Origin: Bacteroidota bacterium
GTDB taxonomy: Bacteria > Bacteroidota > Bacteroidia > Cytophagales > Cyclobacteriaceae
Assembly (NCBI GenBank): GCA_024280115.1
Contig: JAJRQT010000087.1
Span: 1 to 64,000 of the forward strand
Length of the DNA stretch: 64,000 nt
Reading direction: 5' to 3'
The notes under the pieces were generated by a model. That model worked only from the letters and a program-made list of their open reading frames with translations. It had not been told where the DNA came from and made no database searches. A program made the position numbers and the translations under genes. Positions 1-64,000 of this stretch are shown one piece after another (position 1 is the stretch's first letter; each line of letters opens with the position of its first letter).

Positions 1-126
1 GAAGAATTCGCCTTTTTTTCAAATAAATAAAAATTAACCATGGGGAGAAAACTAAAACTTTTACCTCGCAAGAGGTATATTCCCCATCCTGAAATTTCAT
101 TACCAAAAATCTGATTTTTTTCTTAG
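1..126. other. Non-coding left edge
   Basis: All three forward frames close within this stretch and no reverse frame gives a recognisable protein. It holds no gene I can support. It lies directly before a fragment of a membrane-transporter coding sequence, so it may be the site where that gene was broken. Confidence 0.5.
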
Positions 127-282
127 GTTAACGACTATGGTCCTATGACGAACGCACTCGCTCCGGTATTAACGGTAATTATTTCCTTATTGATATACCG
201 CGTAATTCCTGAGATAAATATTGTCATAGGTATTATGCTCGCAATTGGCTCGGCATTTTTACTGGCGCTTGAAGAAGAATAG
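127..282 (+). pseudogene. C-terminal remnant of a DMT/EamA-like membrane transporter
   Basis: The frame ending at the stop 280-282 reads as about 51 residues. It has a Pro/Ala-rich start (YGPMTNALAPVLTVI), two hydrophobic helices split by a short RVIPEIN turn, and an acidic EEE tail. This is how the last two helices of drug/metabolite (EamA) transporters look, but the family is about 290 residues long. An in-frame stop lies at 124-126, and upstream frames are closed too, so the rest of the gene is missing or frameshifted. An ATG at 145 could start a 45-residue peptide, but a free-standing product is unlikely. The family is inferred from pattern only. Confidence 0.45.
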
Positions 283-307
283 AATATGACTAAGTAATTC
301 AATTAAA

Positions 308-1252
308 ATGAAAGAAAAAAAATATGATGCGATCGTTGTCGGTGAATTAAATGTTGACATCATTTTAAATGACATAGACTCATTTCCCGAAATAGGAAAA
401 GAAAAGCTGGCTGGTAAAATGGACACAACTTTAGGTAGTTCATCCGCTATTTTTGCCAGCAACCTGAGCAGTCTTGGTACCAGGGTAGGATTCATTGGTA
501 AAATAGGCCAGGACCAGAACGGAGAGATTGTCCTGAGTAGTTTTCAAAAAAAAGGAGTAGATACGAGCATGATTATAAGAAGCCAAGAGTATAATACAGG
601 CGCTACCATCGTACTGAATTTTGATGAAGATCGGGCTAACATCACTTATCCCGGAGCCATGGAACATCTCGTTTATGATGATATATCTACCGAACTATTG
701 ATGTCTGCAAAGCATCTTCATTTTTCGTCATTCTTTTTTCAACCGGGTATAAAACCCGACCTGGTCAAATTATTTAAAAAAGCTAAATCGCTCGGTTTGA
801 CTACCTCCCTCGACCCACAATGGGATCCTGCAGAAACATGGGATTTTGACTATGCCAAAATTCTCCCCTATATCGATATCTTTTTGCCCAATGAAGGAGA
901 ATTGAAAAATATTTCCGGAACGAATAACCTCAATGACGCGATAAATATCATTCTGGAATTTTGCAATATTTTAGTAGTGAAAAACGGGAGTCATGGATCT
1001 ACTATTTACCATGAAGGAAAGGTCACTCATGAGAAGCCATTCTTAAATACCTCGGTAGTTGATGCAATTGGTGCCGGAGACAGTTTCAATGCTGGCTTTA
1101 TTCATAAATTTATTAAAAATAGTCCGTTGCAAGAATGCCATCTATTTGGCAATCTCATGGGGGCTGTAAATACAACAAGATCCGGAGGTACAGCGGCATT
1201 TGATGATTTTGATAGTATAATGGAAATTGCCCATTCGAAATTTGGTTACTGA
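308..1252 (+). CDS. PfkB-family carbohydrate kinase
   Basis: This 314-residue cytosolic kinase should phosphorylate a sugar or sugar phosphate with ATP. The ribokinase fold shows in the N-terminal VVGELNVDII strand, the Gly/Ser-rich sugar-binding segment GSSSAIFASNLSSLG (residues about 43-57) and the C-terminal anion-hole signature DAIGAGDSFNAGF, whose Asp in GAGD is the family's catalytic base. Length and both signatures are intact. A class II aldolase follows 126 bp downstream on the same strand, then a GH36 enzyme. The pair would phosphorylate and cleave a ketose phosphate, for example tagatose- or fructose-phosphate; the exact substrate is inference. Fructokinase or an adenosine-kinase-like role cannot be excluded. 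Confidence 0.85.
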   Translation: MKEKKYDAIVVGELNVDIILNDIDSFPEIGKEKLAGKMDTTLGSSSAIFASNLSSLGTRVGFIGKIGQDQNGEIVLSSFQKKGVDTSMIIRSQEYNTGATIVLNFDEDRANITYPGAMEHLVYDDISTELLMSAKHLHFSSFFFQPGIKPDLVKLFKKAKSLGLTTSLDPQWDPAETWDFDYAKILPYIDIFLPNEGELKNISGTNNLNDAINIILEFCNILVVKNGSHGSTIYHEGKVTHEKPFLNTSVVDAIGAGDSFNAGFIHKFIKNSPLQECHLFGNLMGAVNTTRSGGTAAFDDFDSIMEIAHSKFGY

Positions 1253-1279
1253 AAACAATCTCACAAAACGAATTCTATT

Positions 1280-1353
1280 GGTTCAACGGTTCAGTGATTT
1301 TTATTTGATGATTCTGGATTCATTTGCAACCGTGAACGTTGAACCTTATAACC
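1280..1353. repeat. Inverted GTTC/GAAC array upstream of the aldolase
   Basis: The left arm 1280-1296 (GGTTCAACGGTTCAGTG) is an imperfect inverted copy of the right arm at 1328-1345 (AACCGTGAACGTTGAACC), and a TAACC unit follows to 1353. The motif GAAC/TAAC recurs every 7-8 bp. A related element sits at 2212-2292, on the other side of the aldolase gene. Confidence 0.5.
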
Positions 1354-1378
1354 TTAATTTTTAATAAATTCAAAATAA

Positions 1379-2200
1379 ATGAAGCTTCAAGATAAATTTG
1401 TGGAACTGGTAAAACAAAAGAAAGGATTACTGGCAACTAATTTTTACAATTATGAAACCCTGAGCGGGATTTTAAGTGCAGCTTCCGAACTTCAACTTCC
1501 CATCATCCTTCAGCTTACAAAAAGTTCGATTGATTACATGGGACTGAATATGGCAGTTTCTATGGCCAGAACCGCCTTAAAAGACTATGGAGTAGAGGGT
1601 TGGATTCACCTTGACCACGGCGACACTTACGATCTTGTTCAACGTTGTTTGGATGCAGGGTTTGACTCGGTGATGATTGATGCTAGTGAACAATCATTTG
1701 ACGCTAATGTAGCCATCACTAAAGATGTCGTTAATCTAGCCTTAAAATATGAAGCAAATGTCGAGGCAGAATTAGGCTTTGTGGCTAAACTTGGACAGTC
1801 ACTTGAAAACGGTGGTTTTACTCAACCGGATGAAGCCCGGAAATTTGTAAAAGAAACCAATGTAAATGCACTGGCAATTGCAATAGGTACTGCTCATGGA
1901 TTTTATAAAACAAAGCCAGAGCTACAGATGGAATTGTTGAGTAAAATCCACAAGATAACAGATGCAACTTTAGTACTACACGGTGGATCGGGTGTTCCAC
2001 ATAAAGATTTATCAGAAACTATTGACCGGGGGATTTGTAAGATAAACCTTGCGACCGAGATTAAAAACATCTTTATGCTTACTCTGAAAAATCAATTGGC
2101 CAGTATGAATGAAATTGATTTAAGAAAAGTATTTCCACTTGCTACTCGGGCAGTCACCGGCCTGGTAAAAGAAAAACTACGCGTAGTCAATAGGTTATAA
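1379..2200 (+). CDS. Class II ketose-bisphosphate aldolase (GatY/KbaY/Fba-like)
   Basis: This 273-residue Zn-dependent aldolase would split a ketose 1,6-bisphosphate (fructose, tagatose or a similar sugar) into dihydroxyacetone phosphate and an aldehyde. Family motifs are present in order: HLDHGD (residues about 78-83, catalytic Asp and Zn-binding His), the acidic segment EAELG, GTAHGFYK (second Zn His) and LVLHGGSGV (third Zn His plus the phosphate-binding Gly loop). The length is normal. It follows the PfkB kinase and precedes the GH36 gene, consistent with a short catabolic operon, but repeat elements fill both gaps. Which bisphosphate it uses cannot be told from sequence alone. Confidence 0.87.
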   Translation: MKLQDKFVELVKQKKGLLATNFYNYETLSGILSAASELQLPIILQLTKSSIDYMGLNMAVSMARTALKDYGVEGWIHLDHGDTYDLVQRCLDAGFDSVMIDASEQSFDANVAITKDVVNLALKYEANVEAELGFVAKLGQSLENGGFTQPDEARKFVKETNVNALAIAIGTAHGFYKTKPELQMELLSKIHKITDATLVLHGGSGVPHKDLSETIDRGICKINLATEIKNIFMLTLKNQLASMNEIDLRKVFPLATRAVTGLVKEKLRVVNRL

Positions 2201-2211
2201 AGAACTAAGGA

Positions 2212-2292
2212 GGTTTGGGTTCACTAGTATAAGATTGTTGTACTAACCGTGAACTCTGAACCATTGAACTTTTAACCCTGAACCAATTAACC
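2212..2292. repeat. Second inverted GTTC/GAAC array
   Basis: The left arm GGTTTGGGTTCAC (2212-2224) is an imperfect inverted copy of GTGAACTCTGAACC (2249-2262). Further GAAC or TAAC units continue every 7-8 bp to 2292, just before the GH36 start. It is related in sequence and layout to the array at 1280-1353. Confidence 0.5.
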
Positions 2293-2334
2293 TTTTTATT
2301 GATAAATAATGTGATAAACCATATTAATTCTACA

Positions 2335-4380
2335 ATGATGTTTAGAATCCACTTTTATTTGACCCTTCTTTTACTTTCTGTTTTATTCAGCTGCCAGACA
2401 AATCAAAAAAAGGAACCTGGAATTATCAATCATGGAAACATTAGAATAGAATTCAATAACAAAATGCAGAGCAGGGTAAACGCAAATTATAACAACGCTG
2501 CGGATTTAATGACAGACTTTCAATATTCGGAATATCTGGAAACTGCCAATGACACATTCAAAGAATTTGAACTGGATAAAATAACTACATCGCAAAATAA
2601 CGATGGAGTAAAATGGACGATAATCAGTGCTAAAACAAGCGAAACTAACTCTTTACAAAAAGTTATTACAGTCGAAAGTTTTCAGAATTTTCCAGATCTA
2701 CTTACCATGCAAGTCAGCTATATTAATCACGGTAACGCTGACATCACTGTGAAAAAATGGGTTAATCATGGATATAAAATAAATAGCAATGGAGATACTC
2801 CGCCTTTCTGGTCTTTTCAGGGAGGATCCTACGAATCACGGCCGGATTGGGTGCTTCCTTTAGAAACCGGTTTTTCCCAGGAGAATTACCTTGGAATGAA
2901 CGCCAGCGATTACGGCGGTGGAATTCCAGTCACAGACATTTGGAGAAAGGATGTGGGAATTGCCATAGGGCACCTTGCTCCTGTACCTAAACTTGTTTCG
3001 CTCCCGGTAATAATGAATGAACCCGGAAATGTTGAAATCGGAGTGCATTATGAGAGAGAATCCATATTAAGACCAGGCGACTCACTGAAAACATTTCGCA
3101 CATTTATACAGGTTCACCAGGGAGATTATTTCCAATCTCTGAAACAATTTTCATTGTTGATGCAAAAAGAAGGTTTGGAATTCGTTGAATCCGAAGCTGC
3201 GGCTTATGAACCTATTTGGTGCGCCTGGGGTTATGAGCGGCAATTTAATGTTGATGAGATCCTTGGTACTTTACCGAAAGTTAAGGAACTGGGAATTAAG
3301 TGGGCAGTGCTTGATGACGGCTTCCAAATTGCGGAGGGTGACTGGGATGTAAATCCTGAAAAGTTTCCGGGAGGTGATGCAGACATGATAAAATTCGTGG
3401 ATAAAATCCATTCATACGGACTTAAAGCCAAGTTGTGGTGGGCTCCTTTAGCAGTAGATCCGGGGACTAAATTATTGCATGAAAACCCAGATATTATTTT
3501 ACTCAACGAGGACGGGTCACCGAGAGATATCAGTTGGTGGGACAGTTACTATATGTCCCCGGCTATTCCATTTACCATCGAACATACAAAGGAAATGATT
3601 ACCAAATTTTTAGATACTTGGGGATATGACGGATTAAAAATGGATGGTCAGCATATGAATGGTGTGCCCCCTGATTACAACTCGTCACATAACCTGGATT
3701 ACCCTGAATTGTCGGTTGAAAAATTACCGGAATTCTTTCAAACCATTTATAATACAGCCCGAGACATAAAACCTCACGCTGTGATTGAAAATTGTCCATG
3801 TGGCACCACATGTTCATTTTATAACATGCCAAGTATGAACCAATCGGTAAGTTCTGATCCGATGAGTTCCTGGCAAATCAGGTTAAAAGGAAAAACATTT
3901 AAAGCATTGATGGGGAAAACCGCTTACTATGGTGATCATGTAGAGTTAAGCGATGGCGGAAACGATTTTGCAAGTTCTTTTGGTATCGGGGCTGTTTTGG
4001 GAACAAAATTTACCTGGCCAAAGGACAATCCACATCAATCGGAAAGTTTCCTGTTAACTCCGGAAAAAGAAAAAGTCTGGAAAAAGTGGTTTAGTTTATA
4101 TAACCAAAAGATGCTTTCCAGAGCGCCTTATATAGGAAACCTTTACGACATTGGGTATGATAAACCCGAAACACATGTAGTCAAAAAAGACGACACTATG
4201 TATTATGCATTTTATGCAAATAATTGGGACTCGGAAATTGAACTTAGAGGGTTACAGAATAAAAAGTACCAGGTTATAGATTATATAAATGAAAAGGATT
4301 ATGGAATAGTCGATGGGTCCGATCCAAAATTAAAGGTGTCTTTTGAAAAGTTTCTGCTCTTGGAGGTAATCCCAAAATAG
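2335..4380 (+). CDS. GH36-like alpha-galactosidase lipoprotein
   Basis: This 681-residue exported glycosidase belongs to the GH36/melibiase clan, which hydrolyses alpha-galactosides with retention. The frame opens at a TTG (2299), but the ATG at 2335 is preferred because it starts a clean lipoprotein signal (hydrophobic LTLLLLSVLF, then Ser-Cys). An N-terminal beta-sandwich covers roughly residues 30-280. The TIM barrel begins near the WCAWGYER and LDDGFQ motifs. The nucleophile is Asp437 in GLKMDG and the acid/base is probably Asp508 in SVSSDP, about 70 residues apart as in the family. It ends 14 bp from a convergent amidohydrolase. Other alpha-glycosidase specificities in this clan are possible. 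Confidence 0.85.
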   Translation: MMFRIHFYLTLLLLSVLFSCQTNQKKEPGIINHGNIRIEFNNKMQSRVNANYNNAADLMTDFQYSEYLETANDTFKEFELDKITTSQNNDGVKWTIISAKTSETNSLQKVITVESFQNFPDLLTMQVSYINHGNADITVKKWVNHGYKINSNGDTPPFWSFQGGSYESRPDWVLPLETGFSQENYLGMNASDYGGGIPVTDIWRKDVGIAIGHLAPVPKLVSLPVIMNEPGNVEIGVHYERESILRPGDSLKTFRTFIQVHQGDYFQSLKQFSLLMQKEGLEFVESEAAAYEPIWCAWGYERQFNVDEILGTLPKVKELGIKWAVLDDGFQIAEGDWDVNPEKFPGGDADMIKFVDKIHSYGLKAKLWWAPLAVDPGTKLLHENPDIILLNEDGSPRDISWWDSYYMSPAIPFTIEHTKEMITKFLDTWGYDGLKMDGQHMNGVPPDYNSSHNLDYPELSVEKLPEFFQTIYNTARDIKPHAVIENCPCGTTCSFYNMPSMNQSVSSDPMSSWQIRLKGKTFKALMGKTAYYGDHVELSDGGNDFASSFGIGAVLGTKFTWPKDNPHQSESFLLTPEKEKVWKKWFSLYNQKMLSRAPYIGNLYDIGYDKPETHVVKKDDTMYYAFYANNWDSEIELRGLQNKKYQVIDYINEKDYGIVDGSDPKLKVSFEKFLLLEVIPK

Positions 4381-4394
4381 TATCTGGAATACAC

Positions 4395-6146
4395 CTATTT
4401 TTCCATTGCATCACTCTGATACACAATTTTCCCATCTACAATTGTCATCAGTACATTTATATCCCTGATTTCATCTTCGGGACATGTCAGGATATCATTC
4501 GATAATACTGCAAGGTCAGCAAACTTGCCCGGTTCGATTGAGCCTTTCATATTTTCTTCAAAGGATTCATAGGCGTTATTGATTGTGTACATCCGGAGTG
4601 CCTGTTCCCTGGTTAAAGCCTCTCCAGGAACAATATTTGACCCCCTTTCGGTAGTTCGGGCCACGACTGCCCACATGGAAAGAAAAGGATTATACGGATT
4701 TATAGAGGCATATGAATCCAGTTTTACCATATGGTCTGATCCGCCATTCACAATGACTCCTGCCTCAAATAAAGATCTGTACGGATGGAATGTTTTAATC
4801 CTTTCTTCTCCCAATACTTTTTGCAACAGATCAGCATCCTTGTAGTACCAGGCCGGTTGCATATCAGCATACACTCCTAATTCCGACATAATCCGTATGG
4901 CCCTTTCATTGTAAAAATTACCATGAATAATAGAAAATCGTCTGTTTTTAATAGGTATGATTTTGTTTACTTCCTGATAGGCTGCGAGCAGGGTATCCAC
5001 ACCTCCGCCACCGGTTACATGCGAAGTGAATTTCCATCCCAGCTCAGCAGCTACGGTTACCATATTGACCAATGATTTTTCAGAAATCATTAAAACACCA
5101 CGATAATCGGGATCTGTTATACCATAAATATCTTTGCTGTTTTTTCCCCAGGGTTCTCGCAAAAAAGCGGTGCCCGTTAGGATCCCTCCATCTACTGTCG
5201 CTTTCAATGCCCCTACCCTCACCCATTGATCTCCGTCCCCTGTTTTATAGCCCAATTCTCCCAAAGCCGTGCGCATATCTTCTGTTGTCGCTTGAGGTGT
5301 AAAAGGAATTTTTATATTTTGAAAGACGCGAACTGTCAGCTCACCTCGATCTCTCAGGGCTTTATATAAATTGAGGTTTTCCGTTGTCCCTATTCCCGGG
5401 CACACGGATGTTATGCCTACTTCGTTGTACCTGTGCAGCATCTTTTTGAGGGCCTTCAATTTCACGATTTCTTCAAGATCTCTTTTTCCCTCCATTTTAA
5501 GTAACTTAAAAGCAGACCTTTGTATCAATCCATTTGGCAAACCGGTCTTTTCATCTTTTAATATACCGGGTTGATTAAAAGGACTTTTTATTCCGGAGTA
5601 AGAAAAAGCACTTGTATTGATTGTCCCACCGTAACTACCATTGAGAAAAACAGGATTATAAGGCGCAACCGAATCCAGCTCTGACAATGTCGGCGGTCTC
5701 ATCTCAATCATTCTTGTCGCAAAAAACTTCGGATGGATGATCCATTCTCCATCCTGTTTCGACTTTGCTTCATTGTAAATCCATGTAAGTAATTCATCAA
5801 TAGAATGTAGATCGGGTATTTTATAAAACAGTTCGCTTTGAGAAGCGGGGATTGGGTGTAAATGCCCTTCAATGATTCCTGGAATAGCTGTTCGTCCTTT
5901 AAGATCGATACGTTTTGCCGTGTTGGAATATATTTTTATTATTTCCTTATCAGAACCTACAGCAAGGAGCTTCCCATCTTTAATTGCAACCGCCTGAGCA
6001 ATAGAATTTTCCTTGTCAACCGTAACTATTTTTCCATTGAAGAGGATCAGGTCAGCATGCTGAGAAGAAGTTGTGCACTTTACAGTTAAAATTGAAAGTA
6101 TAATACCAAAGAAAAAAGAATACCGGCTTGAGAAGATCATTTTCAA
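4395..6146 (-). CDS. Lipoprotein amidohydrolase (YtcJ-like, amidohydrolase 3 family)
   Basis: This 583-residue metal-dependent amidohydrolase of the YtcJ type is anchored by a lipoprotein signal (lipobox TVKC, Cys24). The small N-terminal beta domain contains GKIVTVD. The metal motif is HLH (His95 and His97), and further His and Asp ligands are expected in SHVTGGGG and NGGSDH. The C-terminal composite domain ends with GKFADLAVLSNDIL and DGKIVY, typical of imidazolonepropionase-like hydrolases. Substrates of YtcJ proteins are mostly unknown, so only hydrolysis of an amide or cyclic amide can be proposed. The neighbour on this strand is a broken secreted-protein gene 105 bp upstream. Confidence 0.85.
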   Translation of the reverse strand: MKMIFSSRYSFFFGIILSILTVKCTTSSQHADLILFNGKIVTVDKENSIAQAVAIKDGKLLAVGSDKEIIKIYSNTAKRIDLKGRTAIPGIIEGHLHPIPASQSELFYKIPDLHSIDELLTWIYNEAKSKQDGEWIIHPKFFATRMIEMRPPTLSELDSVAPYNPVFLNGSYGGTINTSAFSYSGIKSPFNQPGILKDEKTGLPNGLIQRSAFKLLKMEGKRDLEEIVKLKALKKMLHRYNEVGITSVCPGIGTTENLNLYKALRDRGELTVRVFQNIKIPFTPQATTEDMRTALGELGYKTGDGDQWVRVGALKATVDGGILTGTAFLREPWGKNSKDIYGITDPDYRGVLMISEKSLVNMVTVAAELGWKFTSHVTGGGGVDTLLAAYQEVNKIIPIKNRRFSIIHGNFYNERAIRIMSELGVYADMQPAWYYKDADLLQKVLGEERIKTFHPYRSLFEAGVIVNGGSDHMVKLDSYASINPYNPFLSMWAVVARTTERGSNIVPGEALTREQALRMYTINNAYESFEENMKGSIEPGKFADLAVLSNDILTCPEDEIRDINVLMTIVDGKIVYQSDAMEK

Positions 6147-6251
6147 AGATAAAATGATTCTTTCAATATCACAGGTATTTCATACTACAAAAAAAGAATA
6201 TCAAATCTACCTCACCAAAGAATGAAAATTTTTCAGTATTTATCCATAAAT

Positions 6252-6804
6252 TCACTTGCTTGTGTTAGATCTGCCTTTCAACAAGTGAGCAGCCATAGGC
6301 ATCCACCCTTTATTTTGCGATTGATATTTTCTAATAAAAAGTCTCTGTTTCACCCACCTCTCCCTGAACATACTTTCAAATTCTTCCAAAGGACCCTCAA
6401 AGAAAATCCGTTCGCCTTTTATGGTTTGGTTTTCTCCAGGTTTTAAATCATGAAATATTGGGTCTGTATGAACGCATGGATGATTTGGGTTTCCTATAAA
6501 CGAATATGTATCCGTAAACCACTTGAACGCGATGAGATGCCCTTCAATTTGTGATTTTGTCAATACCACCGGTAAATCAGAGACCATTGGGCCATCCAAC
6601 CGACCCTGAATCCTTCTGCAACAGAAGCTGATTTTTCTGCTTTGGGAAATGGTATCCATCCTTGGCCCGGGATATGCACATATTTATTGTCATTTGATTT
6701 TTCATTGAACTCTTTAATTCCTCATCAGGCGACTGCGAAAAAAGAATGTTACTAAATAATAGCGTAACAATTGAACTCATAAGAATGGCTCTTCCTATTA
6801 ACAT
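6252..6804 (-). pseudogene. Secreted protein gene broken by two single-base deletions
   Basis: Three overlapping frames join into one plausible protein of about 180 residues. Frame A (from 6804) gives a signal peptide (IVTLLFSNILFSQS) and SPDEELK. One lost base near 6713-6715 (an A-run on the coding strand) moves reading to frame B, giving EFNEKSNDNKYVHIPGQGW and KAEKSASVAEGFRV. A second lost base near 6602-6604 moves to frame C, giving RLDGPMVSDLPVVLTKSQIE and a domain ending around GERIFFEGPLEEFESMF. Each segment reads as normal protein only in its own frame, which argues for decay or sequencing error rather than separate genes. I do not recognise the family. It lies between GH106 and the amidohydrolase on the same strand. 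Confidence 0.65.
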
Positions 6805-6843
6805 TTTCCGGTTTTTTAAATTTGGGAATCCTTAGGTTAATCT

Positions 6844-9834
6844 CTACTTCCATAAACTCATGGTTTTTATGCTTACCGGCCCCAACAATCCAGACTCAAT
6901 CAACGGAACCTGTGCCCATGGAACACGGGTTTGATCACCGGGTAATATTCCCTTTGTTGCAATGATAGTTCGAGAAATATTCGAATTGGTATAATTCCCG
7001 CCAGTAATTGCATCTCCTGTTAACCGGTTCGACCATGTATTTGCAACTTCGATGACCAGCTTATTTTCCCCCGATATTATGATTTCTGTGACATCAAAAG
7101 TATAGGGTAAGGTCCACGCTATTCCCAGAGGTTTGTCATTCAGCCAAACTTCACCAACTTTTGATAAATCACCGAGGTCCAAATAAATTTTCTGGTTATC
7201 ATGTGTATTCGCTTTTATATCATATTGAAAACTTTTTTTATAAGCGGCAGTACCCGAAAAATATTTAACTCCTTCTATTTCTGAAGTTGTCCAGGAAGTT
7301 AATTCGGGCAAATCTATTTTTTCTGGGGCTCCCCAATTTTCAGGAAAAAACAATTCCCAGCCACCTTCCAAGGTTTTGGAAAGAATAGTGTTGTGTAGGA
7401 CTTTCGATTGGCCCCGGCCTTTTAATTCAATGTCGCTATCTTCCAAAAACAGAATTCCGTCTTTAGTAAACGCTAAAAGTGGTGGGTGTTGGCCATCAAC
7501 GGTAATTTGAGAATAATGTCGTTGAGGATCTCTTTTTCGCATCACAATTAATTGTGAACCATAGGGTGCCAACGTGATGGGCATGCTTATATGCTCTTCA
7601 TTCTGATTGTAAATTACGATTGGAATAATTTCACCAGAAACCGGATCCCAAATCTCCGGAACTTTGTTTTGCTGTCGAAAGCTGCATTCGCGCGAAATCC
7701 ATTCGTCTGAAGAGTTGCTGATAAAATAGAAATCGAGCTCATCTTTTTTATAATGAATAAAATCCAGGAGATATGATTCACTATCCGGATAATTGAAGTC
7801 AGGAGAAACATGCAGGCCATTCAACATATCTATCGGAGTTCTTCCCGAAATGATTTTGCCTTTTTTATCGGAGGCATCCGCCCAAAGTTTATTGATCAGG
7901 CTTCTACCATCATTTTGCGATAATGGTGAATTTCTAATTTCAGCAGTTTTATTTGGTTTTTCACCAAGGATAATGGCGCCTTTATCAATCAATTCTTTGA
8001 GCTTGATTAAAACATCCGGATTAATCGCTTCTTCGTTTTCCAAAGTCAGCAAACTGAACTCCGCTCCATTTGACAAAAGGAGCTTCCCGTTTTTTACCGT
8101 GAGGTTATTTAACAGGATGTCGGTATTTATAACTTCATAATCATAGCCTGGCCCAACACTAAAATGAGCATTTTTAGGTGTAGCAGAGTTTGGTATTTTA
8201 TCGCCGTAATACCAGAGCACATCTGCCACAAATTCTGTTTGCTGAAAAACTGATGAAAGCCGTGTTAAATAATTGATAAAGGGCTTAACTTTTGGCCACC
8301 AAACACGCTTGTCATTAAAATGAGTGCCCGCATGATATACGTACCCGGGAAATCCTGAACCTGTGATATTATGACTAAATCCATGAAATACCATGCGGTT
8401 CATCCCTTCACAAAAAGCCCGGTCTCCAAATGGCTTCATATCAAAAGGACCTTCCTGCCAATGCTGAAAAGAGGTAAATGCCTCTTCTTCAACAACTCCT
8501 TTTTCATAAATGTGTGATGCCGCCGCAACTTCCTTTACTACACGCAGTATATCAATACTGTCTTTTCCGTTACTATCCTCATAATACCTGGAATGATTTA
8601 TCCAAAATTCACCTCTTGGAATATCCAAAGCGCCAAGCGCCTTCAAAGGTTCTGCAGGGCCGTTGTAGAGCGGATATCCCGGGCCACCAGCTTCACAATT
8701 AATTTGCAACCCATAACTGTTGCAAAGTTCCTTCGCATTTTTGTATAAATTATTGATCATTAATTCCGATAACGTTTTTTTGAAATCTGATTGAATTTTT
8801 GTTGTGATTTCAGGATTAAACAATTCAGGGTTGAAAAGAGAAGGTATAAATTTTGAAATATCATATCCATTTACTTTTTTAAATTCTGATACCAGAGTCG
8901 ATGTCCAGACGAATCCGCATGCTTCATAACTTGCCAGATAGAAGCTTTTTAAAGCTGTATTTCGGAAGTCGCCTAAAACTGGCTTCAGACGATTTATAAT
9001 ATGCATTAAATGAGTTCGAACAGCAATCGAATCAAAATGATCAATCGTCAAACCTCCTGAAAGTGGACTGGGAAGCACCAACTGCTGCCCCGAATTAGAG
9101 CAGACATACCGATGAATTTCCCAATTACCGGAAGGAGCTTCCCAATTAAGAATATCTTTTTCGGCGTCAAAAAAACGACTGATATCGATTACTTTAGCAG
9201 TGTCAAGTGTGTTTTTTATTGTATTTGCGGCAAGGGCTAAAATGGCTATTTCTTCATAATATTCGGGTTTGCCATTTTCTCGATATGAAATCATTGCTTT
9301 GTCATTTCCGCCGACTATTGAGGATTTCGGGAAGTTGATTTCAGGAAATGGAACATTGATGCTTTGTGTTGTCGAATTGTCTTTGATCATCGTTTTTGAA
9401 AAGTAAAGCGATTTACTACCGTGTTTTGCCTCGATCCAGCTTCCTCCTGCATTCCAGCTACTTGCCAAATTTAAACCAACAGTCAAATCGAGTTTCCCTG
9501 CCAGATCGATTACGTATTTTATTATTTGCAATGACTCGTCACTTAAAAAAGCAGGTCCTCCAGGAATCATCGTATCTTGTTTTGGAACTCCTATTTCAAA
9601 AAAGTCAAAGCCTCCAATTCCGGCTTCTTTCATGGCCAGTAGTTCTTGCTTTGCCCTGACAGTATCAATATTTCCATTAAGGCACCACCAGTAAACTTTT
9701 GGTTTTGCGCTTACTCCAGGATTTAAGAAACCCGCTTTTATTGTTTCATATGTATCCTGGTTTGGCTCGTTGGTTTCACACGAAAATTGAAAAAATCCTA
9801 ATGCTGCAAGAAGTATTAATACAGGTGTTTTCAT
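6844..9834 (-). CDS. GH106-like alpha-L-rhamnosidase lipoprotein
   Basis: This 996-residue exported enzyme resembles GH106, which removes alpha-L-rhamnose from plant or algal polysaccharides with inversion. A lipoprotein signal ends at Cys19 (FQFSC). The N-terminal block FLNPGVSAKPKVYWWCLNGN, followed by AGIGGFDFFE, is characteristic of the family, and large insertions follow as usual for this roughly 1,000-residue group. The C-terminal 150 residues form a galactose-binding-like beta-sandwich (LGDLSKVGEVWLNDKPLG, NKLVIEVANTWSNRL). It shares a strand with the sugar isomerase and MFS transporter upstream, suggesting deoxy-sugar release and uptake. Rhamnosidase activity is inferred from the family. 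Confidence 0.82.
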   Translation of the reverse strand: MKTPVLILLAALGFFQFSCETNEPNQDTYETIKAGFLNPGVSAKPKVYWWCLNGNIDTVRAKQELLAMKEAGIGGFDFFEIGVPKQDTMIPGGPAFLSDESLQIIKYVIDLAGKLDLTVGLNLASSWNAGGSWIEAKHGSKSLYFSKTMIKDNSTTQSINVPFPEINFPKSSIVGGNDKAMISYRENGKPEYYEEIAILALAANTIKNTLDTAKVIDISRFFDAEKDILNWEAPSGNWEIHRYVCSNSGQQLVLPSPLSGGLTIDHFDSIAVRTHLMHIINRLKPVLGDFRNTALKSFYLASYEACGFVWTSTLVSEFKKVNGYDISKFIPSLFNPELFNPEITTKIQSDFKKTLSELMINNLYKNAKELCNSYGLQINCEAGGPGYPLYNGPAEPLKALGALDIPRGEFWINHSRYYEDSNGKDSIDILRVVKEVAAASHIYEKGVVEEEAFTSFQHWQEGPFDMKPFGDRAFCEGMNRMVFHGFSHNITGSGFPGYVYHAGTHFNDKRVWWPKVKPFINYLTRLSSVFQQTEFVADVLWYYGDKIPNSATPKNAHFSVGPGYDYEVINTDILLNNLTVKNGKLLLSNGAEFSLLTLENEEAINPDVLIKLKELIDKGAIILGEKPNKTAEIRNSPLSQNDGRSLINKLWADASDKKGKIISGRTPIDMLNGLHVSPDFNYPDSESYLLDFIHYKKDELDFYFISNSSDEWISRECSFRQQNKVPEIWDPVSGEIIPIVIYNQNEEHISMPITLAPYGSQLIVMRKRDPQRHYSQITVDGQHPPLLAFTKDGILFLEDSDIELKGRGQSKVLHNTILSKTLEGGWELFFPENWGAPEKIDLPELTSWTTSEIEGVKYFSGTAAYKKSFQYDIKANTHDNQKIYLDLGDLSKVGEVWLNDKPLGIAWTLPYTFDVTEIIISGENKLVIEVANTWSNRLTGDAITGGNYTNSNISRTIIATKGILPGDQTRVPWAQVPLIESGLLGPVSIKTMSLWK

Positions 9835-9850
9835 TGTTATTGAAAAAAAA

Positions 9851-10348
9851 TTAGTGTTGTGGGAAAATTTGGTTTAATTGAAATAATGGGTAGAGTGGAT
9901 TTTTTAACCACAGAGGTAACAGAGTTTGACTACACAGAGATAACACAGAGTTAATATCCCTGCCCTCCGGCAGGCGGGCATTTACCACACGTTTAATTCC
10001 ACTTTTTAATTGCAAGACATTAAAATTGATTAATAATCCCAATCTGCTTTTTGCCAGTTTAAGATATGTTAGTGTTTGCGCCAAATGAATGTCGTTAAGT
10101 GCATCTACTGATTTAATTTCTACAATGATGCTTTTTTCAACAAAGAAATCAGCACGATATCCACATTCGAGTTTTACTTCTTCATATACCAATGGCAATG
10201 GTTTTTCTTTTTCAGCAAGTAACCCGCTTTTTACCATTTCATAATACAGGCAGGCCGTGTAGGCAGATTCCAGCAATCCTGGGCCTAATGCTTTATGCAC
10301 ATTTATTGCGCACCCTATAATTTTTCCAGTAATATCATTTTCTTTCAT
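9851..10348 (-). CDS. GxxExxY protein (PD-(D/E)xK nuclease-like) with repeat-encoded C-terminal tail
   Basis: This 165-residue protein of the GxxExxY family carries the name-giving motif GLLESAY (Gly24, Glu27, Tyr30). It also has the PD-(D/E)xK-like core Asp67 ... Glu77-Ile-Lys79, so it has the residues of a nuclease fold; the cellular role of the family is unknown. Family members usually stop soon after the GIKRVVN strand (Asn123 here). This frame instead runs on for about 42 residues (ARLPEGRDINSVL...) through a GC-rich palindrome and an ACAGAG repeat array, so the tail is probably not ancestral. Inverted ACAGAG arrays flank the domain-coding part on both sides. It interrupts an otherwise sugar-related gene series. 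Confidence 0.8.
   Translation of the reverse strand: MKENDITGKIIGCAINVHKALGPGLLESAYTACLYYEMVKSGLLAEKEKPLPLVYEEVKLECGYRADFFVEKSIIVEIKSVDALNDIHLAQTLTYLKLAKSRLGLLINFNVLQLKSGIKRVVNARLPEGRDINSVLSLCSQTLLPLWLKNPLYPLFQLNQIFPQH
9907..9950. repeat. ACAGAG array, left arm of the GxxExxY cassette
   Basis: ACAGAG units occur four times in 44 bp, starting with ACCACAGAGGTAACAGAG (9907-9924). The first 18 bp are an imperfect inverted copy of 10381-10398. The GxxExxY reading frame passes through this array. Confidence 0.6.
9959..9974. repeat. GC-rich REP-like hairpin inside the GxxExxY reading frame
   Basis: CCTGCC-CTCC-GGCAGG forms a 6-bp perfect stem with a 4-nt loop, followed by GCGGGCA. It encodes the LPEG residues just after the conserved end of the GxxExxY domain. 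A degenerate relative may lie near 55627-55650. Confidence 0.5.
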
Positions 10349-10357
10349 ATTGTTTTT

Positions 10358-10398
10358 CTCTGTAATTCTCTGCGTAAAATCTCTGGTTTCTCTGTGGT
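10358..10398. repeat. CTCTGT array, right arm of the GxxExxY cassette
   Basis: Four CTCTG units lie between 10358 and 10398, ending in CTCTGGTTTCTCTGTGGT (10381-10398). They start 10 bp upstream of the GxxExxY ATG. This arm is inverted relative to 9907-9950. Confidence 0.6.
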
Positions 10399-10477
10399 AA
10401 ATAATTTAAGTCACAACAGCTACACCAATGTACTAATTTCAGCTTACACTCTTTACATATTCAATTGAGATTAAAAA

Positions 10478-11950
10478 TTAGTTAGAACTAATTATCACTG
10501 CTTCAATTCCCAGATAATCGGCAATTTTTTTAATCGTTTGTGCGTGATGGCCGATTCCCAAAGCAAAGTGGTGTGTTGGCCCTTCAGCAATCCAACGCTT
10601 CAGGAATGTTTTGATATCGGGCTTAAAATACCCCCTGGTATTTGTATTGCCCGTGGGAGGTATAGGCCCCTGTACGGATTGTCCTTCTGCGATCACGAAT
10701 TTGAATTTCCCTTCATAGGTAGAAGAAATGCTCAACATGGTGATGGGCCCCTCCTTAATTTTGAATTCAACACTTGCTCCACTGCCGGGCTTACCATGAT
10801 ACTTAGTCAGGCTTCTCAACACAGGTTTGCCATCGGCAATATTGAGGTGGTGCGGCCCGTCATGACCAACCAGGATAAAGCCATTTTCAAAATCGATTGG
10901 ATGAAATTCAGCAAAGCTTCCTCCAATATCCAGCCGGTCCATGATCAGCATAGCGATGGCTGTTTTCAAATCTGATTCACCACACATCGGGAAACCGGTG
11001 GCAGTGAGCAGCGAATTGCCGACAATGAGGTTGGTAACCACTTTTCTCAATATAGAATCCTCCGACGATTCATAATAATATGCCAATCCATCGAGGTTTT
11101 TTTCTTTGATAAACCTATTTAATGCAATAGCAACCCAGGCAGCAGTTTGCAAATCCTCATCTGTGAGTTTACGTGTTATAGGATCTGAAACAGGCGTGGG
11201 AGTCTCAAAAAAACTCAAAATTTCCTTTTCTTTTTCATGGATTTCAGCTGCTTTTATTTGCTCATAATGCTTCAGTATATCTTCGGCCTCTGTCTGAACA
11301 ATGTGGCATCCGAATGCGGCAGTAAACATGGTGTGATCGGTGTGCATATCGAGCATGGCCTCAATAGGATGCCCGAAATGGCCGATACGCGCATATTTAA
11401 GATCGTGGAGCACTTTGGCGATTTGGCAGTATTTTTCTATCTCGGCATCTGCTTCAGGATCGTTCTCCAGGGTACCGATGATCACCTCCGGAACTTCTTT
11501 TCCCATGCGAATGGCCACACCCGCAAATTCGGGGACTGAGCAAAAATCATCATTACAAAGCTGCATATAAGTGGTTGCTTTTCCATAGTCGAGCGCTTTC
11601 AGTGGTTGTAATGCAACCATGACTATTGGAATGTCAATGTTCCGGATAATGGTTCCAAAAGTCACGGAAGTGGCATAAGTAACCATGTCACAAAATATCA
11701 GGTCAAGGTTTGCTGCCTTTAATTTTGGCACCAGGCTATAGGCGCTTTCCGCATCGTCCACAAACCCAAAATCTGTGACATTGACATCATATTGATTCAC
11801 TTTTTTCACAAACAAATTTTGCTTGGCAATCAATTCCTCAAGCAATCCGTCAAATTGCTCCCAGTATTTCCAGTAGCCTACGCCGAATACACCAATATTT
11901 GCTGTAAGCGCTTTCCTTCGGGGGATTATTCTGTTATTCATATTTTTCAT
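10478..11950 (-). CDS. L-fucose/L-arabinose isomerase-family sugar isomerase
   Basis: This 490-residue cytosolic enzyme resembles the Mn-dependent L-arabinose/L-fucose isomerase superfamily, which converts aldoses to ketoses. The N-terminal Rossmann-like half (IGVFGVGYWKYWEQFDG, LDLIFCDMVTYATS) and the C-terminal barrel with SEDSILR, GFPMCGESDLKTAIAMLIMD and LVGHDGPHHL are in the expected order. The conserved Glu and His in these segments are likely metal ligands. The C-terminal HHFALGIGHH also fits the family. The MFS transporter lies 170 bp upstream on the same strand, with an 89-bp repeat element between. Together with GH106 this suggests catabolism of L-rhamnose, L-fucose or L-arabinose; which one is not decidable here. 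Confidence 0.8.
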   Translation of the reverse strand: MKNMNNRIIPRRKALTANIGVFGVGYWKYWEQFDGLLEELIAKQNLFVKKVNQYDVNVTDFGFVDDAESAYSLVPKLKAANLDLIFCDMVTYATSVTFGTIIRNIDIPIVMVALQPLKALDYGKATTYMQLCNDDFCSVPEFAGVAIRMGKEVPEVIIGTLENDPEADAEIEKYCQIAKVLHDLKYARIGHFGHPIEAMLDMHTDHTMFTAAFGCHIVQTEAEDILKHYEQIKAAEIHEKEKEILSFFETPTPVSDPITRKLTDEDLQTAAWVAIALNRFIKEKNLDGLAYYYESSEDSILRKVVTNLIVGNSLLTATGFPMCGESDLKTAIAMLIMDRLDIGGSFAEFHPIDFENGFILVGHDGPHHLNIADGKPVLRSLTKYHGKPGSGASVEFKIKEGPITMLSISSTYEGKFKFVIAEGQSVQGPIPPTGNTNTRGYFKPDIKTFLKRWIAEGPTHHFALGIGHHAQTIKKIADYLGIEAVIISSN

Positions 11951-11960
11951 TTTTAATACT

Positions 11961-12140
11961 ATAATGATAGAATGCTATAATGATTTAATGAATTAATAAA
12001 ATGTAATACAATGTCGTTTAGTTAAGAAATTTATTGTATTACCTCTCCCTTCACCCTCTCCAGAGAGGGATAATAGGAGCTTAACTAAACGACATTGAAA
12101 TGAAATATCGCATTATCTCATTACCACATTATCTCATTCT
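11961..12140. repeat. Inverted 8-bp-phased AATG arrays around an 89-bp element
   Basis: Left arm 11961-11992 is four 8-mers of the form NNAATGNN (ATAATGAT, AGAATGCT, ATAATGAT, TTAATGAA). Right arm 12109-12140 is four inverted 8-mers (CGCATTAT, CTCATTAC, CACATTAT, CTCATTCT). Between them lies the 89-bp element at 12009-12097. The right arm supplies the last codons and stop of the MFS transporter gene. Confidence 0.6.
12009..12097. mobile_element. 89-bp MITE-like element, copy 1
   Basis: The ends are an 18-bp perfect inverted repeat: CAATGTCGTTTAGTTAAG at 12009-12026 and its complement at 12080-12097. The core holds a smaller hairpin (CCCTCTC ... GAGAGGG). A second copy of identical length is at 19670-19758. 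No coding capacity. No clear target-site duplication is visible. Confidence 0.7.
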
Positions 12141-13389
12141 TAAATTTAATCTCCTTTATTTTCGGTATCATAATCAACAGGACTACAAATCCGATTGGGT
12201 ACATAATTCCGGATATAATCCACATGGGCAAATAGGAGTAGTTTTCTACTACTTTTCCAATCAATGGATTTATTATCAAACCTGCCACAGCCCCTGCGGT
12301 GCCCGCCATGCCGACTACTGTAGATGTGGCGCCTTTCCCAAATATTTCACTCGTAATGGTAATGTAATTTGTAATCCAGAACCCATGGGCGAACATGAAA
12401 AGCGAAATAAAGAAAATAGCCAGTCCGACTGTGGAGGCAACGGTTGTCAACGCAGTGAGCATGGTTACCGCAGCAGCAATACCCATAATTATTTTTCTTG
12501 CCTTGTTTACCGATAGGCCAGAATTTATAAGTTTATCGGAAGCCCAACCACCGATCATATTGGATATGCCCAATGCTAAAAACGGAATCCAGAACAGGTC
12601 TCCTATTTGCTCAAATGATACTCCACGTTCTTCGCTGAGGTATTTTGGTATCCAGAACATGATAAAATAAAATACCGGATCGAGTAGAAAACGAATGGAG
12701 ATCAGTCCCCAGGCCTCCTTTGCTTTCAATATTGCTTTGAATGGAATCGCTTTTTTTATAATGCCATTGTCCTTCTTTTCTTCTAAAATGAGAGATCGTT
12801 CCTTGACGGTAATTAATGTTGAATTTTGCGGTTTTCTAAAGAAAAGCAACCAAATTAATACCCAGATACCACCAATGAGACCTGTGGCTATAAATGTGCC
12901 CCGCCATCCGAACATCGTAGTCATATAAACTGTGAGGGGAGGGGCGATTACCGCACCGAGGGCAGCACCTCCAATGGCGATACCCATAGCAAGTCCCCGT
13001 TCCTTTTGCGGAAACCATTCTGTCACGCCTTTGGCAGCACCGGGGAAGGCGCCTCCTTCACCAAGGCCTAGGAAAAAACGGGCAGCGCCAAGTTGCCCTA
13101 CGTTTTGTACCAAACCATGCATGGCACTGGAAAGCGACCATAGGCCTACAGAAACAGCCAATCCTACACGGGTTCCGAATTTATCGATCAGCCATCCTCC
13201 AAGAGTAAACATGATCGCATAGCTGAGTAGAAAAGCCGTATTGATCCAACCGTATTCCACATCGGTCATGTGAAATTCATCTTTTATTTTGATGATGGCC
13301 AGGGACAATACCTGGCGATCAAGAAAACTAAGGCCGGTTGCTATAAAGAGCAGTGAAACAATGATCCATCTAAGGTTCTTTATTTTCAT
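12121..13389 (-). CDS. MFS transporter, ACS (hexuronate/sugar acid) type
   Basis: This 422-residue inner-membrane protein has about 12 hydrophobic helices. The first loop has the MFS signature GGWLIDKFGTRVG and helix 1 reads LSFLDRQVLSLA, as in anion:cation symporters for hexuronates, galactonate or glucarate. The ATG at 13389 is chosen because the upstream extension (MSCALIYT) is non-family. It is transcribed toward the isomerase and is divergent from an AraC regulator 86 bp away, so sugar-responsive control is likely. Its last residues (NEIMW) are encoded by a repeat array, so the natural C-terminus may have been altered. The substrate is inferred only from neighbours. Confidence 0.85.
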   Translation of the reverse strand: MKIKNLRWIIVSLLFIATGLSFLDRQVLSLAIIKIKDEFHMTDVEYGWINTAFLLSYAIMFTLGGWLIDKFGTRVGLAVSVGLWSLSSAMHGLVQNVGQLGAARFFLGLGEGGAFPGAAKGVTEWFPQKERGLAMGIAIGGAALGAVIAPPLTVYMTTMFGWRGTFIATGLIGGIWVLIWLLFFRKPQNSTLITVKERSLILEEKKDNGIIKKAIPFKAILKAKEAWGLISIRFLLDPVFYFIMFWIPKYLSEERGVSFEQIGDLFWIPFLALGISNMIGGWASDKLINSGLSVNKARKIIMGIAAAVTMLTALTTVASTVGLAIFFISLFMFAHGFWITNYITITSEIFGKGATSTVVGMAGTAGAVAGLIINPLIGKVVENYSYLPMWIISGIMYPIGFVVLLIMIPKIKEIKFKNEIMW

Positions 13390-13419
13390 AGTATAAATTA
13401 AAGCACAAGACAAATTAGG

Positions 13420-13459
13420 TATTTATCTGATCCAATGTAAATTGCCACTTTGATAAATA
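13420..13459. promoter_or_regulatory. Candidate operator between AraC and MFS genes
   Basis: TATTTATC (13420-13427) and GATAAATA (13452-13459) form a perfect 8-bp inverted repeat with 24 bp between, inside the 86-bp divergent intergenic region. This is a plausible pair of half-sites for the AraC-type regulator, though the AT-rich background makes chance possible. Confidence 0.35.
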
Positions 13460-13475
13460 ACTTGCACATTTTGAT

Positions 13476-14384
13476 ATGCAACCTCTCAATACACATAGTT
13501 CCTTTAGTCAATACTTTGTCATCAGCAAGGAGGATAAGGCATGGGGAATCCACATCCTTGATTGTGGCGCTTCTATTGTATCTCGCGGCGCCAACTTTCC
13601 AGAGCGGTCACACCCGGATAAATATTATTTCAGTTGGCACAGAGGACGGGTTTTAAATGAATATCAGCTCATTTATTTATTCCGCGGGCGTGGCATCTTC
13701 GAATCTCACGAATCCGGTAGAATTAACCTGAATGAGGGATCTGTGATTTTAGTATTTCCCGGTGTTTGGCATCGTTATAAACCTTTAGTTGATGAGGAAT
13801 GGCAAACTTATTGGGTTGGTTATGATGGACCAATTGTTAAGCAGGTTATGGATAAATTGCATTTTTTGCCAAATTATCCCGTACAAGAAATCGGATACCA
13901 AAAGAAAATCATCCAGATTTTTCATCAGATTTTTGATGTTGGACAGGCAGAATTTTCCGGCTACCAGCAAGTGCTCTCCGGTGAGATTGTAAAACTTGCA
14001 GGCTGGTTGCACGCCTTAAGGCGGAAGGCTGAATTTGGAGATCACGATGCAGATGCAATCATCAGAAAAGCAAGGGTCATTATTATGAACAGTCCGGATG
14101 ATTTTTCGATAGACAAAGTGGCAGATGAATTGAATATGGGATATTCTAGTTTTAGAAAACTATTTAAGGAATATACCGGTATGGCGCCGGGGCAGTATCA
14201 AATACAACTGAAGCTGAAACGTGCCATCAATTTGCTTTATGATAAGAATAAACCAATCAAGGAAATTGCCGTGGAATCAGGCTTTAGCTCACCGTATTAT
14301 TTTTCAAGGATATTTAAAAAGAAACTTGGTTGTTCTCCGCTGTCTTTCCGAAACAGATTATTTGATCCGCTCGCAAATCCGTAA
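13476..14384 (+). CDS. AraC-family transcriptional regulator with cupin sensor domain
   Basis: This 302-residue protein has an N-terminal cupin-like ligand-binding domain (roughly residues 30-160: HPDKYYFSWHRGRVL, LIYLFRGRGIFE, VILVFPGVWHRYKP). Its C-terminal AraC/XylS double helix-turn-helix spans about residues 195-297 (FSIDKVADELNMGYSSFRKL, then IKEIAVESGFSSPYYFSRIF). It is divergent from the MFS-isomerase series and most likely activates it in response to a sugar. A TTG upstream offers no better start, and the ATG at 13476 leads directly into the cupin domain. The inducer is not known. Confidence 0.88.
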   Translation: MQPLNTHSSFSQYFVISKEDKAWGIHILDCGASIVSRGANFPERSHPDKYYFSWHRGRVLNEYQLIYLFRGRGIFESHESGRINLNEGSVILVFPGVWHRYKPLVDEEWQTYWVGYDGPIVKQVMDKLHFLPNYPVQEIGYQKKIIQIFHQIFDVGQAEFSGYQQVLSGEIVKLAGWLHALRRKAEFGDHDADAIIRKARVIIMNSPDDFSIDKVADELNMGYSSFRKLFKEYTGMAPGQYQIQLKLKRAINLLYDKNKPIKEIAVESGFSSPYYFSRIFKKKLGCSPLSFRNRLFDPLANP

Positions 14385-14405
14385 TCACCCTTTCAAATTA
14401 TACAT

Positions 14406-14729
14406 TTATCCTTTTGGATTAATATCAATTATTTTACCTGATTTTTTAGAACTTTCAGTTGGAGCACTTACTTTTTTTAACAGGTGAGGAGACACATTCC
14501 ATTTCTGCCCATGCTCAGTTACAATCGAGACCGTTTTTTTATTGTATTTAACCAAAACTCCAACTACTTCTTCACGGCCTTGGGGAGAAAAGTATACTTT
14601 CTCACCGAGACTGAATTCCAACATTTCAACGTGGGCCTTCATTGAATCCATAAATTTAAGCCTCTCTACAATTCTATGATTCAAATCAATGAGTTCATAT
14701 TCCGTTAATTTATCAATGTCTATTTTCAT
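14406..14729 (-). CDS. Small conserved protein with helical N-terminus and SH3-like C-terminus
   Basis: This 107-residue protein has no signal peptide. Residues 1-40 are helical and charged (LTEYELIDLNHRIVERLKFM). Residues 41-90 look like a small beta-barrel of KOW/SH3 type (SLGEKVYFSPQGREEVVGVL, KTVSIVTEHGQKWNVSPHLL). Similar short proteins occur widely in bacteria without a known function, to my recollection. The barrel suggests RNA, nucleic-acid or protein binding, but that is a guess. It converges with the AraC gene 22 bp away and stands alone on its strand, about 100 bp from the start of the next reverse gene. Confidence 0.7.
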   Translation of the reverse strand: MKIDIDKLTEYELIDLNHRIVERLKFMDSMKAHVEMLEFSLGEKVYFSPQGREEVVGVLVKYNKKTVSIVTEHGQKWNVSPHLLKKVSAPTESSKKSGKIIDINPKG

Positions 14730-14828
14730 TTTTTAAACATTATGTATTTCAATGATCAATCATATAAAGATATTGTCCATAGCAAATATCAATAATTATA
14801 ATTCTGATTGAAACGTTGAATTTCAAAA

Positions 14829-16205
14829 TTATTTGATTTTTATCTTTATATACCGCATTTCATTTGCATCATCCTTGCCGTAAATATCCATTATAGATGA
14901 TGGGGCTGACCCAGCACGGATATTTGCCGAATAAAAGTTACTTAACGGTCTTTCCAGATTTATTTTTACAGGAGCACTAAAACTGTGATCTCCCTTGATT
15001 TCAATCATTCTGTTTTCCTTTACTTCATCAGGCCCGCCATGCACATAATAAAACACAAATATCCGACCATCTTCCGTGACCTGAAAACGCCCTTTTCCCG
15101 GTACAATTTCTGATTCCGCTGTACCCATCATAATGGGTTTTCTAAAAATAACTTCTCCATCTTTGATAATGGCATAATTTAGTGCTTCACTTTGTTTCTC
15201 ATCAGGGAAAAAATCTTCCCAAAGCCTTTCATCCAGTGCGCGCTCATACCATAGAATATGCACCAAACCATCTGGAGCTACCCATAAGTCAGCAGGATAA
15301 ATATTCCCAGCTGTTTTTTCTCTACTTGAAACTTCTACCCAATTTTCAAATACACTTGAAGTAATATCTTTTGAATAAGTAAAAAATAATCTTCTAAAAT
15401 CATAGTCCCATTTTCGCCCCGTTAACTTGAATTTATACTCTTTCCATTCCTTGATAGGTTCATCAATGTCGCTTACGCCTAAAAAATAAACACGTCGATC
15501 CTTAAGTTGTACTGCCGGATAGCAGACCCTGATCACTCCATCATATCCCGGATAATCTCCATCGGGCCATGGCAATCTTCCTTGTGCAGACCAATTGCCT
15601 TCCGAATCCATGAAAGACCACTCCACATGGGTATAACCAATATTCTGAAAAAGAATTAGTTCTCCAGCCTTTCCATCCACTGCAAAACTCCTGTATGAAT
15701 GCTCGGTGAATTGCGGAACTCCTTCCCATACAGGTTTCAGAATTTTGGTGGGATTTCCCGGGTTTTTTACATTAAATTGAAAAATCTGAGGTTCTGCTGG
15801 ACCATTGTATGTATCAGGTTTTGTAAGCGTTGGGTTTGCTGATAAAAGCAACCTGCCTCCCGACATCAATCCCATTGGACTCGGTTCCCGTGTGCGCCCT
15901 TCCGGATCTTTCAATACCAACTTCCAGTCACCCCTACCCTTTTCAAAAAGCATCCAGCGTGTATTGTGCAATGGCTTTACATCCTTAAGTGTTTCAAGGC
16001 CAGAAGCAAATACCTTGTTTTTATATCGTACAATGGTCGTGTTTCCATGTGTCCACATCGGTCCGGCGCCATTGTTTGCCGGCTCGAAGGTGTACACTGT
16101 TTCTTCAGCCTCCACCTTAACCTGAAATGACTCATTGTGATTATCACCTCGAAGATTTATTAATATAAACAAGCAAAATGCCGATAAACTAAAGTAACTC
16201 ATCAT
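14829..16205 (-). CDS. Secreted beta-propeller-like protein of unknown function
   Basis: This 458-residue protein has an N-terminal hydrophobic segment (YFSLSAFCLFILINL) that can act as a signal peptide. The rest is beta-rich with recurring blade-like units, such as NTTIVRYKNKVFASG, GRLLLSANP, DRRVYFLGVSD, APDGLVHILWYER and TEDGRIFVFYYVHG. These recall sialidase/BNR-type propellers, but no clear Asp-box is present. It may bind or hydrolyse a glycan in the periplasm or at the surface. It is transcribed away from the toxin-antitoxin pair and has no obvious operon partner. I do not recognise a named family. Confidence 0.7.
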   Translation of the reverse strand: MMSYFSLSAFCLFILINLRGDNHNESFQVKVEAEETVYTFEPANNGAGPMWTHGNTTIVRYKNKVFASGLETLKDVKPLHNTRWMLFEKGRGDWKLVLKDPEGRTREPSPMGLMSGGRLLLSANPTLTKPDTYNGPAEPQIFQFNVKNPGNPTKILKPVWEGVPQFTEHSYRSFAVDGKAGELILFQNIGYTHVEWSFMDSEGNWSAQGRLPWPDGDYPGYDGVIRVCYPAVQLKDRRVYFLGVSDIDEPIKEWKEYKFKLTGRKWDYDFRRLFFTYSKDITSSVFENWVEVSSREKTAGNIYPADLWVAPDGLVHILWYERALDERLWEDFFPDEKQSEALNYAIIKDGEVIFRKPIMMGTAESEIVPGKGRFQVTEDGRIFVFYYVHGGPDEVKENRMIEIKGDHSFSAPVKINLERPLSNFYSANIRAGSAPSSIMDIYGKDDANEMRYIKIKIK

Positions 16206-16296
16206 GATATTTATAATATTAGTTTAGTCAAATATAGAGGGCAATTGTGACAAATAAAATACTGATTTCGGTAAGTATTTAAAACAAACTCTAACT

Positions 16297-16342
16297 CTCC
16301 GGCTCTTCGATATGTTTCGCTTGGCATATCGAAGAACCGGAG
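16297..16342. repeat. 46-bp hairpin with 18-bp arms
   Basis: CTCCGGCTCTTCGATATG (16297-16314) pairs with 16325-16342 with one mismatch, leaving a 10-nt loop (TTTCGCTTGG). It lies in the divergent gap between the propeller-like gene and the toxin gene, with no T-run, so it looks more like a repetitive palindromic element than a terminator. Confidence 0.65.
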
Positions 16343-16414
16343 TATCATGTTTGCAAAGTATCTGTAGAACAAATATAAAAAAAGAAACCAATTAGTTAAT
16401 TTTGTTACATAAAT

Positions 16415-16738
16415 ATGAGGATACTTGAACCATATAAAAACTATTTCTGGGATGTTTACAATCCTTTGAGACAGAATGTAAAAGATAAAATTGATTATGT
16501 CTTACAGATAGTTATATCAGTTCAGCGCATCCCCATCAAGTTCTTCAAGCATCTTGAAGATGGGATTTATGAAATTAGAATCGAAGCAAGTAGTAATATT
16601 TATCGCATATTTACTTTCTTCGATGACAATAAACTGGTGATATTGCTGCATGGTTTTCAGAAGAAAACACAGAAAACACCACGAAAAGAAATAGAAAGAG
16701 CAAAAAAAATGAGGAAAGATTATTATGAAAACAAATAA
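16415..16738 (+). CDS. RelE/HigB-type toxin (phage Gp49-like)
   Basis: This 107-residue basic protein has the ParE/RelE toxin fold as seen in Gp49-like HigB toxins. The core VISVQRIPIKFFKHLEDGIY followed by EIRIEASSNIYRIFTFFDD matches the conserved strand that carries the catalytic or contact Arg residues, and QKKTQKTPRKEIERAKKMRK is the usual C-terminal helix. Such toxins usually cleave mRNA at ribosomes. It overlaps the antitoxin start by 14 bp, so the two are translationally coupled, toxin first. Structured repeats lie on both sides of the pair. Confidence 0.87.
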   Translation: MRILEPYKNYFWDVYNPLRQNVKDKIDYVLQIVISVQRIPIKFFKHLEDGIYEIRIEASSNIYRIFTFFDDNKLVILLHGFQKKTQKTPRKEIERAKKMRKDYYENK

Positions 16739-17024
16739 TCCAAAAACAATAAATGATCTTTTTGACCAAAAATATGGTAAAAAAGGTAGTCGAAATCGTG
16801 AAGATTTTGAGCGAAAATCCGAGGCCTATATGGTAGCGGAACTGGTAAGAGAGTCACGCAAGAAAGCCCATTTAACCCAACAGCAGTTAGCAGAAAAATT
16901 GAATGTAAAACGTACTTACATATCAAAAATTGAAAGGGCTTCAAGTGATGTACGGATATCTACACTACGAAAAATTATTGAGAAAGGATTAGGTGGCAAA
17001 TTGAACATTAGTGTTGAATTATAA
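16725..17024 (+). CDS. HTH XRE-family antitoxin (HigA-like)
   Basis: This 99-residue protein has a helix-turn-helix of the XRE/Cro type at about residues 40-90 (KAHLTQQQLAEKLNVKRTYI, SKIERASSDVRISTLRKI). The N-terminal 35 residues are basic. It partners the upstream RelE/HigB-like toxin, neutralises it and most likely represses the shared promoter. The 14-bp overlap and matched sizes support a HigBA-type type II module. After its stop the strand carries no gene. Confidence 0.88.
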   Translation: MKTNNPKTINDLFDQKYGKKGSRNREDFERKSEAYMVAELVRESRKKAHLTQQQLAEKLNVKRTYISKIERASSDVRISTLRKIIEKGLGGKLNISVEL

Positions 17025-17063
17025 AATAGCTACACATCGTATCTTGTCTTAACTATTCGTCAT

Positions 17064-17131
17064 GCTACGACCCGGGATTTCAAATCCCTCCATTGAGATT
17101 ATAATCATATTTGGAACGCGTAGCAAACGCG
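17064..17131. repeat. Nested palindromes downstream of the antitoxin
   Basis: GCTACG (17064-17069) pairs with CGTAGC (17119-17124). Inside lie the 15-bp palindrome GGGATTTCAAATCCC (17074-17088) and the 10-bp palindrome GATTATAATC (17097-17106). CGCGT/ACGCG (17117-17131) forms another stem. It is not a tRNA: no acceptor or anticodon arms can be built. Confidence 0.55.
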
Positions 17132-17183
17132 CACCAGTGTGGAATGAAAAAAACGCTACTAAGTTTATCAGTCATGATGTCGA

Positions 17184-17239
17184 GGCACGAGAGAGCATCG
17201 CCGTCGGCAAGCCTATGGCGACCGATGGACGCTCGCGCC
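17184..17239. repeat. 56-bp GC-rich hairpin
   Basis: GGCACGAG (17184-17191) pairs with CTCGCGCC (17232-17239), allowing one G-T pair, and the interior CATCGCCG and CGACCGATG segments extend the stem around a short GCCTATGGC tip. It is strikingly GC-rich against the AT-rich surroundings, in the gap between the antitoxin and DUF5777 genes. Confidence 0.6.
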
Positions 17240-17268
17240 AGCAGAGATTGGAAGGAACTTGTAAATTC

Positions 17269-18141
17269 TTATTTGCTTCCCAATTGAAATGTCCTTGAAA
17301 TATTAAATCCAAAACGGATGTCTCCATCCCAAAAATTATCTTTTGTGTCCGTAATAAATCCCTTTTCAAAGGTAGGCCTGGAATTTGTGAAATGAAGCTG
17401 AAAAACATGTCCACCGGTCTCAATATCAACACCAATTCCAACTACATCATAATTTTGAAAAGATTCAATCGGGTTAAGCCTGTAATAATATTCCCCGGTC
17501 AGCGCAAGACTTCGTGTTATTTTATAACGAAAGGCTCCACCGAGATAAAAAATATCATTGTTATCGGTGGATTTTGGCACGACATTTAAATGAACCATTC
17601 CGGGCATTAGCTGGAAGGTAAATTTTTGACCGAATTTCCGTGAGATCAGTAACTCATGTGTGAATCCCAACCGGTTGGCGGTTGATAAAGGTTCGGAAAT
17701 CTCATTTGTGGGCAATGCTAGGCTGGAAAACCAAACCATGGTTACCGGAAAATTCTCAGCTCCTGATTTTTGGCGAAAGAACTTCCATTTCACATAACCA
17801 TCATACGTCTTTTCATAGGTACTCCTGCCAATCCCCAAATTGAATTGATCGGAAAGGCCATATTCAAATCCAAGTCGCGTATTGGCCTGGTCTAGTCCAA
17901 AGAATTCCTGAAATCCTGAACTCACAGGTCCAAAGCGATGATAAATAAGGAAATCGAGTTCTCCTTTATTTTTGGTCTTAGTCGAATGGCCATTGATTAT
18001 ATGTGTCCCTTTAAAAGCTGCGGTAATATATTTTACTTCTCGCTTTTCATCTTCTCCAAGCAAATCCATTAAATCATCTTGAGCCAGGACAGGATTCCAT
18101 ATAACTGTCAGCATGAGAAGTATTAAAAATTTATTTTTCAT
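17269..18141 (-). CDS. DUF5777-type outer-membrane beta-barrel protein
   Basis: This 290-residue protein has a signal peptide (FLILLMLTVIWNPVLAQ) and then an acidic linker (DDLMDLLGEDEKREV). A run of amphipathic strands follows (TAAFKGTHIINGHST, FLIYHRFGPVSSGFQEFFGL, RLGFEYGLSDQFNLGIGRST), ending in an outer-membrane-type strand. This order and motif set match DUF5777 barrels of Bacteroidota, whose function is unknown. The ATG at 18141 overlaps the YceI gene by 11 bp, so the two are coupled. It is the last gene of the ECF-CHRD-cytochrome-YceI series and may be the outer-membrane component of that system (inference). Confidence 0.78.
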   Translation of the reverse strand: MKNKFLILLMLTVIWNPVLAQDDLMDLLGEDEKREVKYITAAFKGTHIINGHSTKTKNKGELDFLIYHRFGPVSSGFQEFFGLDQANTRLGFEYGLSDQFNLGIGRSTYEKTYDGYVKWKFFRQKSGAENFPVTMVWFSSLALPTNEISEPLSTANRLGFTHELLISRKFGQKFTFQLMPGMVHLNVVPKSTDNNDIFYLGGAFRYKITRSLALTGEYYYRLNPIESFQNYDVVGIGVDIETGGHVFQLHFTNSRPTFEKGFITDTKDNFWDGDIRFGFNISRTFQLGSK

Positions 18142-18667
18142 AGAGCTTATATTCAATATTGACAGTAACCTCAATTTCTTCGGCAATTTTTTGAAACATC
18201 AATTGAGGCACCTTAATTTTGTAGTCAATTAATTTAACAATAAACACACTGTGAATCAGCACTTTCCCATCAATGAAATCTAAACTCCCAGGCACCCGGA
18301 TATTTTTTTTCACTCCATGAATTTCCAATGCTCCTTCCGCCCAGGCTTTTGGATTGCGTTGCTCAATTTTATAACCCGTAATCTTTCCTTTGAAGGTAGC
18401 TTTTGGGTATTTATCTGATTCCATATATTTTTCATTGAAATGCTCCTGCATCAGGGATTTTTCAAATTCAAAGGATGTCATGGGTACTGAATATACAATC
18501 TGACCACTTTCACTATCGAAAATGCTATTTACATTTTTGTTTATAGCCTTGATATTTTCCAGCAGTTCCTCCGAATAAAAGGTAATTGTCCCACCAGAAG
18601 ATTTATATTGTTGCGCTATTGACCAATGAGATAATAGTAGAAAAATTAATACAAGTACCCTTTTCAT
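18131..18667 (-). CDS. YceI-family periplasmic lipocalin-like protein
   Basis: This 178-residue protein has a signal peptide (VLVLIFLLLSHWSIAQQ). The YceI motifs appear in order: GTITFYSEELLENIKAINK, GQIVYSVPMTSFEFE, HFNEKYMESDKYPKATFKG and GALEIHGVKKNIRVPGSL. YceI proteins bind polyisoprenoids or quinone-like lipids in a beta-barrel. The ATG at 18667 is chosen because it begins the signal peptide; the longer frame adds 27 non-family residues. It overlaps DUF5777 downstream and follows the SprB-cytochrome gene by about 115 bp, so a quinone- or lipid-linked role in an envelope electron-transfer system is a reasonable inference. Confidence 0.85.
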   Translation of the reverse strand: MKRVLVLIFLLLSHWSIAQQYKSSGGTITFYSEELLENIKAINKNVNSIFDSESGQIVYSVPMTSFEFEKSLMQEHFNEKYMESDKYPKATFKGKITGYKIEQRNPKAWAEGALEIHGVKKNIRVPGSLDFIDGKVLIHSVFIVKLIDYKIKVPQLMFQKIAEEIEVTVNIEYKLYEK

Positions 18668-18782
18668 GATTGAAGTTATTATGTGGTTTGGCAATAAATT
18701 ATTTGTACGAACAATAGTAATCACTGAACATGGGATAATTATTTTCATGGATTATACCGAAGTCAGAAGGACTATAGAAATA

Positions 18783-19556
18783 CTAATTATCCAATCCCCC
18801 ATCATCAACCCAGCAGGCGATCAAATCGATTTGTTCCTGTGTTAAAGAGCCGCCACCGGTAGGCATACTTTTATTTTGTGTTCTGGTTTTAATATTATCT
18901 TTATTGTTCTGAATATTTTCGAAAATCCTGAAATCAGGAAATTGAGAGCCACCGTGACATCCTGTGACCGCGCAATTATCCATTATTATTGCATCAATTG
19001 ACTTCGAATAGGAAACTCCAGTCGGAATGGCTTCCTGTAGTACGAATGAACAACCATTCTGGTCGGTGACCAAAACCGAGTGATCTCCGGAAGCTAAATC
19101 AATAAATTCATTAGATGATTGGAACGCTCCATTGTCAAGGCTGTATAGATAAGGAGCAACACCATTAATAGCACTAACGGTCAGCACGCCCTGCATCGTG
19201 TTGCATCCTGAAGGAGATGCTATTGCATTAGCGATTACACCATCTTTACTCAATACAACAAATTGAGATTGGCCCGAGCATTCATTTGCATCCACAACTG
19301 TCACTTGATAATTTCCTGCCGGAAGCATCTCAAACACATTGTCTGCCTGTGAGACATTATTAATCAAATATTGATAAGGCGCCATGCCTCCACTGGCCTG
19401 TATGGTAACAGATCCATTATTTAGACCACAATCTGCATTCGTAACAACTGTTTCAATAGAAATTGGAAATTCATTACAATCCACAGTAATCTCATCAATA
19501 CTCAAATAGGTACAATTCGTCAACAGTAGAAGTATATAAATAAAGGATTTTCTCAC
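18783..19556 (-). CDS. SprB-repeat lipoprotein with C-terminal c-type cytochrome-like domain
   Basis: This 257-residue lipoprotein has lipobox LTNC (Cys15). Two SprB-like repeats (about residues 25-105 and 106-175) show the C-x-G ... NGxxVxAxGGxxPYxYxxxN pattern (DCGLNNGSVTIQASGGMAPY; GVLTVSAINGVAPYLYSLDN). The C-terminal 80 residues contain NCAVTGCHGG, a widened heme motif (C-x4-C-H rather than CxxCH), then MPTGGGSLTQEQIDLIACW, where the Met would be the sixth ligand. Such domains occur in PSCyt1-like cytochromes. The combination suggests a surface or periplasmic electron carrier. Heme attachment to a four-residue spacer is uncertain. Confidence 0.72.
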   Translation of the reverse strand: MRKSFIYILLLLTNCTYLSIDEITVDCNEFPISIETVVTNADCGLNNGSVTIQASGGMAPYQYLINNVSQADNVFEMLPAGNYQVTVVDANECSGQSQFVVLSKDGVIANAIASPSGCNTMQGVLTVSAINGVAPYLYSLDNGAFQSSNEFIDLASGDHSVLVTDQNGCSFVLQEAIPTGVSYSKSIDAIIMDNCAVTGCHGGSQFPDFRIFENIQNNKDNIKTRTQNKSMPTGGGSLTQEQIDLIACWVDDGGLDN

Positions 19557-19581
19557 AGAATTAATTGTTAATTAGAATAAA

Positions 19582-19654
19582 AAGGGCATCCTAAACATGT
19601 GATCACAACACCAAAACCAACTAAATTTATGAAACTGTATGTTTAGGCGCCCTT
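19582..19654 (-). terminator. Long-range hairpin with U-run upstream of the SprB-cytochrome gene
   Basis: AAGGGC plus CCTAAACAT (19582-19598) pairs with ATGTTTAGG plus GCCCTT (19639-19654), separated by about 40 nt. On the minus strand the 3' arm is followed by TTTTTATT, ending about 20 nt before the cytochrome ATG. It could end the CHRD transcript or act as an attenuator in the leader of the downstream genes. Confidence 0.45.
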
Positions 19655-19669
19655 ATTTTTTTCTTTACC

Positions 19670-19758
19670 CAATGTCGTTTAGTTAAGAATATTTTTGTCT
19701 TGCCTCTCCCATCACCCTCTCCCGAGAGGGATAATAGGCGCTTAACTAAATGACATTG
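19670..19758. mobile_element. 89-bp MITE-like element, copy 2
   Basis: Ends at 19670-19687 and 19741-19758 are an 18-bp inverted repeat with one mismatch (CAATGTCGTTTAGTTAAG type). It has the same 89-bp length and the same CCCTCTC/GAGAGGG core as the copy at 12009-12097. It lies just after the CHRD gene and beside the hairpin at 19582-19654. Confidence 0.7.
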
Positions 19759-19774
19759 CTTCCTGATTTTTCAA

Positions 19775-21727
19775 TTAATTGCTATTACCCCCAATATCGC
19801 CATTGGTCAATATTGAAGCCAAGTTCGCTGCACTTTCATGAACCTGGGCATAACCATCAAAGGCTATCAAGTCACTGTAAGTAATCTCAGTGTCATCATT
19901 CATTTTCGATATTGACGTCATGCTCATCCCTGTAGAGCCATCAACATTATTCAATGTAATTGCTACACCTCCGGGAGCCGCCACAGAACCGTTGTGTATG
20001 TGTGAGGGATGATCTCCTCCATCGCTAGTGCCCATAAGTGATAGTGTGATTAAAGTGAACCCATTTTTTCTTTCTGCGAAAGTAACTGTACCACTTATAC
20101 TCGAAGAATTCTGCTCATTCATAGTATAATCCACTGAAGTACCTGTAAGTGCATTTTGTCCTATGTCACCCTGTGCAATCAAGGTTCCTAAATCAGCTAC
20201 ACTATTATGGACATTGATGTACCCGTTAAATTCAATCAACTCTTCATAAGTTATGGCAGTCTGATCATTCATCTCACTGATACTTGTCATGCTCATTCCT
20301 GTGGCTCCGTCAACTTCCGATAAATCAATTGCAATTCCTCCTCCTTCTGCTGCGGTATTCATGTGAATATGAGCAGGATGAGTACCTCCATCACTTGTTC
20401 CAGCTAACATTATTGTCACTAAAGTTGCTCCACTTTTACGCTTCTCAAATTTAGCAGAGCCGTTTATATTAGGATTAGTTTTAGAATTAAGCGTGTACAT
20501 TTCAGAATCACCGGTCAGTTTATTCCTTCCAATATCACCACGTGCAATTGGTATAGCTATTTCTGCTAAACTTTTATGAACCTGTACATAGCCATTATAA
20601 TCTTCCCATTCCGAGTAAGTAATTGCGGTTCCATCCTTGAGTTCTTTCACATTCGTCTGACTCATACCTGTTGCGCCATCTACATTATTTAAATCAACCA
20701 TAATTCCTCCTCCTTCTGCCATGGTATTTGCATGGATATGGGCAGGATGATCACCATCGGCTGGTGTTCCGTCTAATTTTATCGTCACAAGTGTTTGTCC
20801 ATTCATACGCTCACTAAAAGTAACCTTACCACTTATCCCTGCTACATTGGCCTCAACCAAATCGTAATCTTCAGAATTTCCGGTTAGTTTATTTTGTCCG
20901 ATATCACCTCTCGCGATTGGCGTCCCTAAGTCTGATTCACTATTATGAACCTGCACATACCCATTAAAATCTTCCCATGCCGAATAAGCAATTGGAGAAT
21001 CATCAGCCAACTTCGACACACTGGTTTTACTCATACCTGTCGCACCATCTACATTATTAAGAGTTACCACAATTGAGCCTCCTTCGGCAACTGAATTTAA
21101 GTGTACGTGTGCAGGATGATCTCCTCCATCTGAAGTACCGGCCAAAACTATAGTAACTAAAGTTTCTCCATTCGTACGCTCACTGAAAGTTACCTTTCCG
21201 CTAACTCCAGGCACCTTAGCTTCGAACAATTCATAAACCATTGAATTGCCGGTAAGGGCATTTTTTCCTACGTCTCCCTGAGCGATTAATATCCCAAGTT
21301 CTGATGCACTTTTATGCACATTGATATAGCCGTTAAATTCAATCAATTGATCATAGGTAATGCTAGTGCCATCATTCATTTTTACCACATCCGTCACGCT
21401 ATTACCAGAAGCATCTACATCGGTAAGATCTATTGCAATGCCTCCCCCTTCAGCGGCGGTATTTATATGGATGTGCGCAGGATGATTACCTACTCCCCCA
21501 TTAAGCGATAAAGTTATCCTTGTACTCTTGTCGGTAAGTTCTTCAAATTTGGCCGTACCTGAAACCGCTGATATCCCAACCGCTGAAAGTGTGAATGTTT
21601 CAGACCTTCCTGTTACTCCGATAGGCGGGTTGGGATCATCATCGTTGTTGTCACAACTCGATATCACAAAACCACCTAAAACAAGTAGAATTGCTAACTT
21701 TGAAAACTTTTTAATCATCTTTTTCAT
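19775..21727 (-). CDS. Lipoprotein with five tandem CHRD domains
   Basis: This 650-residue lipoprotein has lipobox SSC (Cys25) followed by an Asn/Asp-rich linker. The rest is five tandem units of about 123 residues (roughly 41-162, 163-285, 286-408, 409-531, 532-650). Each carries HPAHIH or a close variant, GGGI-type turns, FNGYxxVHxS and a closing GDIGxNxLTG. This is the chordin-like CHRD domain pattern. The repeated His cluster suggests metal binding, but bacterial CHRD function is not established. Units 2-3 and 1/4 are most alike, implying recent internal duplication. It sits 36 bp downstream of the TM-barrel gene in the ECF operon. Confidence 0.85.
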   Translation of the reverse strand: MKKMIKKFSKLAILLVLGGFVISSCDNNDDDPNPPIGVTGRSETFTLSAVGISAVSGTAKFEELTDKSTRITLSLNGGVGNHPAHIHINTAAEGGGIAIDLTDVDASGNSVTDVVKMNDGTSITYDQLIEFNGYINVHKSASELGILIAQGDVGKNALTGNSMVYELFEAKVPGVSGKVTFSERTNGETLVTIVLAGTSDGGDHPAHVHLNSVAEGGSIVVTLNNVDGATGMSKTSVSKLADDSPIAYSAWEDFNGYVQVHNSESDLGTPIARGDIGQNKLTGNSEDYDLVEANVAGISGKVTFSERMNGQTLVTIKLDGTPADGDHPAHIHANTMAEGGGIMVDLNNVDGATGMSQTNVKELKDGTAITYSEWEDYNGYVQVHKSLAEIAIPIARGDIGRNKLTGDSEMYTLNSKTNPNINGSAKFEKRKSGATLVTIMLAGTSDGGTHPAHIHMNTAAEGGGIAIDLSEVDGATGMSMTSISEMNDQTAITYEELIEFNGYINVHNSVADLGTLIAQGDIGQNALTGTSVDYTMNEQNSSSISGTVTFAERKNGFTLITLSLMGTSDGGDHPSHIHNGSVAAPGGVAITLNNVDGSTGMSMTSISKMNDDTEITYSDLIAFDGYAQVHESAANLASILTNGDIGGNSN

Positions 21728-21763
21728 GTTAATAAAATTTATATGGTTAATAATTAATTGTGA

Positions 21764-23074
21764 TTATTTATTTCCGCGTAGTTTATATTTGTTCAATCGG
21801 ATGCCTGTGCGCAGACCAAAACTTCTCAACTCTACTTTGCCATGGCCCACACCTGTCAATGGAAAATTTGCATATGGACCTACCAGAAGGCTCCATTTAT
21901 TATTGAGTATATACTCGTAAGAAACCGCAACATTTAAAATACCAAACCAATACTGGTTTTCATTATTCCCTCCCCACCAACTCACTAAATCGGGGTCTTT
22001 CGAAGCATACTTATACCAATAATTTTCTTTCAATAAAAACCAGCTTGATAAACCTCCGTGAAATACTATGGAACCTTTTTTGCTGACAGGAAGATAGTAC
22101 GACAAGGTAACCGGTACATCGAGAATCCGACAAATTGCGTTCGTACTGTCCGGAACCACTCCGTTCGTCCAAAAACCTTTTGGCGGTGAATACTCTCTAC
22201 CTTTTGCCGAATATTTCTTTTCTGATAAATTCACACCAACGCCAATGCTCAAGCGCTCAGTGATAAAATACTCGCCGGAAATACCCAACCGCAATACGGG
22301 CTTACCCCATTCAGAAGCTTTTGTGGTACTGATGTCCAGCCCCCCAACCAAACCAAGTGTATAAAACCGCTTTGTAACTATCTCTTCTTGAGTTGGTATA
22401 ATGATCTTAATCTGCTGCGATCGATCATAATCTGGTAATACATCAATATCCTGCTCTGTACTTTCCGGCATAATAGGCATTATCAGGGCGGGAATTATTG
22501 CCTGATTGGAAACGAGCTGGCCATCAGTCGGGGTATTATTTGAAAGACTTCCCCAAACCGCAGTTGGATCAACTTTAGAATAGGAATTTTTATTTATTCC
22601 CCGTGCAGTATTTTGATGTTTTTCATTTATGGTGTTTTTAGCTATTAGTTGTTTGCTTTTATTTGTAGCGCCTTTGGCTTTTAATGATTCTGGTCCATGC
22701 TCAGACACCGGTATTTTCGCAGTACTTTCCGGATTGGTTTCTACAGATGAAACAGCCCTGTCCTGATTGTTTATATCTTCAGATATTATTTTCTTTTCGG
22801 ATGGAAGTAAAGTCTCCAGGGTTTGAGTATTAACTGTAACTTTCTCAGAATCTGAGGGGTCTATAAGCTGAAGATACGTGAGAAAAAGCAACGATGAGAG
22901 CAATACGCCTACGGCAATCCAAAAATATTTGCCGAATACAAAACCCGAAGCAGCTTCTGCGGCATCTAGTTTGGCCTCCATTTTTACCCAGTCTTCTTCC
23001 CGAAAATCATACTGATCTCCTTCAGCACGATTCCTGAAAAAATTTACCAGGTTATCCTCTTCGTATTCTTTCAT
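21764..23074 (-). CDS. TM-anchored protein with C-terminal beta-barrel domain, likely partner of the ECF sigma factor
   Basis: This 436-residue protein has an acidic cytosolic head (residues 1-46, MKEYEEDNLVNFFRNRAEGD...), a single TM helix (about 47-66, YFWIAVGVLLSSLLFLTYLQ), a long polar linker (about 70-215), and a C-terminal barrel-like domain with LGISGEYFITERLSIGVGVN and LNVAVSYEYILNNKWSLLVG. This layout recurs beside ECF sigma genes in Bacteroidota, where the head plausibly acts as the anti-sigma part. Its start overlaps the sigma gene by 23 bp, so coupling is tight. Anti-sigma function is inferred from context. Confidence 0.75.
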   Translation of the reverse strand: MKEYEEDNLVNFFRNRAEGDQYDFREEDWVKMEAKLDAAEAASGFVFGKYFWIAVGVLLSSLLFLTYLQLIDPSDSEKVTVNTQTLETLLPSEKKIISEDINNQDRAVSSVETNPESTAKIPVSEHGPESLKAKGATNKSKQLIAKNTINEKHQNTARGINKNSYSKVDPTAVWGSLSNNTPTDGQLVSNQAIIPALIMPIMPESTEQDIDVLPDYDRSQQIKIIIPTQEEIVTKRFYTLGLVGGLDISTTKASEWGKPVLRLGISGEYFITERLSIGVGVNLSEKKYSAKGREYSPPKGFWTNGVVPDSTNAICRILDVPVTLSYYLPVSKKGSIVFHGGLSSWFLLKENYWYKYASKDPDLVSWWGGNNENQYWFGILNVAVSYEYILNNKWSLLVGPYANFPLTGVGHGKVELRSFGLRTGIRLNKYKLRGNK

Positions 23075-23627
23075 CAGCTTCTAAATAATCATTTAATATT
23101 TTTCTCATTTTCACCTTAGCCTTTGACAAATTCGATTTACTTGTTCCCGGACTTATAGAAAGCATTTCACCTATTTCTTCATGCGTATAACCCTCTATTA
23201 CATGCAGATTAAATACGGCTTGATATTGAGGAGACAATTGTTGTATCATCTCAACAACTTCTTTATGTCCAATATCTGAGCTTATGCTTTCATTGCTTCC
23301 GATATTATAAGCCTCCTCAATATTCAATTCCTTAAATCTTCCAACTTTCTTTTTAGTTGCATTGATTGATTCATTAATTAATATTCTCCTAAACCAGGCT
23401 TTAAACGGGTAGGAAATATCAAATTTTTTAATGTTGGAAAATACTTTCATAAACGCATCATTTAGTACCTCAACAGCCTCTTCCCTGTTACTTACATATC
23501 GAATGCAAATGCTCATGGCATAGCCATAAAAATCCTGATAGAGAAGTTTTTGTGCCTCCCTATTCTTTTTCCTACACCCTTTAATTAATTGTAAAAGGTA
23601 ATCGTCATCCGGTGGTTTTGTAGTCAT
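23052..23627 (-). CDS. ECF-type RNA polymerase sigma factor
   Basis: This 191-residue sigma-70 family protein has region 2 at about residues 25-95 (YQDFYGYAMSICIRYVSNRE, FMKVFSNIKKFD) and region 4 at about 125-185 (LSPQYQAVFNLHVIEGYTHE, EIGEMLSISPGTSKSNLSKA). The frame extends to a TTG, but the ATG at 23627 is the better start. No regions 1 or 3 are present, as expected for ECF. It leads the operon for the TM-barrel, CHRD and probably the downstream cytochrome/YceI/DUF5777 genes, which suggests an envelope or redox stress signal turns these on. Confidence 0.9.
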   Translation of the reverse strand: MTTKPPDDDYLLQLIKGCRKKNREAQKLLYQDFYGYAMSICIRYVSNREEAVEVLNDAFMKVFSNIKKFDISYPFKAWFRRILINESINATKKKVGRFKELNIEEAYNIGSNESISSDIGHKEVVEMIQQLSPQYQAVFNLHVIEGYTHEEIGEMLSISPGTSKSNLSKAKVKMRKILNDYLEADERIRRG

Positions 23628-24103
23628 CTTTAAAGCCAATACAAGTGGTAGTTATAAAGGGTTGCCTTGGCTTACCATTTTTTTGTCTTTATTGCCATTT
23701 CAATGGGAAAAACTATTTTTCATTTTCTCAAAAAACCTACCTGCAATGCGACAATGATACAATGCTTGAATGCTTGAATAATACAATTCGTAAACTATTG
23801 ATAATATGTAATTTATGACCGAGAATTATTTAATTCTCGCATTGAGGCATTCAATACTTCTCGCATTTATAAATTAGTTGAATAATCCAATGTTGTCATT
23901 ACCCATTAAGTGAGTGGAAGAACTATTTTTTTTATATGTGCATGACTCAAATTTAAGTTACTGTTGTAGAGAAATGAAAAATGGTGTTATTTTCCCATGA
24001 ATAAAAATGCCGAAATATCATTACTTACCCCTGTATATCATTGTATCCTCACAATTTTGAAAGTATTTTCGTTTTTATAAAAAAAACTAACAGACTCCAT
24101 ATC
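23628..24103. other. Divergent intergenic region with inverted AATG arrays
   Basis: No gene is seen between the ECF and GH3 starts. Left arm 23743-23790 is six 8-mers (GCAATGCG, ACAATGAT, ACAATGCT, TGAATGCT, TGAATAAT, ACAATTCG). Right arm about 23820-23867 is an imperfect inverted copy and contains the palindrome CGAGAATTA-TT-TAATTCTCG (23820-23839). Promoters for both flanking genes must also lie here, but I could not assign them. Confidence 0.55.
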
Positions 24104-26695
24104 ATGAAAAAACTGCTATTATTTTTATCGATAGTTATTCTGATTAATTTTTCTTGCTCAGAAGGTGATAAGTTCAAATATGAATTTCCTTTTCTAAACC
24201 AGGATTTATCCGTTGATAATAGGGTCGATGACCTTATTGGTCGTATGACTATTGAGGAAAAAATCTCTCAGATGATCAATGCCGCTCCAGCCATAGACCG
24301 GCTGCACATTCCTGAATACGATTGGTGGAATGAAGCTTTACACGGTGTCGCCAGAGCAGGACAAGCGACTGTTTTCCCACAGGCAATCGGGCTGGCAGCC
24401 ACGTTTGACGAAAAACTTATGTTGAAAGTTGCCACCGCAATTTCTGATGAAGGACGGGCTAAACATCATTATTTTGTTAAAAATGGAAACCGGGATATTT
24501 ATACAGGCCTTACTTTCTGGTCGCCCAATATCAATATATTTCGCGATCCACGCTGGGGAAGAGGTCAGGAAACCTATGGTGAGGATCCATTTTTGACCGG
24601 GAGAATGGCGGTTAATTTTGTAAATGGGCTGCAGGGGAATGATCCAAAATATTTAAAAACCGTAGCCACTATTAAACATTATGCTGTCCATAGCGGGCCA
24701 GAGTTTTCACGGCATCGGGATAATTTCGATGTCAGCAATAAAGATTTAATGGAGACCTATCTCGCAGCTTTTGAAATGACAGTGAAGGAAACCAAGGTGA
24801 AATCAGTGATGTGTGCATACAACAGGTTTCGCGACAAACCCTGTTGCGGTAGTGATCTATTGCTCCAACAATTGTTACGGGATCGATTTGGGTTCGATGG
24901 TTATATAGTTTCGGATTGTGGAGCTATTAATGATTTCTATGAGAAAACAGCACATAACTATGTAGAAACGAAAGCGGAAGCTGCAGGTGATGGTGTAAGA
25001 GCGGGAACTGATATCGAGTGCGGAAGAGTTTATGCTGCACTTATGGAGGCCCTTGAAAAAGGATTGGTAAGCAACGAAGAAATTGACAGATCGCTTAAAA
25101 GGTTATTCAAAACCCGGTTTGAATTGGGTATGTTCGATCCGGATTCAATGGTGAAATACACCTCCATTCCATATGAAGTGGTAGGATCCAAAGAACATCT
25201 TAAACTTACCCTGGAGACCGCAAAACAATCATTGGTGCTTCTGAAAAACGATGGAATTCTACCTTTGAAAAAGAACAAAAAAATTGCAGTAATCGGGCCC
25301 AATTCCAACAACCAAAGTGTGCTGCTAGGCAATTATTTCGGACAGCCGATACATCCCGTAACCGTACTTGAAGGCATTAGAGAAAGTATTTCCGCAGAAA
25401 ATGTAAAATATGCCGAGGGCTGCCCTATCGTTCCGGGTATGTACGCCAATCATATTCCTGTACCTTCATCACTGTTTTTCCATGAAGAAAATGGTGAGCA
25501 AAAACCCGGATTAGTTGCCAGTTATTTTGATAACAATAACCTGGAAGGCGAGCCTTCACTAAAAGAGACTGAAGCAAATATTGATAAGATCTATGAGGTT
25601 TCTCCAATCGATCAAACTATTGGCGGTGAGTTTTCTGTAAAGTGGGAAGGGATTCTAATTCCCAATCAAACCGGCAAATATGATTTTGATGGTGTTAGCT
25701 TAAAAATCGATGGAGAAAACCCACCAGAAGAAGGCATCACATTACAAAAAGGAAAAAGTTATACGATAGAAGCCAGCACATCTTTCAAAAAAGCTTGGTA
25801 TGCCAATGTCATCCGTCCAACAGCGAGACTGGCATGGACAAGAGTGGATATTGATCTGGAAAAGGAAGCACTGAATGTTGCAAAATCATCGGACATCATC
25901 ATTTTCTGTGGGGGAATTTCCTCAAATCTTGAGGGAGAAGAGATGCCGATTGAAGTAGATGGATTTTCACATGGCGACAGAACAAGCATCAAATTGCCTT
26001 CAATCCAAAAGGCATTGTTGAAAAAACTGAAAGCTACAGGAAAACCAATTGTTTACGTCAATTTTAGCGGTAGTGCAATCGCACTTAACTGGGAAGAAAA
26101 TAACGTCTCCGCCATTGTACAGGCCTTTTACCCAGGAGAGGCCGCAGGAACAGTCATCGCAGAGTTGTTGTTTGGGGATTACAGTCCTTCGGGTAAACTT
26201 CCGGTTACATTTTATAAATCCGTAAAAGATCTGCCGGATTTTTCCGATTACAACATGACCAACCGTACTTATAAATTTTATGAAGGAAGCCCTCTTTATC
26301 CTTTCGGCTATGGTTTGAGTTATTCCAATTTTGAATTTGATAATCTTCAGGTTCCGGAATCTGTTAAAATCGGTGGTGATGTGAATATTAAGGTCGATAT
26401 ATCCAACACAGGAGACTTTGATGGGATGGAAACAGTGCAGGCATACATCACTCTTCCTTCCGGTGCAAAAGATGCCTCGATTAGGTCACTTAAAGGATTG
26501 AAAAAAGTTGTTCTGAAAAAAGGCGAAAAGAAAACCGTTGAGATCTCATTGAAAGCTGATGATTTTAAAAATTTTAGTGATGATGGTGAGTTGGAAGGCG
26601 TTACTGGAAAAGCTATGATCAGTGTTGGTAATGGTCAGCCTCTGGAGCATAAAGGCATTAATTATGTAGAAAAGGAAATTAGTTTAACGCTGTAA
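24104..26695 (+). CDS. GH3 glycosidase lipoprotein with inserted PA14 domain
   Basis: This 863-residue exported GH3 enzyme (beta-glucosidase/beta-xylosidase type) has a lipoprotein signal (IVILINFSC). The ATG at 24104 starts that signal; the longer frame adds 21 unlikely residues. The N-terminal barrel has LHGVARAGQATVFPQAIGLA and the nucleophile Asp271 in IVSDCGAI. The alpha/beta sandwich follows (VIGPNSNNQSVLLGNYFGQP), interrupted by a PA14-like insert at about residues 445-575. It ends with a fibronectin III-like domain. Such insert-bearing GH3s act on oligosaccharides from beta-glucans or xylans. It is followed 128 bp later by an M20 amidohydrolase. Confidence 0.9.
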   Translation: MKKLLLFLSIVILINFSCSEGDKFKYEFPFLNQDLSVDNRVDDLIGRMTIEEKISQMINAAPAIDRLHIPEYDWWNEALHGVARAGQATVFPQAIGLAATFDEKLMLKVATAISDEGRAKHHYFVKNGNRDIYTGLTFWSPNINIFRDPRWGRGQETYGEDPFLTGRMAVNFVNGLQGNDPKYLKTVATIKHYAVHSGPEFSRHRDNFDVSNKDLMETYLAAFEMTVKETKVKSVMCAYNRFRDKPCCGSDLLLQQLLRDRFGFDGYIVSDCGAINDFYEKTAHNYVETKAEAAGDGVRAGTDIECGRVYAALMEALEKGLVSNEEIDRSLKRLFKTRFELGMFDPDSMVKYTSIPYEVVGSKEHLKLTLETAKQSLVLLKNDGILPLKKNKKIAVIGPNSNNQSVLLGNYFGQPIHPVTVLEGIRESISAENVKYAEGCPIVPGMYANHIPVPSSLFFHEENGEQKPGLVASYFDNNNLEGEPSLKETEANIDKIYEVSPIDQTIGGEFSVKWEGILIPNQTGKYDFDGVSLKIDGENPPEEGITLQKGKSYTIEASTSFKKAWYANVIRPTARLAWTRVDIDLEKEALNVAKSSDIIIFCGGISSNLEGEEMPIEVDGFSHGDRTSIKLPSIQKALLKKLKATGKPIVYVNFSGSAIALNWEENNVSAIVQAFYPGEAAGTVIAELLFGDYSPSGKLPVTFYKSVKDLPDFSDYNMTNRTYKFYEGSPLYPFGYGLSYSNFEFDNLQVPESVKIGGDVNIKVDISNTGDFDGMETVQAYITLPSGAKDASIRSLKGLKKVVLKKGEKKTVEISLKADDFKNFSDDGELEGVTGKAMISVGNGQPLEHKGINYVEKEISLTL

Positions 26696-26823
26696 TTAAA
26701 TCAAAAATTAGTTGCCAATAGAAATGTTCTCTTTGGACGGAATATTTATATGAGAATTTTCATAGCAGCATTTTCAATTTAGTTATATTGTAACAATTAC
26801 ATTAAATCATCATTTGACTGACA

Positions 26824-28278
26824 ATGAAAATTAACCAATTAAAAATCGCCTTATTACTTATTATATTCTTCATCAATCAGAGCCTCTGCACTGGTCAAAA
26901 ACTTCCAAAACTAAAGCAAGCCGGACTTGAAGAAGTTGAAAATCTTTCCCCTCAAATCAATGAGCTATGCCAGACCTTATGGGATTATTCTGAAACCGCG
27001 TTGTTAGAAACAAAATCCACCCAGCTGCTTATTGAGGTATTGGAAAAAGAAGGATTTTCTATTGAAAAAAACGTTGCCGGAATGCCTACGGCCTTTGTGG
27101 CAACCTTTGGGAGTGGAGCGCCAGTTATTGGGATTTTAGCTGAATATGATGCGCTCCCGGGAGTAGGAAATGACAAAGTACCTTTTCGCAAAGCCAGGGA
27201 AGACGGACTAAAAAGTGGCCAGGGCTGTGGTCATAATCTGTTTGGATCTGCCTGTGTAAACGCCGCCATTGCACTAAAGCGGACAATGATAAAACAAAAA
27301 ATTCAAGGGACACTAAAACTATTCGGAACACCGGCAGAAGAAACTGTCGTGGGGAAAGTTTATATGGCAAGAGATGGTGTATTCGATGGTCTGGATGCTG
27401 TTCTGGAGTGGCACCCTTCTGATGAAACGAAGGCAGGATATGGGAAATCGTTAGCTATGAACAACTTTCAGGTTGAGTTTTTTGGCCAGGCAGCTCATGG
27501 CGCCGCTGATCCCTGGAATGGCAGAAGCGCTTTGGATGCTGTAGAGTTGATGAATTATGGCGTAAATCTCATGAGAGAGCATATTTATCCAACTACCAGG
27601 ATTCACTATGTAATTCCTAACGGAGGCGAAGCTCCCAATGTGGTGCCTGAATATGCAAAAGTTTGGTATTTCGTAAGGGATACTTCCAGAGCTAATGTGG
27701 AAAACTTTTACGATAGAATATTGAAAATAGCAGAAGGTGCAGCTATGGGTACAGCGACAACCTATAAAACTACGCTCATCACCGGTGTTCATGAATACAA
27801 CCTGAATGAACCATTGATCTTCGCCGTGGATAAAAATCTTAAATTAGTCGGCCCACCGGAATTTACTGAAGAAGAACAAAAATGGGCAAAAGAATTACAA
27901 AGAAATACAGAAAAGAAAGAAAAAGGATTTCTCACAGATATTAAAAATATCCCGGCTGACTGGAAAAATAAATTACCGGATGGTGGTTCTACTGATGTGG
28001 CAGAAGTGAGCTTTATTACTCCAACTGTTGGATTTCGTGTTGCCACCGCTCCATATGATGTACCATGGCATAGCTGGGCAACATCAGCAAGTCACGGAAC
28101 TAAAGCTGCTTTCAAAGGGGCAGTAGTTGCGACAAAGGTGCTTACACTTACAGCTTTAGATCTTTTCACGGACGAATCGTTGAGAACAGAAGCAAAGAAT
28201 TATTTTATAAAAAGCACGGAAGGAAAACCATATAATTCGCCATTGCCTGAGGGGCAGAAAGTGATGCTACCGCAATAA
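26824..28278 (+). CDS. Secreted M20-family amidohydrolase (AbgB-like)
   Basis: This 484-residue periplasmic metallohydrolase has a signal peptide (LKIALLLIIFFINQSLCTG). It shows M20D motifs in order: GILAEYDALPG (metal Asp), GCGHNLFGSA (His), GTPAEETVVGK (catalytic Glu pair) and the lid-domain segment GQAAHGAADPWNGRSALDA. The C-terminal DVPWHSWATSASHGTKAA carries a further conserved His. Homology is strongest in pattern to aminobenzoyl-glutamate utilisation protein B, which cleaves amide bonds of acyl- or p-aminobenzoyl-amino acids. The natural substrate is unknown. No operon partner beyond the upstream GH3 is evident. Confidence 0.85.
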   Translation: MKINQLKIALLLIIFFINQSLCTGQKLPKLKQAGLEEVENLSPQINELCQTLWDYSETALLETKSTQLLIEVLEKEGFSIEKNVAGMPTAFVATFGSGAPVIGILAEYDALPGVGNDKVPFRKAREDGLKSGQGCGHNLFGSACVNAAIALKRTMIKQKIQGTLKLFGTPAEETVVGKVYMARDGVFDGLDAVLEWHPSDETKAGYGKSLAMNNFQVEFFGQAAHGAADPWNGRSALDAVELMNYGVNLMREHIYPTTRIHYVIPNGGEAPNVVPEYAKVWYFVRDTSRANVENFYDRILKIAEGAAMGTATTYKTTLITGVHEYNLNEPLIFAVDKNLKLVGPPEFTEEEQKWAKELQRNTEKKEKGFLTDIKNIPADWKNKLPDGGSTDVAEVSFITPTVGFRVATAPYDVPWHSWATSASHGTKAAFKGAVVATKVLTLTALDLFTDESLRTEAKNYFIKSTEGKPYNSPLPEGQKVMLPQ

Positions 28279-28376
28279 TGAGAGTTTGTTTCAACAACAA
28301 CTGCTGGGTGTAGAATTTTCCTACTCCTTCGTATCGTAGCGCATTATTTATCAGATTTTGCAATACGGATTTAAAA

Positions 28377-28432
28377 ATGTAGATCAAGAAATATTTGGGT
28401 GTAGATGCAATTACACCCAGACAAATCTACAT
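28377..28432. terminator. Two-tier hairpin between convergent genes
   Basis: ATGTAGAT (28377-28384) pairs with ATCTACAT (28425-28432), and inside it TGGGTGTA (28396-28403) pairs with TACACCCA (28412-28419). It lies between the convergent M20 and GH5 genes, so a bidirectional terminator or a palindromic repeat are both possible. No strong T-run is present. Confidence 0.4.
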
Positions 28433-28448
28433 CCATATCTCGGCTGGC

Positions 28449-30371
28449 TCAGTATCTGATTATTTTTTCTGTAAAAACTCTATTTTGAGCATAGACCTTC
28501 ATCAGTAAACACTTTTGTGCTATGTTGCTCAGATCTATTTCCAATTCATTCTCTGAATTCAGGTGTTTACCAACCATCAACTCAACCCCCATAAGATTAT
28601 AAATTTTTACATCCTTGTTTTCAATTTTATAATCATCGTCTTCAAGTCTGATTTTAATCAGATCTTTGGCAGGATTAGGATAAACAAGTATCGATGAACT
28701 AAGCATATTATCATCAATACCGGTAACAGGCAAAACATTGGTGACTTTAATATCATCAAACCAAAGATTCTTGCTATACTGATTCCCATATTCCAGCGAA
28801 ATTTCAAACCGGTCAACAGCTGACCAGTCATAAGCGCCTATAGGATCATACCATTGTCCATCCCATGCACCTTGCTCACTAAAATCTGATAATGGAATAC
28901 TCACTAAATGCCAGTAATTATCCCACTGTACAATACCTTCGTTCACTACAGACCTGATCCGCCATGGCAGATCATTGCCAATTCCCGTTTTAGAGTCCAC
29001 AAAACGAACGTCAAACCTGGTACCCGGCGCGTCTCCTTTTACCCAAAAAAGCAAAAAATATCCATTGTTTACCAATTTTGACAAATCCTTGTTTGGCTTA
29101 AAATCTAGACTAATGTGGTTGTATTGGTCTCCATCTGTCCAATGAATAGAAAAGTCCCCAAAAGCAGGGTCCTCTGATGAATAATAATCTACGATTCCTC
29201 CACCACCTGCTTCAAAGACATTGGATTCAATAAAATCGGAATATATCTTAAAAGGTATAGAGTCAGGTTTAATTACAAAATCTTTTTGGGGAGGAGCAAT
29301 TAATCCTAGTGATGTTGTCAATTCTGTATTTAGGTCATATTCAAACAGATCATTCGACCCTTCCTCAAACAAGCCAAATCCTCCGGTATAATCCCAAATA
29401 GTCCATGGAATACTTTTTTCTTCCAGGTATTTTCTCACCACTTCATACCAATAAACCCTATCGGAATTATCACTGTTTGGAATATAAACACCGAATTCTC
29501 CGCAAAAAACAGGCACATTCCTGGTTTCCTGAAAATCCACAACAATATCCAGCAGCTCTTTCACTTTAGCCTCGTTCCCATCAACTGGGTAACTATTAAA
29601 ATTGTATTCGACCCATGAATCTTTTAAAGACTCTGGCAAATCAGGCATTTTTGAGGCATCGTAAGGAAAAGGAACATCAGCTAATGGAACCATTGATGGA
29701 TTTACCCAGGAAGCCCCCTGATGTGTGAAAATAAACGGGTCATAAAAATGGAAAGTGTATAACAGGTTATTGTCAGTATAATTCGGTAAACCCGATAAAC
29801 TACGGTAGCTGTTCCAATTTGCTCCGCCAACAACAATCGTATGTCTTGTATCCTGTGCGCGGATAGCATCAATCACATTTTGCTGTATCTTATTCCAAAC
29901 GCTTTCTCCTATCCCGTGTGGTTCATTGAGCACCTCATACAAAATATAATCAGACCTGTCTTTGTAATGAGCTGCCATTTGAGACCAAACTTTTATCAAC
30001 ACAGATTCAATTGCGGGATCGGTATTTGCAGCGGGATTAAAAGTATGGTTATCCATAATTAAATGAATCTCAAGCTCTTCAGCCCAATTCACTGCCTCAT
30101 CTAAAAACTGTAAAAAAAGTGGTTCCAGGATATAATCGGGACTTCCAGAGGTCATAAAGTGTAGATTGATTGGCAACCGGATCACATCGCATCCAAGGCT
30201 TTTGATATTTAAAAAATCCTGCTTTGTGAATTTTGTAAATTGGATCTGTTTTGGACCGGCAGATTGAAACCAATTGGTGAGATTTACACCTTTTTGAAAA
30301 GGAACCTGAGCTTTAATGCCAGTAATCGAAAAAATTAAAAGAAACCCAATTTTAAGTAAACAAAATCTCAT
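28449..30371 (-). CDS. Secreted GH5 glycosidase with carbohydrate-binding region and T9SS sorting domain
   Basis: This 640-residue protein has a signal peptide (FCLLKIGFLLIFSITGIKAQ). A GH5 cellulase-type barrel covers about residues 25-330, with acid/base Glu150 in LNEPHG and nucleophile Glu292 in FCGEFG. A jelly-roll carbohydrate-binding-like region follows at about 365-540 (NHISLDFKPNKDL, RFEISLEYGNQYSKNLWFDD). The last 80 residues are a type A T9SS sorting domain (SILVYPNPAKDLIKI ... KVYAQNRVFTEKII). The ATG at 30371 begins the signal peptide. It should be exported to the surface or medium and attack a beta-glucan or mannan; the exact polymer is uncertain. Confidence 0.88.
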   Translation of the reverse strand: MRFCLLKIGFLLIFSITGIKAQVPFQKGVNLTNWFQSAGPKQIQFTKFTKQDFLNIKSLGCDVIRLPINLHFMTSGSPDYILEPLFLQFLDEAVNWAEELEIHLIMDNHTFNPAANTDPAIESVLIKVWSQMAAHYKDRSDYILYEVLNEPHGIGESVWNKIQQNVIDAIRAQDTRHTIVVGGANWNSYRSLSGLPNYTDNNLLYTFHFYDPFIFTHQGASWVNPSMVPLADVPFPYDASKMPDLPESLKDSWVEYNFNSYPVDGNEAKVKELLDIVVDFQETRNVPVFCGEFGVYIPNSDNSDRVYWYEVVRKYLEEKSIPWTIWDYTGGFGLFEEGSNDLFEYDLNTELTTSLGLIAPPQKDFVIKPDSIPFKIYSDFIESNVFEAGGGGIVDYYSSEDPAFGDFSIHWTDGDQYNHISLDFKPNKDLSKLVNNGYFLLFWVKGDAPGTRFDVRFVDSKTGIGNDLPWRIRSVVNEGIVQWDNYWHLVSIPLSDFSEQGAWDGQWYDPIGAYDWSAVDRFEISLEYGNQYSKNLWFDDIKVTNVLPVTGIDDNMLSSSILVYPNPAKDLIKIRLEDDDYKIENKDVKIYNLMGVELMVGKHLNSENELEIDLSNIAQKCLLMKVYAQNRVFTEKIIRY

Positions 30372-30484
30372 ATTAGAAAATTGAATGCTTTTACCCAAAG
30401 ATACAATCAAATTTTCATTTATAAGAATCCCTCTCTTCGGAATGACATACAGGGCATGTCGAAATAATGATACAGCAGAATTAA

Positions 30485-31543
30485 CTAAATATTCTCAGCC
30501 AGCCAGGTGCCAACTTCGGAAGTTTTATATGCTTGCCCATCTGTAATATCTTCAGTAACGATTCCGGCTTCCATTGATTTATCAACAACATCTCTAATTG
30601 CACGGGCTTCCTCTGTAAGATCCAAAGAAACTTCAAGGAGCATAGCGGCAGATAGTACGGTCGCGATGGGGTTTGCAATGTCTTTTCCAGTAGCCTGGGG
30701 ATAGGAACCATGAATCGGTTCAAAAACGGAAGTATGAATACCAACAGATGCAGAAGGTAATAATCCGAGTGATCCGGTAATTACACTGGCCTCATCAGAC
30801 AGGATGTCGCCAAACATATTTTCGGTAACCATCACATCAAATTTCTTTGGCCACTGGATGATTTGCATCGCTGCATTATCTACAAACATATAATCCACTT
30901 CTATATCTTTATAATCAGGCACCATATCCTGAACTGTTTCCCTCCAAAGCCGGGAAGTTGCCAGTATATTTGCCTTATCAACAACTGTCAGTCTTTTATC
31001 TCTTTTAGCAGCATATTCAAAACCTAGTTTGGTTATTCGCTGTATTTCTTCCCTTGTATATGTACAAGTATCATAAGCTTTGTTCTGATCTTCTGTTCTG
31101 CCTCTCGGTTCTCCAAAATATATACCTCCTGTCAATTCGCGAATTACCACAAAATCGGCTCCTTCTACCAAATCCTGTCTTAATGGAGATTTGTGGATTA
31201 ATGATTTAAATGTCGATACGGGACGGATATTGGCATATAATCCAAGTTTTTTCCGCATTGCCAACAGGCCCTGTTCAGGTCTTACGGTAGCCTTTGGGTC
31301 ATTGTCATATTTAGGATCTCCGATGGCTCCAAACAGCACAGCGTCTGAGTCCATACAAAGTTTGAAGGTCTCTTCCGGAAAGGGATTTCCAGTTTCATCT
31401 ATCGCACAGGCGCCAACCAGGGCTTCTTTAAATTCAAATGTATGATTAAACTTTTTGCCAACGGCTTTCAATACTTTGACTGCCTGTTCTACAATTTCGG
31501 GCCCAATTCCGTCTCCTGGTAATAAAGCAATATTATAATTCAT
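30485..31543 (-). CDS. leuB: 3-isopropylmalate dehydrogenase
   Basis: This 352-residue NAD-dependent enzyme oxidises and decarboxylates 3-isopropylmalate to 2-ketoisocaproate in leucine biosynthesis. The family start [19 protein letters not shown], the substrate-binding [13 protein letters not shown], the metal-binding [17 protein letters not shown] and the NAD-binding [18 protein letters not shown] are all present, and the length is standard. It is the last gene of the leuC-D-A-B operon, 3 bp after leuA. Confidence 0.96.
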
Positions 31544-31546
31544 GAA

Positions 31547-33076
31547 TTATTCCTTATGATTATTAAAAGTTTCCATAATGTTCAGCATCCTGATGGTTCC
31601 TTTGATTGCAGCAATGGTCTGATCGGAATCCAGTCCTCTTGTTTTAAAGGTTTTTCCCTCAAAATCCCACGTGATCGAACATTCCACAAGAGCATCTGTT
31701 CTTCCTCCCGGAGGAATCGATATTAAATAGTCTTTCAGAATAGGACGCGATTTTTCAAGTCGTTTATAAATCCTCCATAGTGCAATCATAAACGCATCGT
31801 ACTGACCATCTCCGGAAGCGGTCTCTTCATAAATTTTACGATTGATTTCGATGCGAAGCGTTGCCATGGATCTTAATCCTTCCGCCACTGAAAGTGAATA
31901 ATTTATGATTTTAATCTTCTCCACAATTCTCTCACTTCTCAGGACATCAGAAATGATATAGGGCAAATCTTCCTTGGTTACGGTTTCTTTTTTATCTCCA
32001 AGCTCTATGACCCTCTCAGTAATTTTTTTCATTTCATCCTTATCCAGCTCAATGCCCAAACCTTCCAGATTTTTGATGATGCTGGCCTTCCCCGACATTT
32101 TACCCAACGCATATTGACGTTTTCTCCCAAAACGTTCCGGAAGTAGATCATTGTAATAAAGATTATCTTTTTGATCCCCATCTGCGTGAATACCGCTTGT
32201 CTGCGTAAAAACATTCTCACCTATCAACGGCTTATTAGGCGGAATTCGAACACCGGAAAATGATTCAATAAATTTGCTGACCTTGTATAATTTTTGCTCA
32301 TTCACAGACATCTCATATTTGAAATGATCTTTGACAATTCCTATCACACTTGACAATGGAACATTTCCCGCTCTCTCTCCAAGACCATTCAGGGTTGTGT
32401 GAATTCCCGTAATCCCGGCTTTGATTGCCGAAAAGACATTTGCCGTTGCAAGATCATAATCGTTATGTGCATGAAAATCGAAATTGAGATTTGGAAATCT
32501 TTCTCTCATATCAAGACAAAAATCATATGTTTCCATATGGTTAAGGATGCCTAAAGTATCTGGAAGCATGAATCTGTCAATACTGGTATGTTGCAGGCTG
32601 TCAAGCATCTGATACAAATATTCCGGGGAATTGCGCATTCCATTGGACCAATCTTCAAAATAGATATTTGTCCTTATCTCCATTTCATCGGCAGTTTTTA
32701 CAAGCGCTTTTATGTCTTCAATATGCTGCTGCGGAGTTTTTCTTAGTTGCTGCTGACAATGTTTTAATGATCCTTTGGTAAGTAAATTGATCACTTTACC
32801 CCCAGCCCTCTTTATCCAGTTGAGCGATTCATTTCCATCAACAAAACCAAGCACCTCAATTCTATCAAGATAACCATTCTCTTTGGCCCAGCCAAATATG
32901 TTACTGGCGCCTTTAAACTCTCCTTCAGACACACGAGCAGAGGCTACTTCAATTCGATCTACACGAAGATCTTCCAGTAGCAATTTTGCCATATTAAGCT
33001 TCTCAGTCTCGGTAAATGATACTCCGGAAGTTTGCTCTCCATCCCGAAGTGTTGTGTCCATTATTGTTATTTTCAT
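31547..33076 (-). CDS. leuA: 2-isopropylmalate synthase (LeuA-type, with regulatory domain)
   Basis: This 509-residue enzyme should condense acetyl-CoA with 2-ketoisovalerate, the first committed step of leucine synthesis. The HMGL-like barrel opens with MDTTLRDGEQTSGVSF and contains the metal motif FDFHAHNDYDLATAN and the family signature GLGERAGNVPLSSVIG. A LeuA-type allosteric domain follows from about residue 360 to the end (VECSITWDFEGKTFKTRGLD). The ATG at 33076 is chosen to fit the family start. Citramalate synthases share this architecture, so cimA cannot be fully ruled out, but placement between leuD and leuB supports leuA. Confidence 0.85.
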   Translation of the reverse strand: MKITIMDTTLRDGEQTSGVSFTETEKLNMAKLLLEDLRVDRIEVASARVSEGEFKGASNIFGWAKENGYLDRIEVLGFVDGNESLNWIKRAGGKVINLLTKGSLKHCQQQLRKTPQQHIEDIKALVKTADEMEIRTNIYFEDWSNGMRNSPEYLYQMLDSLQHTSIDRFMLPDTLGILNHMETYDFCLDMRERFPNLNFDFHAHNDYDLATANVFSAIKAGITGIHTTLNGLGERAGNVPLSSVIGIVKDHFKYEMSVNEQKLYKVSKFIESFSGVRIPPNKPLIGENVFTQTSGIHADGDQKDNLYYNDLLPERFGRKRQYALGKMSGKASIIKNLEGLGIELDKDEMKKITERVIELGDKKETVTKEDLPYIISDVLRSERIVEKIKIINYSLSVAEGLRSMATLRIEINRKIYEETASGDGQYDAFMIALWRIYKRLEKSRPILKDYLISIPPGGRTDALVECSITWDFEGKTFKTRGLDSDQTIAAIKGTIRMLNIMETFNNHKE

Positions 33077-33089
33077 ATTGTGGTCTCTA

Positions 33090-33683
33090 TTAGACTCTAT
33101 TTTGTTCAAATTGTTCTATTTTATCCTTTATGTTCAACAGATAGTCAATATCATCATATCCATTCATCAGGCATTCTTTTTTATAAGAATTAATCTCAAA
33201 ACTTTCCTTCTCTCCGTTAGAAAGTAAAATAATTTCCTGATTTTCCAGATCAACTTTTAATTGTGTTGAAGGATCTTTTTCAACGGCATCAAAAATTTTG
33301 CTTAGAAATATTTCTGAAATCTGAACCGGCAACAGGCCATTATTCAAAGCATTATTTTTGAATATATCAGCGAAAAAGCTCGAAACAACAACTTTAAACC
33401 CATAATCATGAATGGCCCACGCTGCATGCTCACGACTCGACCCACTGCCAAAGTTTTTTGCTGCCACCAAAATTTCACCTGAATAAATATCATTATTCAG
33501 AATAAAATCAGGCTTTGGTTGATCCTTTTTATCAAACCTCCAGTCCCTGAAAAGATTTTCGCCAAACCCTTCACGAGTTGTCGCTTTCAGGAATCTCGCA
33601 GGGATAATCTGGTCGGTATCAACATTTTCTATTGGCAATGGTACCGCCGAAGATTCTATTGTTACAAATTTATCTTTAGACAT
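33090..33683 (-). CDS. leuD: 3-isopropylmalate dehydratase small subunit
   Basis: This 197-residue small subunit works with LeuC to isomerise 2- to 3-isopropylmalate. The motifs [13 protein letters not shown] and [20 protein letters not shown], plus the swivelling-domain strand [20 protein letters not shown], are complete. It lies 23 bp after leuC and 13 bp before leuA, so co-transcription is very likely. Confidence 0.96.
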
Positions 33684-33706
33684 AATTTATTTCTCTTTTG
33701 ATGATG

Positions 33707-35110
33707 TTATTTTAAAAGTGTTCTTGGGTCAATAATTTTTCCGGTCACAGCCACTGCCGCTGCTGTCAATGGGCTTGCGAGCATCGTCTTAGCTCCAGGC
33801 CCCTGACGACCTTCAAAATTTCTATTTGAAGTAGATACCGCTAATTTTCCTTCAGGGATTTTATCGTCATTCATCGCGAGACATGCAGAACATCCCGGCT
33901 GCCTCAGTTTAAAACCTGCAGCCTCCAATATTTCAGTAATGCCTTCCTCATTTGCCTGCTTTTCAACCTGTTTAGATCCCGGCACTATCCAGGCTGTTAT
34001 ATTATCTGCCTTTTTTCGTCCCTTCACAAAATTGGCTACTTCCCGCAAATCTTCAATTCGACCGTTGGTACAACTGCCTACAAATACATAGTCAACTTCC
34101 TTTCCTATAATATCATCACCAGCTTCAAAACCCATATATTTCAATGCTTTTTGGAATGTCGCAAGGTTGCTTTGCTCAATTTCATTCTCGTTTGGAATAT
34201 TACTACTAACTTTTACACCCATTCCGGGATTTGTACCATAAGTGATCATTGGCGCAATATCCGCAGCATCATAGTTTAACTCTGCATCAAAAACTGCATC
34301 CTCATCTGTTTTCAATTGCTTCCATTTCTCAATAGCCGCATCAAAGCCTTCACCTTTTGGCGCAAATTCTCTTCCTTTCATATACTCAAAAGTAGTTTCA
34401 TCAGGAGCGATCATCCCTCCCCTGGCGCCACTTTCAATGCTCATGTTACATACGGTCATTCTTCCCTCCATAGAAAGACTCCTGATCGCAGAACCGGCAA
34501 ATTCAATAAAATACCCTGTGCCACCGCTCGCAGTAATTTTTGCGATGATGTATAGAATGATATCCTTGGCTGTAACTCCTTTCGACAAAGTTCCCTCCAC
34601 GTTAATTCGCATTCTTTTTGGCTTTGGTTGAAGAATACATTGCGTAGCCAGCACCATTTCAACTTCACTTGTTCCAATACCAAAGGCAACACTACCAAAT
34701 GCTCCATGCGTAGAAGTATGACTATCCCCACAAACCATGGTCATTCCAGGCTGGGTAATTCCAAGTTGTGGTCCGATCACATGAACAATCCCTGAGAAAG
34801 GATGACTCAAACCATAAAGAGTAATACCGTGCTTTTCACAATTTTCAGTAAGCTTATTGACCTGGAAACGAGAAAGTTGATCTTTAATGGGCAAATGCTG
34901 ATCAATCGTCGGTACGTTGTGATCAGGAGTCGCCACAGTATTTTGAGGTCTGAAAACACTTATACCCCTATTCTCAATTCCGGCAAATGCCTGAGGACTA
35001 GTCACTTCATGTATCAGATGCTTATCTATATAAAGCACACTTGGGCCGCCTTTTATTTCATCGACAACATGCGCATCCCATATTTTGTCAAATAATGTTT
35101 TACCTGCCAA
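33707..35110 (-). CDS. leuC: 3-isopropylmalate dehydratase large subunit
   Basis: This 467-residue aconitase-family subunit carries the 4Fe-4S cluster: the Cys residues lie in [13 protein letters not shown] and [30 protein letters not shown] is the substrate-binding signature. The N-terminus [15 protein letters not shown] matches the family only if translation starts at the TTG 35108-35110; no in-frame ATG exists before an upstream stop, so this is an unusual TTG start. It is the first gene of the leu operon and is preceded by a candidate leader peptide and promoter. Confidence 0.95.
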
Positions 35111-35158
35111 TTTTTCTAAATTTTAATCGTAAATAATTGATTTTAATAATTGCTAAAA

Positions 35159-35254
35159 CTATCCAATAATAATACCAGGCGTAAGTGGCCTGAGGAAGGT
35201 AAGCGCTTTGAAAAACAACGCTTTTAGCGGTATGAATAATTTTTGATATGTCAT
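35159..35254 (-). CDS. Candidate Leu/Ile-rich leader peptide of the leu operon
   Basis: This 31-codon frame lies 48 bp upstream of leuC on the same strand. It reads MTYQKLFIPLKALFFK, then more Leu residues, and ends GIIIG. Six Leu and four Ile out of 31 would suit attenuation by leucine or isoleucine supply. A hairpin (AAGCG ... CGCTT) lies within it. An upstream in-frame ATG (MEYGK, 35269) is also possible. The peptide function is inference; no textbook leu leader sequence can be recalled for this phylum, and Leu/Ile richness is common in AT-rich frames. Confidence 0.35.
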   Translation of the reverse strand: MTYQKLFIPLKALFFKALTFLRPLTPGIIIG

Positions 35255-35304
35255 TTTGCCGTATTCCATTTGGCAACACCTCGTTAGTGATAATTTTAAG
35301 GATG

Positions 35305-35312
35305 CAAAGGTA
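35305..35312 (-). promoter_or_regulatory. Candidate -7 box of the leu operon promoter
   Basis: On the minus strand this reads TACCTTTG, a full match to the TAnnTTTG box used by the primary sigma factor of Bacteroidota. A clear -33 box is not evident at the usual spacing. It would start transcription about 40 bp before the candidate leader peptide. Confidence 0.5.
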
Positions 35313-35561
35313 AGAAACTTTTTATAAATTTTGCCTATTGGACCAACCACATAATTATAATTTAATAAAAAATGTATCGGGAATAGTTTTATACACTTTA
35401 TTTAGAAAATATAGACTGACATTCTTGTCTTGTTAGTTTTTATTTTAATCTTGAGTCCACTCCGATAATTTAGAGTCGATGATTTTCAATTTTTATACCC
35501 CTACTCCCTAAAGTCTGCCTGTCCGGCATGGGGAAGTCATTGAAAATCAACAAACTCTGCA

Positions 35562-35585
35562 AAGTCCCCTTCAGGGGATTTAGGG
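35562..35585. repeat. AAGTCCCC-type palindromic repeat, copy 1
   Basis: The 24-bp unit has core TCCCCTTCAGGGGA, a hairpin, followed by TTTAGGG. It differs by one base from the copy at 37863-37886. Repeats of this form are frequent between genes in Bacteroidota, to my knowledge. Confidence 0.65.
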
Positions 35586-35619
35586 ATTTTATATTTATCA
35601 GAATTGACCCAATCTTCAA

Positions 35620-36942
35620 TTATAAAAACAGCCAGCCAATGATCAATACGAAAACAATCCCGGTAATTCCCTGGAGCAAGGTGGAACCCGTCTGGCTTTT
35701 CAATGCTGTAGCAGTATCCATATCGGTGAATTGAGCAACTACCCAGAAAAAACTGTCATTTAAGTGCGATACCGTCATTGCTCCGGCTCCTACTGATAAA
35801 ACCGTTAAAGCGCGGCCAAGCGGAGCCCCCAAGCCAAATGACTCTAAAAGAGGCGCAACAATAGCCGCAGTGGTGATAATCGCAACAGTTGAAGAGCCTT
35901 GTGCAGATTTTAACACTGCTGCAATTACGAACGGTAAAAGGAGCCCTATATGTAAACCTGAAAGACTCGAACCAATAATATCTCCAATTCCCGTTGCCCT
36001 GAGGATTGCGCCGAAAGCTCCACCAGCACCGGTGATTAAAATAATTATTCCAGCTTCTTTTAATCCTGCTGTCACCCAGCTAAAGTGCGTTTCATCCTTT
36101 TTCGTATCCTTTAATTTAAATGCGAGAAATACCCCTATAAATAGCGCAACTAAAGGATTTCCAATGAAATTAGTTATCGCGGACAATGTTCCTTCTCCAA
36201 ATGGATGCGTTGGATAATTCGAAACTGATTTAAGAGCGATCAATATAATCGGGACAATTATTGGAGCAAATGACAATCTTGTGGAGGGCAGCTCTATTTC
36301 AGCTTCGCTGGTAATTTCTTCTTGCTGAACAGGTGTACCTATTTTCTGACCAATATATTTACCCCAGATTGATCCAGTTAAAGCTACAGGAATTGCAACA
36401 ATTATCCCCAGTATCATCACCAATCCGAGGTCAGCTTCCAACGCTGCCGCTGCCGCCAAAGGGCCTGGTGTTGGTGGAACAAAAACATGGGTTGCATATA
36501 ATCCCGCGGCAAGAGAAACGCCAAGCACTACTAATGGCACCTTCGTCTTTTTACTCAATGCTTTATTTAAGGAAGAAAGTATAACAAATCCGGAATCACA
36601 GTAAACAGGAATTGAAACGATGAAACCCGTAATATTCATTGCGAGAACAGAATTCTTATCGCCGACCCAATTGATTATGCGTTTGGCCATGGCCATTGCA
36701 CCACCACTTTTTTCAAGATATGCACCAATGATGGTACCAAAAGCTATAATAATGCCGATACTTCCGAGTGTCTTTCCAAATCCATTCATCAAGGTGCTTA
36801 TTACCTCTGATTCACTCAAACCTCCAACAAAACCCATCACAATCCCAGCCAGCAACAAAGACAAAAATGGGTGGAAATTATACCTGGTAGCAGCAAACAC
36901 CATTAAAACAACGACTACCACTAATGCGATCAATACAATCAT
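35620..36942 (-). CDS. GntP-family gluconate:H+ symporter
   Basis: This 440-residue inner-membrane permease has about 12 hydrophobic helices. Family motifs are AFGTIIGAYLEKSGGAMAMA, IPVYCDSGFVILSSLNKALS, THVFVPPTPGPLAAA and MTVSHLNDSFFWVVAQFTDM near the C-terminus. GntP proteins import gluconate or related sugar acids. It stands apart from the leu operon, whose promoter lies more than 1.5 kb downstream of its own start. No gluconate kinase or dehydratase is in the window, so the substrate is inferred from the family. Confidence 0.9.
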   Translation of the reverse strand: MIVLIALVVVVVLMVFAATRYNFHPFLSLLLAGIVMGFVGGLSESEVISTLMNGFGKTLGSIGIIIAFGTIIGAYLEKSGGAMAMAKRIINWVGDKNSVLAMNITGFIVSIPVYCDSGFVILSSLNKALSKKTKVPLVVLGVSLAAGLYATHVFVPPTPGPLAAAAALEADLGLVMILGIIVAIPVALTGSIWGKYIGQKIGTPVQQEEITSEAEIELPSTRLSFAPIIVPIILIALKSVSNYPTHPFGEGTLSAITNFIGNPLVALFIGVFLAFKLKDTKKDETHFSWVTAGLKEAGIIILITGAGGAFGAILRATGIGDIIGSSLSGLHIGLLLPFVIAAVLKSAQGSSTVAIITTAAIVAPLLESFGLGAPLGRALTVLSVGAGAMTVSHLNDSFFWVVAQFTDMDTATALKSQTGSTLLQGITGIVFVLIIGWLFL

Positions 36943-37038
36943 ATTTACCTTGTTTAATAAATTTTATGAAAATTACCTGAATTTCGTTTGACAACAAATC
37001 CAATGAGCTGACTATATGAATTTCATTTGGAATAAGAC

Positions 37039-37818
37039 CTATTTAATTTCATAATAACGCACATAATCCACCAGCATCTTCTGAGGAAAAATATTTTCAT
37101 CTATACCATGCCTGCCACCCCAGGTTCCTCCAATGGCTATATTGAGTATTAAATAATGAGGTTTATTAAAAGGCCAAACATCATTTCCCATTCCTTCATT
37201 TTTAAAAGTAAAATATTTATTGCTATCCACATAAAAATCTATACGATCTTCAAACCATTCAATAACATAAATATGAAAATCCTCATAGGGATGTGATACT
37301 TTTATTTTTGCCCCTTTATTGGTCTTCTTTATATGGTTATAAGCTTTTGTATGAATGTTGCCATGAATAGTATCCGGATCATAGCCAACATTTTCCATAA
37401 TATCTATCTCTCCACAATCTGGCCAGCCAATTTCAGCACGGTTGATCCCAAGCATCCAGATGGCTGGCCAGGTACCGATACCAGTCGGTAGCTTTGCCCG
37501 AACTTCAATCCTTCCGAAAAGAAAGTCTTTCTTGCCAAAGGTGATTAACCTCGCTGAAGTATAGGAAACCTCTTTATTTTTTTCGGCATGCGCTTCAATT
37601 ATCAACATTCCATCTTCTACCCTGGCATTTTCAGATTTGGCTATTGTATAAAACTGTTTTTCATTATTATATACCTCACCAGATTTATAATCCCAATTAG
37701 CAGGGTTGGGCAAACCACTGTAATTAAATTCATCCGACCAGGTTAGCTTCCAATCTTGTGAAAATCCGTTTAGGCCATAAATTAAGGCTAATGAGAGAAA
37801 AAATATCTTTTTTTTCAT
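37039..37818 (-). CDS. Secreted GH16 beta-glucanase (laminarinase-like)
   Basis: This 259-residue enzyme has a signal peptide (KIFFLSLALIYGLNGFSQ) and a single GH16 jelly-roll domain. The catalytic motif is GEIDIMENV with nucleophile Glu137, Asp139 and acid/base Glu142, and the substrate cleft carries WPAIWML. The spacing with an extra Met in the ExDxxE motif is that of beta-1,3(4)-glucanases and laminarinases. The ATG at 37818 begins the signal peptide; the longer frame reads through an AAGTCCCC repeat and is rejected. It would digest laminarin-like glucans, matching the GH3, GH5 and GH13 enzymes nearby. Confidence 0.9.
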   Translation of the reverse strand: MKKKIFFLSLALIYGLNGFSQDWKLTWSDEFNYSGLPNPANWDYKSGEVYNNEKQFYTIAKSENARVEDGMLIIEAHAEKNKEVSYTSARLITFGKKDFLFGRIEVRAKLPTGIGTWPAIWMLGINRAEIGWPDCGEIDIMENVGYDPDTIHGNIHTKAYNHIKKTNKGAKIKVSHPYEDFHIYVIEWFEDRIDFYVDSNKYFTFKNEGMGNDVWPFNKPHYLILNIAIGGTWGGRHGIDENIFPQKMLVDYVRYYEIK

Positions 37819-37862
37819 TATTGAAATAAAAATTTGATGGTTGAGTCTACTTCGAAAAATCC

Positions 37863-37886
37863 AAGTCCCCTTTAGGGGATTTAGGG
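37863..37886. repeat. AAGTCCCC-type palindromic repeat, copy 2
   Basis: AAG-TCCCCTTTAGGGGA-TTTAGGG is the second copy of the 24-bp unit at 35562-35585, differing at one loop base. It lies 45 bp upstream of the GH16 start. Confidence 0.65.
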
Positions 37887-37965
37887 GTGTGGTACTTTTC
37901 GGAGCGGGCTCGTAGCATAACATTTCAATAAAAATAGCACATTTTATGAATCAAATCTAAACATG

Positions 37966-38128
37966 GGGGCTTTGGATAGGGCAATCGGGTTTAAAGCAAA
38001 TTAATAAAAACAACCATGGTCTGTAGCTCACAGACCATTTAACAATCAAAATTTTCGGTCTGTGGGCCACAGACCGAGGTACGAAATGTTAAATTTTCCT
38101 AAACCCAATTGCCCTGGGGTTTTGGATA
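37966..38128. mobile_element. Inverted-repeat element with two paired hairpins and flanking direct repeats
   Basis: AGGGCAATCGGGTTTA (37978-37993) and its inverted copy 38100-38115 (one mismatch) bound a 138-bp unit. Inside are two 23-bp hairpins, 38016-38038 (ATGGTCTGT ... ACAGACCAT) and 38055-38077 (TCGGTCTGTG ... CACAGACCGA), sharing a GGTCTGT/ACAGACC core. GGGGCTTTGGATA (37966-37978) and GGGGTTTTGGATA (38116-38128) lie just outside as a 13-bp direct repeat with one mismatch, as expected for a target-site duplication. No protein is encoded. Confidence 0.65.
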
Positions 38129-38224
38129 ATATTTCTTAATTTGATGTAGATTTTCACACTTTTCTCCGGATTAATAGAATTAAGCACCATGAAAATGTTG
38201 GAAATTTGAAATTTAAAGAATCGG

Positions 38225-38740
38225 TCAGATTACAATCGAAATGGCTCTCAATTGTTCAGAAAACTGTAAACCTCGTTTACTGGCCTTTTCCTGATTTAGT
38301 TCAAATTTTATTTTGCCTTCTGTATCTAAAAAATTAATTATCGATCCGGCCTTACCATATCCTTCTTTTCCCGAAACAATAAGCGAGGACGAATCCTTAG
38401 TCTTTCTAATTATTTTCTTTATTCCGATATTGCATTCTTCAGATATATAAATCAGGTTGCACTCTTCAATTTCTTCCGTACATTCAAAATATCTGACTTC
38501 AATTGGAATACCCAAAAATTCTCCCTCTTCGACGGCAATTTTTTGAAAACTTCTATAATCTGATGTATTTCCAACCACACCGATTATAAATTTGTATCCT
38601 ATTTCATTTTTTGGCCAGGTCACCTGTTGGGACAGCCGATAGACAATTTCTCCGTTGTATTTGGCTTTTTGAGCATTGGTTATTTGAATGGTTATAAGAA
38701 TTAATACGAGTAAAAAATAAAATCCACGTTTAGGTACCAT
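38225..38740 (-). CDS. YfiR-family (DUF4154) secreted protein, paralogue A
   Basis: This 171-residue protein has a signal peptide (FYFLLVLILITIQITNAQ). The DUF4154/YfiR pattern is clear: QVTWPKNEIGYKFIIGVVGN, the GIPIEVRYF strand, CNLIYIS and the C-terminal INFLDTEGKIKFELN with RGLQFSEQL. In other bacteria YfiR is a periplasmic regulator of a diguanylate cyclase. No GGDEF gene is present here, so the role is unclear. Paralogue B lies about 500 bp upstream on the same strand. Confidence 0.85.
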   Translation of the reverse strand: MVPKRGFYFLLVLILITIQITNAQKAKYNGEIVYRLSQQVTWPKNEIGYKFIIGVVGNTSDYRSFQKIAVEEGEFLGIPIEVRYFECTEEIEECNLIYISEECNIGIKKIIRKTKDSSSLIVSGKEGYGKAGSIINFLDTEGKIKFELNQEKASKRGLQFSEQLRAISIVI

Positions 38741-39243
38741 AGTTAAAAAATAAAGCTGCCGTGTTTTTTGATTTAACTAATTTATGTAAAATAACGGTGA
38801 ATTGATAATAGTGAGGAAAGCGCTGAAGTAAGATTTTTATATAAGAAATACCATAGCCTCCCCTATTGCAAAATCATTATCATATTTATACTTTTCACTC
38901 AATTCATATCCTTTAAAGCATAATATTTCAGTAAAAATATGAATAGCTATTTTTCTCCGATGAATGATATTATTAATGAGACAGACGATGATTCTTAAAG
39001 CTTTACTTTAAATAATTCCTAAAATGCGATTTGATTTTCAATGTGATATTTATGGCAATTTATTAAGCGCCATCAACTTTATTTACTTGTACAGATTTAT
39101 TTGAATGTTAGCAATAATATCTCCGGCAATTCAACAGTTTATCATTACCAATGATCCACAAATTAAAAAAAGGTGCCTTTGTAGAGACACCTTTTTTATT
39201 AGAATGTTAAGCAGTTCTGGCAATAATAGCCCTAATGGATTTA
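38741..39243. other. Intergenic region between the two YfiR-like genes
   Basis: No gene is supported. It carries the terminator of the upstream YfiR gene (39166-39197) and the AT-rich promoter region of paralogue A, in which I could not fix a -7 box. Confidence 0.5.
39166..39197 (-). terminator. Intrinsic terminator after YfiR paralogue B
   Basis: AAAAAAGGTG and CACCTTTTTT form a 10-bp perfect stem with a 12-nt loop. It gives a U-run on either strand, and it lies 47 bp downstream of the reverse-strand gene ending at 39244. Confidence 0.8.
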
Positions 39244-39756
39244 CTATACCAGTATTGCAAGACTCGCCAATGAACCCGCCACTTTCAATCCATGAGATTC
39301 GGCATTTTGCTGATTTAACTCAAACTTGATTTTACCATCAATTTCTACAAAATTGATAACTGCCCCTCTCTGGGCCAAACCCGGTTTATCAGTGACGATA
39401 AGAACTGATTGATTTCCTGTTTGAGAGATTATTTTATCTATTTTCCCGCTTTCAGAATTTGCCACATAAAGGATATTGCAATCACCAATTTCCGTGGCCG
39501 AACTAATTCTCCTAACTTCGATTGGCATACCATTGATCTTTTTGGTCGCGGCCAGCGAATTCAAATCCTTTTGTATTTTGGAATTTCCAAATACTCCGAT
39601 TACGAATTTCCCGGAACCCTGGTTATCCGGCCATTTCACATACTTGCAAAAATTGTAAATGAAAATACTGTGATACTTTTCTTTTTGAACCCATGCTGAC
39701 TGAAATGTAACTATCATCAAAAACATTCCTATCAACACCACACTTATTTTCTTCAT
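39244..39756 (-). CDS. YfiR-family (DUF4154) secreted protein, paralogue B
   Basis: This 170-residue protein has a signal peptide (VVLIGMFLMIVTFQSAW). It aligns with paralogue A through VKWPDNQGSGKFVIGVFGNS, GMPIEVRRI, CNILYVANS and INFVEIDGKIKFELNQQNAE. The two genes are a diverged tandem duplication on one strand but are separated by a strong terminator, so they are probably controlled separately. Function is unknown. Confidence 0.87.
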   Translation of the reverse strand: MKKISVVLIGMFLMIVTFQSAWVQKEKYHSIFIYNFCKYVKWPDNQGSGKFVIGVFGNSKIQKDLNSLAATKKINGMPIEVRRISSATEIGDCNILYVANSESGKIDKIISQTGNQSVLIVTDKPGLAQRGAVINFVEIDGKIKFELNQQNAESHGLKVAGSLASLAILV

Positions 39757-40258
39757 ATTAGTTATCTATTATTAATTGCATAAAAGACAAAAATAACCAG
39801 CGCCGGTTTGTGTATCAAAAAAGCACAATTACAGGCTCGTTAAATTCTGCAAGATATAAACGCTTTAACTCCTATTGGCTATGATTTCTTTCCAAATTCC
39901 ATAAAAATCAACATCGGTCTTTCCTTGGTAATTAGATTGTTTTATATCAAGTTTTAATTGGTGTTTTAGATGAAATAATTGGATTTGTGGATAAATGGTT
40001 GCTTTCATTCTTTAATATTTTTCAATTAACTGTTGATTCATCTGCTACCTATAGTATTATTAGTGAAAAAGATTTTTTTGTTACATACCATGAAAATAGA
40101 ATTCTATTAAATATACTGCTGCCTAAAAAACCTTATAAAACCTGTTACGAGAAGAATCTATGTGGATTGAGACAATGATAGAATGAGATAATGAAAATTA
40201 AAAAAAAAGTATGCTTCCTTTTAAAAATAATAAGGGCAAAATTCATACTCTGTCCTGA
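39757..40258. other. Intergenic region with a single AATG array
   Basis: Three 8-mers at 40172-40195 (ACAATGAT, AGAATGAG, ATAATGAA) match the AATG arrays at 11961 and 23743, here without an inverted partner. A 63-residue forward frame at 39987-40178 has no recognisable features and ends inside this array, so I do not call it a gene. Confidence 0.5.
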
Positions 40259-40630
40259 TTAATCTAAATCTTCAACGAAATATATAGCATTCTTATTCAG
40301 ATCATAAAAGCCAAATTCATTTGTTTTCCAGGGCGTATTTTCGACAAACCTATCTCTATTTACTGTTCCTTTTTCTACAAATTCCTCAAATAGCGGCACA
40401 ATATTCTTGACGAATACTCTTACTACAGAACCGCCAGGTAAAGGATCCTCAACAGTATCCGCATGCCATTGCAAATGAATGGAAAGATTATCCCAGTAAA
40501 GCACGGCATACATCTCATCGAAAAATCGCGATTCAAAACCAGTATTAACTTTATACCATGTGGTATCTCTCAGGATATCAGAAGAAGGCAAAACAGGTAT
40601 AATGGAAAGTAATTGTGCTTTTGTGTCCAT
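40259..40630 (-). CDS. VOC-superfamily (glyoxalase/bleomycin-resistance-like) protein
   Basis: This 123-residue cytosolic protein has the single beta-alpha-beta-beta-beta pair typical of VOC proteins: LSIIPVLPSSDILRDTTWYK, FESRFFDEMYAVLYWDNLSI, VRVFVKNIVPLFEEFV and EFGFYDLNKNAIYFVED. Such proteins act as dimers, as glyoxalases, dioxygenases or antibiotic-sequestering proteins. Metal-ligand positions are not obvious, which favours a binding role. It is a single gene on its strand. Confidence 0.8.
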   Translation of the reverse strand: MDTKAQLLSIIPVLPSSDILRDTTWYKVNTGFESRFFDEMYAVLYWDNLSIHLQWHADTVEDPLPGGSVVRVFVKNIVPLFEEFVEKGTVNRDRFVENTPWKTNEFGFYDLNKNAIYFVEDLD

Positions 40631-41014
40631 AGTTTGAAATCGATTGAGTGGGGAGGATCATTGAATACTCCTTTGAGTCGTTATATGACCAACTAATTCT
40701 GTACTGGTTTGTTATGATGACTTACGCTATATCCGTTAAAGTTGTCCATCACTTTGTTAAACGTAGAGGTTGTGTCGGACTATTATATTTAAAGTTCAAT
40801 CATCAATGCAGTTATCTGCGATTTACCAGTTAATGATGTGTTATTTTTTTATTCCCAATTCCATAAATAGCCAATATTTCATTAACTTGCGCGAAAATTT
40901 TTCTCCTTAAAAATAATCTTACGATCCGAATGCTAACCAACTGTATATTAACGCGGACTTGTTATCAGTTCGCAGATTTTTTTAAGGATAAATAAAAATT
41001 AAATTTTATATAAT
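40631..41014. other. Intergenic region upstream of ppdK
   Basis: No gene is supported. A 61-residue forward frame (40648-40833) has no features. The AT-rich stretch before 41015 should hold the ppdK promoter; TAACTTGC near 40884 resembles a -7 box only loosely. Confidence 0.4.
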
Positions 41015-43696
41015 ATGAGTTCAAAAAAGTATGTTTATTTTTTTGCTGCCAACCAATCAGAAGGCAAAGCAGAAATGAAAAATCTATTAGGTGGAAAAGG
41101 CGCAAACCTTGCCGAAATGTGTAATATTGGCGTTCCGGTACCTCCGGGATTTACCCTAAGTACTGAAGTATGTACGGCCTATTATGATAATAATAGAAAC
41201 TACCCGGAAAGCCTGAAGGCTGAAGTTGAAGCTGCAATTGCAAAGACAGAGGAGGTATTAGGTAAAAAGTTCGGCGACCCGAAAAATCCCTTACTTTTTT
41301 CTGTTCGATCCGGTTCGCGTGTATCCATGCCTGGTATGATGGACACCGTACTAAACTTGGGAATTAATGAAGAAATTACAGAAGGTCTTGCTGCCCTATC
41401 TGGAAATCCCCGTTTCGCATGGGATTCATTCAGGCGGTTCGTGCAAATGTACGGAGACGTTGTGCTTGATTTAAAGCCTGCAAATAAAGAAGATGAGGAT
41501 CCTTTTGAAATAATTCTTGAAGCTAAAAAAGAAGAAAAAGGAGTAGAACTTGATACAGATTTAACAACTGAAGATCTCAAAGAAATTGTTTCTGAATTCA
41601 AAGCGGAAATTAAGAAGGAAACCGGTCATGATTTCCCTGAAGATCCTATGGAACAACTTTGGGGTGCAATGAGTGCTGTTTTCGGTAGCTGGATGAATGA
41701 TCGTGCCATTACTTATCGCAGATTAAATGGGATCCCAAGCGAATGGGGAACCGCTGTTAATGTTCAGGCTATGGTGTATGGCAACATGGGAGATGATTGC
41801 TCAACTGGAGTGGCATTTACCAGGGACCCCGCGACTGGAAAGAAAATATTTTATGGAGAATACCTTGTAAATGCTCAGGGTGAAGATGTTGTTGCAGGAG
41901 TAAGGACTCCCCAGCCATTAAATGATTCTACTAAAAGCGATCCTTCGCATACAACACTTGAAAAATTGATGCCTAAACCTTATGGTGATCTCGTGGAGAT
42001 TTATAATAAGCTTGAGCAACACTACAAAGATATGCAAGACATTGAATTTACCATTCAGCAAGGTAAATTATGGATGCTTCAGACCAGAAACGGAAAGCGT
42101 ACTGCTGAAGCTGCTGTACGAATTGCCGTTGAAATGGAGAAGGAAGGATTAATTGATAAAAACACGGCTATCAAACGTGTAGAGCCTGAACAATTAGATC
42201 ACTTGCTTCACCCAATGTTTGACCCTAATGCAGACACAAATATTATTGCTAAAGGTTTGCCTGCATCGCCGGGCGCTGCCACAGGAAAAATTGTGTTCCA
42301 TGCTGAAGATGCTGAAGAGTGGACTGAAAAAGGTGAAGACGTAATTTTGGTGAGAATAGAAACATCTCCCGAAGACATTGCCGGAATGCATGTTGCGAAG
42401 GGTATTCTTACTGCTCGTGGAGGCATGACGTCTCACGCTGCGGTTGTCGCCAGAGGAATGGGCACCTGTTGTGTGGCAGGATGCGCCGAAGTTGAGATTA
42501 ATTATAAAAACAAAACCATGTCCATTAATGGCAAGGTTTACAATGAGGGAGATTGGCTTTCTCTTGATGGATCAAAAGGCGAAGTTATAGAGGGCAAAGT
42601 ACCAACAATAGATCCCGAATTATCAGGTAATTTTGGAATCCTTATGAGCTGGGCCGATGAGGTTCGGCATATCAATGTCAGGACCAACGCGGATAGTCCA
42701 CATGATGCGGAAGTTGCGAGAAACTTTGGCGCAGAAGGTATAGGACTTTGCAGAACGGAACATATGTTCTTTGAGGGCGACCGGATTAAAGCTGTCAGAG
42801 AGATGATTCTTGCTGATGATGAAGCCGGTCGTGTAGCAGCTTTGGCAAAATTATTACCTTATCAGAGAGATGATTTCTATGGTATTTTCAAAGCGATGCA
42901 TGATTTGCCTGTAACTGTACGAACACTTGATCCTCCATTGCATGAATTCCTACCTCATGATGATGAAAATCAACAAATCATGGCGGATGAAATGGGCATT
43001 ACCCTTGAAGAAGTAAAAGCTAAAGTAGAAGCTCTTCATGAATTCAACCCGATGCTTGGTCACCGTGGTTGCAGGCTGGGAATCACCTATCCCGAGATTA
43101 CAGAAATGCAAGCCCGTGCCATCATCGAAGCAGCATGTGATCTGAAAAAGGAAGGAATTAATGCCCTTCCGGAAATCATGATTCCGTTAATCGGTACAAA
43201 AGCCGAATTGAAAGATCAAAAAACCATCGTGGTTGATACCGCAAATAAGGTGATGGAAGAAAAAGGTGTAAAAGTCGATTACCTTGTTGGAACAATGATT
43301 GAAATTCCAAGAGCTGCACTTACGGCTCATGAGGTAGCTGAAGAAGCAGAGTTTTTCTCTTTTGGCACAAATGATTTAACACAAATGGCGTTTGGATATA
43401 GTCGTGATGACGCAGGTACATTCCTTAAAGAATATATTTCTAAAGGAATCCTCGCTGATGATCCTTTCCAGACCTTAGATCAAACCGGAGTTGGACAATT
43501 AATTGAATTTGGCGTTCAAAGAGGCCGTCAAGTTAAACCGGATCTGAAAATTGGTATTTGCGGTGAGCATGGAGGAGACCCAAGATCAGTAGTATTTTGC
43601 CATAAAGTAGGCATGAACTATGTGAGTTGTTCTCCTTATAGAGTTCCAATCGCGAGATTGGCGGCAGCACAGGCACAACTGGATTTTCCAGCTTAA
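41015..43696 (+). CDS. ppdK: Pyruvate, phosphate dikinase
   Basis: This 893-residue enzyme interconverts pyruvate, ATP and phosphate with PEP, AMP and pyrophosphate. The N-terminal ATP-grasp region opens with [20 protein letters not shown]. The phosphohistidine is His474 in [13 protein letters not shown], and the C-terminal PEP-binding barrel has the active-site Cys849 in [10 protein letters not shown]. Length and all three domains match bacterial PPDK. It stands alone with a strong terminator 21 bp after the stop and would serve gluconeogenesis or pyrophosphate-based glycolysis. Confidence 0.97.
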
Positions 43697-43717
43697 TAAA
43701 TTAATTCATCAAATCAC

Positions 43718-43751
43718 AAAAAGGTTGTTCCTCATGGAGCAGCCTTTTTTT
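43718..43751 (+). terminator. Intrinsic terminator of ppdK
   Basis: AAAAAGGTTGTTCC pairs with GGAGCAGCCTTTTT around a TCAT loop (14-bp stem with two G-U pairs), followed by a T-run at 43745-43751. It begins 21 bp after the ppdK stop. Confidence 0.85.
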
Positions 43752-43909
43752 ATGAGCTATTAATTCGATTATAAATACTTTCAATTACAGGCGTCTCAGT
43801 AAAAATAAATTCATGGAAAAATGAGGTTTATTGAATTCGATATAAAACTGTTTCAAAAAATTCGGAAATTGTGGGTATATTTTATTTGTAAATAAATTAA
43901 AGTTCAATC

Positions 43910-45037
43910 ATGAAGGAAATTCAAATAATAATTGAAAATCTGAAGAAAGCATCTGAATTGGGAATTAAAACTGCTTTGGCTACAGTTGCCAATGTCTATG
44001 GTTCCTCCTATCGGAGAACCGGTGCCCGTATGCTTATCCGGGAAGATGGTTATTGGTTTGGATCTGTTAGTGGCGGTTGTCTTGAGGGTGATGTTATCGA
44101 CAAAGCCAAAGATGTTATAAAATCCGGGAAAGTTCAACTATTCAAATATGACACCAGGCAAAATGCCAAAAATGCATTTGGAATGGGGTATGGCTGCAAT
44201 GGTTTATTAGAAATATTGATTGAACCAATAGAATACGATGAGAATAATCAATCTTTATCCATGTTAAATTTGCTTTTAGAAGAGCAACAAATTCAGGGGC
44301 TATCCACTGTATTCTATACAGAAGACGATGAAATAGCTGTTTTGGGTGAACGATTCCATTCCGGAGGAACAAGCTTTATCAGTGATACAAAGATGGCCAA
44401 TATGATTGAAAATGACTTAAAAACCGCCATTAAGGCAAACGAAACTATTTCAAAAACTTATAAAATAGGAAACAAAAAAATAAAAGTTCTTCATGAAGTA
44501 TTTCAACCAAAACTAAATATCCTGATTTATGGGGCGGTATTTCATGTAGTTCCTTTTATAAGAATATCCAATGAGCTTGGATATAATGTACATGTAACGG
44601 ATTCGTTTGAACCCATACAGCCTGTCTGGAATTTTCCCAACTCTGAAGAAATCAACATTATCAATGAAAAAGAAGTAAATAAATTAATTGAAAAAGCCCC
44701 CAACCTTGCAGTTGTATTTCTGACACATAATTTCTTTTATATCAAAGAAGAACTGCCAAAAGTGCTCAAATCGGACAGTCCTTATGTAGGCATCCTGGGA
44801 AGCAGAAAAAAAACTCAAAAGATATTGAAAGAAGCTGAGGTGAATGAAAGTAACTTCACTCCCGGAGAATTGGCTAAAATCCATTTCCCAATAGGGCTGG
44901 ACATCGGCGCAAATACTCCGGAAGAAATTGCGTTATCGATTATTGCTGAGATCAGGGCATTCTATTCAAACAAGACCGGTGAACCCCTAAATAAATTCGA
45001 TGGGAAAATCCATAATAAAAACATGGAAATCGTATAA
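43910..45037 (+). CDS. XdhC/CoxI-family molybdenum-cofactor protein
   Basis: This 375-residue protein has an N-terminal XdhC_CoxI domain (LATVANVYGSSYRRTGARML, GSVSGGCLEGDVIDKA, GMGYGCNGLLEILIEP). The C-terminal Rossmann-like XdhC_C domain shows LNILIYGAVFHVVPFIRISN, YVGILGSRKKTQKIL and IGLDIGANTPEEIALSI. XdhC proteins protect and insert sulfurated Moco into xanthine-dehydrogenase-like enzymes. No xdhA/xdhB or other molybdoenzyme gene is nearby, so its client must be encoded elsewhere. It is a single gene here. Confidence 0.9.
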   Translation: MKEIQIIIENLKKASELGIKTALATVANVYGSSYRRTGARMLIREDGYWFGSVSGGCLEGDVIDKAKDVIKSGKVQLFKYDTRQNAKNAFGMGYGCNGLLEILIEPIEYDENNQSLSMLNLLLEEQQIQGLSTVFYTEDDEIAVLGERFHSGGTSFISDTKMANMIENDLKTAIKANETISKTYKIGNKKIKVLHEVFQPKLNILIYGAVFHVVPFIRISNELGYNVHVTDSFEPIQPVWNFPNSEEINIINEKEVNKLIEKAPNLAVVFLTHNFFYIKEELPKVLKSDSPYVGILGSRKKTQKILKEAEVNESNFTPGELAKIHFPIGLDIGANTPEEIALSIIAEIRAFYSNKTGEPLNKFDGKIHNKNMEIV

Positions 45038-45191
45038 GGCAGAACCGCAATCCAATGTCAATAAGGAACTTTTTAAATTAAAGCACCTCCGTCTGTGTCA
45101 TTTCCTTTAGAAAACAGATGCACACACCCAAAAAATAAAATCGATTACAACTTATTATCTCTGATGAATAATAGCTTTAAATGCAGCAATT

Positions 45192-46877
45192 TCAGTTTAT
45201 GGAATTTCTCACTTTTTTCACTTCATCTGCTTTAATTTCACTCGCGTCATTTCCAAAACTTTGCCTTACAAACGTAAGCACATCTGCAACCTGCTGATCC
45301 GAGAGAAAAGAATGAGATGCCATGACGTTCTGATAAATCTCTCCCTGAATTTCAACCGATTGATCTAATCCTTCCAGCACCACCTTGATCAATCGTTCTT
45401 TATCTCCAAGTACCCAATCAGTACCAACGAGAGGAGGATTCATTCCGGGTGCCCCTAAACCATTACCCATGTGGCAAGAGAGACAAAAATTGTCATAAAC
45501 AGATTTACCGGGCAGTAAGGCATCATTCACCACCACCTCTGTTTTCTCAGTTTCCTGAACAGGGGCTGCAAAAGCCTTTGTCTCTTTTATACCGTCCGGA
45601 TAATACATGATTCTCCATACTCTTCCTATCTGCGAATCTACCACATATAAAGAACCATCAGGCCCTTCTGCTAAACCACAGGGTCTAAAAACCGCATCAC
45701 CGGGGCTTTCCAAAGGTTTATTCCCTTTAAATCCATCTGCAAAAATCTCCCAGTTTCCGGAAGGCATACCGTCTTTCATCGGAACAAATACGATATTAAA
45801 TCCCGCTTGTTCATGACCCAGCCTGTTCCACGATCCATGCCAGGCGATAAAGGCGCCATTTTTATACTTCTCAGGAAAAAGATCTCCTTTGTAAAAGAGT
45901 AAATCGTTTGGCGCCCAGTGACCCGGGAATCCTAAAATTGGTTCCTTAATACCTGTACACCGCTCTGTTTTCGTGCCATCTCCACCGTATTCAGGATTCA
46001 GAAATTTTTTATTTTTAAATGGATCCCAGTAGCAATATGGCCATCCAAAATCATCTCCAGCCTCTATTTCAAGGAATTCTTCAGCGGGGAGATCTAAGTT
46101 TTGTTCTTCAGTAAAATGTTCAGGCCAAAATCTGTGCAGGTCATCCCGTCCGTGCTGCAAGGCATAGAGCTTATCAACTTCGGTGTTCCAATTCAGGGCA
46201 ACTGCATTTCGTATTCCTGTTGCATAACGCAAGGAAAGATCCTGCTTTTGGTGCAATTTATTTTCATCAAATTTCCAGATCCCCCCCCTGGTTTCCAATT
46301 CGATACACGGCTCAATACCAGGCGATTCTTTAGTTCTTTTTTCTTCCTGGCAGGCATTTGATGCTGATCCTACAGTTACATACATGTTACCAACACCATC
46401 AAATGTAAATGGTTTTTCCATGTGTCCTGAGCCATCAACCAAGTGCACAAGTGTATCCGTTTGGGCTAATGGCAATAATTGTCCTTCGTCAATCGGTGAC
46501 CTGAAAACTTCTGTTCTGGAAGAATAATACAAATATCCATTGTGAAGTTCGATGCCTGTACCAGTTATTTCTGAAAACCCGGAAGTAATATCAGCCCGGC
46601 CATCATCTGTCGTATCGCGCAAGGCTACAATACCATATCCGTTATCAGTTAGTTTTCTCAAATGGACATATATGTCTCCATTTCCATTGACGACCAAATG
46701 GCGGCCCCTACCAAGCGAATCAGCAACAACTACGGCTCCGAATTTATTTGGAAGAAGAATTCCTCCGTTGCCTTCATCAGGTACAAGAATTATTTTTGAA
46801 TCTTCTTCACTCAAACTACAAGAAAATAGCAATGTGGCAAAAAGAAAAACAGCGATTATCGTTTGGTGAGTTTTCAT
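45192..46877 (-). CDS. Sugar dehydrogenase-like beta-propeller lipoprotein fused to cytochrome c
   Basis: This 561-residue exported protein has lipobox FSC (Cys20). Residues about 30-440 form a six-bladed propeller of the sorbosone/soluble glucose dehydrogenase (PQQ) type (GRGRHLVVNGNGDIYVHL, GWPYCYWDPFKNKKFLNPEY, PCGLAEGPDGSLYVVD). A single c-type heme domain follows, with CLSCH at about residues 466-470 and a probable Met ligand in ASHSFLSD or nearby. It would oxidise a sugar or aldose and pass electrons to the respiratory chain. PQQ dependence is inferred from the family. It is transcribed away from the SPOUT methyltransferase only in the sense that both lie on the reverse strand as separate units. 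Confidence 0.85.
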   Translation of the reverse strand: MKTHQTIIAVFLFATLLFSCSLSEEDSKIILVPDEGNGGILLPNKFGAVVVADSLGRGRHLVVNGNGDIYVHLRKLTDNGYGIVALRDTTDDGRADITSGFSEITGTGIELHNGYLYYSSRTEVFRSPIDEGQLLPLAQTDTLVHLVDGSGHMEKPFTFDGVGNMYVTVGSASNACQEEKRTKESPGIEPCIELETRGGIWKFDENKLHQKQDLSLRYATGIRNAVALNWNTEVDKLYALQHGRDDLHRFWPEHFTEEQNLDLPAEEFLEIEAGDDFGWPYCYWDPFKNKKFLNPEYGGDGTKTERCTGIKEPILGFPGHWAPNDLLFYKGDLFPEKYKNGAFIAWHGSWNRLGHEQAGFNIVFVPMKDGMPSGNWEIFADGFKGNKPLESPGDAVFRPCGLAEGPDGSLYVVDSQIGRVWRIMYYPDGIKETKAFAAPVQETEKTEVVVNDALLPGKSVYDNFCLSCHMGNGLGAPGMNPPLVGTDWVLGDKERLIKVVLEGLDQSVEIQGEIYQNVMASHSFLSDQQVADVLTFVRQSFGNDASEIKADEVKKVRNSIN

Positions 46878-46910
46878 AGTAATTGGTATTTGAATGATTT
46901 GAAAAATAAG

Positions 46911-47612
46911 TTAATTCTGTCTTTTTTCAAATTCTTGCCCGAATTTTTTAGCAAAAGAAAGAAATAGTCTGGCATCATCCTCATTTGTCATTGATATTCG
47001 TTCCATCATTCGGTGATATAAATTCGAGTTGATATCAATTTTTAATCTTTTAAAAATTTCTTTTGAATTTTCCTTTAATTCATGATATAATCGGTCATCT
47101 GTAGCTGACAAATTGATGGCAGAAAGCGTTGTCGTTTTGAGTTTTGAAAAAACATAGGCATATAGCATTACACTTTGCCCGAGGTTGAGCGATGGGTATG
47201 GTTGACTTAGTGGAATTGTCGAGGCTATATCACATTTTAAAAGCTCTTCATTTTTTAATCCGCTTTCTTCCCGGCCAAATACAATTCCAACTTTTTTAAT
47301 GATTCCTTTTTTTTGTTCAATGATTTGCCTGGATTCTTCGGGGGAATAATAATCTTGTTTTACACTTCTTCTTTTTGCAGTTGTTCCTATTAAAAAATCC
47401 AAATCATCGGTCGCCTCCTGGAAATCGTGAAATATTCGAGCATTTTTCAGGATATCTAAAGAACCATGGGCCAGCCATCTCGCAGCATTTTTGTGATGGC
47501 CTTTTGGATTCACCAACCTAAAATCAGAAAAACCCAAAGTTTTCAATGCCCTGGCTGCCGCGCCTATATTTTCAGGAACAGCAGGCTCTACCAACACAAA
47601 GCTTATTTGCAT
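46911..47612 (-). CDS. SPOUT-class tRNA/rRNA 2'-O-methyltransferase (TrmJ/TrmH-like)
   Basis: This 233-residue cytosolic RNA methyltransferase has the SpoU knot motifs: VEPAVPENIGAAARALKTLG (motif 1), VGIVFGREESGLKNEEL (motif 2) and PYPSLNLGQSVMLYAYV (motif 3, cofactor loop). The length and the C-terminal helical tail are those of TrmJ/LasT proteins, which methylate C/U32 of tRNA. It follows fadD by 38 bp on the same strand and may be co-transcribed. The exact RNA target is inferred. Confidence 0.88.
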   Translation of the reverse strand: MQISFVLVEPAVPENIGAAARALKTLGFSDFRLVNPKGHHKNAARWLAHGSLDILKNARIFHDFQEATDDLDFLIGTTAKRRSVKQDYYSPEESRQIIEQKKGIIKKVGIVFGREESGLKNEELLKCDIASTIPLSQPYPSLNLGQSVMLYAYVFSKLKTTTLSAINLSATDDRLYHELKENSKEIFKRLKIDINSNLYHRMMERISMTNEDDARLFLSFAKKFGQEFEKRQN

Positions 47613-47650
47613 GAACCTTCTACCTGCTAAAGTAAATTGTTGTGTATTTT

Positions 47651-49333
47651 CTATGATTGAGTTTTTCCCTCTTCCTCTTCTTTAAGAATTCTTCTGAGAA
47701 TTTTACCAACATTGGATTTTGGTAATTCTTTTCTGAATTCTACCTGCTTAGGCACCTTGTAGGCCGTCATATTTTCCTTGCAAAAGGCGATTACTTCTTC
47801 TTCAGTTAAAGACTCATCCTTTTTCACAATGAAGACTTTAACTTTTTCAGTAGATTTCGGATCGCTGATACCGATGGCGCCTACTTCCAGCACCTTTTCA
47901 TGAGAAGAAATCACGTTTTCTATTTCATTGGGAAATACATTGAATCCGGAAACATTGATCATTTCTTTTTTCCTGTCAACAATTTTCAGGAATCCATCTT
48001 CGTTGAGCACACCGATATCTCCTGTTTTAAAGTAGCCATCAATAAATGCGCTGTCAGTTTCTTCAGGTCTTTCCCAGTAACCTTTCATTACCTGTGGACC
48101 TTTGGCACAAATTTCTCCAGACTCTCCAACAGGTACCTCTTTTCCCATATCATCCAATAGTTTTATATCCGTATTTGGCAATGGTAAACCAACGGTTCCG
48201 ATTCGTTCAGTTCCATCAATCGGGTTGCAGGATAGTACCGGAGATGTTTCAGATAATCCATAGCCTTCCGCCAATGGTATTTTGGTGATTTCCTCCCATT
48301 TTTTTGCTACGGCATCTTGAACCGCCATTCCTCCACCGACTGCAACTTTAAAATGAGAGAAATCTACATTTTTAAATTCGTCTTGATTTAACAGACCATT
48401 GAAAAGTGTATTTACACCTGTCATTACGGTAAACGGGAATTTTTTAAGTGTTTTAATAAACCCCGGCATATCTCGCGGATTGGTTACCAACACATTCATG
48501 GCTCCAATTTTGAGCATACACAGACAATTAACCGTCAGAGCAAAGATATGATACATCGGCAGTGCTGTAACCACGGTCTCCACACCCTCCTTTAATTTCG
48601 GCAACATCCAGGCACTTATTTGCTCCATGTTGGCCAGGATATTCCGGTGAGTCAGCATTGCACCCTTTGAAACTCCTGTTGTTCCTCCTGTATATTGCAA
48701 AAAGGCAATTTCTTCCCTGTCAATTTCATGCTTTTCGAAATTTCCTGCAGCACCTTTTCGAAGGGCATCACTAAATTTAATAGCCCTACCTATTTTATAT
48801 GGAGGCACCATTTTTTTGACATTTTTAACAACGAAATTGACCAAGGTCTTTTTAAAACCGCCGAGCATATCTCCTATTTCGGTAACAACCACAGTTTCTA
48901 TTTCAGTCTCATCTAATATTTTCTCGAGGTTTTGAGCAAAATTTGCCAAAATAACCACCGCTTTCGCCCTGGTGTCTGTAAATTGATGTTTCATCTCCCT
49001 GGCCGTATAGAGCGGATTTGTATTAACGACTACAAGACCTGCACGAATGGAACCAAAAGTGGCTACAATCCATTGCAAAAGATTGGGCATCTGAATTGCA
49101 ATGCGATCACCCTTCTTTAACCCTGCGCTATTTTGTAAAAAATCCGCAAATTGAGCTGAATACTTATCAACTTCATTGAAAGTCAAGGTTTTGCCCATAT
49201 TTTCATAGGCGATTTTATCTCCGTATTTCTTAAAAGAAGATTCCAGTAAATCAATAACTGAATCAAAATTGTCTGGATTAACCTCCGTAGGGATACCTTT
49301 GGGATAGTTTTTAAACCATGGATGCTTTTGCAT
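47651..49333 (-). CDS. fadD: Long-chain fatty acid-CoA ligase
   Basis: This 560-residue ANL-superfamily enzyme activates fatty acids with ATP and CoA for beta-oxidation or lipid synthesis. The N-terminus (WFKNYPKGIPTEVNPDNFDS) and the length match E. coli FadD closely, which fixes the ATG at 49333. Core motifs are YTGGTTGVSKGAMLTHRN (P-loop), YGLSETSPV, GYFKTGDIG and DRKKEMINVSGFNVFPNEIE, with the C-terminal catalytic Lys in NVGKILRR. A 33-bp AT-rich inverted repeat lies 85 bp upstream and could be an operator. Confidence 0.93.
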   Translation of the reverse strand: MQKHPWFKNYPKGIPTEVNPDNFDSVIDLLESSFKKYGDKIAYENMGKTLTFNEVDKYSAQFADFLQNSAGLKKGDRIAIQMPNLLQWIVATFGSIRAGLVVVNTNPLYTAREMKHQFTDTRAKAVVILANFAQNLEKILDETEIETVVVTEIGDMLGGFKKTLVNFVVKNVKKMVPPYKIGRAIKFSDALRKGAAGNFEKHEIDREEIAFLQYTGGTTGVSKGAMLTHRNILANMEQISAWMLPKLKEGVETVVTALPMYHIFALTVNCLCMLKIGAMNVLVTNPRDMPGFIKTLKKFPFTVMTGVNTLFNGLLNQDEFKNVDFSHFKVAVGGGMAVQDAVAKKWEEITKIPLAEGYGLSETSPVLSCNPIDGTERIGTVGLPLPNTDIKLLDDMGKEVPVGESGEICAKGPQVMKGYWERPEETDSAFIDGYFKTGDIGVLNEDGFLKIVDRKKEMINVSGFNVFPNEIENVISSHEKVLEVGAIGISDPKSTEKVKVFIVKKDESLTEEEVIAFCKENMTAYKVPKQVEFRKELPKSNVGKILRRILKEEEEGKTQS

Positions 49334-49880
49334 TGTCTTAATATATTTTAGGTCTAAATAATTGAGTATTTCTAAATACTTCAAATTTTAATTAATTCGC
49401 AAATAAATAGATCATTGATTTATAGTTTTATCGTTTTTAAAACTATAAATATTTTATAATCTGCCTTAGATCAGCTTGTGCATAAACAAATTATGGCCCA
49501 AACAATCTCTACAACAGCCATATTAATTTAGTGAAAAATTAAGTATAATACTAGAATAGAACTCATATTTTTTTGACAATGAATTTAAGAACCGAAATTT
49601 CAGCGAATAGCTCACTGGATAAACAGCAATTCATAAATTGAACTATCAGATTTCAATGCCACTTCTTGGATATTATTGCTGAATTAATCCTAATTTAGAA
49701 AATGAATTATGATGGTTCCAAGAAACTATGTTTTTACAATAAGGTAAGGGCATGCAAAACCCGAAAAATGTGAGCCCTGATTATTGTTAGGGGTGATCAT
49801 TTTGAGAGCAAATGTAACGCAGATCGCGCACTTTTTTGGACAGACAATAATTAATTCATTAACAACCCAAATTTATTATT
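49334..49880. other. Divergent intergenic region between fadD and GH78
   Basis: No gene is supported. The inverted repeat at 49418-49450 is the only clear structure. The start region of the GH78 gene has no obvious TAnnTTTG box. Confidence 0.5.
49418..49450. promoter_or_regulatory. 33-bp AT-rich inverted repeat upstream of fadD
   Basis: ATTTATAGTTTTA (49418-49430) and TAAAACTATAAAT (49438-49450) are a perfect 13-bp inverted repeat with a 7-nt spacer. It is placed as an operator for fadD would be, but a bidirectional terminator-like structure is also possible. Confidence 0.45.
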
Positions 49881-52616
49881 ATGAAAAAACTCTTTTTTTT
49901 ACTGGTCATTCTGATAAGCTGTAATGCAAATAATCAGGTTGCAAAGATCACTCCTACCCAGCTTACTTGTGAATACCTGGAAAACCCATCTGTGGTAGAT
50001 GTTAGTAATCCGCGATTGGCATGGATAAACATTGCAGATAAAGGCGAGCGGGGTCAGTCACAATCCGCATGGCAAGTCAAAGTAGCAAGTACCAAAGAAA
50101 AACTCACTCAACCCGACTTATGGGATAGCGAAAAGGTACCCTCTGACCAATCTAACCGCGTGGAGTATAAAGGGAAATCACTTAATTCTCGGCAGGAATG
50201 CTGGTGGCAGGTTCGGGTATGGGATAAGGAAGGTATCGCCTCAATTTGGAGTAAACCAGCCTCCTGGAGGATGGGCATATTGTCTGCCAACGAATGGAAA
50301 GCCAGTTGGATTGGAGCACCATGGCAGGGAGAAGATGCTTTCCCAAAACCCGAAAGAGGGATAAAATCGGAAAAATACGGACCTCCCGCGCCCTTATTAA
50401 GAAAGGAGTTTCAGATAAACAAGGAAGTTGTCAAGGCTGTTGCTTATGTAACTGGTTTGGGTTATTTCGAATTATATTTAAATGGAAAAAAGGTTGGCGA
50501 TGATGTGCTTGTGCCAAATCAAACCAATTATGGGAAACGACCCAAGTTACCCGAGAACTTAATAAACCTCGAAGATAACTTTAAAGAGTACAAAGTCATG
50601 TACCTGGCGTACGATATTAAAGATCAATTAAAGGATGGTAAAAATGTAATCGGAAGTATCCTGGGCAATGGTTTTTACAATCCGGCCAAATTTTGGGCTG
50701 AGGCTTATGGATCACCCAGGTTTATGGGGCAAATTCACATTACCTATTCCGATGGCACGGAAGATATCATTATCAGTGACCAATCATGGAAAGCTTCAAA
50801 AAGCGCCATTTTGATGAACATGGTATATTATGGAGAGCACTATGATGCGAGAAAAGAACAACCTGGCTGGAGTGCAGATTCTTTTGACGATTCGGATTGG
50901 AAAAATGCCGTAATTAGAAAAGCTCCGGAAGGCAAGCTGGTCGCTCACACTTCTCATTCTGATAAAGTAACTGAAAGGATTCAACCGGTTTCAATAGCAA
51001 AACTCGAAAACGGAAATTATAAAGTGGATTTTGGCGTGGAAATTTCAGGTTGGCTAAGATTAAATGATGTTGAAGCGCTGGCAGGTCACAGAATAGACAT
51101 CACCTACAACAGCAATGAATTTTCCGGAGATAACTCATACACATTCAAAGGCGGTGGGCCTGAATCATATGCTGCAAGGTTTAATTGGTTTGTTTTCAGC
51201 GGAGTTGAGATCTCAAATTGGCCGGGAGAATTAAATGCTTCACAATTAACTGCCGAGGCAGTTAATACTTACGTGGAGGAATCTGCCAAATTCGAAACTT
51301 CAAACCCTTTATTAAATGACATCAATAAAATCTGGCGCAGAAGCCAGGTTGACAATATGCACGGAGGTATTGCAAGTGATTGCCCGCACAGGGAGCGCTC
51401 CCCATATACAGGTGATGGACAGGTAGCCTGTGTGACCGTTATGCATAATTATGATGCTAAAAACTTCTATCACAAATGGGTGCAGGATATGCTTGGTGCC
51501 CAAAATGTAGAAACAGGCTATGTCCCCAACGGCGCTCCATGGCAACCGGGATGTGGTGGTGGAGTTGGATGGGGGGCTGCCATTTGTATTATCCCCTGGG
51601 AATTTTATGTGCATTATGGAGCGCTTGATATGCTTGATGACAATTATGAAGGCATGAAAGGATATATTCGATATATGAAAAATTGGGTTGATGATGATGG
51701 TATTATGTTTTCTCAGCGAACAGCTAAAGATGGCAAAGTTCTTAAATGGTTCAATCTCGGTGAATGGGTAGCTCCCGGGAAAACAGTTCCCGATGCTATG
51801 GTTCACACATATTTTTTATGGCGATGTGCTGACATTACGTCCAAAGCTGCTGAAATTCTCAACAACCAGGAAGAAGCAAAGATATATGCTGATCTTGCAG
51901 AAAACACCAGAAAAGCATTTCATAAGCGATTTTATGATGCAGCCAACGGAACCTATGGTAATGGCGGAGGAAATATTATTGCCTTAAAAATGGGTGTACC
52001 CAAAGATCAATATAAAAAGGTAACAGCGGCCCTTGAAACCAATATCAAGGCTAATAAAGGTCATCTGGATTCAGGTATATTTGGAACACAACTCTTCTTT
52101 GAAGTGCTTTCTGAAAATGGCATGCACGATTTGGCATATGAGGCTATGAACAAGCGAACGGAACCCAGTTACGGACATTGGCTGGAATTGGGATCAACTA
52201 CCTCCAGGGAAAAATGGGATGAAGGAGGATCCCACAATCACCCCATGTTTGGAGGAGGATTGGTTTGGCTATACCGTAAACTTGCCGGGATGAATGCAGA
52301 TCCTGTACAACCAGGCTACCGGCATATAATTTTTAAGCCTCAGTTTGTCAATGATCTCAGTTTTGTGACCTATTCGAATGTTACGCCTTATGGTGAAGCA
52401 GGAATTACCTGGAAGCAAAAAGAAGGGAATTATTCAATGAATATCCAAGTTCCCGTTGGCAGCGATGCTACAATATATATACCTGTGGATGATGTAAACA
52501 AAATAAAAGAAAGTGGCAATTCTATTGAACAAATAAAAGAAATACAGGTAGAATCCATGGATTCTGACAAGGTTGTTCTTAATGTTGGATCCGGCTATTA
52601 TAGCTTTGAGTTTTAG
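49881..52616 (+). CDS. GH78 alpha-L-rhamnosidase lipoprotein
   Basis: This 911-residue exported enzyme has a short lipoprotein signal (LFFLLVILISC). The N-terminal beta-sandwich domains begin TPTQLTCEYLENPSVVDVSN and contain QVKVASTKEKL. The (alpha/alpha)6 catalytic domain has the family signature DCPHRERSPYTGDGQ, with general acid Glu505 by position. The C-terminal beta-sandwich ends the chain. GH78 enzymes release alpha-L-rhamnose. With GH106 and the isomerase it points to use of rhamnose-containing glycans. The neighbours downstream are unrelated. Confidence 0.9.
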   Translation: MKKLFFLLVILISCNANNQVAKITPTQLTCEYLENPSVVDVSNPRLAWINIADKGERGQSQSAWQVKVASTKEKLTQPDLWDSEKVPSDQSNRVEYKGKSLNSRQECWWQVRVWDKEGIASIWSKPASWRMGILSANEWKASWIGAPWQGEDAFPKPERGIKSEKYGPPAPLLRKEFQINKEVVKAVAYVTGLGYFELYLNGKKVGDDVLVPNQTNYGKRPKLPENLINLEDNFKEYKVMYLAYDIKDQLKDGKNVIGSILGNGFYNPAKFWAEAYGSPRFMGQIHITYSDGTEDIIISDQSWKASKSAILMNMVYYGEHYDARKEQPGWSADSFDDSDWKNAVIRKAPEGKLVAHTSHSDKVTERIQPVSIAKLENGNYKVDFGVEISGWLRLNDVEALAGHRIDITYNSNEFSGDNSYTFKGGGPESYAARFNWFVFSGVEISNWPGELNASQLTAEAVNTYVEESAKFETSNPLLNDINKIWRRSQVDNMHGGIASDCPHRERSPYTGDGQVACVTVMHNYDAKNFYHKWVQDMLGAQNVETGYVPNGAPWQPGCGGGVGWGAAICIIPWEFYVHYGALDMLDDNYEGMKGYIRYMKNWVDDDGIMFSQRTAKDGKVLKWFNLGEWVAPGKTVPDAMVHTYFLWRCADITSKAAEILNNQEEAKIYADLAENTRKAFHKRFYDAANGTYGNGGGNIIALKMGVPKDQYKKVTAALETNIKANKGHLDSGIFGTQLFFEVLSENGMHDLAYEAMNKRTEPSYGHWLELGSTTSREKWDEGGSHNHPMFGGGLVWLYRKLAGMNADPVQPGYRHIIFKPQFVNDLSFVTYSNVTPYGEAGITWKQKEGNYSMNIQVPVGSDATIYIPVDDVNKIKESGNSIEQIKEIQVESMDSDKVVLNVGSGYYSFEF

Positions 52617-52659
52617 TTTGGATTATTGAGAGGGCTTATCTTTTTTTGACCACCCGTTC

Positions 52660-53268
52660 TTATGAAACTGATTTCTTATACATTGTAAAAAAGAAGAACG
52701 GGAGAAACCCGAACGCAAAAACAAAAGCCCCCAGCATCAATAATAAATCTGCGCCTTGTAAGTGCATTAGTTTGAATAAGCCTGATAGTCCTGTAATAAT
52801 AGCTGATACAACACCTAAAATGATTTTCATTCGCACTGAAATTGCTACAGAAATAGCAACTTTGTATCTATCGAATGCAAGTAATGGAATGAAAATCAAC
52901 AAAATTGTTAAGAATCCAACGATGAATAATTCATTTCCCAAAGGCATTCGTAGCAACTTAAAAGTTACACCGGCAGTTAATGTTAATGAACCAATAAATC
53001 CAATTAAATACATTAGTTTTTTCATGATTATTATCCGTTTAGAGTTTAATAAAAACATTGTTTTATGTTCAATTTCAATCAAACCGTTAGGAGCTAAATC
53101 TGCTACGGCTTTATCGAATAACTGCTCAAATGATTTTTCTTTTCCTAACTCACATTCGATTACACAACACAAATGATCTATTACGTCATCACGTAACGAT
53201 GGAATTTTTAACCCTTGGGTATTAACAAAATCTTGCACAATGGTTTCCTGTTCAGTAGTTAGTTTCAT
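52660..53268 (-). CDS. Four-helix membrane protein coupled to a PadR regulator
   Basis: This 202-residue protein has a soluble N-terminal helical part (residues 1-75, with QDFVNTQGLKIPSLRDDVID and CELGKEKSFEQLFDKAV) and about four TM helices (LMYLIGFIGSLTLTAGVTF, LFIVGFLTILLIFIPLL, IILGVVSAIITGLSGLF, LLMLGAFVFAFGFLPFFFF). The helix pairs with KLxxMP-like turns recall GldL-like small membrane proteins of Bacteroidota. Its start overlaps the PadR stop by 4 bp, so they form an operon and PadR likely senses or controls it. Function unknown. Confidence 0.75.
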   Translation of the reverse strand: MKLTTEQETIVQDFVNTQGLKIPSLRDDVIDHLCCVIECELGKEKSFEQLFDKAVADLAPNGLIEIEHKTMFLLNSKRIIIMKKLMYLIGFIGSLTLTAGVTFKLLRMPLGNELFIVGFLTILLIFIPLLAFDRYKVAISVAISVRMKIILGVVSAIITGLSGLFKLMHLQGADLLLMLGAFVFAFGFLPFFFFTMYKKSVS

Positions 53269-53603
53269 GCAATTCTAAATTGAGGAAAAACAATCTTATT
53301 TAGAGTTTTCATAAAGTCCTGAAGTTCTTTGAGTAGCAAAACATTTTTCTCTTTCCCCATAGGAGTCAAATAATAATACTTCCTTACTCTTTTACCAATA
53401 TATTCTTCCTTATAAGACAATAATCCATCTTTAGTCATTTTTTGAAGCGCAGGATATAATGAGCCATCTTTCAATAGAATTTTTTCATCAGAAAGATCCT
53501 TCACACGTTTAAAAATTTCATACCCGTACATTCGTCCGTTTTCTGCTAATAAGTTTAAGATAATTACAGAGAGTGTTCCTTTGAGTAGTTCTTTTGAATA
53601 CAT
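53265..53603 (-). CDS. PadR-family transcriptional regulator
   Basis: This 112-residue regulator has a winged helix of PadR type: LKGTLSVIILNLLAENGRMY, GYEIFKRVKDLS and DGSLYPALQKMTKDGLLSYK. The wing GKRVRKYYYLTPMGKEK is followed by a short dimerisation helix. The ATG at 53603 is preferred because longer starts add a non-family extension. It overlaps the membrane-protein gene and probably represses its own operon; a 12-bp palindrome (53634-53645) lies 31 bp upstream. Confidence 0.88.
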   Translation of the reverse strand: MYSKELLKGTLSVIILNLLAENGRMYGYEIFKRVKDLSDEKILLKDGSLYPALQKMTKDGLLSYKEEYIGKRVRKYYYLTPMGKEKNVLLLKELQDFMKTLNKIVFPQFRIA

Positions 53604-54036
53604 AGGGCCAATATACATAGATTCACAATATATCATAAATTTATGCATGATTATTAAGAAATATTTTTTAGGGAGCTGAAATTATTCGGTTACTGTCTAA
53701 CTATACAATATATTATATCGGTAATTTTGCAATAGCTGTAAGCAAATAAAAAAAATGGAAGTCTGGGGTTATATGAAAGGATTTTCATTCTTATTTATTA
53801 AGCACATATGTGTCACCCTTTTAGAGTTTATTTTACAGGACTTTGTTTTACTATGCCCAGAGCTAAGTAATTGATCTGAAAGTAATTCAAACAACTAATT
53901 GAAATTCTTACAAACCTCAATTATCATTTAAAAGTTGGTTATTATCCCGGACCGGTTGTTAACGCACAAAAATAAACTTAAACCTAGTAAAGTTATGAAA
54001 AACTATTACTTGAACCAGACAGTTATCCTGCTGATT
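53604..54036. other. Intergenic region upstream of the PadR operon
   Basis: No gene is supported. CATAAATTTATG (53634-53645) is a perfect 12-bp palindrome, and ATACATAG occurs twice near 53599-53620. Either could be the PadR operator. Confidence 0.4.
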
Positions 54037-55491
54037 TTATTTCCTTAATTTACCAATCTCTCTCACTCCACTGCCTTCAACGCCAACATTTAAATCACCC
54101 AGATCTGCCCTGGCGCGATTCCCTACCTCGATCAATTCAGCTACGATATCCGGATACATTTCAATAACATTGTAACGTTCTCCCGGATCCCGCATGAGAT
54201 TATACAATTCCGGTGATTCAACTTCGGTTTTTATTCTTTTACCACCATAACCATCATTTCCCGGAACAGTCGCTTCGTAGGATCCATAAGTATGCGGGAA
54301 TACAAGTTTCCAATTACCTTTTCTTACGGCATTCAAATTATTTTTTCCATAATAGTAATATAGCTCTTTCCTAGGCTCTGACTTAAAATTTCCTTTCCAC
54401 AACTCGATAATATTCACTCCGTCAATTTTGTGATCAGGAAGCGATCCTTTGACGATTGAAGCAATTGTTGGAAAAAAATCAATCGAAGAAGCCAATCGAT
54501 TACATATCATACCTTCTGGTACATTTCCCGGCCATTTCACGATACATGGTACTCGTTGCCCACCTTCCCAACTGGTCGTTTTTCCTTCACGTAATCCCCC
54601 GGATGAACCTGCATGATTTCCATAATTCAACCATGGCCCATTGTCTGTATTAAAAATAACAATTGTATTATCTTCCAATCCATTGGATTTCAACGCCTCC
54701 ATAATTTGACCAACTGACCAGTCAATTTCCATAATCACATCTCCATACATACCTTTTTCACTTTTTCCCCTGAATTTATCCGAAACTCCAAGCGGTACAT
54801 GAGGCATAGAGTGCGGTACATAGAGAAAAAATGGATTGTTTTTATTACGGTTAATGAAGTCCACGGCTTTCTCTGTATAAAGGGTGGTCAACTTATCCTG
54901 GCCCGAGTAGCTTGTTATTGTCTCTTTTATCTCATTTCCTTCAATAATCGGTAAATCCGGAAATCTTCCTCTACCCTCACCTGCAGGTGCTTTGGTACCA
55001 TCGTGGTTTATCGGCCACATATCATTGGAATAAGGAATACCTGTATATTCATCAAAACCATTCTGGAGAGGTAAAAACTGCTTATAATGCCCCAGGTGCC
55101 ATTTTCCGAATATTGCAGTAGAATATCCTTTCTCTTTCAACATCTCTGCAATTGTTACCTCACCTTCATTGATCCCAACTTCGCTATGTGGGAATAAAGC
55201 GCCCGAAATCCCAATTCTATTTGGATAACATCCCGTGAGTAAAGCAGCTCTCGATGCGCTGCAAACTGGTTGTCCTGAATAAAAATTAGTGAATCTCATA
55301 CCCTGGGCTGCCATCTTATCAAGGTTGGGTGTTTCAAATCCTGTAGCCCCATAACTACCAACATCGCCATATCCCTGATCGTCAGTAAAGATGATGACTA
55401 TATTAGGAAGCTGATCTTTCTTTTCCAATTCGGGTTTACAAGAGATAATTACTAATACCAGCAGTAACGGAAAAAATTTGAGGATTTTCAT
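54037..55491 (-). CDS. S1-family sulfatase lipoprotein 1
   Basis: This 484-residue exported sulfatase has lipobox ISC (Cys18). The formylglycine motif is Cys77 in CSASRAALLTG, metal Asp37/Asp38 lie in FTDDQGYGD, and GKWHLGH and NTDNGPWL are later active-site blocks. It needs an anaerobic or FGE-type sulfatase-maturing enzyme, which is not in this window. It would remove sulfate from a glycan such as a fucoidan, carrageenan or ulvan-like chain; the subfamily cannot be fixed by eye. No polysaccharide-utilisation locus markers adjoin it. Confidence 0.92.
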   Translation of the reverse strand: MKILKFFPLLLVLVIISCKPELEKKDQLPNIVIIFTDDQGYGDVGSYGATGFETPNLDKMAAQGMRFTNFYSGQPVCSASRAALLTGCYPNRIGISGALFPHSEVGINEGEVTIAEMLKEKGYSTAIFGKWHLGHYKQFLPLQNGFDEYTGIPYSNDMWPINHDGTKAPAGEGRGRFPDLPIIEGNEIKETITSYSGQDKLTTLYTEKAVDFINRNKNNPFFLYVPHSMPHVPLGVSDKFRGKSEKGMYGDVIMEIDWSVGQIMEALKSNGLEDNTIVIFNTDNGPWLNYGNHAGSSGGLREGKTTSWEGGQRVPCIVKWPGNVPEGMICNRLASSIDFFPTIASIVKGSLPDHKIDGVNIIELWKGNFKSEPRKELYYYYGKNNLNAVRKGNWKLVFPHTYGSYEATVPGNDGYGGKRIKTEVESPELYNLMRDPGERYNVIEMYPDIVAELIEVGNRARADLGDLNVGVEGSGVREIGKLRK

Positions 55492-55731
55492 AAAAATAGG
55501 TTTAAGAATGAGTGGATAATTTTAATATATATTTTACCTAATTAATGCAGATAATCAATTAGATCAATTCTACTTTACTAAGATAATTGTATCATGTTAA
55601 ATCAAATTTTCACGACCAACCTTCAAGCCTACCTACCGGCGATGCAGGGATTTTTAGCCTAATTTAACTTTGATTTATAAAGTTTAAATTCACCTATTAA
55701 AATTATCGTTTACTATAAATGCATTAATAAT

Positions 55732-56373
55732 TTACTTTTTTGCCCGCCTTTCAATGGCATTTTTCCTAGATGATGCCACACTCATTATGGTCATCCTTTT
55801 GTCTTTATTTATAAACAACTCCAATTCACCAACATCCTGGATTTTACGCAAATATGCAATGGCATTTCTTACATTAAAATCAACACTTGTGGGCATGGCA
55901 TTATCAGAAACCTGCTTTTCAGATGTATCCGGTTTAACCTTTGTTTCTTCCGGAACTGCAGCCTTTGGCTTTTCTTTCACAGGTTTAGTTTTCTTAGGTT
56001 TTGATACTTTTGCAACAGGTTTAGTTTGCTTGGGGGTTTTAGATGCTTTTTTCTTTTTGTCCTTTGGTTTGCCTTTCTCTGTTTTACTTTGCGCTTTTTT
56101 TATCTCCCTTTTCTTTTCTTTGATATTTTTCGAAATCTTTTTTGCTTTCTTCATAGAATCCGCCAGCTTTTCCTGAAGCACTCTTTTCTTACTTTTCTTA
56201 ATCTTTGCTGACTTTGATTTTTTAATCTCTTCAGCAATCTTTTTTTCTTTCGCTTTTAGCTTTGATTCAAAGAGTTTAAGTTTTTTGATGGCTTTTTTAA
56301 GTTTAGAGAATTTTGATTTTTTTCCCGACTTGTCTTTGGACTTTTTGGTAGCTTTTTTTTCAATTTTAGACAT
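55732..56373 (-). CDS. Highly basic Lys-rich protein with ordered C-terminal module
   Basis: This 213-residue protein has no signal peptide. Residues 1-110 are Lys-rich charged helix with KKSK/KKAK-type repeats, followed by a Pro/Lys-rich linker (about 110-150, KTPKQTKPVAKVSKPKKTKP). The last 45 residues form an ordered module (VRNAIAYLRKIQDVGELELF, DKRMTIMSVASSRKNAIERR). About one third of residues are Lys by eye. It resembles histone H1-like or other nucleic-acid-binding bacterial proteins, but I recognise no family. It is a single gene, 240 bp from the start of the sulfatase gene. Confidence 0.75.
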   Translation of the reverse strand: MSKIEKKATKKSKDKSGKKSKFSKLKKAIKKLKLFESKLKAKEKKIAEEIKKSKSAKIKKSKKRVLQEKLADSMKKAKKISKNIKEKKREIKKAQSKTEKGKPKDKKKKASKTPKQTKPVAKVSKPKKTKPVKEKPKAAVPEETKVKPDTSEKQVSDNAMPTSVDFNVRNAIAYLRKIQDVGELELFINKDKRMTIMSVASSRKNAIERRAKK

Positions 56374-56455
56374 GGTGTGTGTGTTTATTCTTTAGCAAGT
56401 AAGATTAACTATACTTAAAAGTCAAGTTTTGGAATAACTCCCTAAACATCCATCG

Positions 56456-57739
56456 CTATTTCAACCGGGAGGGACGTACAACTTTATATGATTCCCAAAA
56501 ATCAGGATCTGCTTCTACCTGTTCCTCAAGAGGTTTTTCTCCATCAATTCTCTCTTCTTCCGGGATTTCACTGACCTTTTCCAGTTCAAATTTATTATTG
56601 ATCAGCGACATTTCAACATAAAAATTGCTCCGCTCATTTTTCCTAAACATCTTCTTATTTGTCAACCTGGTTCCTCCTTCTACGGATATGTCATTTAAAA
56701 ACCATCTTTTCCCCACCGGTTTAAAATGCACCATGGCATGCAAATCGGGATTTGTTATGCCAAATCCTGCAAGGAAAATCAATGGTCTCGCTATCTTCGG
56801 AATTACTATTTCCACATCATATTCTATCGCAATAATGGCGTCACTTTCCAGCGAGATATAAATACTTCCCTCCTTCCTTTGATGTTCATAAACTACCTTG
56901 CTTTCAAAACCAATAATTATTACCTGTTCTCCGTAATATCTCGAATACCCCTCAATATGATATTTGTATTTTTTTTTCAGTTTAATATCCAGAAACGATG
57001 AGGTGTCGCGAAGCGGATCAGCGCTTAATATCTCTTCTGGCCCTCCGAATGAAGCTGAAATGATCTCTTCGTCAATAGATTTTTTACCTTCCCATTCCTC
57101 TCCTTTTTTTGCTGCCTTTCGCTTTTCCTTTTCATATTTCTTATCCAACTTTTTCCTCATAAATTGCAATCTTCCAAGATCATCCCTCCTTCTCGCCTTC
57201 AATACTTTCGACTGACTTTTTACATCATCCCGATAAGAAGGATTGTATGTTTCAATAACTCCTTCGGTGTATTTTAAAAATATATCATTTTCAGTAACAT
57301 ACTCACTGTAGTAACCATTGGTCATATATGGCTTTTCCGGGTAATTATCGGGAATTTTCTGCATTGCATTCCAGACATAATCCCACGGTTGCCATGGGCG
57401 TACCTCAACTTCATCCAGGGTGAAAGTATCTAAAACCAATTTGATTTTAACTTTAGATTTGATTGAGCTGACCTTAGCTTCAAAATTTTTATATCCCATA
57501 TACGAACAAAAAAGAACAGAGTCACTGAGATTTTGCGGAATGGTGAGAATAAATCTCCCCTCAGAATTTGTAGCAGTTCCTATAGTTGTGCCCACAATAC
57601 CAACAGTTGCAAATGGTAAAACTTCTTTAGTTCTGGAATCAATTACCATTCCTTCAACAACATTTACCTGCCCGGAAACATAGGTTGTTAAGAATAGAGC
57701 AATGAATATCAGGAACAGTTTATAATATTTTAACATCAT
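56456..57739 (-). CDS. Secreted CarboxypepD_reg-like domain protein
   Basis: This 427-residue protein has a signal peptide (YYKLFLIFIALFLTTYVSGQ). The N-terminal CarboxypepD_reg/CNA-B-like beta-sandwich (about 25-110) reads EGMVIDSRTKEVLPFATVGI and GTATNSEGRFILTIPQN. The remaining 300 residues are a Bacteroidota-specific outer-membrane-associated region with KARRRDDLGRL, a Lys/Glu-rich patch and GFGITNPDLHAMVHFKPVG. Similar proteins have an unknown role. It is isolated from the sulfatases, which differ in strand layout. Confidence 0.72.
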   Translation of the reverse strand: MMLKYYKLFLIFIALFLTTYVSGQVNVVEGMVIDSRTKEVLPFATVGIVGTTIGTATNSEGRFILTIPQNLSDSVLFCSYMGYKNFEAKVSSIKSKVKIKLVLDTFTLDEVEVRPWQPWDYVWNAMQKIPDNYPEKPYMTNGYYSEYVTENDIFLKYTEGVIETYNPSYRDDVKSQSKVLKARRRDDLGRLQFMRKKLDKKYEKEKRKAAKKGEEWEGKKSIDEEIISASFGGPEEILSADPLRDTSSFLDIKLKKKYKYHIEGYSRYYGEQVIIIGFESKVVYEHQRKEGSIYISLESDAIIAIEYDVEIVIPKIARPLIFLAGFGITNPDLHAMVHFKPVGKRWFLNDISVEGGTRLTNKKMFRKNERSNFYVEMSLINNKFELEKVSEIPEEERIDGEKPLEEQVEADPDFWESYKVVRPSRLK

Positions 57740-57885
57740 TAATTTCTAATTGGATAATAAGACGAGTTTGTTATCAACCAAAAGTCAAATTTTTCATAAA
57801 ATGTTTTATTTCAAACAAAATTTGTGATCAGTTTGTCTCTTCCCAGGTGAACGGTAATATAATATTAAAGGTGGGTACTGGTCAA

Positions 57886-59427
57886 TCAATTAAATTTAAA
57901 ATCCTTACTCGATTCATTACTCCTGATCTGATCCAAATAATTGGTAAGTAGCTTCGCCACATCTGAATGGTTTTCAATAACATTTATCGTTTCCGAAGGA
58001 TCACTCTCAATATCATAGAGCTGATATGGTTTTTGAAATGGTTTGCCTACTGGTTTCTGACGCCCTCCCGAACCATCCGCAAAAATCATCTTCCACTTTC
58101 CATACCTGACGGAAAAAGTCCCATTTATAGAATGATGAATTACCGGGGGTCTTTCATGAGTTTTTTGTCCTTTTAGCAATGATAGAAAACTAAAGCTATC
58201 AGCACCAGCGCTCTTTGAAACTGTGATTCCAGTAACATCAGCAATGGTGGAGAAAATATCAGTCATGCAAATCGTGTTCATGTTTGAAGTTCCTCTTATA
58301 ACATTTCCCGGCCACCGGATAATAAATGGAATCCTGTGCCCACCATCATAGATATCTGCTTTTGTTCCTCGCCAAATATAATTTGATTGTCTCCGTTCCG
58401 CATGAAAACCCTGTACCGTCTCATCATCAACATGATCTGGTTGATCCTCATCAATGCGGTACATATAGGAACCGTTGTCACTTGTGTAAATCACGATTGT
58501 GTTATCCTCTATTCCGTTTTCTCTTATGGCTTTCAATACTTCTCCCACCGTCCAGTCAACCTGCATTACAAGGTCTCCGTAAGGGCCAAAACCTGATTTC
58601 CCCACGAATCGCTCAGCCGTCAGAGCGGGTTTATGAGGACCTGTAAGGGGAAAATAAAGCAAAAATGGATTTTCTTCCTTTGATCTATCATTTATATATT
58701 GAACAGCTGTTTCGGTAAGCTTATCCAATGCTGTCTGATGGGTGAAATCAGGCGCTATTTCACCTTTTCTTGAATAAGCTGGAAATGGCACCCGAGGACT
58801 TATACTGTCAGGAATTGCAGTTGCTTTACCATTTTCCAAATAAACATAAGGGCTCATATCCAACGATCCGGGCACAATGAATGAATAATCAAATCCCAGG
58901 CTGTTCGGTCCGTTCTTTACAGCCTTGCTATAGTTAATTCCTTTGTCTTCAGAAAAATAATTCAGATTATTGAAGTCATCCGCCGCTGCACCTGTCACCC
59001 ATGGATAATCAACGCCCAAATGCCATTTCCCAATTACGGCAGTGTAGTACCCTTTTTGCTTCAGAAGGCTTGCGATGGTGGTTCTGCCGGTGTCAATCAG
59101 GTGATCGGAATAGCCTGACAAAACTCCTCTTTTCAGCCTGGTCCTCCATGCGTACCTGCCTGTCACCAAGCCATACCTGGTAGGAGTACAAACAGCAGAA
59201 TTTGTATGAGCATCCGTGAATTTCATACCTTCTTCAGCAAGGCTGTTGATGTTTGGGGTTGCAATTTTAGATTCTGGATTATAAGTCTGAACATCTCCGT
59301 AGCCCATATCATCTGCCAGGATAACAACGATATTCGGGAGTTTGGCAACTTCTGTTTCTGGTTTTTTGTCTGAATTGCAAGAGCTGAAAAAAAGTGCTAT
59401 TGAGATAAAAATGAAGGAGTAACGCAT
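57886..59427 (-). CDS. S1-family sulfatase lipoprotein 2
   Basis: This 513-residue exported sulfatase has lipobox SSC (Cys17). Metal Asp39/Asp40 are in LADDMGYGD, and the formylglycine site is Cys80 in VCTPTRYGLVTG. GKWHLGVDYPW, HKPALTAERF and TSDNGSYMYR are further active-site blocks. It diverges from the GH13 gene 97 bp away. The two sulfatases differ in the Cys motif (CSASR versus CTPTR), so they are unlikely to be recent duplicates and may act on different sulfate positions. Confidence 0.92.
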   Translation of the reverse strand: MRYSFIFISIALFFSSCNSDKKPETEVAKLPNIVVILADDMGYGDVQTYNPESKIATPNINSLAEEGMKFTDAHTNSAVCTPTRYGLVTGRYAWRTRLKRGVLSGYSDHLIDTGRTTIASLLKQKGYYTAVIGKWHLGVDYPWVTGAAADDFNNLNYFSEDKGINYSKAVKNGPNSLGFDYSFIVPGSLDMSPYVYLENGKATAIPDSISPRVPFPAYSRKGEIAPDFTHQTALDKLTETAVQYINDRSKEENPFLLYFPLTGPHKPALTAERFVGKSGFGPYGDLVMQVDWTVGEVLKAIRENGIEDNTIVIYTSDNGSYMYRIDEDQPDHVDDETVQGFHAERRQSNYIWRGTKADIYDGGHRIPFIIRWPGNVIRGTSNMNTICMTDIFSTIADVTGITVSKSAGADSFSFLSLLKGQKTHERPPVIHHSINGTFSVRYGKWKMIFADGSGGRQKPVGKPFQKPYQLYDIESDPSETINVIENHSDVAKLLTNYLDQIRSNESSKDFKFN

Positions 59428-59524
59428 GAGTCTTTTGATGATTAAATACGATTTGACAAAGAATATCTATAAATTTATAAAACCTTTTTTATATCCGTAT
59501 TTATATTTGATTTAATTGCTGAAT

Positions 59525-62377
59525 ATGCAAAAACATTATACACCGGAAAATCAATTTATAGCGCTGGTAAACTTACTTATTTTCACAATTTCTCCCTTTG
59601 CATTATTTGCCAAAGAAGATATCAAACCAAGCATTGAACCGGTATTATTCACTTATAACACAGAAATTACTGTGACCTATGATGTTACTGGAAATACACT
59701 CGCAAATCTCAGTAAAGCCTGGATTTGGGTCTGGATTCCGGATAAAAATATTGTTGCAAAATACAATGTGAATCCGGCCTCAGACAATGCCTCCTTAACC
59801 GATAATGCAAAATTCTCCAAATCCACAGATAACGATAAGACCCTTTTCAAAATAACTTTTACTCCAATGGATTTTTTTGAAGGAGATATTAGTTCTGAAT
59901 CAAAAATGGGGATTCTGCTAAAAGGAAACGACTGGACGGATGGACAAACAACGGATTATATAGCTGATCTTTCTGAAGATAAGTTTACAGTAGTATTAAT
60001 AAAACCCAAATTTGATCCGGTATTTATAAATACAAATGAAGCTCTTGATATAGAAGCTTTTGCTACTGAGTTATCAAAATTTAGGCTATCAATCAACAAT
60101 GTAGAAGTAAATGTACAAAGCGATGTCACCGGATATATGTATCCTCATACGGTAATGGAAACTGAAGGAATAGTACCATGTACACTGAATGTATCAAGCG
60201 CTATATCTATGGAGGACACCACAATTAATTTTAACTATATCATCCGGACGTCAACTATTGACAAGCCGCGACCGGCCGGCATTATATCGGGTATTAACTA
60301 TCATGATGATGATGAAACTAAAGTAACTTTATGCCTGCTGGCACCAATGAAATCATCTATTTTTGTGCTTGGAGAATTTAATGATTTTACCATCTCCCCC
60401 ACCTACCAAATGTTCAAAGATGGAGCATACTTTTGGCTGGAAATAGAAGGACTTGTTCCGGGTCAGGAATATGCTTTTCAGTACCTGGTAGATGAAGAAG
60501 TTTATGTTGCAGATCCTTTTGCTGATAAAATCCTGGACCCTGATGACAAATGGATTCCGGCAGCAATTTATCCCAATTTGAAAACCTATCCTGAAATTGC
60601 GCTGAAAAATGCATGGTACTTTAACAGGTTGGCGATTTTTCAAACCGGCCAAATGGCGTATTCATGGAAAAACGACAATTATTCGAAGCCTGAAAAAGAA
60701 AATCTCATCATTTATGAATTATTAGTCAGGGATTTTTTCGATGAGCAAAACCGAAGTTACAATAACCTTATCGACACTATAACTTATTTCAAATCTTTGG
60801 GAGTAAATGCCATTGAGCTGATGCCAATTCAGGAATTTAATGGAAACAGCTCCTGGGGATACAACCCTACATTTATGTTTGCCCCCGATAAGGCATACGG
60901 AACTAAAAACAAACTGAAAGAATTTATTGATGTAGCCCATGAAAATGGTATTGCAGTGATTTTGGATGTGGTATTCAATCATCAGGATGTGCCAAACCCA
61001 TACGCTTCTATGTATTTTGACTTTTCTCCTGAAAATTTTAAACCAAAGCCCGAAAACCCCTGGTTCAATGTGGATGCAACGCACCCGTTTTCTGTATTTT
61101 CAGATATGAATCACGAAAGTAATTATACGAAGCACTACATGGATACTACGCTTCATTATTGGATCAATGAATATCATGTCGATGGATTCAGGTTCGATCT
61201 TTCAAAAGGTTTTACACAAACTGTCAGCGGATCTGATGTCAGCAAATGGGGGCAGAAGGATCAATCAAGAATTGACATCATCACCAGGATGGCCGACAAG
61301 GTCTGGAGTTATTCACCGGATACCTGGCTGATGCTTGAACATTTTGCTGATAATTCCGAAGAATTTATCCTTTCTGAACATGGCTTAATACTTTGGGGGA
61401 ATATGCACGGGGCATATAAGGAGGCAATTTTGGGGTACCACGAAAACGGGAAATCAAATCTTGAATTGGCTTATGCTCCTGAAAGAGCATGGAATAACCT
61501 GAATCTGCTTACTTATATGGAAAGTCATGATGAAGAACGTCAAATGTTCGATGCGCTCGAATTCGGAAATTCTGACAACGGCTATGATGTGAAGGAAAAG
61601 GAAACCGCGCTGGATCGGATAAAAGCGGCATCAGCATTTTTATATACCATTCCCGGCCCTAAAATGTTCTGGCAGTTTGGTGAATTGGGATATGATATAT
61701 CTATTGAAGAAAATGGCAGGACAGGAGAAAAACCTGTTTTATGGAGTTATTTCAATGACATAGAAAGGGAAAAACTCCATGACCTGAAAGCTGAGCTAAT
61801 AAAATTCAGACTTGAAAATAATATTTTTAAGAATGGAGACTTTGTTTGGTCACCGGAAAATGAAGTAAAAAGAATCGAAATGAGCGATGATCAAATGAAA
61901 ATGCTGATCATTGGAAATTTCGGCGTTACAAACAGTGTGGTATCGGGAAACTTCCCTGCTGCTGGAATTTGGTACGACTTTTTTACCGGAGACTCATTTG
62001 AAATAACATACACAAATTGGGAAATGCAATTTGAACCTGGAGAATTTCACATTTATACCACCAAAAAAATTGAAGGTATTAAAAGTGACTTAGTTCCATG
62101 GGGATCTAATTTTATTATCACGGGATTAGAGGATAATTTATCCCCTGATATCATTGTTTTTCCCAATCCATCTTCGGGGAAATTGATTGTGCAAAATATT
62201 CCAAGTGGAAATTATCGGTTACAAATAATTGACATCACCGGTCAAGTTCTACAAAATAAAACAGTCTTTTTCAATAGTACTTTTGAAACCAATATTGCAG
62301 ATTTCCCAATCGGGTTTTACCATTTATTACTATCAGGAAACAACGGACAATATCGTTTTAAATTTATCAAAAACTGA
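59525..62377 (+). CDS. Secreted GH13 alpha-amylase-family enzyme with T9SS sorting domain
   Basis: This 950-residue protein carries a signal peptide (FIALVNLLIFTISPFALFA). Two N-terminal beta-sandwich domains cover about residues 30-370, including a CBM48-like segment (ILGEFNDFTISPTYQM). The GH13 barrel follows with nucleophile Asp558 (DGFRFDLSKG), acid/base Glu605 (MLEHFADN) and Asp669 (ESHDEERQM). A C-terminal T9SS type A domain (DIIVFPNPSSGKLIV ... GNYRLQIIDITGQVLQNK) ends it. The frame opens at a TTG, but the ATG at 59525 is a better start. It should degrade starch or glycogen-like glucans outside the cell. Confidence 0.9.
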   Translation: MQKHYTPENQFIALVNLLIFTISPFALFAKEDIKPSIEPVLFTYNTEITVTYDVTGNTLANLSKAWIWVWIPDKNIVAKYNVNPASDNASLTDNAKFSKSTDNDKTLFKITFTPMDFFEGDISSESKMGILLKGNDWTDGQTTDYIADLSEDKFTVVLIKPKFDPVFINTNEALDIEAFATELSKFRLSINNVEVNVQSDVTGYMYPHTVMETEGIVPCTLNVSSAISMEDTTINFNYIIRTSTIDKPRPAGIISGINYHDDDETKVTLCLLAPMKSSIFVLGEFNDFTISPTYQMFKDGAYFWLEIEGLVPGQEYAFQYLVDEEVYVADPFADKILDPDDKWIPAAIYPNLKTYPEIALKNAWYFNRLAIFQTGQMAYSWKNDNYSKPEKENLIIYELLVRDFFDEQNRSYNNLIDTITYFKSLGVNAIELMPIQEFNGNSSWGYNPTFMFAPDKAYGTKNKLKEFIDVAHENGIAVILDVVFNHQDVPNPYASMYFDFSPENFKPKPENPWFNVDATHPFSVFSDMNHESNYTKHYMDTTLHYWINEYHVDGFRFDLSKGFTQTVSGSDVSKWGQKDQSRIDIITRMADKVWSYSPDTWLMLEHFADNSEEFILSEHGLILWGNMHGAYKEAILGYHENGKSNLELAYAPERAWNNLNLLTYMESHDEERQMFDALEFGNSDNGYDVKEKETALDRIKAASAFLYTIPGPKMFWQFGELGYDISIEENGRTGEKPVLWSYFNDIEREKLHDLKAELIKFRLENNIFKNGDFVWSPENEVKRIEMSDDQMKMLIIGNFGVTNSVVSGNFPAAGIWYDFFTGDSFEITYTNWEMQFEPGEFHIYTTKKIEGIKSDLVPWGSNFIITGLEDNLSPDIIVFPNPSSGKLIVQNIPSGNYRLQIIDITGQVLQNKTVFFNSTFETNIADFPIGFYHLLLSGNNGQYRFKFIKN

Positions 62378-62511
62378 TTCGATTGATTAAACCATTTGGA
62401 TTTTTTCAAAACTACATGAGGAAGATATAGTAGTAAAAATTGTAGCTGATACCCCTGACGTATCAGCAGATTTACAGGAAAAATATTGTGGTTTTGCATT
62501 CCTGACAAATT

Positions 62512-62518
62512 TACTTTG
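62512..62518 (+). promoter_or_regulatory. Candidate -7 box of the sialidase-like gene
   Basis: TACTTTG here resembles the Bacteroidota -7 box with one spacer base short of TAnnTTTG, and a TTG lies about 21-23 bp upstream. It is about 30 bp before the ATG at 62549. Confidence 0.3.
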
Positions 62519-62548
62519 TAGGAAAAAGTTTAACCTAATAATGAAAAA

Positions 62549-64000
62549 ATGAAAAAGAGCAAGAACATTATTATAGTAACAATTATGATTTGCTTGCAGT
62601 TGGTATCAACAGTTCCAACAGAAGCTCAATCATCTGACTGGAGGAACATAAAGTATGGTTTACCTATTTATACAAATGGTTATTGCGATCAGCCGTATGT
62701 AGTGGTGCTGAATAATGGCACATGGTTGTGCGTTTTCACAACCAATGCTGGCCATGAAGGTACAGGAGGGCAACACATAGTCAGCTGTACCAGCAAAGAT
62801 CAGGGAAAATCCTGGTCTGATTTGGTAAAAATTGAGGAACCGGGAAAAGAATCAGCTTCCTGGGCAATGCCTTATCTGACTGAATATGGAAGAGTTTATG
62901 TTTTTTATAACTACAATGGCGACAAAATCCACGAACTCAATGGCAAAAAAGATATAAGGGAGGATATGATTGGATGGTACTGTTACAAATATTCAGAAGA
63001 TGAGGGCAAGACCTGGTCAAAACGCTATCGGTTGGATATTCGTAAAACAACAGTTGATTTAAATAATGACTGGGAAGGCGAAGTACAGATCATGTGGGGA
63101 ATTGGTAAGCCGGTAAATGTTGATGATGGGATGATGTTTGCATTTACTAAAATCAGGAAATACATGCTGGATTATAGTGAAGGTTGGTTTTTTAAATGTA
63201 GCAATATAAATACGGAAAAAGATCCCGGGAAATTGACATGGAATATGTTGCCTGAATCACAAAACGGATTAAAAAATGAAAACTTGGGGCCAATAAATTC
63301 GGAGCAGAATATTTTCCAGATGAATAATAGCACCATTTATTGCATGTATAGAACAATTTCGGGGCATCCTGCTGAATCATATTCTTATGATAAAGGAAAT
63401 TCATGGACAATACCCGATATCCCAGAATATGTAAATGGGATAGCGCTGAAAAATCCGCGGGCATGCCCGCGGATATGGAAATGTAAAAATGGGAAATACC
63501 TCTTCTGGTACCATAATCATGGCGGTTGGAATTTTAATGACAGAAATCCTGCATGGATAAGCGGAGGAATCGAAAAGGATGGTAAAATTCTCTGGAGCCA
63601 ACCTGAAATACTACTATATGAAGAGGATTCGGGAATACGAATGAGCTATCCTGATTTGATTGAACAGGATGGGAAATACTGGGTTACCGAAACCAATAAG
63701 GAAAATGCCCGTAGCCATGAAATACCTGCGGATTTTTTTAACAAAATATGGTCACAATTCGAAAGAGAATCCATTGCCAAAGAAGGTCTATTGAAAGAAT
63801 GGTCTGAAAAGGAACTTGTACCGCAGGCCACACTATCTTCATTAGCGAAGGATCAATACAATTTCCTGCATGGATTTACCCTGGATTTCAGATTGACCTT
63901 AGGCGATTTGAATCCAGGCCAGGTTATCTTTTCCGGTAAATGCGAAAATGGTAAATATATTGAACTGAGAACCAGTGAATATGGATCTGTTGAAATTATA
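62549..64000 (+). CDS. Secreted sialidase-like beta-propeller protein (3' end cut by window)
   Basis: At least 484 residues are visible, running off the right edge. A signal peptide (IIIVTIMICLQLVSTVPTEA) leads into a propeller with three Asp-box motifs: SKDQGKSW (82-89), SEDEGKTW (149-156) and SYDKGNSW (279-286). From about residue 447 a LamG/concanavalin-like domain begins (FTLDFRLTLGDLNPGQVIFS). Asp-boxes are typical of sialidases and BNR-repeat proteins, but catalytic Arg/Tyr of a true sialidase cannot be confirmed by eye. It follows the GH13 gene by 171 bp. A three-codon frame MKK-stop at 62541-62552 overlaps its start. Confidence 0.8.
   Translation, partial: MKKSKNIIIVTIMICLQLVSTVPTEAQSSDWRNIKYGLPIYTNGYCDQPYVVVLNNGTWLCVFTTNAGHEGTGGQHIVSCTSKDQGKSWSDLVKIEEPGKESASWAMPYLTEYGRVYVFYNYNGDKIHELNGKKDIREDMIGWYCYKYSEDEGKTWSKRYRLDIRKTTVDLNNDWEGEVQIMWGIGKPVNVDDGMMFAFTKIRKYMLDYSEGWFFKCSNINTEKDPGKLTWNMLPESQNGLKNENLGPINSEQNIFQMNNSTIYCMYRTISGHPAESYSYDKGNSWTIPDIPEYVNGIALKNPRACPRIWKCKNGKYLFWYHNHGGWNFNDRNPAWISGGIEKDGKILWSQPEILLYEEDSGIRMSYPDLIEQDGKYWVTETNKENARSHEIPADFFNKIWSQFERESIAKEGLLKEWSEKELVPQATLSSLAKDQYNFLHGFTLDFRLTLGDLNPGQVIFSGKCENGKYIELRTSEYGSVEII
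63453..63474. repeat. 22-bp perfect GC-rich palindrome inside a coding sequence
   Basis: The 22 bp are a perfect self-complement with centre GGGCATGCCC and outer AT bases at both ends. It encodes the NPRACPRI residues of the sialidase-like protein. At 16 of 22 bases G or C it stands out from its AT-rich surroundings. Confidence 0.75.

Follow-up and report, generated by a model that had tools for sequence, protein, structure and literature searches.

Among the ECF sigma factors of Bacteroidetes, only 6% are reported to have a class I anti-sigma domain encoded nearby (PMC7406223). In Bacteroides and Phocaeicola, the Das/Dma (EcfO/Reo) systems combine an ECF sigma gene with an adjoining gene for a protein made up of N-terminal helices, a TM segment, a long disordered tether, and a C-terminal barrel, with more envelope genes downstream. 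EcfO/Reo is reported to be oxygen-induced, with Reo described as extending through all compartments (PMC13114119). Dma1 and Dma2 reportedly govern vesicles in Bacteroides thetaiotaomicron (PMC13088901), and pairs of this kind in the two genera have NigD proteins, vesiculation, and longer O-antigen as their known outputs. A second related system, BcnA-LcoA of Burkholderia, genetically links a YceI-type lipocalin to an envelope haem protein; a YceI-type lipocalin, together with cytochrome b561, is reported to protect against lipid peroxyl radicals (PMC9113575).

The locus described here occupies positions 17269-23627 of the window, i.e., the whole 64,000-nucleotide stretch of DNA that was analyzed, and consists of six ORFs, all on the minus strand. 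The initial annotation had placed six genes on one strand with short gaps or overlaps; all of them are present as ORFs in the order given there, and the named families (sigma-70 regions 2 and 4, CHRD in five copies, SprB, YceI, and DUF5777) were matched by Pfam. The sigma ORF overlaps that of the Dma-like gene, the CHRD gene lies 36 bp further on, and the likely DUF5777 start (ATG 18141) overlaps the end of yceI by 11 bp; the likely starts of the sigma, YceI, and DUF5777 genes inside their ORFs were judged by reading the sequence. The gap between the CHRD and cytochrome genes does carry both a hairpin and a repeat, but it measures 218 bp rather than 215, and the repeat is a dispersed palindrome (19670..19758, no strand assigned) with ~40 other matches across its own genome (7.2 Mb), which looks like an insertion. 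A second long hairpin with a T run at its end (19582..19655, minus strand), judged from sequence and fold to be a possible terminator or attenuator, was not reported by the consensus terminator scan because its loop exceeds the limit of that scan. The initial annotation took this gap as a possible split into two transcripts. No site of the sigma-type motif described below lies within it, and the sigma-70-type promoter scan returned 25 sites against a shuffle mean of 23.4, i.e., no excess.

The first gene (23052..23627, minus strand; ORF open from TTG 23639, likely start ATG 23627) encodes a Das/EcfO-like ECF sigma factor (sigma-70 r2, E 3.8e-10; r4, E 4e-16). For the product of the second gene (21764..23074, minus strand), the sole Pfam match was a weak one to OMP_b-brl_2, under the cut-off (E 3.2e-4). 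Its AF2 model (mean pLDDT 67.6) shows helices at residues 6-17 and 26-70, a region at 71-230 mostly with pLDDT <50, and eight strands at 237-430, predicted to form a C-terminal outer-membrane beta-barrel (21785..22366, minus strand); OmpA barrels ranked top in Foldseek. In the family alignment (16 rows), W29 is invariant, and F13 and L36 are kept in at least 90%. A sigma gene was recognized beside the Dma-like gene in 20 of 21 loci. From its predicted structure, the second gene product resembles an anti-sigma factor that would bridge the two membranes, a kind of sigma/anti-sigma pair already known from Das/Dma and EcfO/Reo; the likeness to Dma1, Dma2, and Reo is one of description and predicted anatomy. 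The anti-sigma-like nature of this gene and the promoter had both escaped the first reading of the sequence. The described pairs have NigD or, for Dma2, the named DUF4858/DUF4943 proteins as output, whereas that of the window comprises YceI, DUF5777, and a monohaem cytochrome, together with CHRD.

A predicted promoter of the sigma gene, AGGCAACC-N16-TGT(A), lies at 23641..23667 on the minus strand, as judged from upstream motif counts. In these counts, made on the same upstreams in which the motif had been spotted by eye and on 36 of 37 sigma-Dma pairs (the upstream of one was cut off), exact GGCAACC occurred within 200 bp upstream of 22/36 pairs vs 15/2168 other ORFs and 3/676 free-upstream ORFs, and GGCAACC-N16-YGT before 15/36 pairs vs 2/2173 and 0/676, respectively. 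We regard AGGCAACC-N16-YGT as a promoter-like site upstream of the sigma gene and its relatives. The own genome contains 10 exact sites vs 2 for the backward control; seven are inside ORFs, and the three at gene starts precede both sigma genes and a PepSY lipoprotein gene beside the second sigma gene, all within the two sigma loci. In a congeneric genome (G001), there are just two sites of the stricter YGTA form: one lies before the sigma gene, the other before a gene for a CHRD-cytochrome fusion, which is adjoined by CCP_MauG (cytochrome c peroxidase) and Fe/Mn-SOD genes. Across another 23 genomes, there were 34 YGTA sites vs 22 for the backward control, with none in six genomes; the context was read for 30 sites (four without loci were left out), of which 17 are inside genes, two are near no start, and 11 precede a gene. 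Further gene-start sites precede genes for a Lipoprotein_15 protein, a cupredoxin (G132), and a GSDH-type protein, and four of the 11 genes are unrelated-looking or unclear. At the level of sequence, this predicted regulatory layer of the module is well supported.

The third gene (19775..21727, minus strand) encodes a lipoprotein-like protein with five CHRD units (PF07452 in five stretches, E 3.2e-17, 63.9 bits vs a cut-off of 24.1) bearing H-P-[AS]-H-x-H motifs at residues 82, 204, 327, 450, and 573. CHRD was rejected as a core member, being found by the run rule in 1/137 loci, i.e., the window. Among the loci read (19, with 44 genomes having a CHRD match), it adjoins a Dma-cytochrome pair or YceI-DUF5777 in three cases only, namely the window, L097 (outside the 400-bp limit of the run rule), and L185 (located on a short contig), and lies apart from the module in the other CHRD loci examined. 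In L197, CHRD is preceded by a different ECF gene and by another protein, one that lacks a barrel; CHRD is therefore not exclusive to the sigma kind of the window. CHRD is thus an optional member, yet tied to the cytochrome of the module because G001 fuses both behind the same promoter motif. The five histidine motifs, and the cupredoxin gene that this promoter motif precedes in G132, would also suit a surface system sensing or handling copper or iron, in which CHRD, Lipoprotein_15, cupredoxin, and PepSY lipoproteins bind the metal, the cytochrome oxidizes or reduces it, and DUF5777 passes it. We consider this quite unlikely, since Pfam recognized no metal transporter or chaperone among the six genes and most loci have neither CHRD (present in 2/141) nor Lipoprotein_15 (17/141). 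A Lipoprotein_15 search of the own genome and its control both came back empty, so this result does not speak for absence.

The fourth gene product (18783..19556, minus strand) is lipoprotein-like, with two SprB repeats (two stretches, E 3.6e-14) and a putative monohaem cytochrome domain. The C-x4-C-H motif and Met segment reported initially were both confirmed (CAVTGCH at residues 195-201, 18954..18974, minus strand; distal Met231) and are kept in relatives, but the Pfam cut-off for a cytochrome was not reached (Cytochrome_CBB3, E 0.011, 16.5 bits vs 27). Both cysteines and the histidine are present in 11/11 chosen family members that were aligned, as C-x4-CH or C-x2-CH, and Met-Pro in 9/11. 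Among 158 family members of up to 450 aa, M[PY] follows the motif by 15-70 residues in 144, and four are without the motif. A two-haem relative in L121 passes Pfam PSCyt1, and the own genome has cytochrome c assembly-type genes (PF01578, four matches). We predict from these features that the SprB protein is a c-type monohaem cytochrome.

The fifth gene (18131..18748, minus strand; likely start ATG 18667) encodes a YceI protein with a signal-peptide-like start (PF04264, E 8.9e-15, 55.8 bits vs a cut-off of 23.7), matched over model positions 39-149 of 150 only; there are three YceI matches in the own genome. The sixth (17269..18186, minus strand) matches DUF5777 over its full length (PF19089, positions 1-247 of 247, E 6.2e-91, 304.5 bits vs a cut-off of 23.1), a family present in 259/295 sampled genomes of the class, although its name is absent from the literature searched. 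The predicted fold of this outer-membrane barrel resembles the channels KdgM (Z score 17.7), FapF (17.6), NanC (17.4), and COG4313 (16.7), but identity is 8-13% in those rows, and a common fold alone shows no function. Small porins and transporters were nearest among the matches listed. MtrB-type conduits are far larger than the DUF5777 barrel, and such an assignment is not favoured for this small barrel, none being among the matches listed. The locus differs from BcnA-LcoA in that its haem protein is c-type and lipoprotein-like rather than a cytochrome b561, and in that it adds an outer-membrane barrel and sigma-Dma control.

The idea that these genes form one system, with a search for their co-occurrence in other Bacteroidota, came from the initial annotation. 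YceI immediately adjoins DUF5777 in 103/137 loci, against a YceI neighbour on the same strand for 11/942 control genes, and a cytochrome is nearby in 110/137. A Dma-like gene occurs in 21/137 loci, in every case with the cytochrome, YceI, and DUF5777, and is missing by the run rule in 116/137, 19 of the 137 loci being cut by a contig end. In 60 relatives alone, the figures are 40/60 for immediately adjacent YceI, 46/60 for the cytochrome, and 3/60 for neither. In a class-wide sample that excluded the own genome, 8/17 strong Dma-like loci run straight into YceI-DUF5777, three of them with a cytochrome in between, and 9/17 show no such lead; five sigma-Dma-YceI-DUF5777 loci (L205, L212, L213, L214, and L215) are without the cytochrome. 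The 80 named loci, selected for a peptide pattern and for resemblance to the query, are not a random sample, and some gene starts are wrong because genes were called by longest ORF. The own copy of the window and one fragment (G035) were dropped from the DUF5777 matches, as were L140, L093, and L118 as copies of L038, L058, and L065, respectively, and L152 was without a DUF5777 gene call; A3 and A4 include row L140, on the same contig as L038. The six-gene set is a real module whose co-occurrence is above chance: sigma, Dma-like, cytochrome, YceI, and DUF5777 genes recur together in many Bacteroidota, and only CHRD, optional and mostly apart, departs from the original proposal. By titles and abstract openings among the matches listed, no description of a YceI-cytochrome-DUF5777 module was found in the literature searched. 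It is improbable that the main role of the operon is a response in the outer membrane or in vesiculation, with the redox-like genes as passengers, as the vesicle control by Dma1 and Dma2 might suggest, because the trio also occurs without a nearby Dma-like gene in the 116 loci above and therefore likely has its own function.

The surroundings of the module fit envelope electron transfer or redox stress. The second DUF5777 copy of the own genome (L079) lies with a cytochrome, NrfD, EB_dh, a 4Fe-4S protein (Tat-like start), and multihaem cytochromes, without YceI, and in L088, L089, and L091, cytochrome-DUF5777 likewise lacks YceI and is surrounded by multihaem and NrfD-type genes, which suggests respiration, not protection; L091 has an 8-haem and a 6-haem protein (by CXXCH counts), NrfD, a 4Fe-4S protein (Tat-like start), and a CRP-type regulator. 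Rieske genes are at or near 5/17 Dma-like loci (three by Pfam, two by motif), and L129 has a P460/Haem_bd protein. The cytochrome-DUF5777 core could thus serve extracellular electron transfer or anaerobic respiration, its barrel letting a surface cytochrome or small acceptor swap electrons with periplasmic carriers and sigma-Dma merely inducing it. We hold this to be unlikely, given the small porin-like barrel, the single haem motif and lack of a recognized quinol oxidase in the window operon, and the position, in L184, of peroxidase and superoxide dismutase genes beside a gene that carries this promoter motif.

We lean, at slightly less than even chances, toward a self-contained envelope response operon in which a Dma-held sigma factor drives a short outer-membrane redox chain. 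Against this reading count the sigma-Dma loci that have no cytochrome, the Dma-like loci that do not run into YceI-DUF5777, the respiratory surroundings of the second DUF5777 copy, the many YGTA sites inside genes or before unrelated-looking ones, and the different outputs known for such pairs. By analogy and from the model, the cytoplasmic helices of the Dma-like protein would bind the ECF sigma factor, one TM helix would cross the inner membrane, and a disordered tether of ~160 residues would cross the periplasm to the 8-strand barrel in the outer membrane, where, as for Dma/Reo, damage or a ligand might therefore be felt directly. Outer-membrane stress would free the sigma factor, which would read AGGCAACC-N16-YGT before its own gene and drive the operon and, to judge from promoter sequences, in some genomes also secreted redox or metal-binding lipoproteins elsewhere. 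The redox chemistry of the products we infer: YceI would ferry quinone or oxidized lipid across the periplasm, the lipoprotein with the monohaem cytochrome would exchange electrons with it, DUF5777, as a channel or anchor, would open a path to the outside, and the histidine-rich repeats, CHRD here and Lipoprotein_15 in some relatives, may bind metal or form a sacrificial surface layer. At the outer membrane, such a chain would probably serve to quench peroxides, radicals, or redox metals.

Linking DUF5777 with a specific promoter, a cytochrome, and YceI gives this family a testable role, and the module suggests a new output for signalling of the Dma/Reo kind. It also bears on the reported scarcity of class I anti-sigma domains near Bacteroidetes ECF sigma factors (PMC7406223). 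More broadly, and more doubtfully, YceI carrier, surface monohaem cytochrome, and DUF5777 channel may make up a Bacteroidota-wide outer-membrane redox module that supplies the cell surface with reducing power. A protein linking the outer membrane to sigma would switch it on directly, and CHRD, Lipoprotein_15, Rieske, and cupredoxin proteins would be its interchangeable partners.

The window carries six genes on its minus strand (17269-23627), encoding an ECF sigma factor, a transmembrane-plus-barrel protein, a lipoprotein-like product with five CHRD units, an SprB-cytochrome, YceI and DUF5777. These are the families and the one-strand adjacency proposed in the initial annotation, and the families were borne out by Pfam, save for the second protein's barrel and the cytochrome domain, which scored below their cut-offs in the window's proteins. 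Beside the operon on the plus strand (16415-17024), Pfam showed a Gp49 (PF05973) gene and then an overlapping HTH_3 gene, presumably a HigB/HigA-type toxin-antitoxin pair.

DUF5777 was found in 45/59 genomes of the first sample and in 259/295 genomes of the class. We read the surroundings of 137 non-redundant DUF5777 loci: the window, 60 loci of relatives and 76 taken from named records. Under a same-strand run rule the cytochrome was present in 110, YceI in 108 (immediately adjacent in 103) and both together in 89. Among 942 control genes lying at a distance of more than four genes, 11 had a same-strand YceI neighbour. A small protein accompanied 45 loci (the tested examples are PF12869 OB-fold proteins), a Dma-like gene 21, and no labelled family stood beside DUF5777 in eight. 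The conserved co-occurrence that the initial annotation put forward as a check on the set holds for the cytochrome and YceI with DUF5777, and for the Dma-like gene in those 21 loci, but not for CHRD: CHRD proteins occurred in 44/98 genomes, and in the 19 CHRD loci fetched CHRD stood apart from the module, except in L185 (another genus, short contig; order Dma-CHRD-cytochrome), L097 (order CHRD-YceI-DUF5777) and G001, a genome of the window's genus, whose locus L184 encodes a fusion (8408-10261) of four CHRD units with a cytochrome of the module's kind, next to CCP_MauG and Fe/Mn-SOD genes. Between the Dma-like and cytochrome genes, 16 of the 22 Dma-like loci have no further gene; the window has CHRD there, L033 an OB protein, and L132, L142 and L161 longer proteins that are Lipoprotein_15 (by Pfam, and by phmmer for L161), while the last locus, L036, is cut by the contig end.

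In the reverse search, which left out the own genome, 8 of the 17 strong Dma-like loci read ran directly into YceI-DUF5777, with the cytochrome in between in three. Two others, neither leading into YceI-DUF5777, adjoined Lipoprotein_15 genes, and among the seven remaining, L218 had an adjoining Rieske gene. Other regulators were also seen. In L036, L040 and L155 the module is preceded by a further YceI gene, and beside that gene lie a response regulator and a histidine kinase of the propeller type (Pfam on L036), perhaps an alternative sensor with the same output. Flavobacterial versions (L102, L106, L120, L129, L141, and L172) have a LytTR regulator whose N-terminus includes a membrane-like stretch (by Pfam for L102, by profile for the other five), and L102, L141, and L172 also have a divergent OB-YceI-DUF5777 set.

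The haem motif Cys, Cys, and His were kept in all 11 chosen cytochrome family members aligned, as C-x4-CH or C-x2-CH. Among 158 members (proteins up to 450 aa), C-x4-CH was found in 89, C-x2-CH in 94 (some with both) and neither in four, and a Met followed by Pro or Tyr lay behind the motif in 144. A two-haem relative (L121) exceeded the PSCyt1 model cut-off in Pfam. The DUF5777 model (pLDDT 91, pTM 0.82) has twelve long strands and resembles in predicted fold the KdgM, FapF, NanC, and COG4313 channels (Z 16.7-17.7), with NanC as the first Foldseek match; by fold, though not by proof, DUF5777 would be a small pore or transporter.

The AF2 model of the second protein (16 sequences; mean pLDDT 67.6, pTM 0.49) has helices at 6-17 and 26-70, residues 71-230 mostly with pLDDT < 50, and eight strands at 237-430, with OmpA barrels as the best PDB matches. 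Dma proteins have exactly this order of helices, tether region and barrel, with an adjoining ECF21 sigma gene (PMC13088901), and the layout of Reo or its like matches (PMC13114119; PMC9308784). With this layout, the second protein resembles a Dma-type anti-sigma factor. The own genome holds a second sigma-Dma-cytochrome locus (L204, contig C7, 6872-9955), with the anti-sigma frame interrupted by one TAA, no YceI or DUF5777 nearby, and an adjoining PepSY lipoprotein gene with its own promoter-motif copy. In L197 (genome G019, 7285-10010), a further ECF gene is followed on its strand by the gene for a barrel-less protein of 282 aa, possibly an anti-sigma factor, and then by a CHRD gene; CHRD may work with ECF factors of more than one kind.

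A candidate promoter motif, GGCAACC, was spotted by eye in the very upstreams later counted, where it lay within 200 bp of 22/36 sigma-Dma pairs versus 15/2168 other ORFs and 3/676 ORFs with a free upstream. GGCAACC-N16-YGT preceded 15/36 pairs versus 2/2173 other ORFs and 0/676 free-upstream ORFs. The own genome has AGGCAACC-N16-YGT at 10 sites (backward control, 2), three at gene starts (the window sigma gene, the C7 second-locus sigma gene and its adjoining PepSY lipoprotein gene) and seven inside ORFs. Because the stricter YGTA form gave 34 sites versus 22 in the backward control across 23 further genomes, with six genomes lacking any, single sites are weak evidence. Of the 30 YGTA sites read, 11 stand in front of a gene. 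Three of these genes encode sigma factors and one is the G001 CHRD-cytochrome fusion; three more encode a Lipoprotein_15 protein, a cupredoxin and a GSDH protein, and the remaining four are unclear or of no apparent relation. G001 has just two such sites, before its sigma gene and the fusion, and this, with the position upstream of sigma genes, makes the strong part of the sequence-based case for a promoter.

The gap between the CHRD and cytochrome genes, 218 bp, contains the hairpin and repeat element described earlier but no site of the sigma-type promoter motif. Its palindrome of ~90 bp has ~40 other matches in the genome; a second long hairpin adjoins it and, read along the transcript, finishes with a T run. 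The dispersed palindromic repeat (window 12009-12097 and 19670-19758; mostly units of ~90 bp across the genome) could represent a REP or MITE-like element.

Cytochrome-DUF5777 also occurs among further redox genes at L079 of the own genome and at L088, L089, and L091, which suggests that the pair is active in envelope electron transfer more widely. By Pfam, L079 and L091 contain NrfD, multihaem cytochromes and a 4Fe-4S protein, together with an EB_dh protein in L079 and a CRP-type regulator in L091, where CXXCH counts also point to an 8-haem and a 6-haem protein; these clusters are possibly an undescribed respiratory system. Because of this redox-gene setting, we keep respiration as a rival role for the module.

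Dma/Das and EcfO/Reo are already known. The literature searched yielded no account of this output module, which may overlap with the primary Dma1 and EcfO papers, and no mention of DUF5777 by name. Sequence and structure models speak for a sigma-Dma pair with the anatomy given above, for the candidate promoter and for the conserved trio. We propose that an event at the outer membrane would release the sigma factor, as has been suggested for Reo (PMC13114119), that YceI would ferry a quinone or an oxidised lipid, a role discussed for BcnA (PMC9113575), that the cytochrome would hand on electrons at the outer membrane, and that CHRD would be metal-binding or sacrificial. In our view a redox role of the module is the likeliest, because peroxidase, superoxide dismutase, Rieske, cupredoxin, and P460 partners are found in relatives.
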